Made by a program: the position numbers and the translations under genes. This document shows, piece after piece, positions 1-64,000 of a stretch of 64,000 nt of DNA. The DNA lies in the NCBI RefSeq assembly GCF_008831285.2, contig NC_045144.1, positions 17,995,716 through 18,059,715 of the forward strand, read 5' to 3'. Numbering within the stretch: position 1 is the first letter of the stretch; each line of letters begins with the position of its first letter. The notes beneath the pieces are model-generated. The model searched no databases. It saw nothing but the letters and a program-made list of their open reading frames with translations, and had not been told where the DNA came from. The stretch comes from Nymphaea colorata (lineage: Eukaryota; Streptophyta; Magnoliopsida; Nymphaeales; Nymphaeaceae).

Positions 1-1880
1 TTTCAGTTAATAGTTTTTAAAATTTTTGTCATACCGCAACATTCAACGGTTGCGTGTATAAGGCATTAGGATGGACAAATGACCATTCAACAGGGGCATG
101 TATATGCATATAGGGCTAGAGCCAATAATTTTTTGTGACAGGATAAAAATTATAGTTTGAAAATTATAACAGGAGTTGAAATAGAAATTTTTAAATTGTT
201 TATATATGTTAAACTAAAATTTTTACATTTACATATAAATTTTTAAAGTTTTTAAAATTTGAAGGGAGCCTCCCTCCGCCCTTATATACATAACTATTTA
301 GAGTTACTTAACCATCTCACCAGGATAGTTTATATGGAGCAGATGAATGGTTGAGAAAAAAATTGAAATTAATATTAGCCATTTTTTTCGTTATTTTTTT
401 AACCGTTCATTGTAATGAATCAAAAAAACCTTGGTTAAATAGTTGGATGACTCACTAAAAACAACCCAAAAAAAAATTATAAACTCTATTTTTCAATTAA
501 ATATCACTGATCACATTCTGCAGATCTTTTGTGGCAGAATATAGCTTTCATGAGACATTGAAATTGAAGGTGCGCATGGATAATACTGTCGCTCAAGGGT
601 CACGTCTCAATTTGTGAGGTCACTGTCTGCTCTTCATTATCCCCACAACCACATCTCTCCGCATAAAAGAAGATCTCCAGATGTGATGTGTCAAGGGCTT
701 TATTGTTTGGAACTATTTATATTATAGTTATCAAGAGTGCCGTGTTAGAGAGTTCCAACTTGATATATATATATATATATATTTTTTCAAGCAGAACACT
801 AGATTTGATATGGGGATTCTTTACTGAAAGTTTCTACAATTTGGAGGTCCTATATTTAAAACAAAAGAAGCTGACTTAGTGCGTCTTTGTTGCACCGCCA
901 ACAGTTGAATATGTGTTGGGGAAAATTTTGGGTTTTACTTATTTTCTTTTCAAGTTTCCCAAACTTCTGTACTCCTCCTTTTCTTCAGTTGAATGCGCTC
1001 TGTATATTTATCTCAAATGAGATTGTACTGCAGATGTTCTAATGTTTGGGCTTCTCTTTCTTCACCGGACAACAAAATTTGTGACAATGTTCAATGTTCG
1101 TGGTACGTGTATGAAATTTAAAAATTTATTATAAAGAAAAAAAAGTTTTAAAACCAGCAAAAGTATGAATAATCATATTTTTATATCTAAGATCACCCAA
1201 GACAATCAAACATTCTATGAAATTATATGTATAAGTGTATACCACAATTGAAATGCAACTCTAACAACTCTTACTTTAAAACCTCCAATCAAATTTTACT
1301 TATGGAAAGCACACCTTCAGGTTAAGAGACTTTGTTGCTTATCTGGGACATAAAACCCCCAACAACATCTCCCTGCACCCATGGTTCCGGCATGCATCCG
1401 CTTGTACAAGAAGCAATTTTCTCCGAGTTTTGATTTGAACTAGTGACTAGCTTCCTACTAGTTGTTGGTGCAACTGCCTATGTAATTTTGTAATATGCAC
1501 GAGAACAAAAGCACGTGCGAGCAATTGCCTACACATGCCCATAAAAAGTATTTATTTTCATATTAAAACTTGATTAGCAGTTTTTTTTTCATCTACATAT
1601 AAGTGCCCTTTAAAAATTTTAATTCATATAATTAATACCATTTATCCACAAATTTCTGGTTCCGACCCGAATATACACCTTATTATTTTCCCTTAATTGG
1701 AGGTCCATGATGATCCCAACAATGACATATTTCTACATTTAAAAAAAAAAAATATTTGGCGTGACTTTTTGAGGGATTATTAATGGTTGCAATTATTTAT
1801 ATTATAATCTAGAAATTAGGCCCTAAGGCCTAGGGTTGGTCCACCTGTTAATGGTTTTATTTTTCTTCTCCATTTTCTAC
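1..1880. other. AT-rich intergenic DNA, no gene seen
   Basis: No reading frame here resembles a known protein, and the short open frames are rich in chance codons. The stretch holds a MITE-like remnant (110-281), a short TA microsatellite (about 761-782) and several A or T runs. Nothing suggests an exon or a promoter. Confidence 0.6.
110..281 (+). mobile_element. MITE-like remnant of the GGGGCGGAGCCA family
   Basis: The segment starts with a degraded GGGCTAGAGCCA and ends with CCTCCGCCCT. This is the same terminal pair seen in better preserved copies at 9030, 40187 and 42155, and the interior has the same runs of TTTAAAATTT-like sequence. No flanking duplication could be recognised. It is non-coding. 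Assignment rests on similarity to the other copies in this window. Confidence 0.4.
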
Positions 1881-2008
1881 GTCACATATGTGAAGATAAT
1901 TAAAAATTATGCATGGCTTTAGTTTAATATTCTTCTAATGCAATGTCACATAGGTGCAGATAATTAAAAATTATGCATCGCACTAGTTTAGTATTTTTCT
2001 AATGCAAC
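1881..2008. repeat. 64-bp tandem duplication
   Basis: Two adjacent copies start at 1881 and 1945 with GTCACATA, each containing GATAATTAAAAATTATGCAT and ending in TTCTAATGCAA or a one-base variant. They differ at about ten positions. Within each copy, ATAATTAAAAATTAT is nearly self-complementary. No coding potential. Confidence 0.8.
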
Positions 2009-2465
2009 CTTCTAAAAGCAAACAACATAAAAGAATGCGTTTAGGCTGTCAACATTTTTTCTGATTTGTTTATGAGTTGAGATTCACATGAACAAGTTCT
2101 GTGCATTAAAATTGCAAGCCTAGGCACTCGTGCTGCTATATAGTGAACTCCAACCAAACGAGCTAAGCACTAACTTTCACATAGTTTTAAAGGTCGAAAC
2201 AGTGAAAACTTTAAAAAGTACGACTTACGGACTGCTGCGGAAATACATGAGGGCTGGTGTCGAGTGTGCCACTTTCTATACTAACCCCTCAAAAGTTTTA
2301 AGGGAGAAATTCAAAATTACATGACTTCAAAATTACATGGGGGGCGAGTGCCCCTCAACAAAAAGATCTTGGCTCTGCCACTGCTTACATATTATCGCCC
2401 AAAAACCACGTGAAATATACAAAAATTTACATAATATAGAGAATTAGGAAATTAGACTTGAAAGT

Positions 2466-2840
2466 AGGGCTGCAGACGAGCCGAGTCGAGTCCGAGGTTG
2501 GCCAGCTCGAACTCAATTGAGCTCAAAAAACTTGAGCACTTTATAGCAAGCTCGAGCTCAACTAGACTATGCAAAATTGAGCTTGAATTCAACTATTTTA
2601 ACCCATTTAACTCGTTTACGCGTTAACTCGTATAACTTGTGAAATTGGTTTTGTTAATATTATATAGAGTACTGGTTTGTGAGTCGAGTCGAGTATAAAT
2701 GAGTCGAGTTCCTAAAACTCGAACTCGACTCGTTTATTGTTTCAAGTGTCTTTGTAAGCTAGAACTCAACTCATTCATAAACTAGTTGAGTACGAGGCGA
2801 GTTTTTTTGAGTGACTTCGAATTGAGTAGATTACATCCAT
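2466..2840. mobile_element. Non-autonomous element rich in GAGTCGAG/CTCGAACTC motifs
   Basis: The segment opens with AGGGCTGCAGACGAGCCGAG and is packed with short direct and inverted GAGTCGAG, GAGCTC and CTCGAACTC motifs. This layout is common in plant non-autonomous DNA elements with motif-rich subterminal regions, often classed as hAT-like. Similar sequence occurs at 34225-34370 and 50155-50525. There is no transposase frame, and target duplications could not be defined, so the class is inferred. Confidence 0.45.
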
Positions 2841-3289
2841 TCTTGGAGCAATTACCATAGAGATAACTTAACAGAGGCCAACTTGAGTAGGTTACAAGGT
2901 AGAAACACATTTGTTTTTTGCTCAGCTGCATCTTAACCAAAAAAACACTCATTTATCATATATGAAAAAGCACATTTTCTTTATAAATTAATAGCGGAAA
3001 AGTGATTAATTCTATGCTCTACTTGTATATATAATTTTGATAACTGGAAATTTTTGAGTAACTAATTTTCAAACCTTCACCAAATCATAATTACCCATTA
3101 AAAAAAAAACATGTTTTCACGTTAGTCCTTATGACTTTGGACATAGAAGTCACATCTTTGCAGCCAAATTCATCGAAATTGAACCCGCTTTTTCATTTTC
3201 TTAATTAAAATGGTTCGTTACGTAATTTTCTTTTAGTGTCCAAAAACAGCTTTTCAAACACGAGCAAGCCCCGAAACACTCCTTTAGAA
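2841..3289. other. Intergenic DNA, nothing recognised
   Basis: AT-rich sequence between the motif-rich element and the tandem array. No repeat, gene or regulatory signal could be supported. Confidence 0.5.
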
Positions 3290-6200
3290 AGACTGATAAT
3301 TCTTAAGCCTTTTCTTATAAAGAGGATTATCATTCAGGAAAATCATAGAATTATTGCACTTCAGTCAAATCTTTTAAATTATTGATGAATCTGTGATATA
3401 TACATCCAAGTTACTCCTCTTCAGCTTTTTTTTCACGAGGAAAACATCATTAGAAAGAGAAATTGCACTTAGGCACATCACCAAATTATTGATGAGGTTG
3501 TCGTATACATCAGTTTTCTCTATTTTTATTCGTATAGCGTAGTTAGTCGGACTAATAGACCGATTAAAGTTCTGTCAATTCTCATGGGCATTACTTATTT
3601 GGGTTGCAAATGGTAGATGTGAAACACTCTAGTTAATAGGTGTACTATTCTCCACCCAGGTGCCGAAGTAACATTAAACCTTGAAAGCAAGAGGACAAAA
3701 AAAATCAGCTTGGACCTCTTTAAAGTATCTTTTTCGCCTTTTTTTTCTTAAGCTTTTTAATGAACATCATTGGATGAAAAATCATAGGACTATTGAACTT
3801 GAGCACATCTCCAAATTATTGATCTACAGACTGTGGTATACACGTTGAAAGTGTTTTCTTGTGCTTAGGCACATCTCCAAAATTATTGATGAGGTTGTCG
3901 TATACATCAGATTTCTCTTTTTTGAATTCTACAAGCATAGCATAGCTGGTGGGACTAATAGGCCGATTAAAGTTTCATCAATTCTCATGGGCATTACTTA
4001 CCTGGGCTGCACTCTAGTTAATGTTAACTTCGGCACCTAGGTGGGGACTGGTACACCAATTCGTAGAAGCATAGCTAGCTGGTCGGACTATGGTATACAC
4101 GTTGAAAGTGTTTTATTGGGCTTAGGCACATCTCCAAATTTATTGAGGTTATCGTATACATCAATTTTCTCTTTTTTTTATTCCTAGAGGCACAGCATAG
4201 CTGGTAGGATTGATAAGCCTATTAAAGTTTCGTCAATTCTCATGGGCATTACTTATCTGGGCTGTAAATAATAGATGTGAAACACTTTAGTTAATGGGTG
4301 TACCGCTCTCCACCCAGGTGCCGAAGTAACAATAAAACCTGAAAGCAAGGGGACAAAAAGATGAGCTTCAACCTCTTTAAAGTATCTTCTTCACTTTTTT
4401 TTTCTTAAGCTTTTTAATGAACATCATTGGAGAAAACATCTTAGAATTATTGAAGTTAAGCACATCTCCAAATTATTGATCTACAAACTATGGTATACAC
4501 ATTGAAAATGTTTTATTGGCCTTAGGCACATCTCTAAAATTATTGATAAGGTTGTGGTATACATCAGCTTTTTCTTTTTTGATTCCCAGAGGCATAGCGT
4601 AGTAGGTCGGACTGATAGGCCGATTAAGTAACATTAAACCCTGAAAGCAAGGGGAAAAAAAGATGAGTTTCGACCTGTTTAAAGTATCTTATTCGCCCTT
4701 TTTTTTTCTTAAGCTTTTTAATTAACATCACCAGAAAAAACATCTTAGAATTGTTGAGTTAAGTGCATCTCCAAATTATTGATCTACAGGCTATGGTAGA
4801 CACGTTGAAAGTGCTTTATTGTGCTTGCATCTCTAAAATTATTGATGACGTTGTCGTGATTTCTCTTTTTTGATTTCTACAAGCATAGCATCGCTGGTGG
4901 GACTGATAGGCCGATTAAAGTTTCGTCAATTCTCATGGGCATTACTTACCTAGGCTGCACTCTAGTTAATGTTAACTTCGACACCTAGGTTGGGACTGGT
5001 ACACCCATTCCTAGAAGCATAGCTAGCTGGTCGGACTATGGTATACACGTTGAAAGTGTTTTATTGGGCTTAGGCACATCTCCAAATTTATTGAGGTTAT
5101 CGTATACATCAATTTTCTCTTTTTTGATTCCTAGAGGCATAGCATAGCTGGTAGGATTGATAAGCCTGTTAAAGTTTCGTCAATTCTTATGGGCATTACT
5201 TATCTGGGCTGTAAATAATAGATGTGAAACACTTTAGTTAATGGGTGTACCGCTCTCCACCTAGGTGCCGAAGTAACAATAAAACCTGAAAGCAAGGGGA
5301 CAAAAAGATGAGCTTCAACCTCTTTAAAGTATCTTCTTCACTTTTTTTTTCTTAAGCTTTTTAATGAACATCATTGGAGAAAACATCTTAGAATTATTGA
5401 AGTTAAGCACATCTCCAAATTATTGATCTACAAACTATGATATACACATTGAAAATGTTTTATTGGCCTTAGGCACATCTCTAAAATTATTGATAAGGTT
5501 GTGGTATACATCAGCTTTTTCTTTTTTGATTCCCAGAGGCATAGCGTAGTAGGTCGGACTGATAGGCCGATTAAGTAACATTAAACCCTGAAAGCAAGGG
5601 GAAAAAAAGATGAGTTTCGACCTGTTTAAAGTATCTTATTCGCCCTTTTTTTTTCTTAAGCATTTTAATTAACATCACCAGAAAAAACATCTTAGAATTG
5701 TTGAGTTAAATGCATCTCCAAATTATTGATCTACAGGCTATGGTAGACACGTTGAAAGTGCTTTATTGTGCTTGCATCTCTAAAATTATTGATGACGTTG
5801 TCGTGATTTCTCTTTTTTGATTTCTACAAGCATAGCATCGCTGGTGGGACTGATAGGCCGATTAAAGTTTCGTCAATTCTCATGGGCATTACTTACCTGG
5901 GCTGCACTCTAGTTAATGTTAACTTCGACACCTAGGTTGGGACTGGTACACCCATTCCTAGAAGCATAGCTAGCTGGTCGGACTATGGTATACACGTTGA
6001 AAGTGTTTTATTGGGCTTAGGCACATCTCCAAATTTATTGAGGTTATCGTATACATCAATTTTCTCTTTTTTGATTCCTAGAGGCATAGCATAGCTGGTA
6101 GGATTGATAAGCCTATTAAAGTTTCGTCAATTCTCATGGGCATTACTTATCTGGGCTGTAAATAATAGATGTGAAACACTTTAGTTAATGGGTGTACCGC

Positions 6201-8100
6201 TCTCCACCTAGGTGCCGAAGTAACAATAAAACCTGAAAGCAAGGGGACAAAAAGGTGAGCTTCAACCTCTTTAAAGTATCTTCTTCACTTTTTTTTTCTT
6301 AAGCTTTTTAATGAACATCATTGGAGAAAACATCTTAGAATTATTGAAGTTAAGCACATCTCCAAATTATTGATCTACAAACTATGATATACACATTGAA
6401 AATGTTTTATTGGCCTTAGGCACATCTCTAAAATTATTGATAAGGTTGTGGTATACATCAGCTTTTTCTTTTTTGATTCCCAGAGGCATAGCGTAGTAGG
6501 TCGGACTGATAGGCCGATTAAGTAACATTAAACCCTGAAAGCAAGGGGAAAAAAAGATGAGTTTCGACCTGTTTAAAGTATCTTATTCGCCCTTTTTTTT
6601 TCTTAAGCATTTTAATTAACATCACCAGAAAAAACATCTTAGAATTGTTGAGTTAAATGCATCTCCAAATTATTGATCTACAGGCTATGGTAGACACGTT
6701 GAAAGTGCTTTATTGTGCTTGCATCTCTAAAATTATTGATGACGTTGTCGTGATTTCTCTTTTTTGATTTCTACAAGCATAGCATCGCTGGTGGGACTGA
6801 TAGGCCGATTAAAGTTTCGTCAATTCTCATGGGCATTACTTACCTGGGCTGCACTCTAGTTAATGTTAACTTCGACACCTAGGTTGGGACTAGTACACCC
6901 ATTCCTAGAAGCATAGCTAGCTGGTCGGACTATGGTATACACGTTGAAAGTGTTTTATTGGGCTTAGGCACATCTCCAAATTTATTGAGGTTATCGTATA
7001 CATCAATTTTCTCTTTTTTGATTCCTAGAGGCATAGCATAGCTGGTAGGATTGATAAGCCTATTAAAGTTTCGTCAATTCTCATGGGCATTACTTATCTG
7101 GGCTGTAAATAATAGATGTGAAACACTTTAGTTAATGGGTGTACCGCTCTCCACCCAGGTGCCAAAGTAACAATAAAACCTGAAAGCAAGGGGACAAAAA
7201 GGTGAGCTTCAACCTCTTTAAAGTATCTTCTTCACTTTTTTTTTTCTTAAGCTTTTTAATGAACATCATTGGAGAAAACATCTTAAAATTATTGAAGTTA
7301 AGCACATCTCCAAATTATTGATCTACAAACTATGGTATACACGTTGAAAATGTTTTATTGGCCTTAGGCACATCTCTAAAATTATTGATAAAGTTGTGGT
7401 ATACATCAGCTTTTTCTTTTTTGATTCCCAGAGGCATAGCGTAGCAGGTCGGACTGATAGGCCGATTAAGTAACATTAAACCCTGAAAGCAAGGGGAAAA
7501 AAAGATGAGTTTCGACCTGTTTAAAGTATCTTCTTCGCCCTTTTTTTTTCTTAAGCTTTTAATTAACAACACTGGAGAAAACATCTTAGAATTGTTGAAG
7601 TTAAGTGCATCTCCAAATTATTGATCTACATGGTAGACACGTTGAAAGTGTTTTATTAGGCTTAGGCATATCTCCAAATTTATTGATGAGGTTATCGTAT
7701 ACATCAGTTTTCTCTTTTTTTATCACTAGAGGCGTAGCGTAGCTGGTTAGACTGATAGGCATATTAAAGTTCCATCAATTCTCATGAGAATTATTCATTT
7801 GGGCTACAAATGATAGATGTGAAACACTCTAGTTAATGGATATACCACTCTCCACTCAAATGCCGAAGCAACAATAAACCCTAAAAGCAAGAGGGAAAAA
7901 ATATGTGCTTCGACCACTTTAAAATAACTTTTTTGTTTGTTTTCTTAAACTTCTTAGTGAACGTCATTGAAGAAAAAAATCTTAGAATTATTGAACTTAA
8001 GCACATCTCCAAATTATTGATCTAGAGACTGTGGTATACACGTTGACAATGTTTCTTTTCTGTTTTCTTAAGAGTTTTCTCATAAACCAATGAAGAGTAT
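3290..8100. repeat. Tandem array with ~947-bp higher-order units of three diverged monomers
   Basis: Taking TGATCTACA followed by the CTATGGTAGAC region as phase marker, units begin at 3830, 4780, 5727, 6674 and 7622, which gives periods of 950, 947, 947 and 948 bp. Each unit holds three diverged versions of one ancestral monomer, spaced about 245, 399 and 303 bp (measured at CTATGGTA-like anchors 5738, 5983, 6382 and 6685). Shared landmarks are GGCACATCTCCAAA, AGGCATAGC, GATAGGCCGATTAA, CAATTCTCATGGGCATTACT and GAAAGCAAGGGGA. Equivalent monomers in neighbouring units are almost identical, while monomers within a unit differ strongly, so whole units were amplified recently. Degenerate monomers flank the array (about 3290-3829 and 7622-8100). 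No coding frame, RT or transposase is visible. Confidence 0.9.
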
Positions 8101-9029
8101 TCATTTGTCTTTTGTTTGCAAATAATGCATGACAAACGTCAGGAGGGAAGAAGCGTGCCCATCAATTTTTTTCTCTTTTTTTGGAGCCCACTCATGACCT
8201 CATGCTTTATATTAGAATACGCCACTTGATCTCGTGGTTTTGGGACGTCTTCTTCTTCGTACCAATAAATATTAATATTATATTCATATAGATTGTAGTC
8301 TTACGATCTCGATCAATAATTCATAAAGTACTTACGTAAAGTTACCTTTTTTGAAAAATAATAATAATAGCAGTTTGTATTTTGACTAGAGTATGACAAT
8401 TTTGTATGTAAGATCTTAACCATCGATCAAGTTGATTGAACAATTCATAAATTTTAATATTAAAAACATTAGCCTGAATCAGCCTGTTTGAATAGAATAT
8501 ACCCGTTTCTTGATTGGATAAGGATTAAGGGGCCGACTCACTGATTCTGAAAAATCATTAGACTCTTTTTGTCAAATTGCCCAAATAGAGGTTGAATTTG
8601 TTGAGTGGTTCTGATTTTGGATAGTGTTCAATATTGTTAAAGTTTTTAGATTTTGAAATGTGCCAAAATATCATTTTTTTATATTTTTATATAGGACAAG
8701 TAAAATTTTTAAAAATTCACATGTAAGTTTTTATTTTTTATATTTTTTTTTATGTAGAACCAGGGCTCACCCCTGCTTACAAAGTTAAAGATGACATTAG
8801 TTACATATGGATTCTTCAAAGATTAGCAAATACATTCGCGAGGTTACGATAGAGGCACTTCTAATGCATTCAGTAACAAACCATTTAATGAATCTACCTC
8901 AATCTTTATAACATAGTGTTTCATGAATCTACTTATTATCAAAGAACATATTAGCGATCTTCCACATCTCAAGTTCTGACTTAACCTCTAATGTATTTAG
9001 CCATCCCAAAAAAAAAAAAAGTATTAGTT

Positions 9030-9190
9030 AGGGGCGGAGCAAGAAATTCTTCATAAAGGAAACCGAATTAAAGTTTCTGAATTTTGAAACGGCCTGAAAT
9101 ATCATTGTTTCAAAATTTTTTATATAATTGTTTTTCTTTTACAATTGAGGTAGGACCAAGGCCCATACGAGCACCCTATGCTCTGCCCCT
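9030..9190 (+). mobile_element. 161-bp MITE, GGGGCGGAGC family
   Basis: Begins AGGGGCGGAGCAAG and ends CTCTGCCCCT, so the ends are inverted repeats. Length matches the 162-bp copy at 40187-40348, and the interior shares GAATTAAAGTTTCT, TGAAATATCATT and AAGGCCC-like blocks. The 10-bp flanks agree at only 6 positions, so a target duplication is either decayed or absent. Non-coding and non-autonomous. Confidence 0.65.
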
Positions 9191-10291
9191 GACAGTAGTT
9201 CCTCATTTCATGCTAACAAATGGAAGGTCAGGACCATATCCAGCCTATTTGGTTCTTTATCTTCCCTAGGTGAGGACATATGACCAACCAGAGGTCTAGA
9301 ATTGGCTGTCATGTCCAAAAATCTTAGACCCTTATATGTAGGACCCAAAAGACCAGACTTTTTTCACCTAAAAAGAAAGGCGAACTGTCCAATTTCTTCC
9401 ACATAATATTAATTTCCAAGAGTATTACTCTCACATGTTGAAGAGTTTCTAGTTTCTATTGCCTTGCCAAAGTCTTGGTCTACATTTCCCTTTTGAACAG
9501 TGTAATGGTATTTCACAAAATACTTTTAAAACCATTTAAGTAGAGAGTATAATCGCAAATATTAAAAAAATAAAATATCTCAAAAAATGACGTGTGACAC
9601 TCTCAAATTGAGTTGAATGGCGGCGTAGCGTACTGGGTGGCAACGGTGTTTATTTTAAGAAAGTCTGAGTTAAGAAATTTGTGCGCTATTTCTTTAACTT
9701 TTTTTTTTTTATACAAAACAATAACCAAACCTTACCAAAAAAATAATTTAAAAAAAAATCAAGTTGAACGAGTTTTGGAATAGTCATCCAATCAAATCTA
9801 GATTTGCAATGACAAATACGTCAAATAATATGAAAACGGGACTTCGCTGACATTCATTACTTTGGAAAATCACCAGCTCCTCCACCATTACTATTTATAG
9901 TTGGTCTTTGTTTTAGACGACCGCTGAGGCCTCCTCTGCCCGGTCCAGACGCCAAAGAAACACGTTAGTCAACATGATGTGATCTACAAGCATAATATTG
10001 GTAAGGTTGTGCGTATATTTACTATATTCAACAATAAATACTAAGGCCTATTTGATGTCACCCTCCTTATGTGAAAGATTTTTCTTAGAAATTTTGAAAT
10101 AATTCATATGTTTGGGTCGCATACCCTAAAAATATAAATTATGAACAAATACACCAAAGAGAAAACTTAAATTTGAATAGAATTTGTTTAAGATGTGGAT
10201 AGCAACAGGTTGTGTGTTGTCTAAACCGCATAGTATAGTTGGGAGTAGCTAGACTTATTGTTAGTTTGATTCTTCTAAATACTATTTTTTT

Positions 10292-10296
<5 letters not shown>

Positions 10297-10334
<38 letters not shown>
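10297..10334. repeat. (TA)n microsatellite
   Basis: About 19 uninterrupted TA units. A second run of about 12 AT units follows at 10399-10423. Confidence 0.95.
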
Positions 10335-10337
<3 letters not shown>

Positions 10338-10604
10338 ATAAAGATTGTTCATTTATATATATACAAACTAACTTTCATGAGCCACAATAAAAAAGAACAT
10401 ATATATATATATATATATATATGATTTCTTTCCATTTCTCGCAATTGGACATCTCTTTGTCTCTTGTCATTGGCAAAGCAGTCACCTCCGACACCGACAC
10501 TGGCGCATTTTAGCAGGTATACAATGTCTCTCTCTCCTAAAAATCGCAGCAACTACCAAAGGCTTTACTTCTCAGCCCTCATCCCTTGTTTTATCTCTTG
10601 GCAG

Positions 10605-10607
10605 CTC

Positions 10608-10642
<35 letters not shown>

Positions 10643-10647
10643 TCTCT
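10605..10647. repeat. (CT)n microsatellite
   Basis: About 20 CT units with one TCTATC interruption. Frames through it encode Ser-Leu repeats and are not genes. Confidence 0.95.
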
Positions 10648-11450
10648 AAATAGAAAGGTCGATTGGAGTTTCTTTGGTTTTAGTTTTTCTCAAAAATTTT
10701 CTCTCTTCTACTAATTTATTTTTTTGTTTAAGTTACATTTGATTTCCCATTATTTCAAATATGAGAGGATATGAAATCCAGGATAGCTGAAATCACCCTT
10801 AAAAGTGGATTTCAAATCTATGGTATAATGTAAAAAAAATGAATTTGAGATTGGGAGGAGGGTTGGATCTTAAAATCATGAATTTGAGATCTGTGATAAT
10901 CAAATACTACCTAAAATTTGCTGGCAGAGAAAATTAGAGCTGCCATTTTCTGGTATTGTTAGATCTAGCTGGCCCAGCCCGATGCCTATATGCTCAAACA
11001 ATCTGTAGAGCCAAACAACTGACCCAGTTCAGTTTAAAACATAGTTGGCAAACTCACCGGGTTGACTTGAAAATGGCTCGAGCCAGTTCGGATCACGAAC
11101 AAATTCGACGGCGATAAGTGAAGGTTGGTCCGACTTGCCTTTGACTCGCAGATTCAATGACAAATGTTTACATTTTAGTTATTTGAATACTCGACCAAGT
11201 CGGCGAATCAACTTGCTAACTCAACAAGCCAGTTGAATCCAAGTCCGAGTCACTAAATTTATCAACTGGACCAAAAATTTCCAATAAACCGTGAAATTTT
11301 GCATGTCAATTTGAGTGGATGGAACCCACTTTCTTATGTCTATTACTTGTGGGAGACCACCCTGGGGTTCCGTTCTCAGCGCCTCGAGAACGTTGATCGC
11401 TGGTCAGACCCCGTTGTTTTTCCCCCTTGTGGGCGAACCGGGCAGGTTCC

Positions 11451-11457
11451 TATAAAA
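11451..11457 (+). promoter_or_regulatory. TATA box of the aspartate kinase gene
   Basis: TATAAAA lies in an otherwise GC-rich block (about 11340-11840). It is followed by a leader in which no ATG occurs in the predicted exonic sequence until the kinase start at 12660. Transcription would start about 25-35 bp downstream, near 11480-11490. Placement is inferred from motif and context. Confidence 0.55.
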
Positions 11458-11837
11458 GCCACGCGCGGCACGCTCTTCTTCCCCACTCCTGTGGGCCGCC
11501 GGGTAGACCTGAGTGTGAGCGCGGACGAGCGGCAAAGCCGGGAAGCTTCGTAGTCGTGGAAAAGGGGAATCACAGCTCCGACCGTTCGGACACGAGGTGA
11601 CGAGGGCGAAGCCACGGCCGTGGGGCCCTCGTCTCGTCGTTTTTCTTCTTCATTCGTTCGTTCGTTCGTGCCTCCGCCTCCGTCTCTGCGCCCCCTCCCT
11701 AGCTGTTTAAAGGCGCCAAGCATCCGCAGATTCTCGCATTCCCTTGGGCGGAAGAGCGCTCAAATTCTCGCTCATTGCATTGGGAACGGGAGCGGAGTCG
11801 CAGAAGCGCAGAGCCGTGAGAGCGAGAAAGAGTAAAG

Positions 11838-12112
11838 GTATCGTTTTTCCTGAGGTTTCCGCTATCTCGAGCGTAGTTTTTATTGTGCGTGAGCTTCTGG
11901 AGCTAGTTTTTTTCGCGCGAGCTCGTGGCATTCTGGTTGTTTGCAGGGATTTGGGGTGTTCCGGGCGGCTTTCGGCGTTTTGGAGTGCGGTTTTTCTGTT
12001 TTATTATTGTTTTTCCGTTATTTTGAGATTTTGAATTGAGCGCTGCGTGATTTTGGCGACTTTCTCTAGGTTTTTTTGGTGAGTTCCTGTCTGAGATGTT
12101 GGATATGTGCAG
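11838..12112 (+). other. Probable 5' UTR intron of the aspartate kinase gene
   Basis: AAAG/GTATCG at 11837/11838 is a good donor, and the T-rich stretch ending ATGTGCAG/GGAAG at 12112/12113 is a good acceptor. The T/G-rich body contrasts with the flanking purine-rich leader. Leader introns are frequent in plant housekeeping genes. Removing this intron also removes the only upstream ATGs in the leader (near 12096 and 12105). Not verified by transcripts. Confidence 0.5.
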
Positions 12113-12659
12113 GGAAGAGGCGGAATCGAGCTAGGGAGGCCGAGAAGCTGAGTTCTTGTTGTGATATTCTTTGTCGTGCTTAGATCTGAGAAAGGTTATT
12201 CGTTGAAGGAGTGTTTTCTGCTGAAGCTTCGCTTGATTTTTAGCTCAGGGAACTGTGGGCAGCTTCATTCGCTGAACGACTAATAAGCTGCAGTGTTCTT
12301 CTTTTCTCCTTCGACGCGCCATTTTTTATTTCTGTTCTCGATTCATTCGGCTTTGAAAGTGGAAACCTTGTTTTGAGTCCTTGAAGGTTCCCTTTGGCCC
12401 ATATTGCGAGTTTTTTGGTAAAATATTATTAGCTTTCCCTACTGAAAGACTCAACATTAATCTTCCACATTGACGAACGTAATATCTGTTTCCTCTCTCC
12501 CACCTCCCCAATATTCTGCTTTTCTTCAATAAATTTCTGGCTTAGAGGACCTACCCATTCATCTCTTTAAGTAGAGAACCATTTCTTCTACCTATTTGTT
12601 GACTTCACATTTGGTTAAGCCTATACTAGTTGAAAACTGATATCTATTTTGGCTATTTA

Positions 12660-15600
12660 ATGGCGGCGTCTCTCCAATCTGGCATCCTCCGAGTACCCAA
12701 GGTTCCGGGGTTAAGCTCAGAAAAGTTTTCTTCTCTTTATTCGATTTCATGTAGCCGGATTAGCTCTGCAGCCTCTTTGGCCCATGCAAAAGAATTGAGG
12801 TATAGTAAGAAGAGAGAGAAAGTCAATGAAAGAAGAGATTTGAGTATCCATTGCGAACAGCAATCTGCCGTTGCATTCATTGAGAAATTTAATGATGAAC
12901 GGGAACAGGCAGGCGAAAGTGTGCGGCAATTAAGCTGTGTCATGAAGTTTGGTGGATCATCGGTTGCCACTGCCGCTAGAATGAGGGAGGTCGCTGACCT
13001 GATCCTTAGCTTTCCTGAGGAGAACCCTGTGATTGTTTTGTCAGCGATGGGGAAGACAACTAATAAACTTCTAGAAGTGAGTAAGTTGTTCATGTCTTGA
13101 ATATTGTTCTTTAAGTGCTCATTTCATTTGAACCATTCTTGAAATTACGTGCCTGAACTTCAATTATTAAGTTTAGTCAACGATTCTTTCTGTTCGTTTT
13201 TCTGTATTCAATGCAGCAGCCATGAGGATTCACCTGCCTTTACATGAGTTGGTTGTGCTAGTTGTTCTTCTTCTTAAGTCATTAATGCCGTTTTGCTTCT
13301 GCTAGGCTGGAGAAAAAGCTGTTTGCTGTGGTGTTAACAATGTCTCTGCAATTGACCAATTGCACTTGATAAAGGAATTGCATTTAACGTAAGAATTACG
13401 CATCCTTCTTATAGCATATAGTATCCGTATCCAGAAACCACGTGCCCAGTCTCATGGTATCTGTTATGCTTGTGTTTCTTTAGGACTGTTGATGAGCTTG
13501 GAGTAGCCAGATCAACAATTTCAGGTAATTGTGATGCATGATGCACTGCTATTTAAGTACTCCAGTTTTTAGCTTCAAGAGCTTAAATTTTCTGATCTTC
13601 TCTGTTTCTTTTGGTTTTGTCAAAAGGAATGTTTCCATGGATAAATATGACTAGCAGCATTGTTATTTGGAAAAAGTTATGTAAATTTCCAAAATGACAC
13701 TAAATTTAGACCAGTGCTTGCCTACTAAAATTTGAAAGAAAGAGGAAAATGGCAATTATGGCTATTGACACACTACATTATTCTTCATAAACTTCTCTAT
13801 GAGTATGTTTTTTTTCTTGTTTGATGCAATACTTAATTTACAAGTTATGGTTGGTTACTCAGAACTGCTCGAGGAGTTCGAACAACTGTTGACTGGAATT
13901 GCTTTGATGAAAGAGATGACACCTCGCACAAGAGACTATTTAGTCTCCTTTGGAGAGCGAATTTCAACACGTATTTTTGCTGCATATTTGAATAAGATGG
14001 GTGTCAAAGCCCGGCAAGTATGTTATCTTTCAGCTTTACATTTAGTCCTTCTAAACAAGCTTGTGCAACATGTATGACTTCTTAGATTAATTTGACTTGG
14101 TACAGAATTAGATGGTAAATATTTATTTCCATTTAATTTCTTCTGTGGATTTTGAATGAGATTATGACCAAGTACTTTTGTTCTGCCTAGTGTCGACCAT
14201 GTGATGTCAAGTAGTTGTTCCATTTCTAACTGGTACAAACTTCTGTTCTATCAAGCTGATATGGAGAAAGACAAACATCTGAAGATGTCTGTGTAACTTT
14301 GTCTCATCATAAGCAAATTTACCTCCTACTTTTATTTCCGCCATCGCCTTTTAAAGTAGAGTAGTCTAAAATATGGCAAATGCGTAAGGTCATAAGATGT
14401 CTTAACCAGTTGATACACTCGAAGAATGTGTTGGCAAAAAGGTCATAAAATGCCTTCAACCATTTAATGCATCTAACGGGTCTATGTTGGCAAAAAACTT
14501 ACAAGTTTTGACAACATACTATATGTTTATGGATGGAGTGAACTGCAATGACTATCTAGTGTATCTAAAGGGTCTATGTTGGCCAAACACTTACAAGTTT
14601 TGACAACATATTATATGTGTATGGATGGAGAGAACTGCAATGACTATGTGTATTTTATGCTCCAGCTAAAGTTTTCTTTCAGAATTAGCATGCAATTTCT
14701 ATTCTGCAATTTTCTGGAGTTATTTCCCATATGTGAACACAAACCATAACAAAATCAGGAAAAAGTGAAAAGCCACTCAGAGTGAGTAATCGAGTAGTAG
14801 GCTAGTAGCAGGCAAGCAGTTGTAGCTAATAAAGTCCCCAACAGCCAAAAACCAAAACTGATCTAAGACTGGTTATCCTTCTGAAAGTGAGTGCCGACTA
14901 TGGTTTAATTGCTATAGAGCTTGGTATAAGCTTAGACAGATTTGCTGTGTTCGTGCTGTCTAATGTGCACATTGAATGAGTTTTAGCTATCCTTAGTTCC
15001 AATTTTTTTGTTTTAGCTATCCTTAGTTCCAATTTTTTTGTACTTCTTCTTTAGAACTTCATGAGATTCAACTATGTAGAAGTCACTCTTCAATAACTTT
15101 CCTCCATAGTTGGTCGTCCTTATGCTTTGTTCTAGTATTATGGCAGTGCTGATTGGTGCAAGAATAATATTTTTGCAGTATGATGCCTTTGATATTGGTT
15201 TCATAACTACGGATGAATTCACAAATGCCGACATACTTGAAGCAACTTATCCTGCTGTCGCAAAAAGGCTGCATGGAGATTGGATTAATGATCCTGCAAT
15301 TCCTATAGTAACTGGGTTTCTTGGAAAGGTATTTTATTAGTAAATACAATGCTCTTCTTGTTAGAGTTTGGATCTCTTTAGCAAGTTTTGCTTTGTTTAT
15401 TGTTCCAGTGAAACTGTTTGTTTCTTGCTGTTGATAGTCAGTATGTGATGCACTCTTTGCAGGGTTGGAAATCTTGTGCTGTCACAACTTTGGGTAGAGG
15501 TGGCAGTGACTTGACGGCCACCACTATTGGCAAAGCCTTGGGCTTAAAAGAAATTCAGGTTGATTTTGAACTTCATGCTCCAACTAAACCATGGATCTAT

Positions 15601-18451
15601 TGCTGTCTTTCTGGGCGTGTGATCAGCAATTCTTTGATATTCTGGACTTTCATTAGCACACGTTCAGTGATACCTCTCTCATTTTCAAGATAACCTATTG
15701 CCTATGGTTTTCCATCACTAATTATTTTAAACCATTAGGATTCCTGTGTGAATAGGTTTTGTTCCCTGTCTGATGTACATTTTGCAACAGGTTTGGAAAG
15801 ACGTTGATGGGGTGCTAACATGTGATCCTCATATTTGTCCACAAGCAGAACCAGTACCATTTTTGACATTTGAAGAAGCTGCGGAGCTTGCGTATTTTGG
15901 TGCTCAGGTTTTCATTGTTTAATATCTTATTTCACATTTAAATTGAATATACAATAACGTCAACTCCTTGATGTTTTACGAATTATTCCCTAATAAAGAA
16001 TGAATATGCAAGGCTGCAAGCAATACATCAGTTTCAAGTTGTGAATTGGTTACACAGTATCCCTTGTTTAGCTTGAAGACAAGCTTGCAAATGCCGCCCC
16101 TTACATGATATTTATTGGACTGAAAGCTATTTTACTTTTCATTTTAGGTTTTACATCCACAATCTATGCGGCCTGCTAGAGAGGGTGATATTCCTGTAAG
16201 AGTTAAGAACTCTTATAACCCTAAAGCTCCTGGAACCCTCATTACAAAGACGAGGGATATGAGTAAGGTTGTAATGAGCTTACCGTTCCACTTCATGTCA
16301 GATGCCTGACTTACGAAATTTTTTATACATTCTGTGACTTCCAAGCTCGATGCTTTAATTCTGTTGGCAGGTCATATTGACGAGTATAGTTTTGAAGAGA
16401 AATGTAACCATGCTGGATATCGTCAGCACCAGAATGCTAGGTCAATTCGGTTTCCTCGCAAAGGTAAGTTTCTTCAGATAGATGGTTACTTGCTCTCCCC
16501 TACTTGTGTTTGTGGGTGACCTTAGCTGAGTAACTTCTAGAAGCCCATGAGAAAAATACTTTCCTGTTGCTTAGCTAATTTTTGAATTGGTATAAGTGGG
16601 GCAGGATTCTAGGCCTTTTGTAGCATTGTTCGTGCTTATTTATTGATCCATTACTGTGTTCTATGATAGGTTTTTTCCATCTTTGAGGATTTGGGCATCT
16701 CAGTTGATGTCGTGGCCACTAGTGAAGTCAGCATTTCATTGACATTGGACCCTTCAAAACTATGGACCAGGGAACTAATACAACAGGCAAGTTTGTTATG
16801 AGATCATTACTCTATTTTTACTCAGTATCAGCATTTACAGTCCCATATAATTTTTTTTTTTTTTGGTCACTGAAGCATGCAATCATTTACAAGAACTCTG
16901 ATGAAAACTTCTTTTGGTATGCTATTCTTTTTTTTTTTTTCAAGTGATTCAACTATAATTCCAGTATGTTTAAGCGGCATATCTTTCTGGCAAAAGCTAT
17001 TATGTGAACTATTGTTTAACTAAAGGCTATGCTTGATCAATTTGGTTCTTGATTTCCTTTTAGGAGCCTAGCGCTGCAGTGGTCACCATTTTCCATTTCC
17101 CCAAATCTTTTTGCTCTGCATGTGCTGATTCTCATTGTATAGGCATGCTTCTTTACGTCCACAACTGTGGGTTACATGCACTAAAAAGAGGCGTGCAACA
17201 AAACATCTACATAATTTCTTTGCAAATGCACATGTAGTTTCTTAATCTGTCTTGAAGAATGGGCTTTAAGTGCCCTCATTCACTCTGTTTACTTGATTTC
17301 TTTTCCTTTAGATTGAAGTGAACGGAGATGAGTCTTCCTGTATCTTTAACAGTCGACTGAAACTTCTTTTTTCTTGAATTTGCTAATGTTCGTATTGTTA
17401 ACTGATTCGTTTCCTTGACGTAGGAACTGGACCATGTGGTAGAAGAACTTGAGAAGATCGCAGTTGTACATCTTCTACAAAATAGGTCAATTATCTCTCT
17501 TATTGGGAACATCCAGAGGTCATCATTGATACTAGAAAAGGTCAGTCTTTTTTGCATGATGAATTATTGGTTTCACCGTGCTCAAGGTTGCAACTGCCAT
17601 TGGCTGCTTTTTTCAGCGGGCATTAACACTGCAAAGTGTCAACCTTAGGTTCCTCTGGTGTTGCTAAACTTGGCATATGTGAAGTGTTCCTAGCTTCTGT
17701 TTAGTTTGCAGATATTCAAGATGCATGTAGATACAGTAGCCATTATAACCGCTTTCCTTCCTCCACTGCTTGCACTTCCCCACTTTAGGCTTCAACCCAT
17801 TATCTTCCACCTACATTCTAAGATCATGTGCACATTTTTGTCAGCCTTTTGTGTCCAACCATGATATTTAAATAACAAAAAAACAAACTTAATTCACACA
17901 AAAATGCAAAGTTAATGCACACAGTTGGGAAAAATGTGGAACACGTGAAAAATACATTTTGGATAATTAACATACAAAAATAATATACGAAACATTAAAA
18001 CGAATATGAAAAAAGGCAACAAATAATGCTTTTTAAAGAAGTTGTGTCCACGTGTCGGTGTGTCGAACATATTTCACCCAGGCTGTGTGTGTTTGTAGCG
18101 AGACATAGTGGTTGGATTTGGTGGGAGTACATTCCAGTGATGTCCCTGCATTTTGATTTGGCCAGGCATTCTACGTCCTACGGAGGAATGGCGTGAACGT
18201 CCAGATGATCTCTCAAGGAGCATCAAAGGTTCTCTCTCTCTCTCTTTCTCTCTCTTTCCCTCTCTTTCCCCATGCCTTTGACAGCCATTGGTTTCATCAA
18301 ACAGGTGAATATCTCCTTGATAGTGAATGACAGTGAAGCAGAACAGTGCGTGCAGGCTCTGCACCAAGCCTTTTTTGACACACCGGAGCTGACTGGCCAT
18401 GAGGACCTCAATGGCTCGGTTGACGGGTACAGAGACTCTCGATATTCCTAA
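12660..18451 (+). CDS. AK: Aspartate kinase, monofunctional, plastid (13 exons, 577 aa)
   Basis: Phosphorylates aspartate with ATP, the first step towards lysine, threonine, methionine and isoleucine; plant enzymes act in plastids and the monofunctional class is lysine-feedback-inhibited. Exons: 12660-13076, 13306-13388, 13484-13524, 13845-14017, 15179-15328, 15463-15558, 15791-15907, 16148-16267, 16371-16463, 16670-16786, 17424-17540, 18166-18228, 18305-18451. They join in frame to 1734 nt. Residues 1-90 are Ser/Arg/Lys-rich, as in a transit peptide. KFGGSS (96-101) is the kinase signature; [25 protein letters not shown] and DGVLTCDP follow in the core. Two ACT domains lie at about 410-470 and 485-555, including [13 protein letters not shown]. 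There is no homoserine dehydrogenase part. The ATG at 12660 is the first in a leader lacking upstream ATGs in its exonic sequence; TTG upstream is not a plausible start. Intron 10 uses a GC donor. Length fits the family (about 540-570 aa in Arabidopsis). Confidence 0.95.
14471..14653. repeat. 92-bp tandem duplication in aspartate kinase intron 4
   Basis: Copies begin at 14471 and 14563 with ATCTAA(C/A)GGGTCTATGTTGG and share CTTACAAGTTTTGACAACAT, TATGGATGGAG and ACTGCAATGACTAT. They differ at a handful of positions. A shorter related piece, TGTTGGCAAAAAGGTC, lies just upstream near 14430. Intronic, with no effect on the coding sequence. Confidence 0.85.
14981..15040. repeat. Perfect 30-bp tandem duplication in aspartate kinase intron 4
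   Basis: Two identical adjacent copies (14981-15010 and 15011-15040), each starting TTTTAGCTATCC and ending AATTTTTTTG. Identity implies a young replication-slippage or repair event. It lies about 140 bp before the exon 5 acceptor. Confidence 0.95.
16787..17423 (+). other. GC-AG intron (aspartate kinase intron 10)
   Basis: Exon 10 ends with codons for Leu-Ile-Gln-Gln (CTAATACAACAG), directly followed by GCAAGT. Exon 11 starts after GACGTAG with codons for Glu-Leu-Asp-His-Val. This junction restores the family-conserved [19 protein letters not shown] segment. The nearest GT, inside GCAAGT, would add 4 nt and break the frame. CAG/GCAAGT matches the usual strong GC donor context. All other introns of the gene read as GT-AG. 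Confidence 0.85.
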
Positions 18452-20553
18452 TTCATGCTATCATGCATCCCTGGCTCTGTTGTTGTATGCCGTAGGCGTG
18501 GCACCGCCTAAGGTACTCATTTTGTCCTTGCTGGAGTCGACTCCCAGCGTTTATTTGCGCAATGTAGAACCCATCTTGTGCTTAAAGCAATATATTTCCT
18601 GGCTTGAAAATGTCACTGTTCGCACTTTTTTTCCACCAGCAAAAGCTATCGCACATAGTCGTCCGACCTTGATTGATGAAAACATAGGGGGCAGTGGCGG
18701 TGGTCCGTTTCGCATCCGCTTACTAAGCAGGTTGGGGCCTTTGACTCTAGTCGTGGTTCAAGTTTCATGGGTATGGTTCAAGTTTCGCTTTGCCTCCGGA
18801 TCTAGTCATTTCAATGCTATAGGTGTACAACTTGGAACCGTGCTTAAAGGGCTCTATAGTTTCTCTCTAGATGTTCATGTTTCCTCGATTCATGTTCAAA
18901 AAACCCAAGCTTTAGTACATTAGGCGTTCGAGGTAAAGATGATTTAATTTGTATCGGACGCAAACAATGGTCAGCTTTTCAACGGAACCAATCCGCAAAA
19001 CCTTTTTCATAGGCAAGCTGAGAAAATCGGGGTCAGCTAGATTTTCACTATTAATATTAATAGTAAAATGTATAATAAAAAATTGCATGGAGTTAAGGAG
19101 AATCTGGGCCGTGGGTGGGTTAGGGTATGAGAAGAAACTACACATTGACATCTCTCAATCAACCCTTCTCATCTCATTCCTTCATTTGTCTTGTTCATCA
19201 GAAGTTGTCATTTGAGTTGTTTGGATTCTATTAAAAACTGAGTTATCTGAAGTACCTCCAGGATCGAACATTTGACCTCCCTCAGTCTGAAAAGAGGCCT
19301 CAACTCAAACCACTTTTTGGTGATTAAACTCTTGCTGCCTTCACCTTCAAAAGTCAGCATGATGGTTATTAAGCTCACATTTTTGTCTCACTATTTATTT
19401 AGAAAAGAACAGAGATTGTTTCTTGTTCGTTTAGCATGCATCTCTCTCTCCCTTTCTTTATATATATAGCCTTAAAAGTTGTGTGCTCTTAATTTAAACC
19501 ATGCGCTGTTGAACACGAAATTTTGTCGACCATCGGGTTACTGTTCATGGCTTGGTGCCCATTTCATTATATTGACTTTCTCTCCGTTCGTTGTCCTACG
19601 AGTTTAAAAGCACCAATTAATGACAAACTGACGTCTGGTACTAATATTGCCTTTCACTCCGAATCTTAATCAAAGGGCGTCACTAATTTCTGCGGCTGTG
19701 GAGATGATGCAGAGAACTTTCTCCTGGAATCAATCAACTGTGGCATGAACCCCGCCCTCCTTGTATGATCAATCATGCCTATGGCCAAACCAGTTAGATC
19801 CCTGTAAAAGTTGCTCCTTCCAAGGTGGGGTTTTCGTGGGGTTTTCCTCCACTCAAGAACAAGAAAATGTTAATCGACAAGTCCTTGTGTGCGTCCATGT
19901 GTTAACGCATGTATATGCCCACTCATTTAGGTACGTGTTATCTATTGCAACAACTGAACTGGCTTTTGCTCGATAAATGAAGACTGTCAGGGAAGTTTCG
20001 TACCGACAACATGATCTCGATGGTTCCAGGAAATTTTCGATTTTTATTCAAATTCAGGAAGTCGGATTTTATAAGAAAGATAGCTTGCAATTAGTGATCG
20101 GATGCGGATATGAGAAAAGTTTTTACTAGTCTTACTGAAACTGCTGGACATCCGATCGGCACCTGAGGCTGATTATGGCCCAAAAAATCAAAAGTAAAGA
20201 AAAAACGGATATGGTATTGCAATTTTACAGATTCGTACCCGAATCCAAGTTAAAATTGGCATGTCTTGATAGTGAGTGAGATACAGTAACGATCATATCC
20301 AGGAAGCAACCCATCTGGACATCGACATCCGTGATGGCCACAGAAGGTGAGACGAGAGCCTGATTCTAGCTGTACAGTAAATGTTTAAGGGCAATTGCCG
20401 TAGATGAATGCTCGAATATCGACATGGAATCCATGCTAGTCCATGATTGTTAAGTCTATATATAAATTGAGTAGAAGCCGCCTGAAGAAGGGCCGAGCCT
20501 CTTCACCCTTCCCCCCCCCCCCTCCCCCTGCTCTCAAGGTTTAAGGCTGCTGC
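18452..20553. other. 3' flank of aspartate kinase and intergenic DNA
   Basis: The first few hundred bases probably carry the 3' UTR of the kinase; no clear poly(A) signal was assigned. The remainder has no recognisable gene. The 174-codon open frame at 18399-18923 overlaps the last kinase exon in another frame and resembles no known protein. A near-duplicate GGTTCAAGTTTC pair occurs near 18760-18785. A C14-like tract lies near 20511-20522. Confidence 0.5.
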
Positions 20554-20613
20554 AGCACTTGCATATATTCATGGTATAGCACTAGCACTTGCATATATTC
20601 ATGGTATAGCACT
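20554..20613. repeat. Perfect 30-bp tandem duplication
   Basis: Two identical copies (20554-20583 and 20584-20613) each begin AGCACTTGCATATATTC and end TATAGCACT. No gene nearby. Same length as the intronic duplication at 14981, but unrelated in sequence. Confidence 0.95.
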
Positions 20614-23600
20614 GTCACCATTTTAGTAGCACCGACAGGAACCAAACTGACAATTAGGCTATTACCGGCCTATCATCCATTCCAGCTAAGCTACGCCCCT
20701 TATGGCATTGATGAGTGTATATAACAAATCAAACTTGAGATGAACGAGACAGAAAGAAAGAGAATTTTACGTAAAGAATTTTGACAGGCTACGAGTGACG
20801 ATGATGCTGCTACATAAACTGTACGGATTCAAAGAAAAAAAAGATCAAAATGACATGGAAAAAGAGAGAATTCTATGTGCAGGATTTTAACAGGCTACGA
20901 GTGTGGATGCTGCTGCTGCATACAAAGATAAACGATCGAACAAGCTCACTTTTTATTCCCCCCCGTTATTTGTAAGAACAGAACTTAAAAGTACAACTTG
21001 CTCCTCATATGGCCTCACTCACAAAAGTAAGAAAGCAAAAGTTAACTGAACAGCTTACGGGTTCCACTATTTTGTAAATTCTTGGAAATTTTGCACAAGT
21101 GACGAACCTAACATTAACAGATCCATTACCTAGGAACTTTCCCGGTTCCAAACTGACAAAGGATCAACTCAACAATTGCAATCTCCCCAACAAGAACTAA
21201 AGGAGTTCCATCCACATGGCCAGGGGACAGAATTTAACATCTTCACGACAACAAAGGTCATGAATTTGATCCCCAAGTTGCGAACCTGTTAGCATAATCT
21301 AGTAATGGTCTATCTAACCCTAGTTTGCTGGTCTGAGAAAGCACGGAACATAGAGAATCTTGTAAACTGTAGTACGATCAAGGCGAAAGCTTTTGGTTAT
21401 CTTGCTGAAAAACACAAAGCAAGATCAGATGAACTTGAATATGCTTCAAGAGAAGCACAACTTCTACAAATGCCTTTTGTCTGCTTAGGGACTCCCCACT
21501 GTTGATGATGGAATGGAATTATTTTTATGCTCACAGCAGATACAGTGCTAAAAGAGACGGCATATTCAGAAACCTTAGCTGGTTTTGATGGGGATTATGA
21601 CGCTGAGTAAATTGACTTGAGGAAACAGTAGATGTCGAAGAACACTGGAAGCCCACAAGAATAGAACTCTTCAAAAGTCAATTAATAGTAAATCATCATT
21701 AGAGCATGATGTGTCTTTAGAAAAGGACAGGAAGGTTAGTTTATTATATCACTTAATCCCGATGAATGAATTCAATGAAGGCTGGACCTACAAAGCCTGG
21801 ATGGCCCTCCAAGGTGCCAATGCTGTTAAATTGGCTGAGTTGTATCGTCTTTTCCAAAATGATCCATCGGATTGGCTGCACCAAGTATCAAGCAGGAGAC
21901 GTTTTTGAATTGGGAACTTTAAAGTTCGAACTTTCTTATACCAAAAAATAAACACATAAATAAAAGCTCAAAAGCTTTACCAAGATTGTCAAACGAAATG
22001 GCAGTTTGTTTCAATCAATTGGAAAGGAGTATGCAGATTACTAAACAAAGAAAACAAGTAACGATTAAAACTGGCAGCTGTATGTGATTCACATAGTGCA
22101 CTGTCTTCCCAGCGAGAATTCAAATAGCGGAATGATTTTAGGGTTGCATAAAGCATTTAAATGCCTCTATGAATATTCTCCAGTCATGGAAGTCCCCAAA
22201 GACATCAACCACTCATGCGGCTCATCCAGAGTTCGTTCACTGACTAGTAAACAATCTGAATTACTCCACTGTCAATAACTAAGGCCTTTGGAACCCGGAA
22301 ACAATACGAGCTTATCCCCATAATCCAATCAGAGCCACTGCAGGAAGCCCACGTACGGATCACGAATTATGGTTGCGAGAGGCCCAATCATAGTGAGAGA
22401 CAATTCCGAACTCCAACGATTCCCCTCCCAAACCGCTACATCCTAGTAAAAGAAACTTCCATTTTATCTCCTGTGCCCACTGAAGTTACCTTGCTGATGT
22501 AGGGCCACAGTAAGACCCTAAATTAACTTCACCAGGCCGACAACGAACTTACTAGCCCACGTACCATCGCTTCCCATGAACCCCCGTGATCTCGGACCCA
22601 CACCAACTGGTAAAAGCCAGAGAGCCCCCTTTCCTTCCCTCTCTCCCTCGGTGAAAAAGCATTATTTCAACCTCACCACAAAGAAACCTATGGCGGTGAA
22701 CTTTGGCAGAGTCAGGCCTTCCCCATGGAGCAGGTGGTCCCGCGACATGTTCACGTTCTCGTCCTTCCCCCCTCCCAGCACCTTTTAATGGGAGATTCAA
22801 AATGCCATTGCAGACGCAGACAGACCTCTTCCCTCCCTGGACCATTACCCTTACCTTCACTGACCTCATTTCTTAGCCTCGAGCGCCCACTGGTCCCTTT
22901 CTAGTTTCCCTTACTACGAAAGGTGAGACCCAGCAAGACTGAGACGTCACGAAACCTGATGAGGGCCAGAAGGGAGGAGGAGTACAGGGCTTTATTGGCC
23001 TTGTTGCGTCTCTGAAAACAGAAACCGCTTCCGATCGTTTCGCCCCCGGTTTCGGACGTCCGGTATTTTTTCTCGTGCATATCCAGAGGTCCCCCATGGA
23101 CCAAATTGGTTCGCCCGTGGCTTTACCCTTCCTTGAGCCCCCTTCACCTGCGATTTATGGGCATATCCAGAACGCTTCCGTTTCAAACACGCAGGTTAAA
23201 CAAATCGGGAAGGTGAGTCTGAAGGTCGAGTTTTTTTCTTCGCAAGACATGCCCTGCCCAAGCAAAGAGGGACACGTGCAGACATGACATGGACGGCGTG
23301 AAGAAAAGCCCTTCCATTTCCCGGCGGAGGAATTCAAATTGGGTTTTGACAGTTTGCGACCACGTCGACTTCAGTCAGCAAACCGTGGAGTAAAGTGGAC
23401 CAGTGACCGGCCCCGTCTCGCTTACGTGCTGCGTAAATTAGTAACGTAGGCGCAGAGAAAGCATCAAACTGAAGGCGACGGGACCACGTCCGACACAAGA
23501 ATAATAGTTCGCCACCACCACCAACCCTGTGTCGGACATGGTCCAATTTTCAAAGCAGAAGTGAACCCGAGGGAGGAATAGCTCTGATCTTTGGAGATCG

Positions 23601-24915
23601 GGCCCCACTCTTAAAGCCACTGGTTTTGAAGCCACCCAGAAATTGCCAGCACATTGAGACGTTATCTTAGCATCTTACTGCCTCGTTGGGGCCCCGAGTT
23701 GAGCGACTAGCCACTACATTTTTTTTACGACACGAAGATAAGGCAGAGAAGAGAAATATTTATACATATTATATTCCCAGCCCCACCACTCAATGTGCTG
23801 CTTTTGGAGTGTGTGGCGGGAATCCAAAAGCAAATATTGAGTTGAGAGTAGACAACGCGACAAGAAAAGGCGCTTGGCCGGCGAAGTACTGTCGAGTAAC
23901 GTGTTGTGCCCTCGCCATCTTCAATTCCGCCTTTGAATTTAACATGATGAAAGAGTACCAACCCATGTGAAGAGTACTGGCACACGAGAGCAATAATAAA
24001 AGCAGTAGGCTTGTTAGTAAAAAATTATATATATCTAGAGCAAGCAATGTACAGAAGCTCTGAAATGAAAAATGAATATACGGGACTCCCCCACACACAG
24101 CTGCAATAGACCCATGGGAAGATGACTCGTGAGTTCCGCTTTTCTTCAATACATAAAACATGCTCCGTAACATACAAAGACCATGTGAAATTGCAATTCT
24201 TTCCCCTGATTTCCTTCACGAGCAAATTTACATGCACAATCAGGCAAAAACAGGAAAGCCGGCGCTACTGCAGAACATCAGGAAGGGCGCAAGCACTTCG
24301 TGGGAAAGGTTATTATGAATTACCATAGGGGCTAAGGGCAAAAAGCAAGAAGCTATATACAACCACCAGTTTCGAGGGACAGCAAGGCAGCCCTTACCTC
24401 GCTTAGCACAAGTAGAGATACGGTATATAAAGCAAAACTGAGATATTACAGCACCTCCTCACTACACACACAGTAGAGACTAGGGAGAAGAGGCACCAGC
24501 AACAAAACAGCACTCTGATGCGGCGATTATGTCCGGAATTGAAAAATAACAAAAAAGTCCTGAAAAGCAACAAATTAGGAGTTGGATACAGCATTAGAAA
24601 GGAAAAGATACTAAACGATTTTTTAATTAGTTATTCTAACCTGATCTCAATTTTTAGACCCACCTTTTGCATAGGACATCTTCCTCAGAACATCCTCATT
24701 AAACAATTCTGGGAATTGATTTGGGAGGCGGCAGCAGCCATTAAGGAAAAATGGCCACTCCCCTATGCCATGAAGACAGACTCAACTTTTATAACAAAGC
24801 TGGTACAGGTTCTAAAACAAGTTGATAAACTGAAAGTGGTTTATCAACACTAATATCGTGAAGCAAATAATAGACAAACAATTCATTGGCTCACCTGCAA
24901 CCAGTTGACGAGTAG
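20614..24915. other. Intergenic DNA and ARF2 3' flank; GC-richer island at 22550-23680
   Basis: No protein family is recognisable in any frame. 20614-22500 is AT-rich. 22550-23680 is noticeably GC-richer, with purine/pyrimidine-rich tracts and overlapping short frames on both strands, as in promoter or leader DNA, but no exon follows. The last several hundred bases before 24916 should contain the 3' UTR of the minus-strand ARF2 gene; its end was not defined. Confidence 0.45.
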
Positions 24916-27900
24916 CTAGTTGTCGGAAGCAGCTGTTGTAGGCATGGCGTTACTTTTAGGATCTCTGACTGTGGTCCTACCTTCAGCGGCAGAACTTTCT
25001 TCAACCTTAGCATTAATGGATCCAGGGCTCATCTTTTGAACCTCCTCACGGGTATAAATGAAAATTTTGCGGACCATGCTACAGAATTCTCTGTTTGCCA
25101 GAGAAAAATGTGAGACAAATTATAAACCAAATAGGAAGCATGCAAATCCAAGGAAAGAGAGAGAGAGGAGGAGGGTGAGGATGGTAGGGAGAAACCATTT
25201 CATTTAAACCCTGAACAAAGCTATGGTCAATGGTATCTAACAACCTGAAAGGCACAAGACATAAATCCCTTCCAAAGATTACAGACCCGTGCAATCCTTG
25301 ATCATAAACTGCAAACTATCTAGAATTTATTCAAAATAAGGATATCTAGACCCGACAAAAAGGGGAGTCTATATGCTCATTTTTAAGCTGAAATTTGTGC
25401 AATCAACACAGCTCTGAGTTCAAAACTCAAAAGCAAGTATTTCTCAAGGCTCAAGAGAACTATTAGCTTGTAAACATGATATCCAACACAAATGCCATAC
25501 AAAGTCAGAATAAACACCGTTTGCGCAACAAGAGACCCTAGACAGGAACGTAAAAACTTCAGACAGAACACAGGCCAGTCTGGATGGCACCTACTTGTGA
25601 AAATCAAGTACCAATGACCAAGATTAAAGTAAAACCATGAAAGGTAAGTGGAACTTACTGCCATGGATCATCCCCCACAAGCATCATGTCTCCTTCATTA
25701 TCAGTGTAAACCACGAGCCAACCTTTGCTCGGGTTCATAAGATCCCCTTGGAACTCAAACATACGATCCAACTCTGCAATCAACTCATTATAACCACTAA
25801 ACTTGTTAAGGTCTACAGATCTTCCAAGCGCACTCCCTTGCTTGTGTACCTGAAACCATGTAATTAACATGTTAGGCCTTAAGAATTCATGTGAAGAGGC
25901 TTAATAATGGTTGCGAAAGGAAAACTGTGTTTTGAAAGTATGTCCAACATGCATAGCACACCCATCCGCACACTCTCATACCAATTAGAGAAACAATGCA
26001 TAATACCCAAGAATACCAAAAGGAACATCAGTTGCAACCCTTCTTTCAGGGAAAAGAAAGTACCACAAATTGTCAAATAGGTCAATTTGATGGGGAGGCC
26101 AAATACATTGTATAATCTAGCTAACAGGAGAGGTATACCTTTGTACAACTCCTGGTTGAACTGCATAGAGGTTTGCTATGAGCATCTCTTGAATGCTGCT
26201 GACATGGCTGACATGCCTTCTCTTGATCACTGTCACTGCATAAAGTATCTACTGATTTTGTACATTTAGAAGGCTCTGATAGTTGATCTGGCTCCAGTGC
26301 TTGAGGTTTGCGGAAAGCTAACATGCCTTCATCTGCTATCTTCCCATGTGAGAAGGAAGGTTCAGGTTGATGAGAACTATTAGTAAGATGTATGCCAAAC
26401 AGCTTGCAGTTTCCTTCACCCTTAGATTTAGCAGACTCTGGTTGTGCAAAGGGACTACTCTGAGACATCCCTACAACTGGATGAGATGCAACTTCCAGGT
26501 GAGAAGATGAAGATATTAACCAGTTACCTGGTTGTGGCTCAGCTGTTGAATTAGGTACAACAGAGTATCCACTTGGCCTATTGCATAGGAAATTTCCAGA
26601 TTTCTGATAAGGCAAATCATTGGTACTCGTTGCCAATCTTGAGCTTGAATCCCTCGTCAATGAAGCAGGATGCAATACAGACCAGGAGCTACCCTGTGGC
26701 TGAAACTTACTTCCTTGTTCTTGAAACTGCCTTGCTAAAGGATTATTTTCCTCATGGGATTGGTCAGCAAATGGTACACCAAACCTGTGTGCATCATCGA
26801 CTGGAGTTCTGAAACCCAACATATCAGAATAAGAGGCCTCCTGCCTGAACAATGACATCCAATTCTCAGAACTCAATTTTGGTAAGGACGAAGCATCCAT
26901 TTTATCATCATCTTGCAAAAGTGGCCGTGCAACTGGCTTCTGGACATTGTCTGATTCACTGCTGTCAGCAAAAGTTCCACGCAAGGTCGTTATTTCTTGA
27001 CCTTGCAAGACCCTTGAAAATCCATGGACTTGCACAGGGTCAACTGCAACCTTAGCAGGGCCTGATTAAAAGCAAAAAAAAAAGATTGCTAAAATTTTTA
27101 GAATTTTAGGAAGATAAATACAGCTGAAACGGTAAGAGAGAGAAAGAGAGATGGAGAGACCTTCTCTAGTAAGAGCAGAAGAGTCCGGAGATGAGGGTAC
27201 TACATTGGGTCTGGGCCTCTTAGGTCTCGAAGGAAGTGGATTTAGAGCAACAGGAGCCAATGCAGGCTCAATTTGCCATGGAGAAACTCTTTCTGGGCGA
27301 GGAACAGAAGATGTTTCATCCCATCTCACCTAAACACAATATAATATAATTGGTCAGACCAGTAACAATAGCCTCCTCAGGCAGATATGCTTCAAAACCA
27401 GTGGCTGAGTGAACAAATACCTTGAGGCATCTCCACTTTGAATCAGGCCACCTAGTGGGATCAAAATCACCAATGCCAACAATGGTACCTGTAAACCTGA
27501 TCAAAGATGGAAAAAGAAGACTAAGATATCGTGGTACCAGTTTGCTTATGACAAACTAAACCTAAACACGCAAAAGTGATTGATTAATAATTTAATATCA
27601 TATTTAGAAGTCAAACACATACCTTTGTTCAGGTGCCTCTTCACCTTCAAATCTCATTTTGAATCTCATTCCAATAGAATAGTTGCATTTTATGGACTCC
27701 ATGTATTGTGCAAATGGCACTATAAATTCTGAAGGGCTAGTCCTGTAGAAGACAATGTAGCACGAATTTATGATGGAAGAAAAAAGTAATAAAAACATCA
27801 AATGACAGGACCTATATAGTAAATACACCAGTCAGATTTAATCAAAGATTTTGATCGCATGTATTTATAATCAAAGGTGAAAAAAAACATCTTAAATATA

Positions 27901-30900
27901 TCAATTTTATTATTTTGAGACAACAGTATACCTAATTAAACCAAATCAGGTCTAGTATCGAACTTTAACGTTAACGGGTCAAAGAAACAAAAAATGACAC
28001 CAGGAAGCAGGTACTGGTTTTTGGTTGTATGTATTTTTATGTATTCCATGCCACCAAAATAATAATTGAATCAACTTCAATATTGCTGGCCATTTTAACT
28101 GAAAAAGGACTAAAACTTGCTCCACATGTTCAAAGCACATTGATATGTGGCACAAAATTCAGCTTCTTTTCAGCATATTCAAAGGATAACTGTTCAAGCA
28201 TGCACACTTGACAAGGAACCAGTCGAAATTCAACTTGTCTGGCAGGTACATATGAGAACTCAAATCTCATTTCATATTCTTCTAAAGGCTACAAGGAAGC
28301 CAAGAAGGAGGACACAGCAGTAGGCCTAAAACTAAAAGAGATCATTTAACTCATATTACAGAACTGTGATGAAATTTAACCATCAACAAGCCAACAGAAA
28401 AACAAAATGCTGGCCTCATGATTTCATGGGAAATCATATACATATGTTCTATTAGACAGTAGCATTACCCTGTGACTGCCTTCAACTGCAAAAGGCAATC
28501 ATACAAGACAACTGGAGTCTGGAGATGTGGAATGTCTAATCAGCGGTTGCCAACACGCCCCAAAAAGGGAGGATAAATTTGGGGCGACCAACTGAATAGC
28601 CGACAAACAACTCACCCTAACAAATAATTGCTTATTGGGAAAAATTGATTATAAAGTCAATCTGTACCTTGGTTTGTAATACACAGTAAACATGGTGCTA
28701 GTTTGTATAGCATGCCATGCTGTAGCAAGGACGCCAAGGTGCATGCTGTGACTTGAAATGACTGAAGATGGAACATTGCTCTGCTGTCTCATAGCACGCC
28801 TTACTCCCACACGAAGTTCACCATTTTCTCCTCTGCCAAAGAAGAGGTGTCATATTGATATTAAACCAACTGAAAAAAAGAAACAGAAACCAACAAATAT
28901 AGAAAGGCAGAACACCTTAGGAAAATAAAAGCATCTCCAGCAACAAGCCTCTTAGAGCTAACAAAGACACTCCAGCCACTCTGAAGCAGATGTCGCCGGG
29001 GCTGACCTGGAATCACAAGAAAAAATGTGAACACCAGTCCACAAGAAAATGTGCCTCATATTCGATTTAAACATTTCATTAGTGAAAAAATTGCAAAAGT
29101 ACTTGATGAACTATCTTCATCAAGGCATTGTAGAAGCAGGCTGAACCAAAACCGGAAAACCTTCCACAAACAACTGCTATAGATTATAATAAACATTATC
29201 TGTATGATGAGATCAACAAGATAATAGATCAAACATACAAGAAAGTATTACATTGACAATCATTCAAGATCTTAATTAGTATGACCCCACTCTTTCCTGC
29301 CACATAATGATGGCACATTTATAAGCAACTATCAATACTACAAGCACACCATCAGAATACAAGCTCATTTCCCTGGACATTTTCATAGGCAGTGGAGTTC
29401 CCAACACTAGTACCCTCTGAGATCCATCTGTTGCTGGACAAAACACTTATCACAAGAACATGGTGTGTTCTGTTTCAGTCTTCCCTATCAGATGAAGGAC
29501 GCTAAAGACATCCATTTCAATCATTCCACGTGTTCCATTTCTTACAATGGATGCCTGGGGCATCACAGAAAATATCAGAGACAGCATTCTGTCCAGCAAT
29601 CAAAAGGATTGGAGATATTTAATTACTTGGCTACCTCCAACATGTGGGTGTGGGGGGAACAACATTGTATCTCGTTTGATGTGTCATTGATGGTGTATGG
29701 CGATTGTGCACTAGCATTTCATGTCACATTCTATTGATTATTTTTGCTTCTAGTATTAGTGGCACTAACGGTGCCTCCTGCACGTGAAGCGTCCTATTTT
29801 GAACCCCTTTAAGAATACACCTTGTATAGCATAAGGTAAAACACTATACAAAGTGTAATCATAAAGGGGCTCAAAATAGGACACTTCAAGTGCAGGAGGG
29901 ACCATTAGTGCCACTGATACTGGAAGCAAAAATAATTCAAATAGAGTGTGGAGCAGTACAAGAAATGCTAGTAGACAGTCATCATACACCACCAATGACA
30001 TATCAAACAGGAGACATACAATGTTCTTTCCCTTCATCACATGTTGGATGTAGCCAAGTAATTACATGTCTCCTCCTTCCAGTTTTAAATCTTAGTCTGC
30101 ATTGCCTATTATCACTGTGCCCTAGTCGCCAGCAAAAACAAACTGAGAAGAACGCTAATATTCTGTAACATTATGTCAACAACCATACAGAGTCTCAGGC
30201 CCTTTGGCAGACCCTGCACAATAAAATTAGCAGCTCAAAGAAAATACATCGTGAAAAGTGTAGATGATTTCCCTACTGCCTAGACAGTTTAATTATGAAA
30301 CTTGGTTTCTCCTAATCACCATTTATAGTACCATTTGTCGAGATATTTCTTAAATACTCTATCCATCATTGTTCGAACTCTGAAGAAGCATACAAGATGA
30401 AGTACCAAAACCCTTCTACTTTTAAACTAAAATCACTAACTACATGTGTCCCTATACCCGATAAGGAGTAGGGAAGAACATCATCTCGCACGTCTTTAGC
30501 AGCTGTCCAACTGCAAAGAAATTTGTCTTGGACTCAAAGTTCAGCAGTTGCGAACTGCAAATCCTCAGGAAACAGCTACACTTTGACTTTATCGCAAAGG
30601 GAAAAGGAATTATAAAAGGAAGCTAAGCTAGCGTGTTTATTCGATCTTCAAGCTAACCAAAGTGATGCAACGACTTTTTTACGGTGCTTTAGATATCTCC
30701 CCTGGGGCATCATCACTTGCACACATTGCAGGTCAGAATGTCATAGGGCCAGCAAGAGGGGTGTAAAGATATGGATTGATCGCCCGAGGGCCAAGGACCC
30801 ATGGGACACCAGAACAGATCAACGAGTATCTACATCAGAAACATTGAACGCAAATCAAATCTCGCACCTCGGAATATATGCCGGAAACTCCACTCTTTTC

Positions 30901-32119
30901 CATGCAAATCCTTCGCCACCAGCTCCTGACTCGGAGGTTGCCTACACATATCCTACAAACGATAAAGGGAGGAAGACGTGAGAAACAGTAAAAGATAAAA
31001 ACAAGGTTTGGGGTAGGAGGAAAAAGAAGAAACAGAGAAAAAAAATTAAACCGCTCACCAGAGGCGGGAGGCACTCGTCTGCATGCCTTCTCAGCACTGA
31101 GAACCCACCATGGGTGCTCGTATCCGAGGCTGTCAAGGTCTTACAAAAAGAATGAACGCGAGGACGTACAGGTGGAGGTTGTGGCGGATCCACTGACAAC
31201 TCGTTCTCATTTTGCTGCATCCGTAATTTAGCAGAAAATGGACGATTAAAAGAGGAAAAGCATAAGAAGCGCAGAAATCCACATGAACGAATAGAAAGAA
31301 AAATCTAACACAAAACATAAGGAGGAAACCAAAACCCCAACTTCCAGATCAACAGTCAACATACCGATGATTCTGGAACCAATGTCATCTGGGCGAAGAC
31401 CTCATCGGTGTCCAGCTCCGCCTGCAAAATCAATCAAAAAGTGGACTAACTGTTCTCCTCCAAAGAAAACCTACAAATGGAGCCCAAGATCTAGAGGATC
31501 AGACCTTCAATTGAATGTTAATAACTGTACATAGGATCTTCGACGGAAGCTTGTATATCGGCATCTGTTGATCCGACACCTGATTAGTTGACGCCTCTAC
31601 CTGCAACATAACACCACAAGATCCCAAAACACACCAAACGCCATTCAGATCTGAGAAATACAAGCGAAACGCTTATCAGAAACTGTAAGCCCAAGCGTAG
31701 ATAGGAACTCCCATATCACCTGCTCGATGTGACCCTGTGGGAAGTAGAACACCTTCTCGCCTTGCCGCGGAACAGTAACTAGAGGGCCAGCGCAAGCGTG
31801 CCAAAGCTCGTTGTACAGAGCATCTTCCATGTCTACAACAAAATAAAGAAAAATAAGGCAACAAATACGAAAGACCGTTGAGCTTCACACAGTCCTCCGC
31901 AGAAATCCCAAAAGAAAACAACCTAAGCCAAGATCCAGAAGCTTGGTCCCTCGGAAGCGTACCTTCATCCCCCGCGCTAAACGCGCCATACCCCCTCGGC
32001 ACTTCATGCCCCGCCTTCCTACCGATCCCGCCATTACTCGGCTCGCTGCACGCGGAGGAGAAGCTCTCGCCCCTCCCGTTGCTACCGCTTCCTTTGATCG
32101 ACACCTCCGACGACGCCAT
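24916..32119 (-). CDS. ARF2: Auxin response factor, ARF2 type (14 exons, 857 aa)
   Basis: Nuclear transcription factor that binds auxin response elements; the ARF2 clade is generally repressive. Exons in transcript order: 32119-31963, 31832-31720, 31600-31505, 31421-31365, 31214-31059, 30952-30868, 29006-28916, 28832-28668, 27742-27623, 27496-27421, 27329-27161, 27061-26139, 25849-25659, 25090-24916. They join in frame to 2574 nt; all introns read as GT-AG. Landmarks: [15 protein letters not shown] near residue 60; B3 DNA-binding domain about 162-265 ([31 protein letters not shown]); Auxin_resp about 289-378 ([17 protein letters not shown]); a Ser/Pro/Gln-rich middle region holding RVLQGQE (445-451, tasiR-ARF site) and KLFGIHL (638-644), like the RLFG motif of repressive B3 factors; PB1 about 735-825, with a conserved lysine (CTKVHKQG) and the acidic [14 protein letters not shown]. 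Length matches Arabidopsis ARF2 (859 aa). Intron 6 carries a large inverted repeat. Confidence 0.95.
26994..27014 (-). promoter_or_regulatory. tasiR-ARF target site in ARF2 exon 12
   Basis: The minus-strand mRNA reads GGGTCTTGCAAGGTCAAGA across this 21-nt stretch, coding for the conserved RVLQGQE. In land plants the TAS3-derived tasiR-ARF pairs with exactly this segment in ARF2, ARF3 and ARF4 transcripts; as I recall the small RNA sequence, pairing would be near-complete. Only one site was found, as expected for ARF2 (ARF3 and ARF4 usually have two). Cleavage itself is not shown here. Confidence 0.85.
29605..30080. mobile_element. Long inverted-repeat (foldback MITE-like) element in ARF2 intron 6
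   Basis: Left arm about 29605-29829 and right arm about 29844-30080 are reverse complements at roughly 80-85% identity, separated by a 14-nt loop (29830-29843). Matching blocks include TTACTTGGCTAC, CCAACATGTG, GAACATTGTAT-like, TGTCATTG(A/G)TGGTGTATG, ATTATTTTTGCTTC and GTCCTATTTTGA. Open frames on the two strands translate to similar peptides for this reason and are not genes. The arms fade gradually at both outer ends, so target duplications could not be defined. Being transcribed in the ARF2 intron, it could fold into a stem of about 200 bp. Confidence 0.85.
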
Positions 32120-32134
32120 TCCAGGTGAGACGAA

Positions 32135-32155
32135 TCACTCACAAAGTCCCCTCAT
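32135..32155 (-). promoter_or_regulatory. Very short upstream ORF in the ARF2 leader
   Basis: ATG at 32155-32153 opens a six-codon frame that stops with TGA at 32137-32135, 15 nt before the ARF2 start. If the leader is not spliced here, ribosomes would meet this ATG just before the real start. Upstream ORFs are known in several Arabidopsis ARF leaders; functional relevance here is inference. Confidence 0.4.
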
Positions 32156-32311
32156 CCGCCACCGATCTCCACAAAAAACCAGTCAACACGTTCCCAAACC
32201 CCAAATCCAGAACCACACCACCGTAGACCCCAAGCTCCCTCCCTCGAACCCCTAAAATCACGTCACAGAAGATCAGATAAAACCACAGAAACGCCCTACC
32301 GTACCTAAACC

Positions 32312-32404
32312 TCAGTTGTCGAGAACAACAAGACGGAAAATCGCAGAGAGAGAGAAAAAAAGCAAACCCTCCCTTCCGCTACAGAAATCACGTTGCAGAA
32401 GCAT
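32312..32404 (-). promoter_or_regulatory. 30-codon upstream ORF candidate in the ARF2 leader
   Basis: ATG at 32404-32402 begins a frame starting MLLQRDFCSGREG and ending VVLDN at a TGA (32314-32312), about 190 nt upstream of the ARF2 ATG. The surrounding GA/CT-rich, ATG-poor sequence looks like a plant 5' leader. The transcript start is unknown, so inclusion in the mRNA is unproven. Confidence 0.4.
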
Positions 32405-33093
32405 AAAAATGCAAGAATTCACGAAGAAAAATGGAGGGAATCCCACCTCCTCCTCCGGAAACCCTCGAATCCACTCCACAGATGAATCAACGAAGACGAA
32501 GACAACGAAGAAGAATCTAGAAAACCGAGACCGCAACCCGGACCCTTAAGAGCTAGCAACCTCCTCCTCCGATCTCAGCCGCGGCGAAATCCGATAGCGT
32601 CTCCAGAAAGGAACCGATGGATGGCTTTAACAGCTCCCCTCTCTGACCCTTCACTCTGCTGCTCCCCCTCTCTCTCTCTCTCTCTCCTTCGTACACAGTC
32701 GTCTGCAATCGACCATCCAACGAGGGGAGAACACCTTAACCCTCGGGTCAAATCCCCACAAGGCAATCATTTCAACCACGGTCAATTTCTTAACCCCGGG
32801 GAACCGGGTGTTGCCGGTTACCCCTCTCCCTTCCCTGTTGCCCGGTTCACCGGCAGGGCCGAAAGCGACACGCTGGCGACTCCGGCATCCGTGACGGCGG
32901 CTTGGCGGCCCTCTGGCCGACGCCGTTAAGTCCGCGTTGGGTCACGCCGTTACCTCCCACCGTCCGGCTTGCCCGGGAAACCCCCAACCCGCTCTGTCCT
33001 CCCTCGCACGGGCAGGGGGGCAGCTCCTTAACCATGGTTAGGTCTCCAACAACTTTCCTTTTTAACCGATGACACGCGTGCCCCTGTCATCTC

Positions 33094-33103
33094 GACACGT
33101 GTC
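33094..33103. promoter_or_regulatory. Palindromic G-box upstream of ARF2
   Basis: GACACGTGTC is a perfect 10-bp palindrome containing CACGTG, about 980 bp upstream of the ARF2 ATG. G-boxes bind bZIP and bHLH (PIF-type) factors. GACACGCGTG lies just before it (near 33071). A single short motif is weak evidence for function. Confidence 0.35.
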
Positions 33104-34224
33104 CAGCTGCTCCTCCCTCCCGTGCACGCCTTGCTTTTGTCATGTCGCTAACAGACTGGTGCTCGGAACCTGGCCGTACCTCCAGGCTCTTCAAACGACT
33201 CGGTTTCGGAACCGGTGTGATGGCAAAAAAAGACTCGGACATCCTTGACTCTATCCGCGCTTTGACTTGACCCAGTCAGTGAGTCCCATCCCGAGTAGGT
33301 CAACGCCTTTTCTGCTCCCTACTTTCTCGGCAACTTGTGGGGTGGCGTTTGGTTTGGTGAAGACTTCCAAGGCAGACGTCCTTGGAAGTGCGGAAAATGA
33401 ATCCCACAAACGGTGGTTTCCAAAGAAAATCACGTCATCAGGATAAAATATTCTTTCTCCTCTCCTATAAAACATATTTAATTCATTTTTTCACGTGCTT
33501 GAAGAGAGTCGAATCATCCCCAACAACCGATACGGTGAGTGTCGACCGATACGAGACAGTTCTAGTATTCTGACATCCACGACGCCACTTATTTTGGCAG
33601 TCTATCCAAGGAAAACAAGTGTGCCATTATGTGAGATGTTTAAAACATTTACACTTACAATTAATTGGAGAAGTTCAAGAGTCATGTAATGTTTTATAAA
33701 TATTTTCAATTATTGAGTCAGATTTATGTCACAGTTTGTTATTATTCTCGTTGCCAAACAGTGAATTAATTGTCAATGCTACGTCTTCATAATATGAAAA
33801 TGATTGTAATAGAAGTTATAATACGAAAAACAATTCATATGCATTAATATTCAATGCACTAATTTCAGTATTTTATATATATGAATGCTCTTTAAAGTTT
33901 GAAATTTAAACATACATGTCCTTCAACCAAAAATGTATAGTTTAAATTACAAGTGTTTTATTAATCTGCTCCAAATGTTAATAGGAATCCATGAAACACT
34001 TAAAGCATGTCGTGCAAAACTACTCACTCTTTCCAATTGACAACACGAGCACTAAAGATGCATAATTCCATATTTAAAAAGAAGTACGAGATTTTATGAG
34101 GTGGTCAATACATTTATGTTGGCATGCATAGGTGTTTAAGAGCGTGGCCACGTATTCATCTTTTAGTTTTTTCCATATCTCGTGGTTAGGTTAAATTGAT
34201 ATTGAAAATGTTCATGATATCACA

Positions 34225-34370
34225 ATAGTAACTCGAGCTCAACACACGCAACAATGAATATCAATTGTGTCGATTCTTAATCGAGTCGAGCTCGTGGTTT
34301 CATTAGTCGAGCAGAGCTCGAGCTGAATGAACTTGGGCTCAACTTGGCTCGTGTTCACCTCTAAGTAGTC
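34225..34370. mobile_element. Fragment of the GAGTCGAG/CGAGCTC-rich element
   Basis: Dense CGAGTCGAGCTCG and GCTCGAGCTGA motifs ending in GGCTCGTGTTCACCTCT. This end is nearly the same as that of the copy at 50155-50525 (GGCTCGTGTTCACTCCT). Shared ends support one repeat family; no target duplication was found. Confidence 0.4.
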
Positions 34371-35980
34371 ATGTTTTTGCTATATTTTAACTTACATATC
34401 AATGTTTCTACCGTCTAACACCTGAGAATTGTGTCGCAGGAATTGAAAGCAAAGATTGGCTGCACACTAGCTCCCTGCCCTTTATGTTGCGCGGTCAAGT
34501 CGAAGATTTTTAGAAAGCTAAACTGATTTGCAAGTCATGTAACCACCGGACATTAAATACATACAAAACCTAAAAACAAGCTAGAAAGCGCTTGAATAAC
34601 CTAAAAAGAGCTTTGATGTGTAATGTGAACTCAAAAATCATCGACATATACACTTCCAGTCAAAGTTTGTAAGCATCAATCATATTTTTTGGATGAAATT
34701 GCCTCGAAGTTGATCTTAAACTTTCAATGCTAAACCGAAACTTCGAGTAAACTTTATATTTATTATGAAATCATGAAAACCTTTGACAAATTGCAAGATC
34801 CGAAAAGAACAAATAAGTTTTTAAAATGTTATTCGCCAACATATATTAGTGAAGGAAACAACGACGAATCCAACCGAGCCGAGCCAAAAAAAAAGTGCCA
34901 CGTTTCCCAAGTTTCGTAATGTTCCACGAACCCAGCACGGACCTGGTCGTACCGGACGCGGACAGCGGGAATCATGACCCACCTACTACGTAGAGCCCAG
35001 ACGCCAGAGGCATTTTTTTCAGACAGCCCCTCGTTTCTTTCTCTAGTATCCACTCCACGGTCTCCACTATCGAATTTTTCCACACACGGCCCACTTTTTC
35101 TCAAATATCAAAAAGGCAGCCTCGTATCGTATCAATCGTGCCACATTGTTTTCAAGTGAAAACTCTCGATGTCAACAGCTAATCGTCATTTTTTATAATA
35201 ATTTATTTAGCTATAATTGAATTTTAATTATTTAAAGGGCAGAAATCGTAACAACCAGGCTAACACTTACATTGAGATCCCAGCTCACCTCTTACAAGTT
35301 TTAGTTTTAAATTAAAAGAAGTTAAAGAATCAAGATAATCAATCATTAACAACTTTATATGTAAATATTTTAAGATTCTTTACAATTTTAGATATTGAAT
35401 CGAGGGTTAAGAAAAAACGTACCTATATCAAAATCTCTAATTACCTCTTAATTCTTAAACTCGCAAACGAATACAAAACGAAGAAAGTCAATTTTAATAT
35501 CATTGTCTCAAGCTCATTATCGAATTCTATTGAACCAATATGAGATTTTGCAACAAAATGATCGGCAGCTTACTAGTGGATCAAGAGATTATTTAGAACA
35601 TACAATAGACCTTTTGGGTAAAAAGTTTGGGTTTTTAAAAATTAAAAAACTAACTTTCCTCAAGTGATTACTCTTACTGGTGAGTGTTTTTAGTAAATTG
35701 CGATCAAGAGAAAAAAAAAAATCAATCAAAATCAACAATTTCATATTGAAAGAAACAGGGATAAGGCTACTACGAAGAATCATGATTAATTTTAAAAGAC
35801 GAATAATTTTGCGGTGATTTTCGGTCGACGGTAGCAGAGTGGACCGGAAAAGATGGATTTACTGAGGCTTAGATACGACATTAGGGTGAAAAGGTAGTCC
35901 TTTAAATGAAAATTTCAAAAGAAGGGAAAAAATCTGACCCCCACCACGATGAAGATGAGAAATGGCAGAGGAGGCTCTGC

Positions 35981-36420
35981 AACTAGAGAGAGAAAGTGAG
36001 GCAGAAGAATAGTACTAGAGAGAGAGACGCACGTTGGCACGTGGTGGGGAAGCAGAGTAGACGAAGAGAGAGCACATGGAGGTGTTGGGAAGAAGGCGGC
36101 CATCGGGGAGGGAGAAAAGAGCGGCTCTCAAGGTCCCAGCTCTGCTGCGACGTCGTCGTCGGCGGCTTTTTGCCCTCTCTCTCTCTCTCTCTCGTCGGCG
36201 TTCGCTCAGTTGCAGCAGCAACTCATGGAGGCCGTGCACTCTCTCCCTCTTGTGCTTTCTCTGCCATTCTGCGCTCTCTGTTCTGCGACCTCTCTTTTTC
36301 TCTGAAACGTGTAGCCTAGCACCTCCGTGTGTGCTGCTGTTGCTTTTGGCTGTGGTCACGAGAGAGAGAGAGCACGGAGAAATGCCTCCCTTTGATCCGT
36401 GACTCGTCCGCATCTCTTTG
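35981..36420. other. GC-rich island, gene-leader-like, no gene assigned
   Basis: Purine-rich then CT-rich DNA with many CG dinucleotides stands out from the AT-rich flanks. It resembles the promoter and leader of a housekeeping gene, and open frames exist on both strands, but they are Arg/Leu/Ser low-complexity translations. No exon with family resemblance follows in the next kilobase on either side. It may be a gene remnant, a non-coding RNA start or captured promoter DNA. Confidence 0.35.
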
Positions 36421-36845
36421 GTCTTTGTCCCCAGAAAATTAACACCACCAAATTTTCATCTCGCTTGGGAAATCTTTTCCTCGGAAATATTTTCCATGCG
36501 AGGGAGCGCAAACCAACTCCAAGGTTTGATTTCTTGGGAATACAAGTCCCGGTCTGGCCAAACAATTGGTTTCTTGGAAGGACCTTTTGAGGACAAATCT
36601 CTCCTTTCGGGTTTCTAAGAGTCGGGGTTCGCTTTTAGAAAATATCTTAAAGGAAAGGTGTGCGGATATGTTAAAGAATATCACGCAAACACAAAACATT
36701 GCACTCAGAACGTTAAAAACATGCCCATGTTCACATTTTAATATTTTATGGTAAAGTGGGATAAAGTGGGTTGGTAAACTAAAAGATCTTTGAAACTTGA
36801 ACTATATTTTGGTTATTGCACTGAAAGTTAGATATACTTTTTATA

Positions 36846-36849
<4 letters not shown>

Positions 36850-36903
<54 letters not shown>

Positions 36904-36936
36904 TAGATAGATAGATAGAGAGAGAGATGATATTTT

Positions 36937-36990
<54 letters not shown>
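36850..36990. repeat. Compound (AT)n-(GA)n-(GATA)n-(AT)n microsatellite
   Basis: About 18 AT units, then GA units, four GATA units, GAGAGAGAT, a short spacer, and about 24 further TA units. Long Tyr-Ile frames on the minus strand are translations of this repeat and are not genes. Confidence 0.95.
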
Positions 36991-37910
36991 GAGAGAAAAA
37001 AAAAAGTTGATAAAATGAAAATATATAACAAAATTTAAAGACAATGAGTGCCTTAAGTACAAAAACAAACCGCAGAAACAAAACATAAGAAGGGAGAAAC
37101 AACATTTTAATTACCAATATTAACAAGCCTAATTAGTTTTCTCCGTTCCTTTAAAAATTTAGCAACAATTTTGAAGTTTTTAGCCATCGGCAACATCCGG
37201 CAGTCGGCTGATTTCTTCAGAATTTAGTATCCATATATACATTCAAGGGCAGTTGACTAGTGCAATTTTGGCACAAATTATTGCCAATCTAATTAACATA
37301 TCGACTCTCTACGCGCCCATTGAACTTCCAAGACATTTCTTTGCATATTCTTCAAAATTCTCATGGATGAGAAAGCAAAAGAGTGAAATGGGGCCATGTG
37401 TTTTGTCAAAAGAAGCCCAATTACTACATTAGAACCAAACACGCGGCCAAAGGCGAAGCGAAAACTTTCCTTTTCTCAAGAATATATTGCTTTCATCTGT
37501 TTGTTTGACATCAGGAAAGCAACAAGGGGAAAGTGGGAATTCCCAATTGCTTGTGGTCCTCCAAGAGCTCACTGTCTAGTGCACCCCCTTTTGTTCATAC
37601 AGTATTCATAGTTTGGAACCCCTCTCATTCATTTTAGGTAGATTAGTTATAAAGAGACAAAAGTGTTTCAATTTTATTGTTACCTTTATGAGCGGGCTTG
37701 AATGTTTCCAATAAAAATAAGGAGGATGTTACTCCATGCTGTGGTAAAAGTCTATGATGACACCCATGTGAAAATCTTTCTTCTCTCTCTTTCTCTCTCT
37801 CTCTCTCTCTTTTTTTTCGGCCTGTGACTTTGTTTTGCTCGTCCGAGATTTTGATAGCTTTTACAGAGAGTGGGTGCCACTGAGATTCGAACCAGTGACT
37901 TATTACCTAC

Positions 37911-38095
37911 CAGCAGAAGCCATAAATTTTTGACTATGGGGCACTGTTGTAGAAATTCTCATGTTTGAAGGGGCACAATATATATAAATAAGTAAATAAA
38001 TGTAAGACATCTATTTAAAAATTAATAAAAATTTTGTTGCTGGGGTGGGAAACTGTCCACGCCAGCCTATATGTAGCTCCGCCAGTGTCTGAGAG
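37911..38095 (-). mobile_element. MITE-like element, CAG..GGAGC(C/T)A termini
   Basis: One end reads CAGCAGAAGCCATAAATTTT and the other AGCTCCGCCAGTG, a degraded inverted pair. The interior GGGGTGGGAAACTGTCCACGCC resembles the interiors at 46348-46516 and 51311-51458 (GCCCACACCAG in the opposite orientation). No target duplication was found. Confidence 0.45.
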
Positions 38096-39307
38096 ACTGG
38101 TCCAAGTAGTTGTACCGCAACCCTCGAGGCCTTTTTGTATTTTCTTTTCACCTGTCGAGAACAAATCGACGTATCTAGACACTTTTTTCGCTCCTCATAA
38201 GTAAAATTTTGAACTTTAAAGTTGCCAACCTTGTGGTCCAAGCTCTCTCCTTGAGAGACTGATGAATAGGAAGAGGAGTTTGATAAGTGGACATTTCATG
38301 AAGCTTTGAATGTGGATGATGATGAAGACTAGTCACTCTGGTTCAGATGACAACCAATGTGGAGTTTTGGATTTAGAGGTTTAATGAAATTGCTTAGGGT
38401 TCAAGAACGATAGCGCGAAAATTCGCTCGATCCGGGTTGACCGGAACTTGAACCTTGATTGGTTGGCTTTGACCGGACTAATCCTGATAGGCATTGGCCA
38501 TAGCAATTTATTCCGGTCATTAGACCGGTTCGAGTTAATTATAAGATTATTTCTAATGGAAAAAAATGCGAATATGGGTCAAATTGTAATGTTGACGGAA
38601 ACTCCGTCTGTCTTTCAAACGATAGGACCGGTCACACTTAGAAAAGAACCAGTGGCGGAACCCCAGGCCAGACGCAACCCCGACGAAGATTTGACCTGTC
38701 TATGTATCCACTTGGAAACATGACTACAACTAATTAGGCTACACAAAATATATCCAATGTCACAAAGATATGTTCAAAACACAAATTTGACCTACAAGTA
38801 AGTTTAGCACAAGCATTTCTTAAAAGATTTAAAATTTGTCCTATATGTTCTAGTTAAATAAGGCTTATTTGTTATATTCTACTTTGGAGACAAAGTATTA
38901 AAATCTTACAAACAAACTAAAATAAATTTTCTTACCCAAGTCGCGAAAACAAATTTACATATGTTATTAATACATCAAAAAATGGCGTGTCCCTGTAACA
39001 TAGACCATATTGATCACATGGAATCTCAAACATGCACAAAATTGAAAATTGGGCATGTCCTGATCCAAGTGAGAAGATAGCAAGACCTCTTACTCTTGCC
39101 ATTGTTCTAAGGAACCATATATGGGACAAAAGAATAGTCTAAAAAAAGTCATGAAAGGTGACCATATGCAAACATGGGCACTACTTGGCTGCTCTATTAT
39201 TGATCATAAAAGTCCAAGGGTTCTAGCTTACATTTGTACCACAAACACCTGGTAGTAGCAAACAAGCTCCCCCCATGCTTGTGTATCTTTTATTTATACT
39301 ATTCTGG

Positions 39308-39377
<70 letters not shown>
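39308..39377. repeat. (CT)n-(AT)n compound microsatellite
   Basis: About 12 CT units run directly into about 22 AT units. The nearby open frame with Ser-Leu and Tyr-Ile repeats is an artefact of it. Confidence 0.95.
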
Positions 39378-39381
<4 letters not shown>

Positions 39382-39495
39382 TATTCTTTTTCTCGTGAAC
39401 AAGAAAAGGCCTAGTTTTATAAATTTGTACAACATGAAATTAGGGTTTCATGTGGCTGATCTCTTGTTTTTCAAATTTTGTTATTTTTTTTGACC

Positions 39496-39666
39496 CGCAG
39501 GCCCTGGCCCCACCTCAAAAAGCTTTTTTTTCTTTTAAATTTACATGTAAGTTTTAAAAAATTTCACTTGTTCTAGACAAAAATTTTGAAAACTGATATT
39601 TCGGCTCTAGTCAACATTTAAAAATTTAATTCGGCACCCCTTAGAAAAGATTTCTGGCTCCGCTCG
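39496..39666 (-). mobile_element. MITE of the GGGGCGGAGCCA family, minus orientation
   Basis: Reads inverted relative to 40187-40348: starts near GCAGGCCCTGGCCCCACC, passes TTTACATGTAAGTTTT and a run matching AAAATTTTTGTC, and ends TTTCTGGCTCCGCTC. One terminus is eroded. It lies about 500 bp from the intact copy in the other orientation. Confidence 0.55.
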
Positions 39667-40186
39667 TGTATAAAGGTAAGTTCATTTCATGAGCTTATGT
39701 GTCCTCCATTTTCTAATACATGGACTTTGGACTTCGTGTGACCCTTCTAGGAACAAGAGAAGAGTCAATATGGGCAACAAAATTCATGGATGGGCTTTCC
39801 AGTTTTTGGTCACATGGGTTACCTAATAATTTCTAGTCAACCATTCTTATCCACTTAAGAAGGAACAAAAACCATAAGAATTGTGGAAATTCTCTTTGCA
39901 TCAACAAACATATCATGGCCACCAGTTACCAATTGGTTTCAAAAGTTTTCGCATAAGATTTGGCTTGTTCAAACCCAGCAGGTTGCGGTCTAAACACGTC
40001 GTTCATCAGCTTAATTCCGCGTATTTGCATACGATTGTTGCGGGACATTTCAAATCCATTTAAACTTATTTTAAGATTAAAATATTTATTTTTTCCGCGA
40101 ATTTTGAGGGCATAATTGTGATTTACATGTTTTGCTTAGTAGGAATCTACTAATAAATCATCTGTTTACATAAAGTGGGCACCCAT

Positions 40187-40348
40187 AGGGGTGGAACCAG
40201 AAATTTTTCATGGATGGGCCGAATTAAAGTTTCTAAATTTTAACCTATGCCAAAATATTATTTTTCAAAATTTTCATACAAGACAAGTGAATTTTTTTTA
40301 AATTTACATTTCTTGCGGCCCTGCGGGCCTTACCGTGTCTCCGCCCCT
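40187..40348 (+). mobile_element. 162-bp MITE with a perfect 10-bp target duplication
   Basis: The element starts AGGGGTGGAACCAG and ends GTGTCTCCGCCCCT, which are inverted repeats with a few mismatches. Both flanks are GGGCACCCAT (40177-40186 and 40349-40358). A 9-10 bp duplication is typical of the Mutator-like superfamily; the class is inferred from this length only. The element is AT-rich and non-coding, so it would have needed an enzyme supplied from elsewhere. Confidence 0.85.
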
Positions 40349-40575
40349 GGGCACCCATGTGCACTGTCAAAATTCATTGTCTCTGCCATCAATCTTGAGC
40401 AAAAAACATGCCTTCATGAGTTAAAAACACTTATTCCTGATAAGAAAATGTATATGTAAATACATCTTAGTCTTATAATTGGTTTGTCTCATTTTAAAAC
40501 TGGTGTTTTAAATTTCTTCCTTCACTTTCACTCCCACTTACTTGTTCCCTTTTTTCTCTCTTTCTAGCTTTGCTC

Positions 40576-40583
<8 letters not shown>

Positions 40584-40628
<45 letters not shown>
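40584..40628. repeat. (TA)n microsatellite
   Basis: About 22 uninterrupted TA units, followed by GGCATGAGAGAGAAAGAGAG. Confidence 0.95.
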
Positions 40629-40635
<7 letters not shown>

Positions 40636-42154
40636 GAGAGAAAGAGAGAGCTTGCATTTGACATTGTGGTATTTTACATATCACGGCAAGAAAGAATGCA
40701 CGCCCTTAACATAGTGCTCCGTGTATGCGCGTGTACACAAATTTCAAGCCCTCTAACTTTTTATTTTTTCTCTGTCATCTAATTATATATATGCAGTTGC
40801 AATGAATTGTACGACAAAACTCAAATGCGCACATAAATATAAATATAAACAAAGAATATACAATTATTTACTTTGGAAAAAATTTACAAAACTCTGCCAA
40901 TAACGAATGGGAACCTAACTTTGAAAATACCACATACTTTCACAAAGAACAGCTTTTTAAATAAAAAAAAATGTTAGAAAACAAATACATTACAAAGTGG
41001 GAGACTTTCATTTTTCATGTTTGCTATTGGGGTCAGAGGCTGGTGGAAAGTGAGATACCCATCAACTAGAGTGTCTTGCATTTGCCTTTTGCAATTTAGA
41101 TGAGTAGTGTCGACAGGAATCAAACTCATAGCTGAACTCAGTGCCAAAGCCAAAAAAATTGGCTGCAAGGGCATTTTATTTAAACAAACACAAATCTCGT
41201 GGCGCACACACACACATATATATATATATAATATTTAAGATTTCTATTCAAATATAAAAAACTTTTGAGAGGTTAGTGTAAGAACTTTCACCAGCTTGCT
41301 ATTCTACGGCCTTGTTGTTGGACAAGGAGGAATCAGAAGGCAATGAGATAGTGAATTTTTCAATTTATTTTTTGCTTTCTACTTAAAAAATAATAATTTA
41401 AATATCAAGAGACAAATTTATGGTTTATTCCTTAATTTTTTTTCTAGGATCAACTGTTCATGAGTTTCTTGAAACGGCTAAAAGCCCGTCTGGTGTATTT
41501 ATGAAGTTAGACTTAAATTAGTCATTGGTTCATTTATTGGGCGGCTCTTTGTAATTTTTTCTTTGTTTCATTAATAGCAAACCACTGTCGTGCTGAGGTC
41601 AATTATCATACATCCCTTTTCCCATTCAAACACTAAAATAGCACTGAACAGGAAAGCACAACACGAGCACTACATTGAAAGAAAAAGCTTGGCACTTTTT
41701 TCCCATACCAATTTCACGTATGGGAACAAACACAATTAAGAGATCGGTTCCTTTGTTTGACTCCTTCTTGTCAAGGCAAACACGGGCGGGCCCACATTGT
41801 CCCCCAAATTAGGGGACAAGTGCATCAACATTTCTTGAGCCACACTATACAAGTAAACTGTTAGAACACTTTTCTTGGCTCTACTAAGTTCAATCCGACG
41901 CTCGATTCTCTATATGTTTGTTGTTATCTAAATCTAACGTGTTTAGATTCTTAATCCGCATTAACAGGGTTGTTGTCGCTAGCATGGTGATCGCAATGGC
42001 CCGAAGAGGGAGAGATATCAAAGAAATTCATTCAAACGAAACACATCCAAGAGCAATGGATGTAAAAAGCGTACAACAAATCAAAAGCGGAAATGACTTA
42101 CTAAGATACCTATGATCGCAGCAAGAACGGTGCTGACATTCACCTTTTGTAGTA

Positions 42155-42344
42155 AGGGCAGAGCCAGAAAATTTTCATGACGGAGGCAAAATTAAAATTT
42201 TTAAATTTCGATTTGCACTGAAATGTCATTTTCAAAATTTTTATACGACAGTTGAAATTTTTTAAAATTTTACATGTAAAATTATAAATTTTGTTTTTGA
42301 GATAGGGTTATGGCCCTTGCGGGCCCTACCATGGCTCCGCCCCT
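42155..42344 (+). mobile_element. MITE of the GGGGCGGAGCCA family (190 bp)
   Basis: Starts AGGGCAGAGCCAG and ends ATGGCTCCGCCCCT. The interior shares AAATGTCATTTTCAAAATTT, TTTACATGTAAAAT and TGCGGGCCCTACC with the copy at 40187. Flanking 10-mers do not match, so the target duplication is lost or the boundary is slightly off. Confidence 0.65.
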
Positions 42345-42795
42345 GCTGCTTGCAGTGGTAGATGCTTAAAATCCCGCATATTGTCATGTAAATTAGTGTT
42401 ATGCACTGATCTCGATTCCTCGGGCCTATCATCTCTCACGCACATGTGCATGCATACACACATACGCAATTCGTTAGGACCATTCTACTTGCTAGCTCAC
42501 ATGGCTGCGATCACATGCATGCACATGCACACGCACACACACACACGTGCACACAGTAACTTGCTACTTACTAGTAGTGTTTCACTAATTGAGACCATTA
42601 GACATTGTTTAGAGTTTTAAGAAGTCCACCATATGGTTCATGTTGGCTAGACCACAACATGTTCCAAAAATTCCAAGAATAATCTTCTTGAAAACATTTA
42701 ACCTTTGGATTATTCAATCAATAAAATGCAAGTTGGCACTTGAATAAACTTGCGTACTTGAATACCAAGCAATGGGAATGGACAAATTAAAGTCA

Positions 42796-42963
42796 AGGGC
42801 GGAGCTAGAAATCTTTTACTAAGAGGCGCTCTTTCAAAAGTCTTAAACATAATAAAAATAATTACACAAGACAAATAATTAAGGGCTGCACTTAAATATA
42901 CGAATAAAACGAATTATTGTTGTGGCATTGTGTAGGCAACTGCCCACATGTGGCTGCACCTGA
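42796..42963 (+). mobile_element. Degraded MITE-like copy
   Basis: Begins AGGGCGGAGCTAGAAATC, like other family members, and ends near GTGGCTGCACCTG. The interior GGCAACTGCCCACATG recalls the subgroup at 51311. Boundaries are approximate. Confidence 0.4.
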
Positions 42964-43099
42964 TTAAGTTAAAGTTTTGCTTGTTTTCATTTCTAATGTC
43001 GTTTATTGACATATTGGTTCATCTACATAATTATCCATCAACTACAAATTTATCTATTTGCCACTATTAGAGCCTTAATGTTTCAATTCATTAACAAGG

Positions 43100-43210
43100 T
43101 GGTCTCGAGGGGGGTAGTGTAATGGGCTGCAAGACGGTTCGGCTCCTCTAAGGACTCATGTTTGAACCTTGGAGTGGTCACTGTCACGTTTCAATATGTT
43201 TTTTTTTTTA
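43100..43210 (+). mobile_element. tRNA-derived SINE candidate
   Basis: TAGTGTAATGG (43115-43125) fits the Pol III A-box consensus TRGYNNARNGG exactly, and GTTTGAACC (43160-43168) fits the B-box GWTYRANNC exactly, 34 nt apart. The stretch ends in a T9 tract near 43199-43207. The sequence does not fold as an obvious intact tRNA, so a SINE or tRNA relic is more likely. Target duplications were not found. Confidence 0.45.
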
Positions 43211-43769
43211 CTATAAAAGGTCCCAAAACATGCTTCGTGAAAACTCAGGAGGACGAACATAGGGAAAAGTTGAACTATCACCAATTAGCTTCAAATCCAT
43301 GGATTTGAGATTCAACCCATGGAATCCGACAGACCCGGATCTGGTCGTAGAACAAAGAGCGGTCCACCCTGGTGTTCTCATCCAACACTTTTTTATTTTC
43401 ATCAACACTTTAAAGAAATGGCACAATAATGAGCTTATGCACAAGGAAACAAGGCTAAAACCCTAGGGTTGGCAATAAAATAATGGCACACCCAATCTCA
43501 TGCCTTAAATTATTGTCCTGCCTCATGTTCATGGAAAGTCCCTTGGCCAAGCTTCATGGAATCACTTTTCCCCAACCTTTTCCTTTTAAATATTTTATTT
43601 TTCCTTTTAATGTGTCTACTGTTTGGCTAACCTGCTCCCCTCCTTGCACTAAAGTCCACACCCTCATTCACAACCTTAAATTAATTAATTAAAGAGGGGA
43701 GCAGGAAAAGTAGGCAACCAAGGGAGAAATTATTTTTTTAAAAAGCTTTTCAGTTAAATAAAATCAATT

Positions 43770-43802
43770 GGGGGGGGGGGGGGGGGGGGGCACGTGCCCC
43801 CC
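43770..43802. repeat. G21 tract running into an 18-bp G6-CACGTG-C6 palindrome
   Basis: Twenty-one consecutive G (43770-43790) are followed by CACGTG and six C. The last six G, the G-box hexamer and the six C form a perfect 18-bp palindrome (43785-43802). The G tract could form a G-quadruplex. It marks a sharp change from AT-rich DNA to a GC-rich block (43803-44260). Confidence 0.9.
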
Positions 43803-46347
43803 ACTCGTGTGGGTCAGAATCGGGAAAAGTGAAGACCGGAGAGAGGGAGACTGTGCGGGTGGGACCCGCGCCTGCCCCCGGGAGGTGGACAACCCCGGGG
43901 TCTCCCAAAGGATGTGGGTCCCACTGGACTTGACGCCTGACCCACCGACCGAAAGCATGTCCCATCTCCCTCTCTCCCCCGAAACCCTAGCCCTCCTCTC
44001 CCTCTTGTTTTAACCCTTTTCTTTTTTTTACTTTTTACTGCGCAGTGAATCTCGCGCTTTATCTCCGTTTTTTTACTGTTTGCTAGTCAGTGTGCCCGTT
44101 CGAGTATTCTCCCCTCGGCTCTAACCGAGACGACCCGGACTCCTCAAACGGATCGGAGTGGTGGAATCTTCTCTGACCCGCTAGACAAGTAAATGGGATT
44201 CGATCTCGGGCCGGTTATGGCTTTAGAAAGGCTAACCCCGGATGTGACAGGTCGAATTTGAATAATTTAATTATTTATTGATTTTGATTTGATTCGGTAC
44301 AACCAAATCAAATCAGTGTTACCATTTTTGAAGCAAGGCAAGGATCAATCCAAAAGATGTTGGGAAAGTAAATTTGGGATCCAAGTTCGTTTCTCTATCA
44401 CCATAAAAATTCAGTTTGGTATCGAAGATTGTGAGAAAAGAGATTATTAAATAGATAGTTGTTTTGGTTTTTAACGTTTTTGAAACAAAAAATGTTAGAG
44501 GGCATGTTGAAATCCGTGGAACCAGATGCCAATGTTTATGAGTGAGTCATAATGTTACAGTTTCTTACTATTAAAACCATTTACAATTTATGAAACACAA
44601 AAGTCAGACAAAGTGTTCATAAAATCATGTCGCTAATTTTTCATGATAAAACTAAATGAAATTTTAATAAGACAAAAAGGTTTTAATGTGAGATGACATT
44701 GATATGGATGGACAATTCAGATTTATATCCAACACTTGTTCATGTTCATGCTAGACGGAACTCCGTCTGCCTTAGAGGCCCACACACGGAGGTAAACACC
44801 TTGTCATTTTGAGTCTCACATCACCGGGTCCGCTTCCTGGACAAACCCAACCGATTCGAGACAGACAACCCATAATTAAGGGGGCCATCTTTATCAGAAC
44901 CGGATCGGGACACCGATTTCTTGCCGAGGGAGGAAAGGCGGTGCGCGCCACGTCACCCAACGGAAAGGCGGAGGCGTCTTACGGAATCCGTAACTGCGAA
45001 CGGACGCGCATTACGGACTCCAAAAGCGCATTCCAATCCCGTTAAGTGGAGGCCGACGTGGATTGCGTGCACCAGCTGTCCTTTCCAACCAACTCGGATT
45101 ATGCCACGTGGATGGCGGAGATTATGGTCTCATTTACTGGGAAATCCTATCCTATGGTGCCACCTCTGGTTAAAGTGACGTCATCCATGGTTATGGTTAG
45201 GGTTTGGGGTTGATGTCTTCGGTTGGAGGACAACGAGGGGCGGTGTCTCCCCAGCACTTCACTATAAATGATGGATTAATTATGGCCACATGGGGATTAA
45301 AGAAAGCAATTAAATATGATTAAGGATAGGGCATCACGTGCACTTGCATCCACTCGGTACTTTCGCTATGCACTCCTTGGCCCACCACTTCCTTCATGGT
45401 TGACTCGAGGTGGGTTCGGCTTAGCGGACCTAGACCCAGCCAGCTCTTTCTTTATGTCGTGCTCGATCGCCGGATTTAGGGTTTGGTATGAGCAACAAGC
45501 TCTAAACTTGACTTGAACTCCAAATGAGCACGAGAAAGTCGCGGGACTGGCCAACTTATAAGGTGCATGTTTTTATCATGAGTGATCTCAATGTTTCTTT
45601 TTTGGAAAGGTTGTTGATCATTTTACAATTCATAGTTACAAATAATGTTTCGGAGTTTTAAAGAGTGAGGTTTTTTTCATGTATAATACAGTGAGCATGA
45701 AAAAAAAACAAAAAAAATATGTTAAGTTTTAAAAATTTTAATAAACTAAAAATGATGAAAAAATAAAATAAGTGAAAAATTAAGAACACAAATATCACTA
45801 GATAAGAAAATAAAAAAAAACTGTTTGGCATTAAAAAAAGCTAAAAAAACCCCAAAAAAACACGTTAAAAACGTGTTTGTCATTTTTAACGTTTTTTTAA
45901 AATATGTTTTTTAAGTTTTAAATGACCATTTAATTTATCACATTTTTTTAGTGTTTGTTTAAAAAAAAAAAAACGCGTTTTCTGTAATTATGATGGGCAT
46001 TGCTGCTAACATCAAAATTGGAGGTTTTGAATGGTCAACACTCTAAGTCTCCTTCTATGTGAAACACATACTTTGGATATAGGTGAGTGGAGCCCTTTGT
46101 CATTACATGATGTGGTATAAACTAACCTTTGTGCATTGGCAGCCATTAAGGACCCTAAACTTGAATTTTTCGAGACCATAAGCGATCATCAAGGAAGATT
46201 AAGCTAGCGACGTGATGACTCATGTGCAGGAAAAAAAAAAAATCAAGGTCTACGAATGAGGCCAAGTCGAGTGACAGCGGTTTTTCGACAAGTTTTTTGA
46301 CAAAGGCTTGATCTAGAATCTTCAACTTTAGTGGTGTGGCCACATGG
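43803..46347. other. GC-rich block followed by mixed intergenic DNA, no gene assigned
   Basis: 43803-44260 is GC-rich and contains CCCGAAACCCTAGCCCTCC near 43978, a motif often seen in plant 5' leaders, then AT-rich DNA. A second GC-richer patch lies at about 44760-45500. No frame in either shows a known domain. 45840-45990 holds A/T runs around the palindromic ACACGTTAAAAACGTGT. Possible relics of a gene or of an LTR; neither can be supported. Confidence 0.4.
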
Positions 46348-46516
46348 GAGTAGTAGCGGAGCTACTTGTTGGCTGGGGTGGGCCAGTGCCCACACCAGCC
46401 CATCAAAAATTTCATTATAATGTGTTAATCTTACATTGTTATGACTTTAAATTTATATACAGTGTCCACACCAAAGTTATGTCACCTAATGCTCCACTGA
46501 TGAAAAATCTTGGCTC
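46348..46516 (+). mobile_element. MITE-like element with GCCCACACCAGCC interior
   Basis: Starts GTAGCGGAGCTAC and ends CTTGGCTCAACCAC, a weak inverted pair. The interior GGGGTGGGCCAGTGCCCACACC matches the subgroup at 51311-51458 and, inverted, 37911-38095. Boundaries are approximate. Confidence 0.45.
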
Positions 46517-46993
46517 AACCACTTTATGGGAGCAAACCTGTATTTGACTCTAAGCTGACCTTGTGGTGTGATCAAGCCTTGTTTTCATGGTCCGGTTCGA
46601 GTTGAGCTTTCCACATAGGCGAGACCGATCAATTCTCGCAATTTTATATGTTTTAAGTTGTTTTGATCAATTTTGACCGTATACATAGATGTGACTTGCA
46701 TATTCACAACGAACAATTGTGACATAAAAATATGTTTTCATGAATCACTAAAACTTGGTCATTTTAAGTATTATTGGTCTTCAAAATAATATAAATTTGT
46801 GACATTTACAAGATTAGGAGATCGAGGGCTGACTTTTGCGAGTCAATGGTAAATATGAAGTTTATAAATTGCGAAATTCCATATGGTTTATAGTCAAACT
46901 CTACTTCAAGCTTGGGAGAGGATTTTTTTCTTTTTTAAATTTCAAAAGCAAGGACATTTCTTGGGCAATGGAAGATAATTTACCGATAAGAAG

Positions 46994-47174
46994 TTAAGCT
47001 CGGGCCGGCCCACACCTGAAACTTGGGCCTGATTCAGACCCGATTAAATTAAAAAATATATATTAAAAAATCTTATCGGGCCCACTTGGGCCGGCCCGGT
47101 GCCCTTTTTTTCGGGTTCGAGTCGAACCGAATATCGGATACCTGCCGGATACTCGACTCTCTGCCCAGCCTTAG
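46994..47174. mobile_element. GGGCCGGCCC-rich repeat element
   Basis: Contains CTCGGGCCGGCCCACAC near one end and GGGCCGGCCCGGTGCCC inside, then GGATACCTGCCGGATACTCG, ending CTCTGCCCAGCCTTA. Such GGCCCG/CGGGCC-rich blocks are widespread non-autonomous repeats in plant intergenic DNA. The exact class is not determined. Confidence 0.35.
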
Positions 47175-48189
47175 GTGAATGACACTAATTCAAAAGTATT
47201 TATATTTTCAAGAAAATAAAAAAAGTGAATGGGTCAATATTAAATAACTTTTATGGAGTTGGTGTGGGCAAAAGACCACAAGGTTATCCACTAGTCATGG
47301 GTCCCAAAGTCTTTGCCAAAGACATAGCTAAGTGAGAGAAGCTCATGACATTTAATATTTGATCTATAGTGAGGTAAGGCTTATTTGGCCAAAATTTTGG
47401 AAAATGGTATTTTGGCCACAATAAAAGCTTTAATTTGGCTCCTCTCATGAAAAATTCCTCGCTCTGCTCCTGCTGCTTATAGGCAATCAAACACACCCTT
47501 AAATTTAGAAACTTTAATTCTAAGCATGTCTCTAGAAAGTCCCAAAGTTGACATGCTTATGACTAGTCCACTTCTCGGATGGGATCCACATGCGTGCCCG
47601 CAACCCGCAACCTGCAAGACATGCAATTTTCGTGGTTTGAGCCGTCTAGGTCACCGGTTCATCCGTCACGTGTACATCATGAACATGCAGACGTGGATCC
47701 ACACGACCCGCAAGCTCCTCGGATCCGATTGTAAACGGCAAGCGGACCGGGTTAGCATGAAATGGTAGTAGATCCAGTTACCATATGGGGAGGGTCACAC
47801 AAGCTACATGATGAGATCATGCCTATGCAGTGAGCCATCTTTCCCAAGGGCATTAAGTGTTAGTAAAAGAGAGCATGGAGTGTAGCATGTTGGAACAATG
47901 AGGGGAGGTCATGGTCCCAAGGCAAACATACACTGGAATTTAAGGTTGCCAGTGAGGTGGAGTTTGGGGCCAACATGATCATGGCCCTCCATTTTTTAGG
48001 GTGGAGGTCCCAATCATGGCCTTTCATGGCCAAGCATGAGGGCCACCCTCACTGTACAATTTCCTTGGAAGGCCTATGTGGCCTCTCTATGGCCCTTCGC
48101 GACCAATTGATGATTATGGTGACGATGATGATTAAAATTTTGGTTGGAACGTTTTCTTGGCGAATAACTATTTTCCTGTAGCGGTTTTT
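47175..48189. other. Intergenic DNA, no gene seen
   Basis: A partial inverted MITE-like piece ends near 47472 (CGCTCTGCTCCTGC). The rest includes a GC-richer patch (47570-47770) and a CATGGCC/GGCCATG-rich patch (47980-48090), without a protein resemblance. Confidence 0.45.
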
Positions 48190-48910
48190 GGGCTGGATCG
48201 AGTGTATCCTCAATCATATCTGCTTTTTCGGATATTCAGATATTCGGATTTAAATTCAAATCAAGAAAAGTCACATCTGAATCCGAATCTGATTTTTATA
48301 TTTATATCCGAATCCGAATTTTGAACCTGATCTGAATATGTATCTGAATCTGATCGGATATTTATGTATATCCGAATCCGATCGGATGCCATTTGTTAAA
48401 TCCAAATCTAATTTGATTTCTTAACCATATACAAAATTTTTTTCTATATCCGATTTTTTCAGATCGGTTAGAGGGATGTCATCGGATTGGATTTGGATCG
48501 AGTATATCCTCAATCATATATGCTTTTTTGGTTAATTAGATATTCAGATTCGAATTCGAATTTAAATTCAAATAAATAAAAGTCACATCTGAATCGGAAT
48601 CTGAAATCCAATTTTACAATCCGAATCTGATCTTTATATTTATATCCAAATCCAAATTTTGAACCAGATTTTGCCAATTTCCAAAATTTAATAGCATTAG
48701 ATACAATATATTTGTCTAAAAATGAATCTGATTCGAATCTGTATCTGAATATGATCGTATATTTATGTATATCCGAATCCGAGTCTGATCAGATGCCATT
48801 TATTAAATTCGAATCTAATTTGCTTTCTTAATCAGATATGAAATTTTTTTCTATATCCAATTTTTTCAGATCGATTTGGTTGGATATCCGATTCAAAGCA
48901 GATATATTGG
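48190..48910. repeat. Direct repeat of a TCCGAATCC/GGATATTC-rich sequence (two diverged copies)
   Basis: Copy 1 begins near 48193 and copy 2 near 48493, each with GGATCGAGT(G/A)TATCCTC, then TCAGAT, CACATCTGAATC, TATCCGAATCCGA, GATGCCATTT and CTATATCC(G/A)ATTTTTTCAG. Copy 2 is longer by roughly 120 bp. The dense GAATCCGAATC and GGATATCC motifs look like the subterminal motif arrays of plant DNA elements, but no terminal repeats were identified. Confidence 0.6.
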
Positions 48911-51310
48911 CATCCCTAGTCCTCAACTTGACCTGTTTGCCTAATCATTTGAAGTCATTGAACTTGGATTAGCATAATCTAATAATGGGACTGCACAATC
49001 CCAGCTTCTTTATTGAATACGCGGATGCACGCAGCACACACACATACATATGGGGGCAGAAAAATTGGTAGATGTAAGAGTAGTGGATAATACAAACACG
49101 GTCCTTTAAATTTTTACTAAACGAATATTTTAAACGAAATATAAATGGTTTAATGCGTTTATAAAAACTAGTTTGATATGAAACATGCTTTAATTTGAGT
49201 TGTCTTGATGAAAAATGCCAACTTTCCACTATCAAAATGTTACAAGAACTGTTCATGTTTTATGACCATAAAAACACAATTAAACTTAAAACATGATTAA
49301 CTTAATGCACTTTCCCCATCAACTTGTTCTTAAGAACATATATATGTAATGTTAGATTTTTTTTAAAAAAAATCCACACTGAAGCAATTCTTGTCTCTAA
49401 TCTGGGATTTACCAAGTGTGTGTATGTGTGTGTGTGTATATATATATATAATCAGCACCGTCCGATCGAACACAATGGACAGTGAAGAAAAAAATAAGAA
49501 GAAAAAGGTGATATGCATTTTCATCAGTTAGTTTAGACATTTTTCTCTTTGTTTTTCTCTTCAGTATGCTTTAGATGAACAACCATAATTAGATGGCTGG
49601 GTGACTCTATACTTGCTATAAATACAACCTGAATAATTGAAAAGCGAGATAAATATCTTATGCAAGGTATTGGATTGAAAGAAACAAAGAAATTTTGGCA
49701 TCTGGCATTTAGATAAGGAAGCAATAAATAAATGACAGAAGTTGTTCGGAAACCAACGAAGTCTGTCTTCATTAATGGAAAGAACGAACTGCAACTAGAT
49801 TCCCTTACCCCACCATTACCACAGCTTCCGGGTCTGAAACTCCATAAATAACTCGAACCGTCAGAAAATCTGGATCCATTCAAGGGCTGACTTGGACCAT
49901 TCATAAATCTGGATCCATTCGATGAGATTTTCCGGTTTATAAGGAAGAGTTCGATAACAAATGCGTCGGGTTTGAATCAGCTAAATGTATTTGGAATTGG
50001 ATTCAATATGGTCCAATTGCTCTGATTTTATTTCAATAAAGTATGCAAAACTCTGTGCCGAATTCTTTCACTATAACTCAAAACAATTTACTGGAGATGT
50101 TGGTCACATAGATCCGCGCTTCGATGCTTCTGTGAAGGCAAACGTTCTGAACAACGCTACTCGAGCTTGACTCGATAAAGCTCGGCTCGCGAACAAGTTT
50201 GACCCGAGTCATTTGCTTAACGAGTTGAGCTCAAGTTCATGAGTCGACTCGTTCAAATAATCGAGTCGAGTTCGAGTTCATTGAACTCGAACTGTTGAAG
50301 CTTGACTTGGCTCGAAACTGATGTGTAGCAATGTTTTAAATATCCGACTCGTTTTTGCATTAAGAAACCGATATATTAACATTCATTAATTATGTAAGTT
50401 TTCACAAAAGCTCCTTCAAGTTTGTCGAGCCTTAGTCTTTTGATATCGAGTTCCTTTTGTCGAGTTACACTTGAGCTCGAGCTGACTAATCTCGGGCTCG
50501 ACTGGGCTCGTGTTCACTCCTACTTTTATCAGACCACTAATCTGACAAGCTACGTCAGAACAGTAACCCTCACGAAAAATTGACTACCAATACTTTTACC
50601 GGCCTGCCAGTCTGACCAGCTATGTAACGCTTTCAAGGCATCGACAGCGGCAATGGGCTTCGCAAGAAGTCAATTGACTAGTCAAATATCAACAACAAGT
50701 CCATCCACTTCGTTGGAAAATTGGACATGAAGACATTCAAATAGGAGGAAGCCTGGATCTCAATTTATTGGGTGTTATGTTGGGAAAATCGGGTCTTAAA
50801 TCTGAATCGCCGAATCAAATCAAACCAGAATTGTCATTGGATCATGTCAAATCAAAACCTTATTTTTTGAATAAAGAATTAAATAGATATAACGAGCAAA
50901 AAAAAAAAATATAAAGAACACGAACATGGATAAACGTATCCGGATCCAAACAGATTTCAGATCTGAACATGAACTTGAAATTCTCTCTTTGCAAAGCACA
51001 GATTCGCTTGAGCTATGTGCATTTAGTGCGGGACAATGGCCATTAAAGCGCATGTACTTTTGCAACATCAGATTTGGTATAAGATCCAAAACCAAGCTTG
51101 TTTGATTTTGCCCAGGCAACAATGACAAAGGTCAGTGGTTTCAATGAGCTCAGAATCCCTCCCTGTATGTTGAACCACAAGGTCCACATGACTTAGTGGG
51201 AGGCAGACCAGATCTCATTGTGTATATGACAGATTTTCGGTCATATTCGATCCACTCAGCCAGGTCGTCTGCGGGCCCCAGTCTCGTGAAAAGGTGTGTT
51301 TGCATGTGAG
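48911..51310. other. Intergenic DNA with a GAGTCGAG-rich element
   Basis: No gene recognised. A TG/TA run lies at about 49420-49450. The GAGTCGAG-rich stretch at about 50155-50525 belongs with the copies at 2466 and 34225. The 123-codon minus frame at 49533-49904 has no family resemblance and reads as chance. Confidence 0.5.
50155..50525. mobile_element. GAGTCGAG/CTCGAACTC-rich non-autonomous element
   Basis: Dense CTCGAGCTTGACTCG, CGAGTCGAGTTCGAGTTC and CTCGAACTG motifs, ending GGCTCGTGTTCACTCCTAC. Similar in composition and end sequence to 34225-34370 and in motif content to 2466-2840. No transposase frame. Confidence 0.45.
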
Positions 51311-51458
51311 CAGTGGCTGAGCGAGAAAAATTCGTTGGAGGGACACTTGTTTAAAAATACTCATATTTGATGAGACACTTATATATATATATAATAAAGA
51401 AATTTCAAGAGATTAGTATGGGCAGTTGCCCACACCAGTCACCAAGTGGCTACGCCAA
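51311..51458 (+). mobile_element. 148-bp MITE with a perfect 10-bp target duplication
   Basis: The element starts CAGTGGCTGAGCGAG and ends AGTGGCTACGCCAA, imperfect inverted repeats. It is flanked on both sides by TGCATGTGAG (51301-51310 and 51459-51468). The interior includes a TA run and GGGCAGTTGCCCACACC. The 9-10 bp duplication again points to a Mutator-like origin (inferred). Confidence 0.8.
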
Positions 51459-51552
51459 TGCATGTGAGTGTGTAACAGAGGTTTGCCCACAACCACAAAC
51501 TTAGCCGCACTGCCTTAACTTGCTGGTCTTATGGTTGTCATCCTTGTACTAC

Positions 51553-51786
51553 GGGCACCAGCTAGGAATTTTTTTTTTTCATGGGAAGATATGGTTGGAA
51601 AATTACTTTTTTTTTTGTTTTCCAAAATTTTGAGAATTTTTGGATAATTTGTATAGGGGCACACTGCATTTTTAAATTTTTACGGAGGTCAAATTAATTT
51701 TTTTGAAAATTATAACCGGTATTTCTTAAAAAAAAAAGTTCTTAGGGGTCCGTTTTGCCTGCCACCCCTTCCTCGGCTCTGCCCCT
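51553..51786 (-). mobile_element. Degraded MITE of the GGGGCGGAGCCA family
   Basis: One end reads CTCGGCTCTGCCCCT, the other GGGCACCAGCTAGG. The interior has the family's AAAATTTTGA and TTTTTAAATTTTTAC runs. Flanks do not show a clear duplication. Confidence 0.45.
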
Positions 51787-52524
51787 GCTAGTAGTGTAAA
51801 ACTCTTAGTAGAAACCTTTTGAACCCTAAGAACCCTCGGCGCCGCCTTGGCGGCCGCCAAAAGAGGCCGGAAATTTGTAACTTAGAAACAAATACATAGC
51901 TTCTTCACAACAAATTTGACTACTGCATTGAATATCATGTGTGTTTTTCCAAGCACAAGAAAATCTGAAATATTTTCAATCCAATAAGAAAATGTAGCCA
52001 TCTTTTTTATCGTCTTACATGGCGGACCCAGATAGGGCGGAGCTGACCACAAAGCCCACCTAAGTCTTTTCAATAGATCGCATGTGGGCCTAGTTTTAAG
52101 AAGGACTAGAATCTTAACCTCAATATCGTGTCTCATACCAATGGAAAAATATGAAACGATGCTGACCAATACAAGATTTATGAGAATACTGAACATTTTT
52201 TTCATTTATTAAATATTTCAATATAATAATATTATTTTTTAAAAATAAAAAGGGAAAATAGTTCAGTACTTAGAAATATTTAATAGAACAGAAAGTTGGT
52301 CTCTTTTCAACTCATGTAGTCGCCAAAACAATCTTTTTTTTTCCCACATCATGTAAGCCAATCCACCCATTTGATATGACTCCAAAATTGATTGTTTTCA
52401 TCTTTTGAAAAATATATCGCTTCTGATATTGTTATTGAAACATTGCTCTACTGGTACCATTAGCATTAAACATGAATATTCACTTACTTTTTTTTTTTTC
52501 ATTTTTTTTTCAATTCATCTAATG

Positions 52525-52528
<4 letters not shown>

Positions 52529-52570
<42 letters not shown>
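52529..52570 (+). repeat. A42 homopolymer
   Basis: Forty-two consecutive A. It could be a simple slippage tract or the tail of a retroposed sequence; no reverse transcriptase frame or intact SINE lies upstream. The count itself is prone to sequencing error. Confidence 0.85.
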
Positions 52571-52573
<3 letters not shown>

Positions 52574-53412
52574 CCTGCTAGTATCCTCTTCTCAAGAGCC
52601 TTTACATGTTTTGGCTTCTAAAGAAAATTGATGCATGTAAAAATTGAGCTTTAGAAGACACACACACACATATAAGAATTGAAAATCAACCGCCATACGG
52701 ATGTTGACGAATGACTAAATTTTTAAAAACTGTCACTAAAAGCATCATCCCACATGAGTCTCATCAATGATTTATGGTATTTTTAATGATAGTGGTATTA
52801 AATATTTGGCCATCTGGCAACATCTGACAGTCGGCTTAAAAACAACATTATTTTTAATGGGTCTAGTTCCTAAGGGTCTAATACCTATCTGTTTCTCTCT
52901 CTTTCTTTCTCTCTCCATCACATACAGGCACATATCATCAAAGTTGAATTGAATTGCTGAAGCGATGAAAAGTTACAGTTTGAAGATCAAGGATCATTGG
53001 AGAAGATTGCAGTCGCTACTGGCTAAGTGCCAAACATGTTTGCTTTGGCCCAAATGTAAAAGGCGAGAAGGTTTAGATAATTAAGTGCCAAGGATTTCAC
53101 TTTCTCATTGTCTTGCATGTGAACAAACTTCTTACTTGACTTGATTATACATGGAAAGATTATCTCCAATCTCTGTGAACAGCCAAATTTGAAATGAGTC
53201 TCTCTCAATTGTGAAAACAGCTTACAAAAGGCGTCGTTTTCCGGCATCTCCACTTGTTTTTCAGGCGAAAAATTCGCCGAGATTAAGCTCTAATTGACCC
53301 CACAAAGCAACATGCACCATCTGATGCTCTTCTACTTCAACAATAAGAAGAAAGGATAATAATTGTCAAGCTATAAGAAGGACTAACAGTGCCTCAGAAG
53401 TCTCCTATCTAT

Positions 53413-53448
<36 letters not shown>

Positions 53449-53616
53449 CTATAAATATATAAATAATATATATATATATATATATATATAGGCACACAGA
53501 CACAGATTGAGCTCTCTATGTATACATAAAACAGCAAAACACACACAAGAGAATACTAGATTCTAACAATTTCAAACCAAGCAGGAAGAACAACTCAAAT
53601 GTTCACGTCGAGACAA

Positions 53617-53652
<36 letters not shown>

Positions 53653-56324
53653 TAGTTACCAAACCCTTATATACTAAACTTGATGTGAGTCATTTGGGCC
53701 GTTAATTAGTGGGTTTGAGCTGATAGATGTGAATAATCTGGCCGTTACTTAGTGGGTTTGAGCTCCTATCAGTTGGGAAACCTAAGGAGGATTTGGATAT
53801 GGAATAGATGTAGAACAGCTAATGAAAAATGACAAGTCCCTCATAATAGATCTGATCCATTTGCATTTGGAGCAGTATCTGCACTTATTCAGCTGATGGT
53901 ATCAGATTTGGACTTTGTTTAGGAAGGACCAATAAAACAATCCACATCTGATCACTATCGATCTCGGGTTCAATATGCAATTTCACAAATCTGAGCCCAG
54001 TGTCAGATCAGAATCCAATAAAAATTAGACCCAATTACATATAAATGTCAGAATCTTATATTGGTTCTACTGGAACTTGGTTTTAAAGGAGTAAAGTCCG
54101 AACCTGAGTCCGAGTCGAAATCTGCTCATATAGAACTTGATTAAGTTTACTTTGGTAAAAATAAAGTTTGCTCTAAAGCAGATTTATACATTCAGAATGA
54201 TACCCACCGATTTGTACAACATAGATTTGCGGGTCTGTTTTAGTCACTACCATGATGAAAGTGGATACTTGGACACACTTGAGTATTTTTTAGATTCGAA
54301 ACTGTTTCAAACTACTTAATTTTGCTTGATTTGATTTGTTTTCAACTCAGTTTCATTCTGTTTTTGGGGGTTATTGTTCATTAATATGTAGTGTTTTAAT
54401 TCATATCACTTCTTTATTTAAATGTTGCTTTCAATTTTGATTTTTTGTGATATTTTGCATATATACATATGCATATTTTGAAGTATTCTCATATGCATCT
54501 TTGTAACTATACCCAAACCCATACCTATGCGACTTAGATGACAACACATAAATATAAATACATTGGTTTGTGTTGGTCTACCTCCAAGTGGTTCTTGCAC
54601 CACATTCATGTTTCAGTCCCAGCCATTCATTGATTGGCCGGCTGCCAGCAGGTGGCCGGTCCAACCACGGCCGGTGGCCGGACCAACCTCGGCACGCGGT
54701 CGGTCCAACTTCTCCCTCTCCCTCTCCTCACACTCTTACATACACGCACACACACACACGCACACATACATTTCGAGATATGACAGCCGGTCTGACTTCT
54801 CCCTTTCCCTCACACTCTTATATGCACGCACACACACACATACATTTGAAGATAGCGTTATGTCCAGCCAGTGGTAGTGGGCATGGTGGACATGTCAATT
54901 CTCATCAATGCACATGCTGATGGGGTGCAAGCAGCAACAGGAATCCTCCCAACTTTGTTGTGTACAAACTTTCAGCAGTCATCCTCAATCACCTTCTTTC
55001 ACACCTCATCTGATGGAGATGTTTGTTAGCAGAGATGCCAACTGCTAAGTGCATTTACAATCTTCCAGTTTATGCCAAGAAATACATTTCAAATTTTCAA
55101 ATATCTTCAACTTGAAGATCTGAAGTCGCATCTGTAAGGTTGAAATCAAATTATATATATATATATATATATAAACGGGCAGGTACCGAACTCTTAGGTG
55201 CTATATCCATCGGAAACGATCTCAACCATTGATTTACTGAAAAAAATTGGGCATCTTAGTTATCTAGTATTAATTCACAACTTTTCTTCATCTTAGGCTA
55301 AAATCATTCCTAATTTGTCTAGCACCTAAGTGTTTGACACATAAAAAAGCTGTTAACTCAGCTCTTATAACTCATCTAGTGCGCGGCTTAGCAACCGGAT
55401 TGACCCATTATGGTTCAAATTTATGCTCCGTACATAAGATTTGAACACTAAACTTGGTTGAAATTCAGGTTTACACCCGGGCCGATGGGTCAGATCTGTT
55501 CTTGAGCTTCAATCCAAATTTTCTTATTAAGTTTATTGCAATTAACTTATGTACATTTTTCAAAAAAATAATATTGTATTAGCAAATAACAGTTATTAAC
55601 TAGGTTGCGTCGGGCTATGATGGGTAGTCTAACGTAATTCATAATGAACCAGGTTTGGCTTAGTTCTTTTAAGATCGGCTTGAGCTCGAGTCGGGCTCGG
55701 TCCACGCCTATCAAAATTGGCATGGGTTCAAACGGGCCTGGTCCGGCCTATGTCCGCCCTTACTTATTAACCTTTATAGACATTTAGAAACCTTTGTAGA
55801 CATTTACAACAAGCACTAAGAGCTAATGAGACATTACCCACTTGATGAAGGAGATTGAATTTATTTATTTTTTATATTTTTTTAATGTTTATTTAGGAAA
55901 TCACCTTCAACATAAAACCTTCAAGATCATACCTTTATACCTTTGAAGTTCTAACTTACTTCGACAGTTGATACTCAAACAATAAGTCTTTTACTTCAAT
56001 TGAACTCTTGCGGGTTAATTTCTCATGACTGAGGGGATGAAGTTAGGTCAATTCTTTTGTCTATGCATTGTTTTTCTCGTTAAAATGTTTTAAATAAAAT
56101 ACCAATATATTAACATACTTGTGATTATTAATCTAAGTGTAAAGCTAACGTTAATTTAAGTTGTCTTCACATGAAATATTTATTTTCCTTCACCAAAATT
56201 ACAATGTCATATGAACTGCTAAGTTTTGAAATGGACGTATTTAGATTTAAAAAGAACTAAATTGATATATGTTTCTTATCAATTGGACTGGTTGATAACT
56301 TGACACTCTATTAAAGATCTAACT
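52571..56324. other. Intergenic DNA, no gene seen
   Basis: Contains TA microsatellites (53417-53447, 53469-53491, 53621-53647, 55153-55172), a short near-duplicate with GGCCGTTA and TTAGTGGGTTTGAGCT (53696-53766), the GGCCGG tandem repeat listed separately, and a GAGCTCGAGTCGGGCTCGG patch near 55680. No domain in any frame. Confidence 0.5.
54648..54713 (+). repeat. 22-bp tandem repeat, three copies, GGCCGGTCCAAC type
   Basis: Units at 54648, 54670 and 54692 each contain G(G/C)(T/C)GG(C/T)CGG(T/A)CCAAC. The third is most diverged. A looser duplication follows: ACTTCTCCCT, CACACTCTTA, CACGCACACACAC and ATACATTT occur at about 54707-54772 and again at about 54797-54846. Confidence 0.8.
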
Positions 56325-56472
56325 GGTATCGCTCAATTTTATCGGCGGTAATTTCGCCTGGAACCAGTTGTTTACAGTTGCGTGTATTTAGCTGATACCC
56401 CCTTTTTTAACAAAGAATAGAAACTCGTAAGAGTATATCGCATAATTTTATCGGCGATATTTTTGCCCTGGA
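56325..56472 (+). promoter_or_regulatory. Imperfect direct repeat upstream of the CGR1-type gene
   Basis: GGTATCGCTCAATTTTATCG with GGCGGTAATTTCGCCTGG (56325-56362) recurs as ATATCGCATAATTTTATCG with GCGATATTTTTGCCCTGG (about 56433-56472). The second copy ends just before the TGGGCC motif and the leader. Position suggests a promoter element pair, but chance duplication is possible. Confidence 0.4.
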
Positions 56473-56479
56473 CGAGGTT

Positions 56480-56485
56480 TGGGCC
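56480..56485 (+). promoter_or_regulatory. Site II (TGGGCC) motif of the CGR1-type gene
   Basis: TGGGCC about 120 bp upstream of the ATG, followed by a CT-rich leader (56505-56522). Site II motifs bind TCP factors and are enriched in promoters of plant ribosome-biogenesis genes, which fits the product. One hexamer alone is weak evidence. Confidence 0.4.
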
Positions 56486-56604
56486 GTTTACACCCCTTCT
56501 CTGATTCTCTCTCTCTCTCTCTGTGCCGCCAGAGGTTGCCTAAAGAGAAGCCGCCGCCTCCCTTTCTTCTCCCTCTTTGGTCCGTCCCTGTCTCTGTGGG
56601 ATCG

Positions 56605-57153
56605 ATGGCCTGCACCATCGATTTCCGGTGCCTAGATGAAGGATTGGGAGGCCAGAACCGCCAAAAGAGAAAGAGATCGGCGGCAGACGATGACGGCGAG
56701 CCCCTGGCCATGGAGGTCGACGATGTCCCTTCTTCGAAGAGATCTGCCGTCCCCTCCGCAAACGACCCGGACCGGCCTACTTTCGGGAAGCCCACCTACG
56801 ACGGCGTAATCGCGGGAAGGGTCTCCGGCCGGAAGTGGAAGGAGCCCCGGCGGGAGAGGGCGTCGTCGGTGAGGGTGAGCCACAAGGGAACGACGTTCGA
56901 GCAGAGGGCGCGGGCAAAGGAGATAAAGAAGGCGTACAAGGAGAGGATGAACGAGCTGAAGGAGGAGATAAGGACCAATAAGGTGGAAAAGCGGAAACAG
57001 AGAGAGGAAAGGGAGAAGAGGAAGAAAGAGAACATACTGAGGTCGGGTACCAAGCTCCAGAAGATCACGAACCCGAAGACGTTGAAGAAGATCGCCAAGT
57101 CGAAGCAGAAGAAGCTCTTGAAGGTGGTGCCTGACGATCTGCTCAAGAAGTAG
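56605..57153 (+). CDS. CGR1: CGR1-type rRNA processing protein (182 aa, intronless)
   Basis: CGR1/CCDC86 proteins are small, highly basic nucleolar factors for processing large-subunit pre-rRNA. Here residues 1-60 are variable and carry a basic cluster, RQKRKR (19-24), plus an acidic patch (DDDGEPLAMEVDD). The CGR1 domain spans about 70-173: VSGRKWKEPRRERAS, then a long charged helix, probably a coiled coil, at 100-145, ending in TNPKTLKKIAKSKQKKLLK. The C-terminus is lysine-rich. The ATG at 56605 (GATCGATGGCC) is the first in this frame after the CT-rich leader; the open frame continues upstream only through a TTG and leader-like codons. Length is somewhat above the roughly 120-aa yeast protein. 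No intron is needed. Assignment rests on motif and composition. Confidence 0.85.
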   Translation: MACTIDFRCLDEGLGGQNRQKRKRSAADDDGEPLAMEVDDVPSSKRSAVPSANDPDRPTFGKPTYDGVIAGRVSGRKWKEPRRERASSVRVSHKGTTFEQRARAKEIKKAYKERMNELKEEIRTNKVEKRKQREEREKRKKENILRSGTKLQKITNPKTLKKIAKSKQKKLLKVVPDDLLKK

Positions 57154-60100
57154 GGTTTTGCCTTTTCTTTATTTTTTCTTTTCCCCCTCGTTTGAAATTT
57201 ATATATGGTCATATGTATGTTTTTGACTGGTGGGTGTTGGAGAAATTAACAACCATGAAAGGGAAATGAGTTTATCTCTTTTTTGGTAGCCGCAGAGGTT
57301 TTGTAGTGAAAATTCATTCGGCTAAACTACTTAATTTTAACTGAGATTTAGTTTGAATGTGCTCGAGTGTTCTCTTCAGTTACGTTGAGATGACGACAGT
57401 TTTCTTCACAATGGTGGTCTTTTTTCTAATGTGATTTTGCTTTTGCCTGCTTTATTGTTTGAGTTGGAGTTGTGTTCAGCAGAGCTTGTTTTCTTCTACT
57501 ACTGTGTAGTTGAAAAAGCTTTGTGATGGAAATTAATTCGGCCAAGCTACTTATTTGATCGGGTTTTAGCTCCAGACGTGCTTAATTGTTGTGTTCAGCT
57601 ATATTAAGATGATCATTCTTCTCTTCAGGACAGCAGTTTCCTTAATATGGTTGTGCTTTTGGTTGCTTTGTTGTTTCGGTGAGAATTTTGGGATCAGAGG
57701 AGTTTGTTCCTCCTTGCGTATTGGTGTTTTTCGTGTGCATGTTGTAGATATTTTGGACGGCTCAACTGGCAATTGAGGTTGTTGTGGTTTTACTTTCATA
57801 ACGAAATGGAAGGTAAAAAGCACAGAGCATTCATGGGCTAAAAATTTGAGAATCTAAAAACTGAAAATTAAAGGAAGCTTTGCTTCTTTACTTGTTTTAG
57901 TCTCTTTCTATACAACCTGTGAGTTGTCTGAAAATTTTGTCTTATGATAGTGGAACATGTTGAAAGCCGTGAGTTGTCTGAAAATTGTCTTATGATGGTG
58001 GAGAATGTTGAAAGCCGATTCTTGGGTCTCTCTTCTGGCTCTTGAAGCAGATGATCGTTTGGTTGGTTTCGTTTGTTGCCTCTTTCATGTTTTAACCCAT
58101 GCTTGCAAGCGAGTGGTGGGAGTTGTGCCTCCTACTTCAGATATTTCAAAAAGAGCGACAGAGTGCCACGAGGGCTGGGGAAGTTGACTGTGAGGGTGAG
58201 GAAAATGAGGTGAGATTATTCTCGTTATGTTTGAATATTTCATAGAACTGTACTTTGATGTTGGTTCTTGGGTTACATGGTGGCATTGGCTGTTCTTACA
58301 GGCCTTTTGATCTTTTTTGAATCTCCCTGATTTGGCTAATTCAATATCTCTTATGATCTGTAGATGCCTTTTTGTGAGTGACTTTAAATTTGCTAGTTTG
58401 TGGTGATTGATTCCTGTGATGGTTTGTGAAAACAGAGGAGAATTTGCTGATCGTGTGCCATTGTGGTCAGCGATCCCTTTTCTTGGATATTTTAGTTCAT
58501 AAAGGAAGAAAGATGCGGAAATGTTTCTGCTACCTTTCTTCTGTCTTACGGGTTTATACCCACATATCTGGTTTTAGGTTCCTATTTTCATCTTACAAGT
58601 ATCGGAACCAGTTCCATCGACGGTAGGCCTTTTAGAAGGCTTTATCTTTAATAACGAATCTTAACTAAATAATCCACCTGCCAAACACGAAGAAAACTTC
58701 TGACATACTAGATCTGGTAATTTCCAAGCTGAGGTGTTCGAATATCAGGTCAAGGGGCTTCTTAACAGTACTTCTGGTGATAGCCCAGTTTGCTGTGTAC
58801 TGTTTGTACTACCTTCTTTCCATGCAAGAGATTCCGTGTCTTTTGTCTGTAATTTCCTCACGGATGAGATGCTATGATGGATGCTGCTTGTGTCATAAGG
58901 TGCATAATTCTTCTGAATGGAGTCATTTGCTGAACAAATTCCAACTGCAGAATCGTTTCGTGCACATGTTCGACTGTCTATTGGTTCCCCAAAACGTTGG
59001 GGAGGGCAGGTGAGGCGAGTTCAGTAAAGCTAACCTGCTGTCTGAATACTGTATGCTTTGCCATCATGATGTTCCAAAATCACTGCTTTGTTTTTCTGTT
59101 TCTAATGCCTTCTCACCACTGTTTTCCATGGGAGGCCTCTGTTTGAGAAGGCTACAATCTATTGTGGTCATCTGCTTGAAACATGCCTTCTTTGACCTAC
59201 TTGTAGTTCTTAAAATTCACATTTCTGCGATGCAATTTGCTTCCGATTTTGTATGTTTATTTACCTCAGGGCTTCTGAAAGGTGGAGAAAATGGTCGTCA
59301 GATACGGATTATGAGACTGTCTGATCATTTTCTCGTCTGCCGTCATATGCTTTTTGAGTCTTGCAACAGAAAAGTTTGGTTACACGACAGAGTGTCGTGC
59401 GACCGAGCATCTTGAGACGGGACATCCTGCGACATCCTTATCTTCTTCTCACTTGCGACATCCTTAATCCTTATCTGCTTCTGAAACGGGCCCTTAATGT
59501 AATGTTTCCCCAAACGTTTACTTCTTTCCGCTTCTCATTGTTTTCTGTCCGTTTACTGGTAACTGGTAACGTGCTAACCATGTCCTCTATGTACAATGAC
59601 AAGAACTCCACCGCACAGCCATGATTCTTGGCTTGACGACAGTGAAGATGATGGCACTGAGCAGGTGGCTTGGGAGATCCGCATATCCGTTGGAATCAGA
59701 TGTCAGATTTAGATAAAAATAAAAAATCGAAAATGAAATCAACCACTATGAGTTTTCATTTTCCTTTCCAAAATGAATCCTTGGAACCCCTTAAAAGTCG
59801 ACGACGTTGAACACGACCATGGTCTTATTGACCACCACAGGCGGTCAGAGAGGAGAAAATACAGGGTCAAGGGAGATGTTATTAAAATTGGCCTAACTTT
59901 GGCCGTGTTGAATTCAACTGAAACCAAATTGATCTGATTTGGTTTACGATCTATGGTTTTGCGTGTCACGTTTGTTTTTTAAATAGTTTACCTAAGCCTT
60001 TTTCTTAATCTTTAGGCTATTTGCTTTTCAAAAATACAAATGTGGTAAAAGTGCTTGCTGCTTCACAAAGGATTTCGGACTCCAATTAGATTTAGCCCAT

Positions 60101-61177
60101 TTACTAAATCATTTGGGCTTTCTTATTCGATTTAGAAACAGATTTTGAGAATATTGTCCTGAGGTCAATATCATGTATCAGATTACAACCATCAGATCCT
60201 TCTGAACGATGATCATTCAGGGGTCCTCTGCACAGAAACGAAAAACAAAAAAAATCAAATCAATTAGGCATTATGGCAATGGTTTGGAGTTCATCAGCAC
60301 ATTAGTTTCAATTGGCTTTTGCCAAATTAACCACTCTTCAAGAGGACCATAGAATGGCAGCAATATAATTATGTAAAAAGAATCAATAAGTAGTAGCAAT
60401 GTACCCGTAAATGGTAGAAGAACCCACTGGGGTATTGGACACTCAATTGCATGTGTAGACAGATAGCTTCATGCTGAACCACTTCATCGCGCGGCAACTG
60501 GTCCAACTTAACCTATTCAATTCTGTGATGTAGAGCATCCATATCAGACCATGAACGTCAGCAAATCTCCTCTTCCCTATCTCGCACAGCATGTAATGCT
60601 CGTTTGGACAACTTGTCACAGGCTAAGCCGCTAAGTTGCCAAAATGCTTATATTGCCTTAGTGAAACCTCAGCAAATTCATCCTGCCCATCAAAAATAAT
60701 AATTTCTCGTTGGCTTCAGTTTGCCGACAAAACAAACGAAAAAAGATCTTCATTTCCTTCAATTTGGACGCCCACCCACCTAGTCAGGAAAGCATGTTCT
60801 TCGTGCTTTTCAACTTGAACACCCAAAGGCGACGCACCTGGACAGGTTTGCGTGTCTGGGGTTTGAAGCTCTTTTGATAGTCAACTGATTGCTTCGCTTA
60901 TAGATCTGAGTAACTTTCTTTGCCAGTCAGAAGGTTGCTTATTTCAGAACGATGACAGGAAGCTGATTGCAGAAATACTTTTTCTCCTTGTCTGGTTTCA
61001 AACATAAGCGGCTAAGAGATGTGCCAGCTGACTTGCTGAAGAGAACTGCACTGCAACCATTGGCGAATTCTACCTTGTTTGGTAGTCGCAGATGCCAAAA
61101 ATGCAGCGATGACCCGAAGGCGCTATGAAGATTTTGATTGCACCGGATGATTAAATAAGAGCGGTTCCATTAGTGTA
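57154..61177. other. 3' flank and intergenic DNA, no gene seen
   Basis: 57154 onward probably includes the CGR1-type 3' UTR. Up to about 59650 the sequence is T-rich on the plus strand, as in plant introns or UTRs, and the open frames (58777-59013, 59053-59415) have many Cys/Leu/Phe and no domain. 59700-61177 has nothing recognised; the last part should include the 3' UTR of the minus-strand PPR gene. Confidence 0.45.
57919..58016. repeat. ~50-bp tandem duplication
   Basis: Copies at 57919-57968 and 57969-58016 both read GTGAGTTGTCTGAAAATT, GTCTTATGAT(A/G)GTGGA and ATGTTGAAAGCC. A two-base indel and a few substitutions separate them. It lies about 770 bp after the CGR1-type stop codon. Confidence 0.9.
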
Positions 61178-63649
61178 TTACCAAAAATCTCCACATGAGC
61201 AGACCCCATCCCTGAAATGGTGGAACCTACTAGAATCCCTCACTGTAATATCCCTTCCTACTATCTTTGATATCAACTTGATGGCTACATGACAATCTGC
61301 ACATGCACGTAAGTTCTTTATCACTGTAATTGGTGATCCTGGAGGTGTATTAATGAGAGCAAATGCAACAGCTAATTTCTCACTGTGGTACCGCAGGGCC
61401 TCAATTTTAGCTTCTTCCTTGATTCTATGAAGAACGCAGCTCGTATCAGGCTTGAAGCCCATCCATATCATTTTCTGATGAAGCATGTCTAATGTTGCTT
61501 TTACCTCTTCCATCTGTGGACAGGAATCATCGTTAGCAGAAAATGAATAAGTTTTCTGCTTAATCACCACCCAACTGTATGCTGGCTCCTTAATGAGTCC
61601 TCTACCCTTCATGGACTTTTTCACATTGGCAACATCTTCCCATCTCCCTGCCGCTGCATAGATGTTCGACATGGCAATGTAAGGGGAAGCGTCTCTAGGT
61701 CCTATATGGAACAATTGATCTGCAGTTCTCTGTGCCAGTTGTGGATTACTATGGATCTTGCATGAGTTTAAAATTGATGACAACATAATTTCATCTGGTT
61801 CAAAAGGCATGTCATTTATTAGTTTCTCTGCATCATCAAGTTTTCCTATTCGGCCCAAGACATCAACCATGCAAGCATAATGTTCTCGCCTGGGATGTAT
61901 ACCATAAATTTTACTCATAGAATTGAAGACGTAAAATCCTTCATCTGCCATTCCAGCATGACTGCAGGCAGAAAGCAGACTCAGGAAGGTGGCTGAATCC
62001 GGATACGCTCCCAACTTCAGCATTTCATCAAAAAGATCCAAAGCAGCCTTTCCACACCCATTCTGCGCATAAGCAGAGATCATAGAATTCCATGAGACGA
62101 TGTTTCTGTTAGGCATCTCCTTGAAAGCTAACATGGAATACTCGATAGAACCACACTTTGCATACATGTCAAGAAGTGCACTCCCTGTGAACACATTGGA
62201 CATGAATCCAGATTTAAGCATGGCTGAGTGGACTTGCCTTCCTAAATCGAGCAATGCTAAACTTGCACAAGCACTCAGAATACTAGAAAATGTCGCCTGA
62301 TCCGAGTGGATTCCCAACATTCGCATCTCAGAGAAGAATTGCATGGCTTTCCCATAAGAGCACTGCTGTATATATCCGGAAATAAGTGATGTCCATGAAA
62401 CCGTGTTCAAATCTTTCCTCCCCCTAAACAAGCTCTCTGCAATCTCCAAGTTTCCACATTTAGCATATAGGTCAATTAACGCATTGCAAACTGAAATCTC
62501 AGACTCGGCCGAGGTTATGATAGCTTGAGCATGGACCTGCTTACCAACATTCAGAGCCGTCGAATTCGCTAACATGCTTAATATAGTAGCAAAAGGGTAC
62601 TGTTTAGGATCGAAGCCAGCAAATTGTAATTTCCTGAAGAGATTGAAAGACTCTTCCCACTGGCCATCCCAAGCATAGGAAGTGATTACAATATTGTATG
62701 AAACACAGTCCCTTTGAGGCATTTCGTCAAAAAGCAGTGTTGCATCACCAATTTCATCACTCTTTACATACATATCAAGCAATGCATTGCTGACAAAAAC
62801 ATTCCACTCATAATTCATCTTGACCACGCAGCCATGAATCTGCACTCCAAGGCCAACATCGCCAATAACTGTACAAGCTGCAATGACGCCGGCGAATGTG
62901 AACTCGGTGGGCCTCAAACCAGATTTTTGAAGCTCTAGGAAGAGAACCAACGGTTCCTCTGCAATCCCATTCTTAGTATAGCCTGCAATCATCGCATTAA
63001 ATGTCACGCAATCTCGCCGAGGCATCTGATCCAACAATTGGCGCGCACAACTCAGAAGCCCGGATTTACAGTAAGAATCAAGCAGCGTGTTAGCTACAAG
63101 GAGGGTGGAACCATACCCGAACTTTACCACGAGGGAGTGAACCTGACGAACACTGTTCGATTGCCCACCAACATTGCAGGCTGACAACAGGGTGGTGAGA
63201 GTGACACGGTCAGGCTGCTGGTCAGACCTTCTCATCTCTGAAAAGAGGCCAAAAGCTTCTCCAGTCTCGCCGGACTGCGCATGCCCGGCCATCATGACTG
63301 TCCATGTGATCAAGTTGCGGTCCGTGGCGCGGTCAAAAAGCCGCCGTGCTTCACAGACATCGCGAGAAGTCACGTAGCCAGAAATCAACGTATTCCAGGA
63401 GATAACATTTCTTTGAGCCATTTCCTCGAACAGTTTGCGTGCTTGGGAGAGCTCCCCATCTTTTACGAGGCAGTCGATCACATAGTTGAGACCATAGATT
63501 TGTGGGCAGAAACCAGTTTTTATCATGTGAGAGTCTACATGGTTGGGGTGACCTGGGTTATGGACTGAGGGCCTTATAGAGGTCCTGGTAGCAAGATAGG
63601 TCCGGGAAAAAGCGAAAGAATGGCGGAAATCCACTCCAAAAAATTTCAT
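61178..63649 (-). CDS. DYW-class pentatricopeptide repeat protein (823 aa, intronless)
   Basis: PLS-type PPR proteins bind organelle RNA, and their DYW domain deaminates C to U. Residues 1-50 are basic, Ser/Arg/Phe-rich and non-acidic, as in a mitochondrial or plastid targeting peptide. About 17 PPR motifs cover residues 51-618 in P-L-S order (for example [36 protein letters not shown]). E/E+ follows at about 619-690, then DYW at 690-823 with the zinc and catalytic set HSE (756-758), CADCH (783-787) and CSC (817-819). The protein ends Asp-Phe-Trp instead of Asp-Tyr-Trp. I take the ATG at 63649; the open frame runs 18 codons further up but only to a TTG. From memory it is most like the Arabidopsis At2g01510 type; a search would settle this. 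Confidence 0.95.
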
Positions 63650-64000
63650 GAGAACATAGAAAGAAGCAGACGACAATGAGTTGCTAAGTGACCTGTAGGC
63701 CAATATAAATGGATCTTGGGAAAAACTTTTCCTGTTTGCTTTTCTCTTTTGTTTCTGTTTTCTTGATCAGTTGGGAGGAGGCGAAGAGCCGCAAACGCAT
63801 TTCGTGAAAGCCTTTGGAAGTAGGCCGTCTGATTTTATAAGTTTTTGTAGTAAACGATCATCTCAAGATCTTCAAAATGACATTACTTCCAAGTCCACTT
63901 GAAACATCTTTTCAAGTCAAGTTTCAGTGTGTTATTGTTTTTAGACTACATCTTTCAAGTCAAGCTTTAGTGTGTTATTTTTTACTACAAATGATAGCAA
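63650..64000. other. 5' flank of the PPR gene
   Basis: Upstream leader and promoter of the minus-strand PPR gene. A CTTTTCTCTTTTG-like pyrimidine tract on the plus strand (63738-63752) would give a purine-rich leader. A near-duplicate TTCAAGTCAAG(T/C)TT(T/C)AGTGTGTTATT occurs at about 63912-63939 and 63955-63981. No further gene before the window ends. Confidence 0.45.

What the first reader, a model, noticed from the sequence alone, without database searches (positions are those of the whole stretch)
3830..7621. Higher-order tandem array: ~947-bp units, each of three diverged monomers
Unit starts at 3830, 4780, 5727, 6674 and 7622 give periods of 950, 947, 947 and 948 bp. Inside each unit three related monomers (about 245, 399 and 303 bp) differ far more from each other than from their counterparts in neighbouring units. 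This is the logic of centromeric alpha-satellite higher-order repeats, yet it sits 5 kb from a housekeeping gene. Single degenerate monomers flank it, suggesting an old monomeric cluster from which one three-monomer block was amplified recently.
Basis: seen in the sequence. Interest (0 to 1): 0.7.

Follow-up and report, generated by a model that had tools for sequence, protein, structure and literature searches.

The report
SINE-seeded local higher-order tandem array
A short stretch of plant DNA holds four near-identical blocks, each made of three older, differing copies of a dead mobile element plus its flanking DNA; it looks like a small, locally grown tandem repeat whose build-up by unequal crossing-over can still be read, not a centromere.

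Summary
Four ABC units lie at 3820-7621 of a plant genome (probably Nymphaea colorata); in register the periods are 960, 947, 947 and 948 bp. Same-type monomers in different units are 93-100% identical, different types 74-89%. Older single monomers flank the array. The genome searches found the unit at this locus only.

Each ~400-bp monomer is a decayed tRNA-derived SINE (~200 bp) plus adjoining locus-specific DNA. Dispersed SINE copies show A and B boxes and, in 7 of 29, strong target-site duplications. Array copies share an 8-bp deletion in the B box that 0 of 29 dispersed copies share, so one insertion was amplified in place. C lost ~100 bp of SINE; A is a deletion-inversion derivative.

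Units 2 and 3 are hybrids, left like unit 4 and right like unit 1 (33 of 34 diagnostic sites fit; one site of another class does not). This points to unequal crossing-over inside the B-monomer SINE.

The logic resembles alpha-satellite HORs, but this is a SINE-derived tandem array, a kind known in animals; SINE-related repeats also occur at Arabidopsis FWA. Function is untested; probably none.

The parts
3300..3423 (+). Old flank copy of the non-SINE segment X, without a SINE
   Evidence: Local alignment to 7940-8060: 53/63 identities, score 57 vs shuffle maximum 27 of 500; to 3424-3530: 60/70 with 15 gap columns, score 36 vs maximum 31
3424..3819 (+). Left flank monomer (ML), single old copy, 82-83% to B monomers
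3530..3729 (+). SINE in the left flank monomer (approximate ends)
   Evidence: alignment with dispersed copies; positions read
3820..4779 (+). Unit 1 (A1 3820-4088, B1 4089-4476, C1 4477-4779)
4780..5726 (+). Unit 2 (A2 4780-5036, B2 5037-5423, C2 5424-5726); inferred hybrid
5727..6673 (+). Unit 3 (A3 5727-5983, B3 5984-6370, C3 6371-6673); inferred hybrid, 99.6% to unit 2
6674..7621 (+). Unit 4 (A4 6674-6930, B4 6931-7318, C4 7319-7621)
7622..8054 (+). Right flank monomer (MR, 7622-8018) and the X piece that follows it
7728..7929 (+). SINE in the right flank monomer (approximate ends); A box at 7735
4186..4386 (+). SINE in B1 (corresponding B2 5133-5333, B3 6080-6280, B4 7027-7227), approximate ends
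   Evidence: alignment (B1); positions read; exact A boxes at 5140, 6087, 7034
4193..4323 (+). Interval of the inferred unequal-crossover point (unit positions 374-504), inside the B-monomer SINE
   Evidence: 21 of 21 ABBB sites at or left of its start, 12 of 13 AAAB sites at or right of its end
4018..4061 (-). Inverted SINE-body segment in A1 (also 4966-5009, 5913-5956, 6860-6903)
   Evidence: 44-nt inverted repeats, 73-82% complementary to the B monomers
4588..4632 (+). C1: SINE head joined to the later SINE body at AAGT; about 100 bp lost, including the B-box region
12630..13100 (+). Reading frame with the start of an amino-acid (probably aspartate) kinase; context, not part of the array
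   Evidence: PF00696 AA_kinase, E 1.2e-07, residues 103-150

Best explanation
This is a small SINE-derived tandem array with higher-order structure, grown in place in apparently non-coding DNA of a plant chromosome. Inferred order: (1) a short local sequence (X) was duplicated; (2) one tRNA-derived SINE inserted beside it and decayed, losing 8 bp of its B box; (3) the SINE+X segment (~400 bp) was duplicated several times; (4) one copy lost ~100 bp of SINE (C) and one was remodelled by deletion, inversion and a jump into a second SINE head (A), perhaps by microhomology-guided template switching; (5) the ABC trimer was duplicated; (6) unequal crossing-over inside the B-monomer SINE made a hybrid unit and a further event copied it, giving U1-hybrid-hybrid-U4. 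Shown: SINE identity, one shared insertion, three tiers of identity, hybrid pattern. Inferred: the order of steps 1-3, template switching, and the absence of a selected function.
For: SINE: 37 of 40 scored matches (59 candidates) lie outside the query itself and this array, 18 of the 37 starting at query base 25-27; together hit contigs C1-C14. A box TRGCNNAGYNGG (recalled consensus) exact in 16 of 29 dispersed copies, within one mismatch in 19; B box 46 bp on, exact in 5, within one mismatch in 14 of 29. Strong direct repeats at the two ends in 7 of 29 vs mean 0.18, maximum 2, in 300 re-pairings. One insertion: the aligned array copies (ML, B1, MR) share an 8-bp deletion, which 0 of 29 dispersed copies share in full, and 5 private substitutions; A1-A4 and B2-B4 read the same across it. 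Locality: 9 of 23 matches and 22 of 27 are at this locus; the other 14 and 5 fall, within a few bases, in the SINE part. Hybrids: of 42 variable events, 34 are diagnostic and 33 fit one switch point; 0 of 20000 label permutations were as good. In the shifted register three inner copies are 99.05-99.79% identical, the edges 95.1-95.8% (left) and 97.3-97.9% (right) to the others.
Against: The three array SINEs are 69-72% identical to the dispersed consensus, and dispersed copies average 56% to each other, so the family is old and its ends are approximate; 10 of 29 copies do not come within one mismatch of the A box and 22 of 29 show no strong target-site duplication. No target-site duplication was established for the array's own SINE. 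One variable site (unit position 542: U1=U2, U3=U4) does not fit a single crossover, nor does the AAAB site at 231. A1 differs from A2-A4 by 6.2-6.6% but B1 from B2-B4 by only 1.0-1.3%, so more than one exchange or conversion is needed. Junction microhomology depends on the donor chosen (j1 3 or 0, j2 6 or 0, j3 3, j4 5 or 3, C 4 or 3 bp), so template switching is only suggested.
Confidence: 0.85

Rival explanations
1. Centromere-type or other functional satellite: the array belongs to a genome-wide satellite family with HORs and serves chromosome structure.
For: HOR logic: inter-unit identity far above inter-monomer identity; homogenised centre and more diverged edges.
Against: The searches found the unit only here; about 4.8 kb in all; a kinase reading frame lies 4.6 kb away.
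Confidence: 0.03
2. Several independent SINE insertions next to one another, later homogenised.
For: L013 holds two SINE copies about 700 bp apart, so neighbouring insertions occur.
Against: The array copies share an 8-bp deletion that is seen in 0 of 29 dispersed copies, and all monomers share the flanking X.
Confidence: 0.04
3. Assembly artefact: unit number inflated or collapsed by the assembler.
For: Four units at 97-99.6% identity are hard for short reads; no reads could be examined here.
Against: The units differ by 42 variable events, 33 of them in an ordered pattern, unlike random error. If the genome is N. colorata, it was assembled from PacBio RSII reads (PMC7015852, passage). The copy number in the plant may still differ from four.
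Confidence: 0.05
4. Gene-derived repeat: each monomer carries a duplicated minus-strand exon (81-bp stretch between acceptor-like and donor-like sites).
For: Five copies with one open phase between splice-like signals.
Against: The same stretch is the body of a dispersed tRNA-derived SINE; 27 codons is too short for an open phase to mean much.
Confidence: 0.02

Closest known systems
SINE-derived satellites (sSats) of squamate reptiles (PMC10702118; abstract, passages and Discussion seen)
   Same: Tandem repeats made from portions of SINEs, often few units, incomplete homogenisation, mostly independent origins, unequal recombination proposed; an alternating di/trimeric pattern is mentioned for one snake.
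   Different: There the units are SINE portions and favour subtelomeres; here the unit includes non-SINE insertion-site DNA, forms a three-monomer HOR and lies at 18.0 of 25.5 Mb on its contig. The L017 array (6 x 136 bp, first unit extending into the SINE head) fits the squamate anatomy better.
SINE-related tandem repeats at the FWA promoter of Arabidopsis (passages of PMC5155521)
   Same: Plant SINE-related repeats in tandem at a single locus near a gene.
   Different: FWA repeats lie in the promoter and are methylated through siRNAs; here the array ends about 4.6 kb before a kinase frame, and methylation, siRNAs and expression are unknown.
Long tandem arrays of Cassandra TRIM retroelements (PMC7215508; abstract and section list seen)
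   Same: Non-autonomous plant retroelement with a pol III promoter in tandem arrays; recombination proposed.
   Different: Cassandra has LTRs with 5S RNA sequence; here tRNA-type boxes and no LTR was seen.
Alpha-satellite higher-order repeats (recalled, no call)
   Same: Diverged monomers within a unit, near-identical units, diverged edge copies.
   Different: Very long centromeric arrays of one family against one 5-kb locus; here the monomer is a SINE plus flank.

Membership tests
tRNA-derived SINE (the element inside each monomer) | Dispersed copies with a common 5' end | tested here: met
   37 matches beyond the query and this array, 18 starting at query base 25-27
tRNA-derived SINE (the element inside each monomer) | Pol III A and B boxes at tRNA-like spacing | tested here: met
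   A box exact in 16 of 29, B box within one mismatch in 14 of 29, spacing 46. In an earlier set 3 of 15 had an exact A box and 2 of 15 one mismatch; random positions gave 0.0 and 0.01
tRNA-derived SINE (the element inside each monomer) | Target-site duplications | tested here: met
   7 of 29 strong vs maximum 2 in 300 re-pairings; not established for the array's own SINE
tRNA-derived SINE (the element inside each monomer) | LINE-related 3' end and a partner LINE | not tested
   No partner was sought
SINE-derived satellite or tandem array | Head-to-tail repeats derived from one SINE | tested here: met
SINE-derived satellite or tandem array | Amplification to many loci or long arrays (needed for 'satellite' proper) | tested here: not met
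   One locus, four units; hence 'array', not 'satellite'
Higher-order repeat (architecture) | Inter-unit identity well above inter-monomer identity | tested here: met
   93-100% vs 74-89%
Centromeric satellite | Family present at many centromeres | tested here: not met
   Unit found at this locus only; CENH3 association not testable
FWA-type epigenetic SINE repeats | siRNA-directed methylation controlling the adjacent gene | not testable with these tools
   No methylation or small-RNA data. CpG observed/expected is 0.55 in the units, 0.71 before and 0.89 after, and 0.50 in 12630-20000: inconclusive

The most novel reading that the evidence does not exclude
The array is a copy-number-variable, siRNA-methylated SINE repeat that tunes the kinase gene beside it, an FWA-like epigenetic element in an early-diverging flowering plant, kept in motion by crossing-over inside its own SINE copies.
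Probability: 0.05. Interest if true: 0.65.

Novelty: new member of a known kind. Interest (0 to 1): 0.4.

Why it matters
It shows at base level how a dead SINE and its insertion site can become a higher-order tandem repeat: insertion, duplication, rearrangement, trimer, hybrid units. Large satellites have usually erased such early steps. A second array of the same SINE family on another contig (L017) suggests that the route was taken more than once. The locus is short enough to be typed in populations, so the unequal-crossover model can be tested directly.

Tried and rejected
Exon-duplication idea: an 81-bp minus-strand stretch with splice-like borders and one open phase was dropped once the same stretch proved to be SINE body. 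Rfam at gathering score gave 0 matches in the window and ARAGORN 0 tRNAs, so neither tool recognises the tRNA-like head. Centromere-satellite reading: dropped, unit found only here (these searches score best candidates only). Multiple-insertion reading: dropped. CpG depletion as a methylation proxy: inconclusive. First A-box test: only 3 of 15 copies exact and 5 of 15 with 3-4 mismatches; three of those five (L007, L009, L010) belong to one local duplication. Internal X duplication: inside B1/C1 it rests on 23 of 25 bases over one 26-column stretch, and the comparison 8018-8200 with 7622-7720 only equalled its shuffle maximum (31 vs 31). The 29 dispersed copies are 32 aligned minus L031, L036 and L037, dropped as local duplicates; 26 of the 29 were found because they resemble L013. 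One of the 29 (L050) has a different, partial gap at the 8-bp site. A genome search with X alone, and one for more arrays like L017, never got an answer, so the uniqueness of X rests and the number of SINE arrays in the genome is unknown. Literature searches listed no report of this array and no named SINE family of this plant; that says nothing beyond those listings.

Full report
The window lies at C7:17995716-18059715 of an unnamed 407.8-Mb assembly with 783 contigs. Size and contig count fit Nymphaea colorata (409 Mb, 804 scaffolds, 14 pseudo-chromosomes, PacBio RSII; passages of PMC7015852). The eleven contig lengths shown among C1-C13 are 18-44 Mb; those of C2, C4 and C14 were not shown. 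Chromosome 1 and 2 lengths implied by passages of PMC9601493 (about 43.1 and 35.0 Mb by my division of figures) are near but not equal to C1 (44.0 Mb) and C2 (over 35.16 Mb). The species is therefore an inference.

Self-BLAST gives lags of 960, 1907 and 2854 bp over the array, and TRF with long periods gives 3666-7657, period 947, 4.2 copies, 97%. In one register the units start at 3820, 4780, 5727, 6674 and 7622, so the first period is 960, not 950. Same-type identities are A 93.4-99.6, B 98.4-99.2 and C 96.7-100%; between types 74-89%, or 80-88% for A over collinear parts. Older single monomers lie at 3424-3819 and 7622-8018, each with a further X piece outside it.

What the monomer is. Of 23 genome matches to one unit, 9 are at this locus and 14 elsewhere, all 14 within a few bases of one part of the monomer; a flank monomer as query gives 22 of 27 at the locus and 5 elsewhere, again in that part. 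A dispersed copy as query gave 40 scored matches of 59 candidates: itself, two in this array and 37 others, 18 of which begin at query base 25-27. together touch contigs C1-C14. The aligned copies show TAGCATAGCTGG, an exact match to the pol III A box (recalled consensus TRGCNNAGYNGG): exact in 16 of 29 copies, within one mismatch in 19, and a B-box position 46 bp on, exact in 5 and within one mismatch in 14 of 29. In an earlier set of 15 copies 3 were exact and 2 had one mismatch, against 0.0 and 0.01 at random positions. Seven of 29 copies have strong direct repeats at their two ends (13 of 13 bp in L023), against a mean of 0.18 and a maximum of 2 in 300 re-pairings. I read this as a tRNA-derived SINE family. 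It is old: copies average 56% pairwise identity and 69% to their consensus.

One insertion. The three array copies used in that alignment (left flank, B1, right flank) lack the same 8 bp in the B box, which 0 of 29 dispersed copies lack in full, and carry 5 private shared substitutions; A1-A4 and B2-B4 read the same across the site, while C lacks the region. All monomers also share stretches of the non-SINE X segment, which shows traces of an older internal duplication (23 of 25 bases, score 35 against a shuffle maximum of 22). So the SINE most likely arrived once and was multiplied together with its insertion site. The damaged B box makes pol III transcription of the array unlikely (inference).

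Rearranged monomers. C lacks about 100 bp of SINE between two AAGT motifs (AAG in one possible donor). A lacks 18 bp, then carries a 44-bp inverted piece of SINE body (73-82% complementary to B), then a second partial SINE head (seen), then X. Junction microhomology is 3, 6, 3, 5 and 4 bp with the best donors but 0, 0, 3, 3 and 3 with the worst. Random junctions average about 0.75 bp each, and sums of 15 or more came up in 0.035% of 20000 draws, but that null used one donor per side while I chose the best of several, so template switching is only suggested.

How the units arose. There are 42 variable events among the four units. Of those that single out U1 (ABBB), 21 of 21 lie at unit positions 11-374; of those that single out U4 (AAAB), 12 of 13 lie at 504-937. 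That is one misfit in 34, and no permutation in 20000 was as good. The other 8 events are U2-only (3), shared by U2 and U3 (3), a three-state site, and one site at 542 where U3 goes with U4 and not with U1; the last does not fit a single switch. The main pattern, U2 and U3 U4-like on the left and U1-like on the right, is what one unequal crossover between U1 and U4 of a two-unit ancestor yields, with the breakpoint at window 4193-4323 in the B-monomer SINE. Cut in that register, the three inner copies are 99.05-99.79% identical, while the left edge is 95.1-95.8% and the right edge 97.3-97.9% to the others. A1 is 6.2-6.6% from the other A monomers but B1 only 1.0-1.3% from the other B monomers, so a further exchange or conversion is likely. 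There are thus at least three tiers of age: monomers, the first ABC duplication, and the recent hybrid copies. Absolute ages are not given, because no mutation rate for this plant was found.

Recurrence. L017 (C13) holds a separate 6 x 136-bp array of the same SINE body; only its first unit extends into the tRNA-like head. This matches the anatomy described for squamate SINE-derived satellites (Discussion of PMC10702118).

Comparison. SINE-derived tandem repeats are documented in reptiles (PMC10702118: abstract, passages, Discussion) and tabulated for salamanders, Xenopus and mouse in PMC9659126 (passages). In plants, passages of PMC5155521 describe SINE-related tandem repeats at FWA silenced through siRNAs, PMC7215508 describes Cassandra arrays (abstract), and PMC7004042 LTR-retrotransposon-derived satellites (passages). 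The window array is a new member of a known kind; its points of interest are the higher-order structure, the inclusion of insertion-site DNA and the readable history. A role in controlling the kinase gene 4.6 kb away is untested and, on present evidence, unlikely.

Noticed in passing
L017 (G000 C13:9440300-9443300), locus 1189-2000: Separate tandem array of the same SINE body, six copies of 136 bp at about 80% matches; only the first unit keeps the tRNA-like head.
   Followed up: partly
L035, L036, L037 (G000 C7 at about 36.7, 23.3 and 10.0 kb): Three SINE stretches identical over the aligned part and about 13.3 kb apart at the very start of the contig, suggesting a recent 13-kb tandem duplication near a chromosome end.
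   Followed up: no
L007, L009, L010 (G000 C1: 809-830 kb): Three loci within about 20 kb that share long stretches (up to 2.2 kb at 81%) with the SINE inside: an older local segmental duplication.
   Followed up: no
window 61178-63703 (-): Single open frame of 841 aa with PPR repeats, E motif and DYW deaminase domain, the type of an organellar RNA-editing factor.
   Followed up: partly
window 1881-2007 and 14471-14647: Two further small direct duplications (64 bp and 92 bp, about two copies each), the second about 1.4 kb beyond the kinase reading frame.
   Followed up: no
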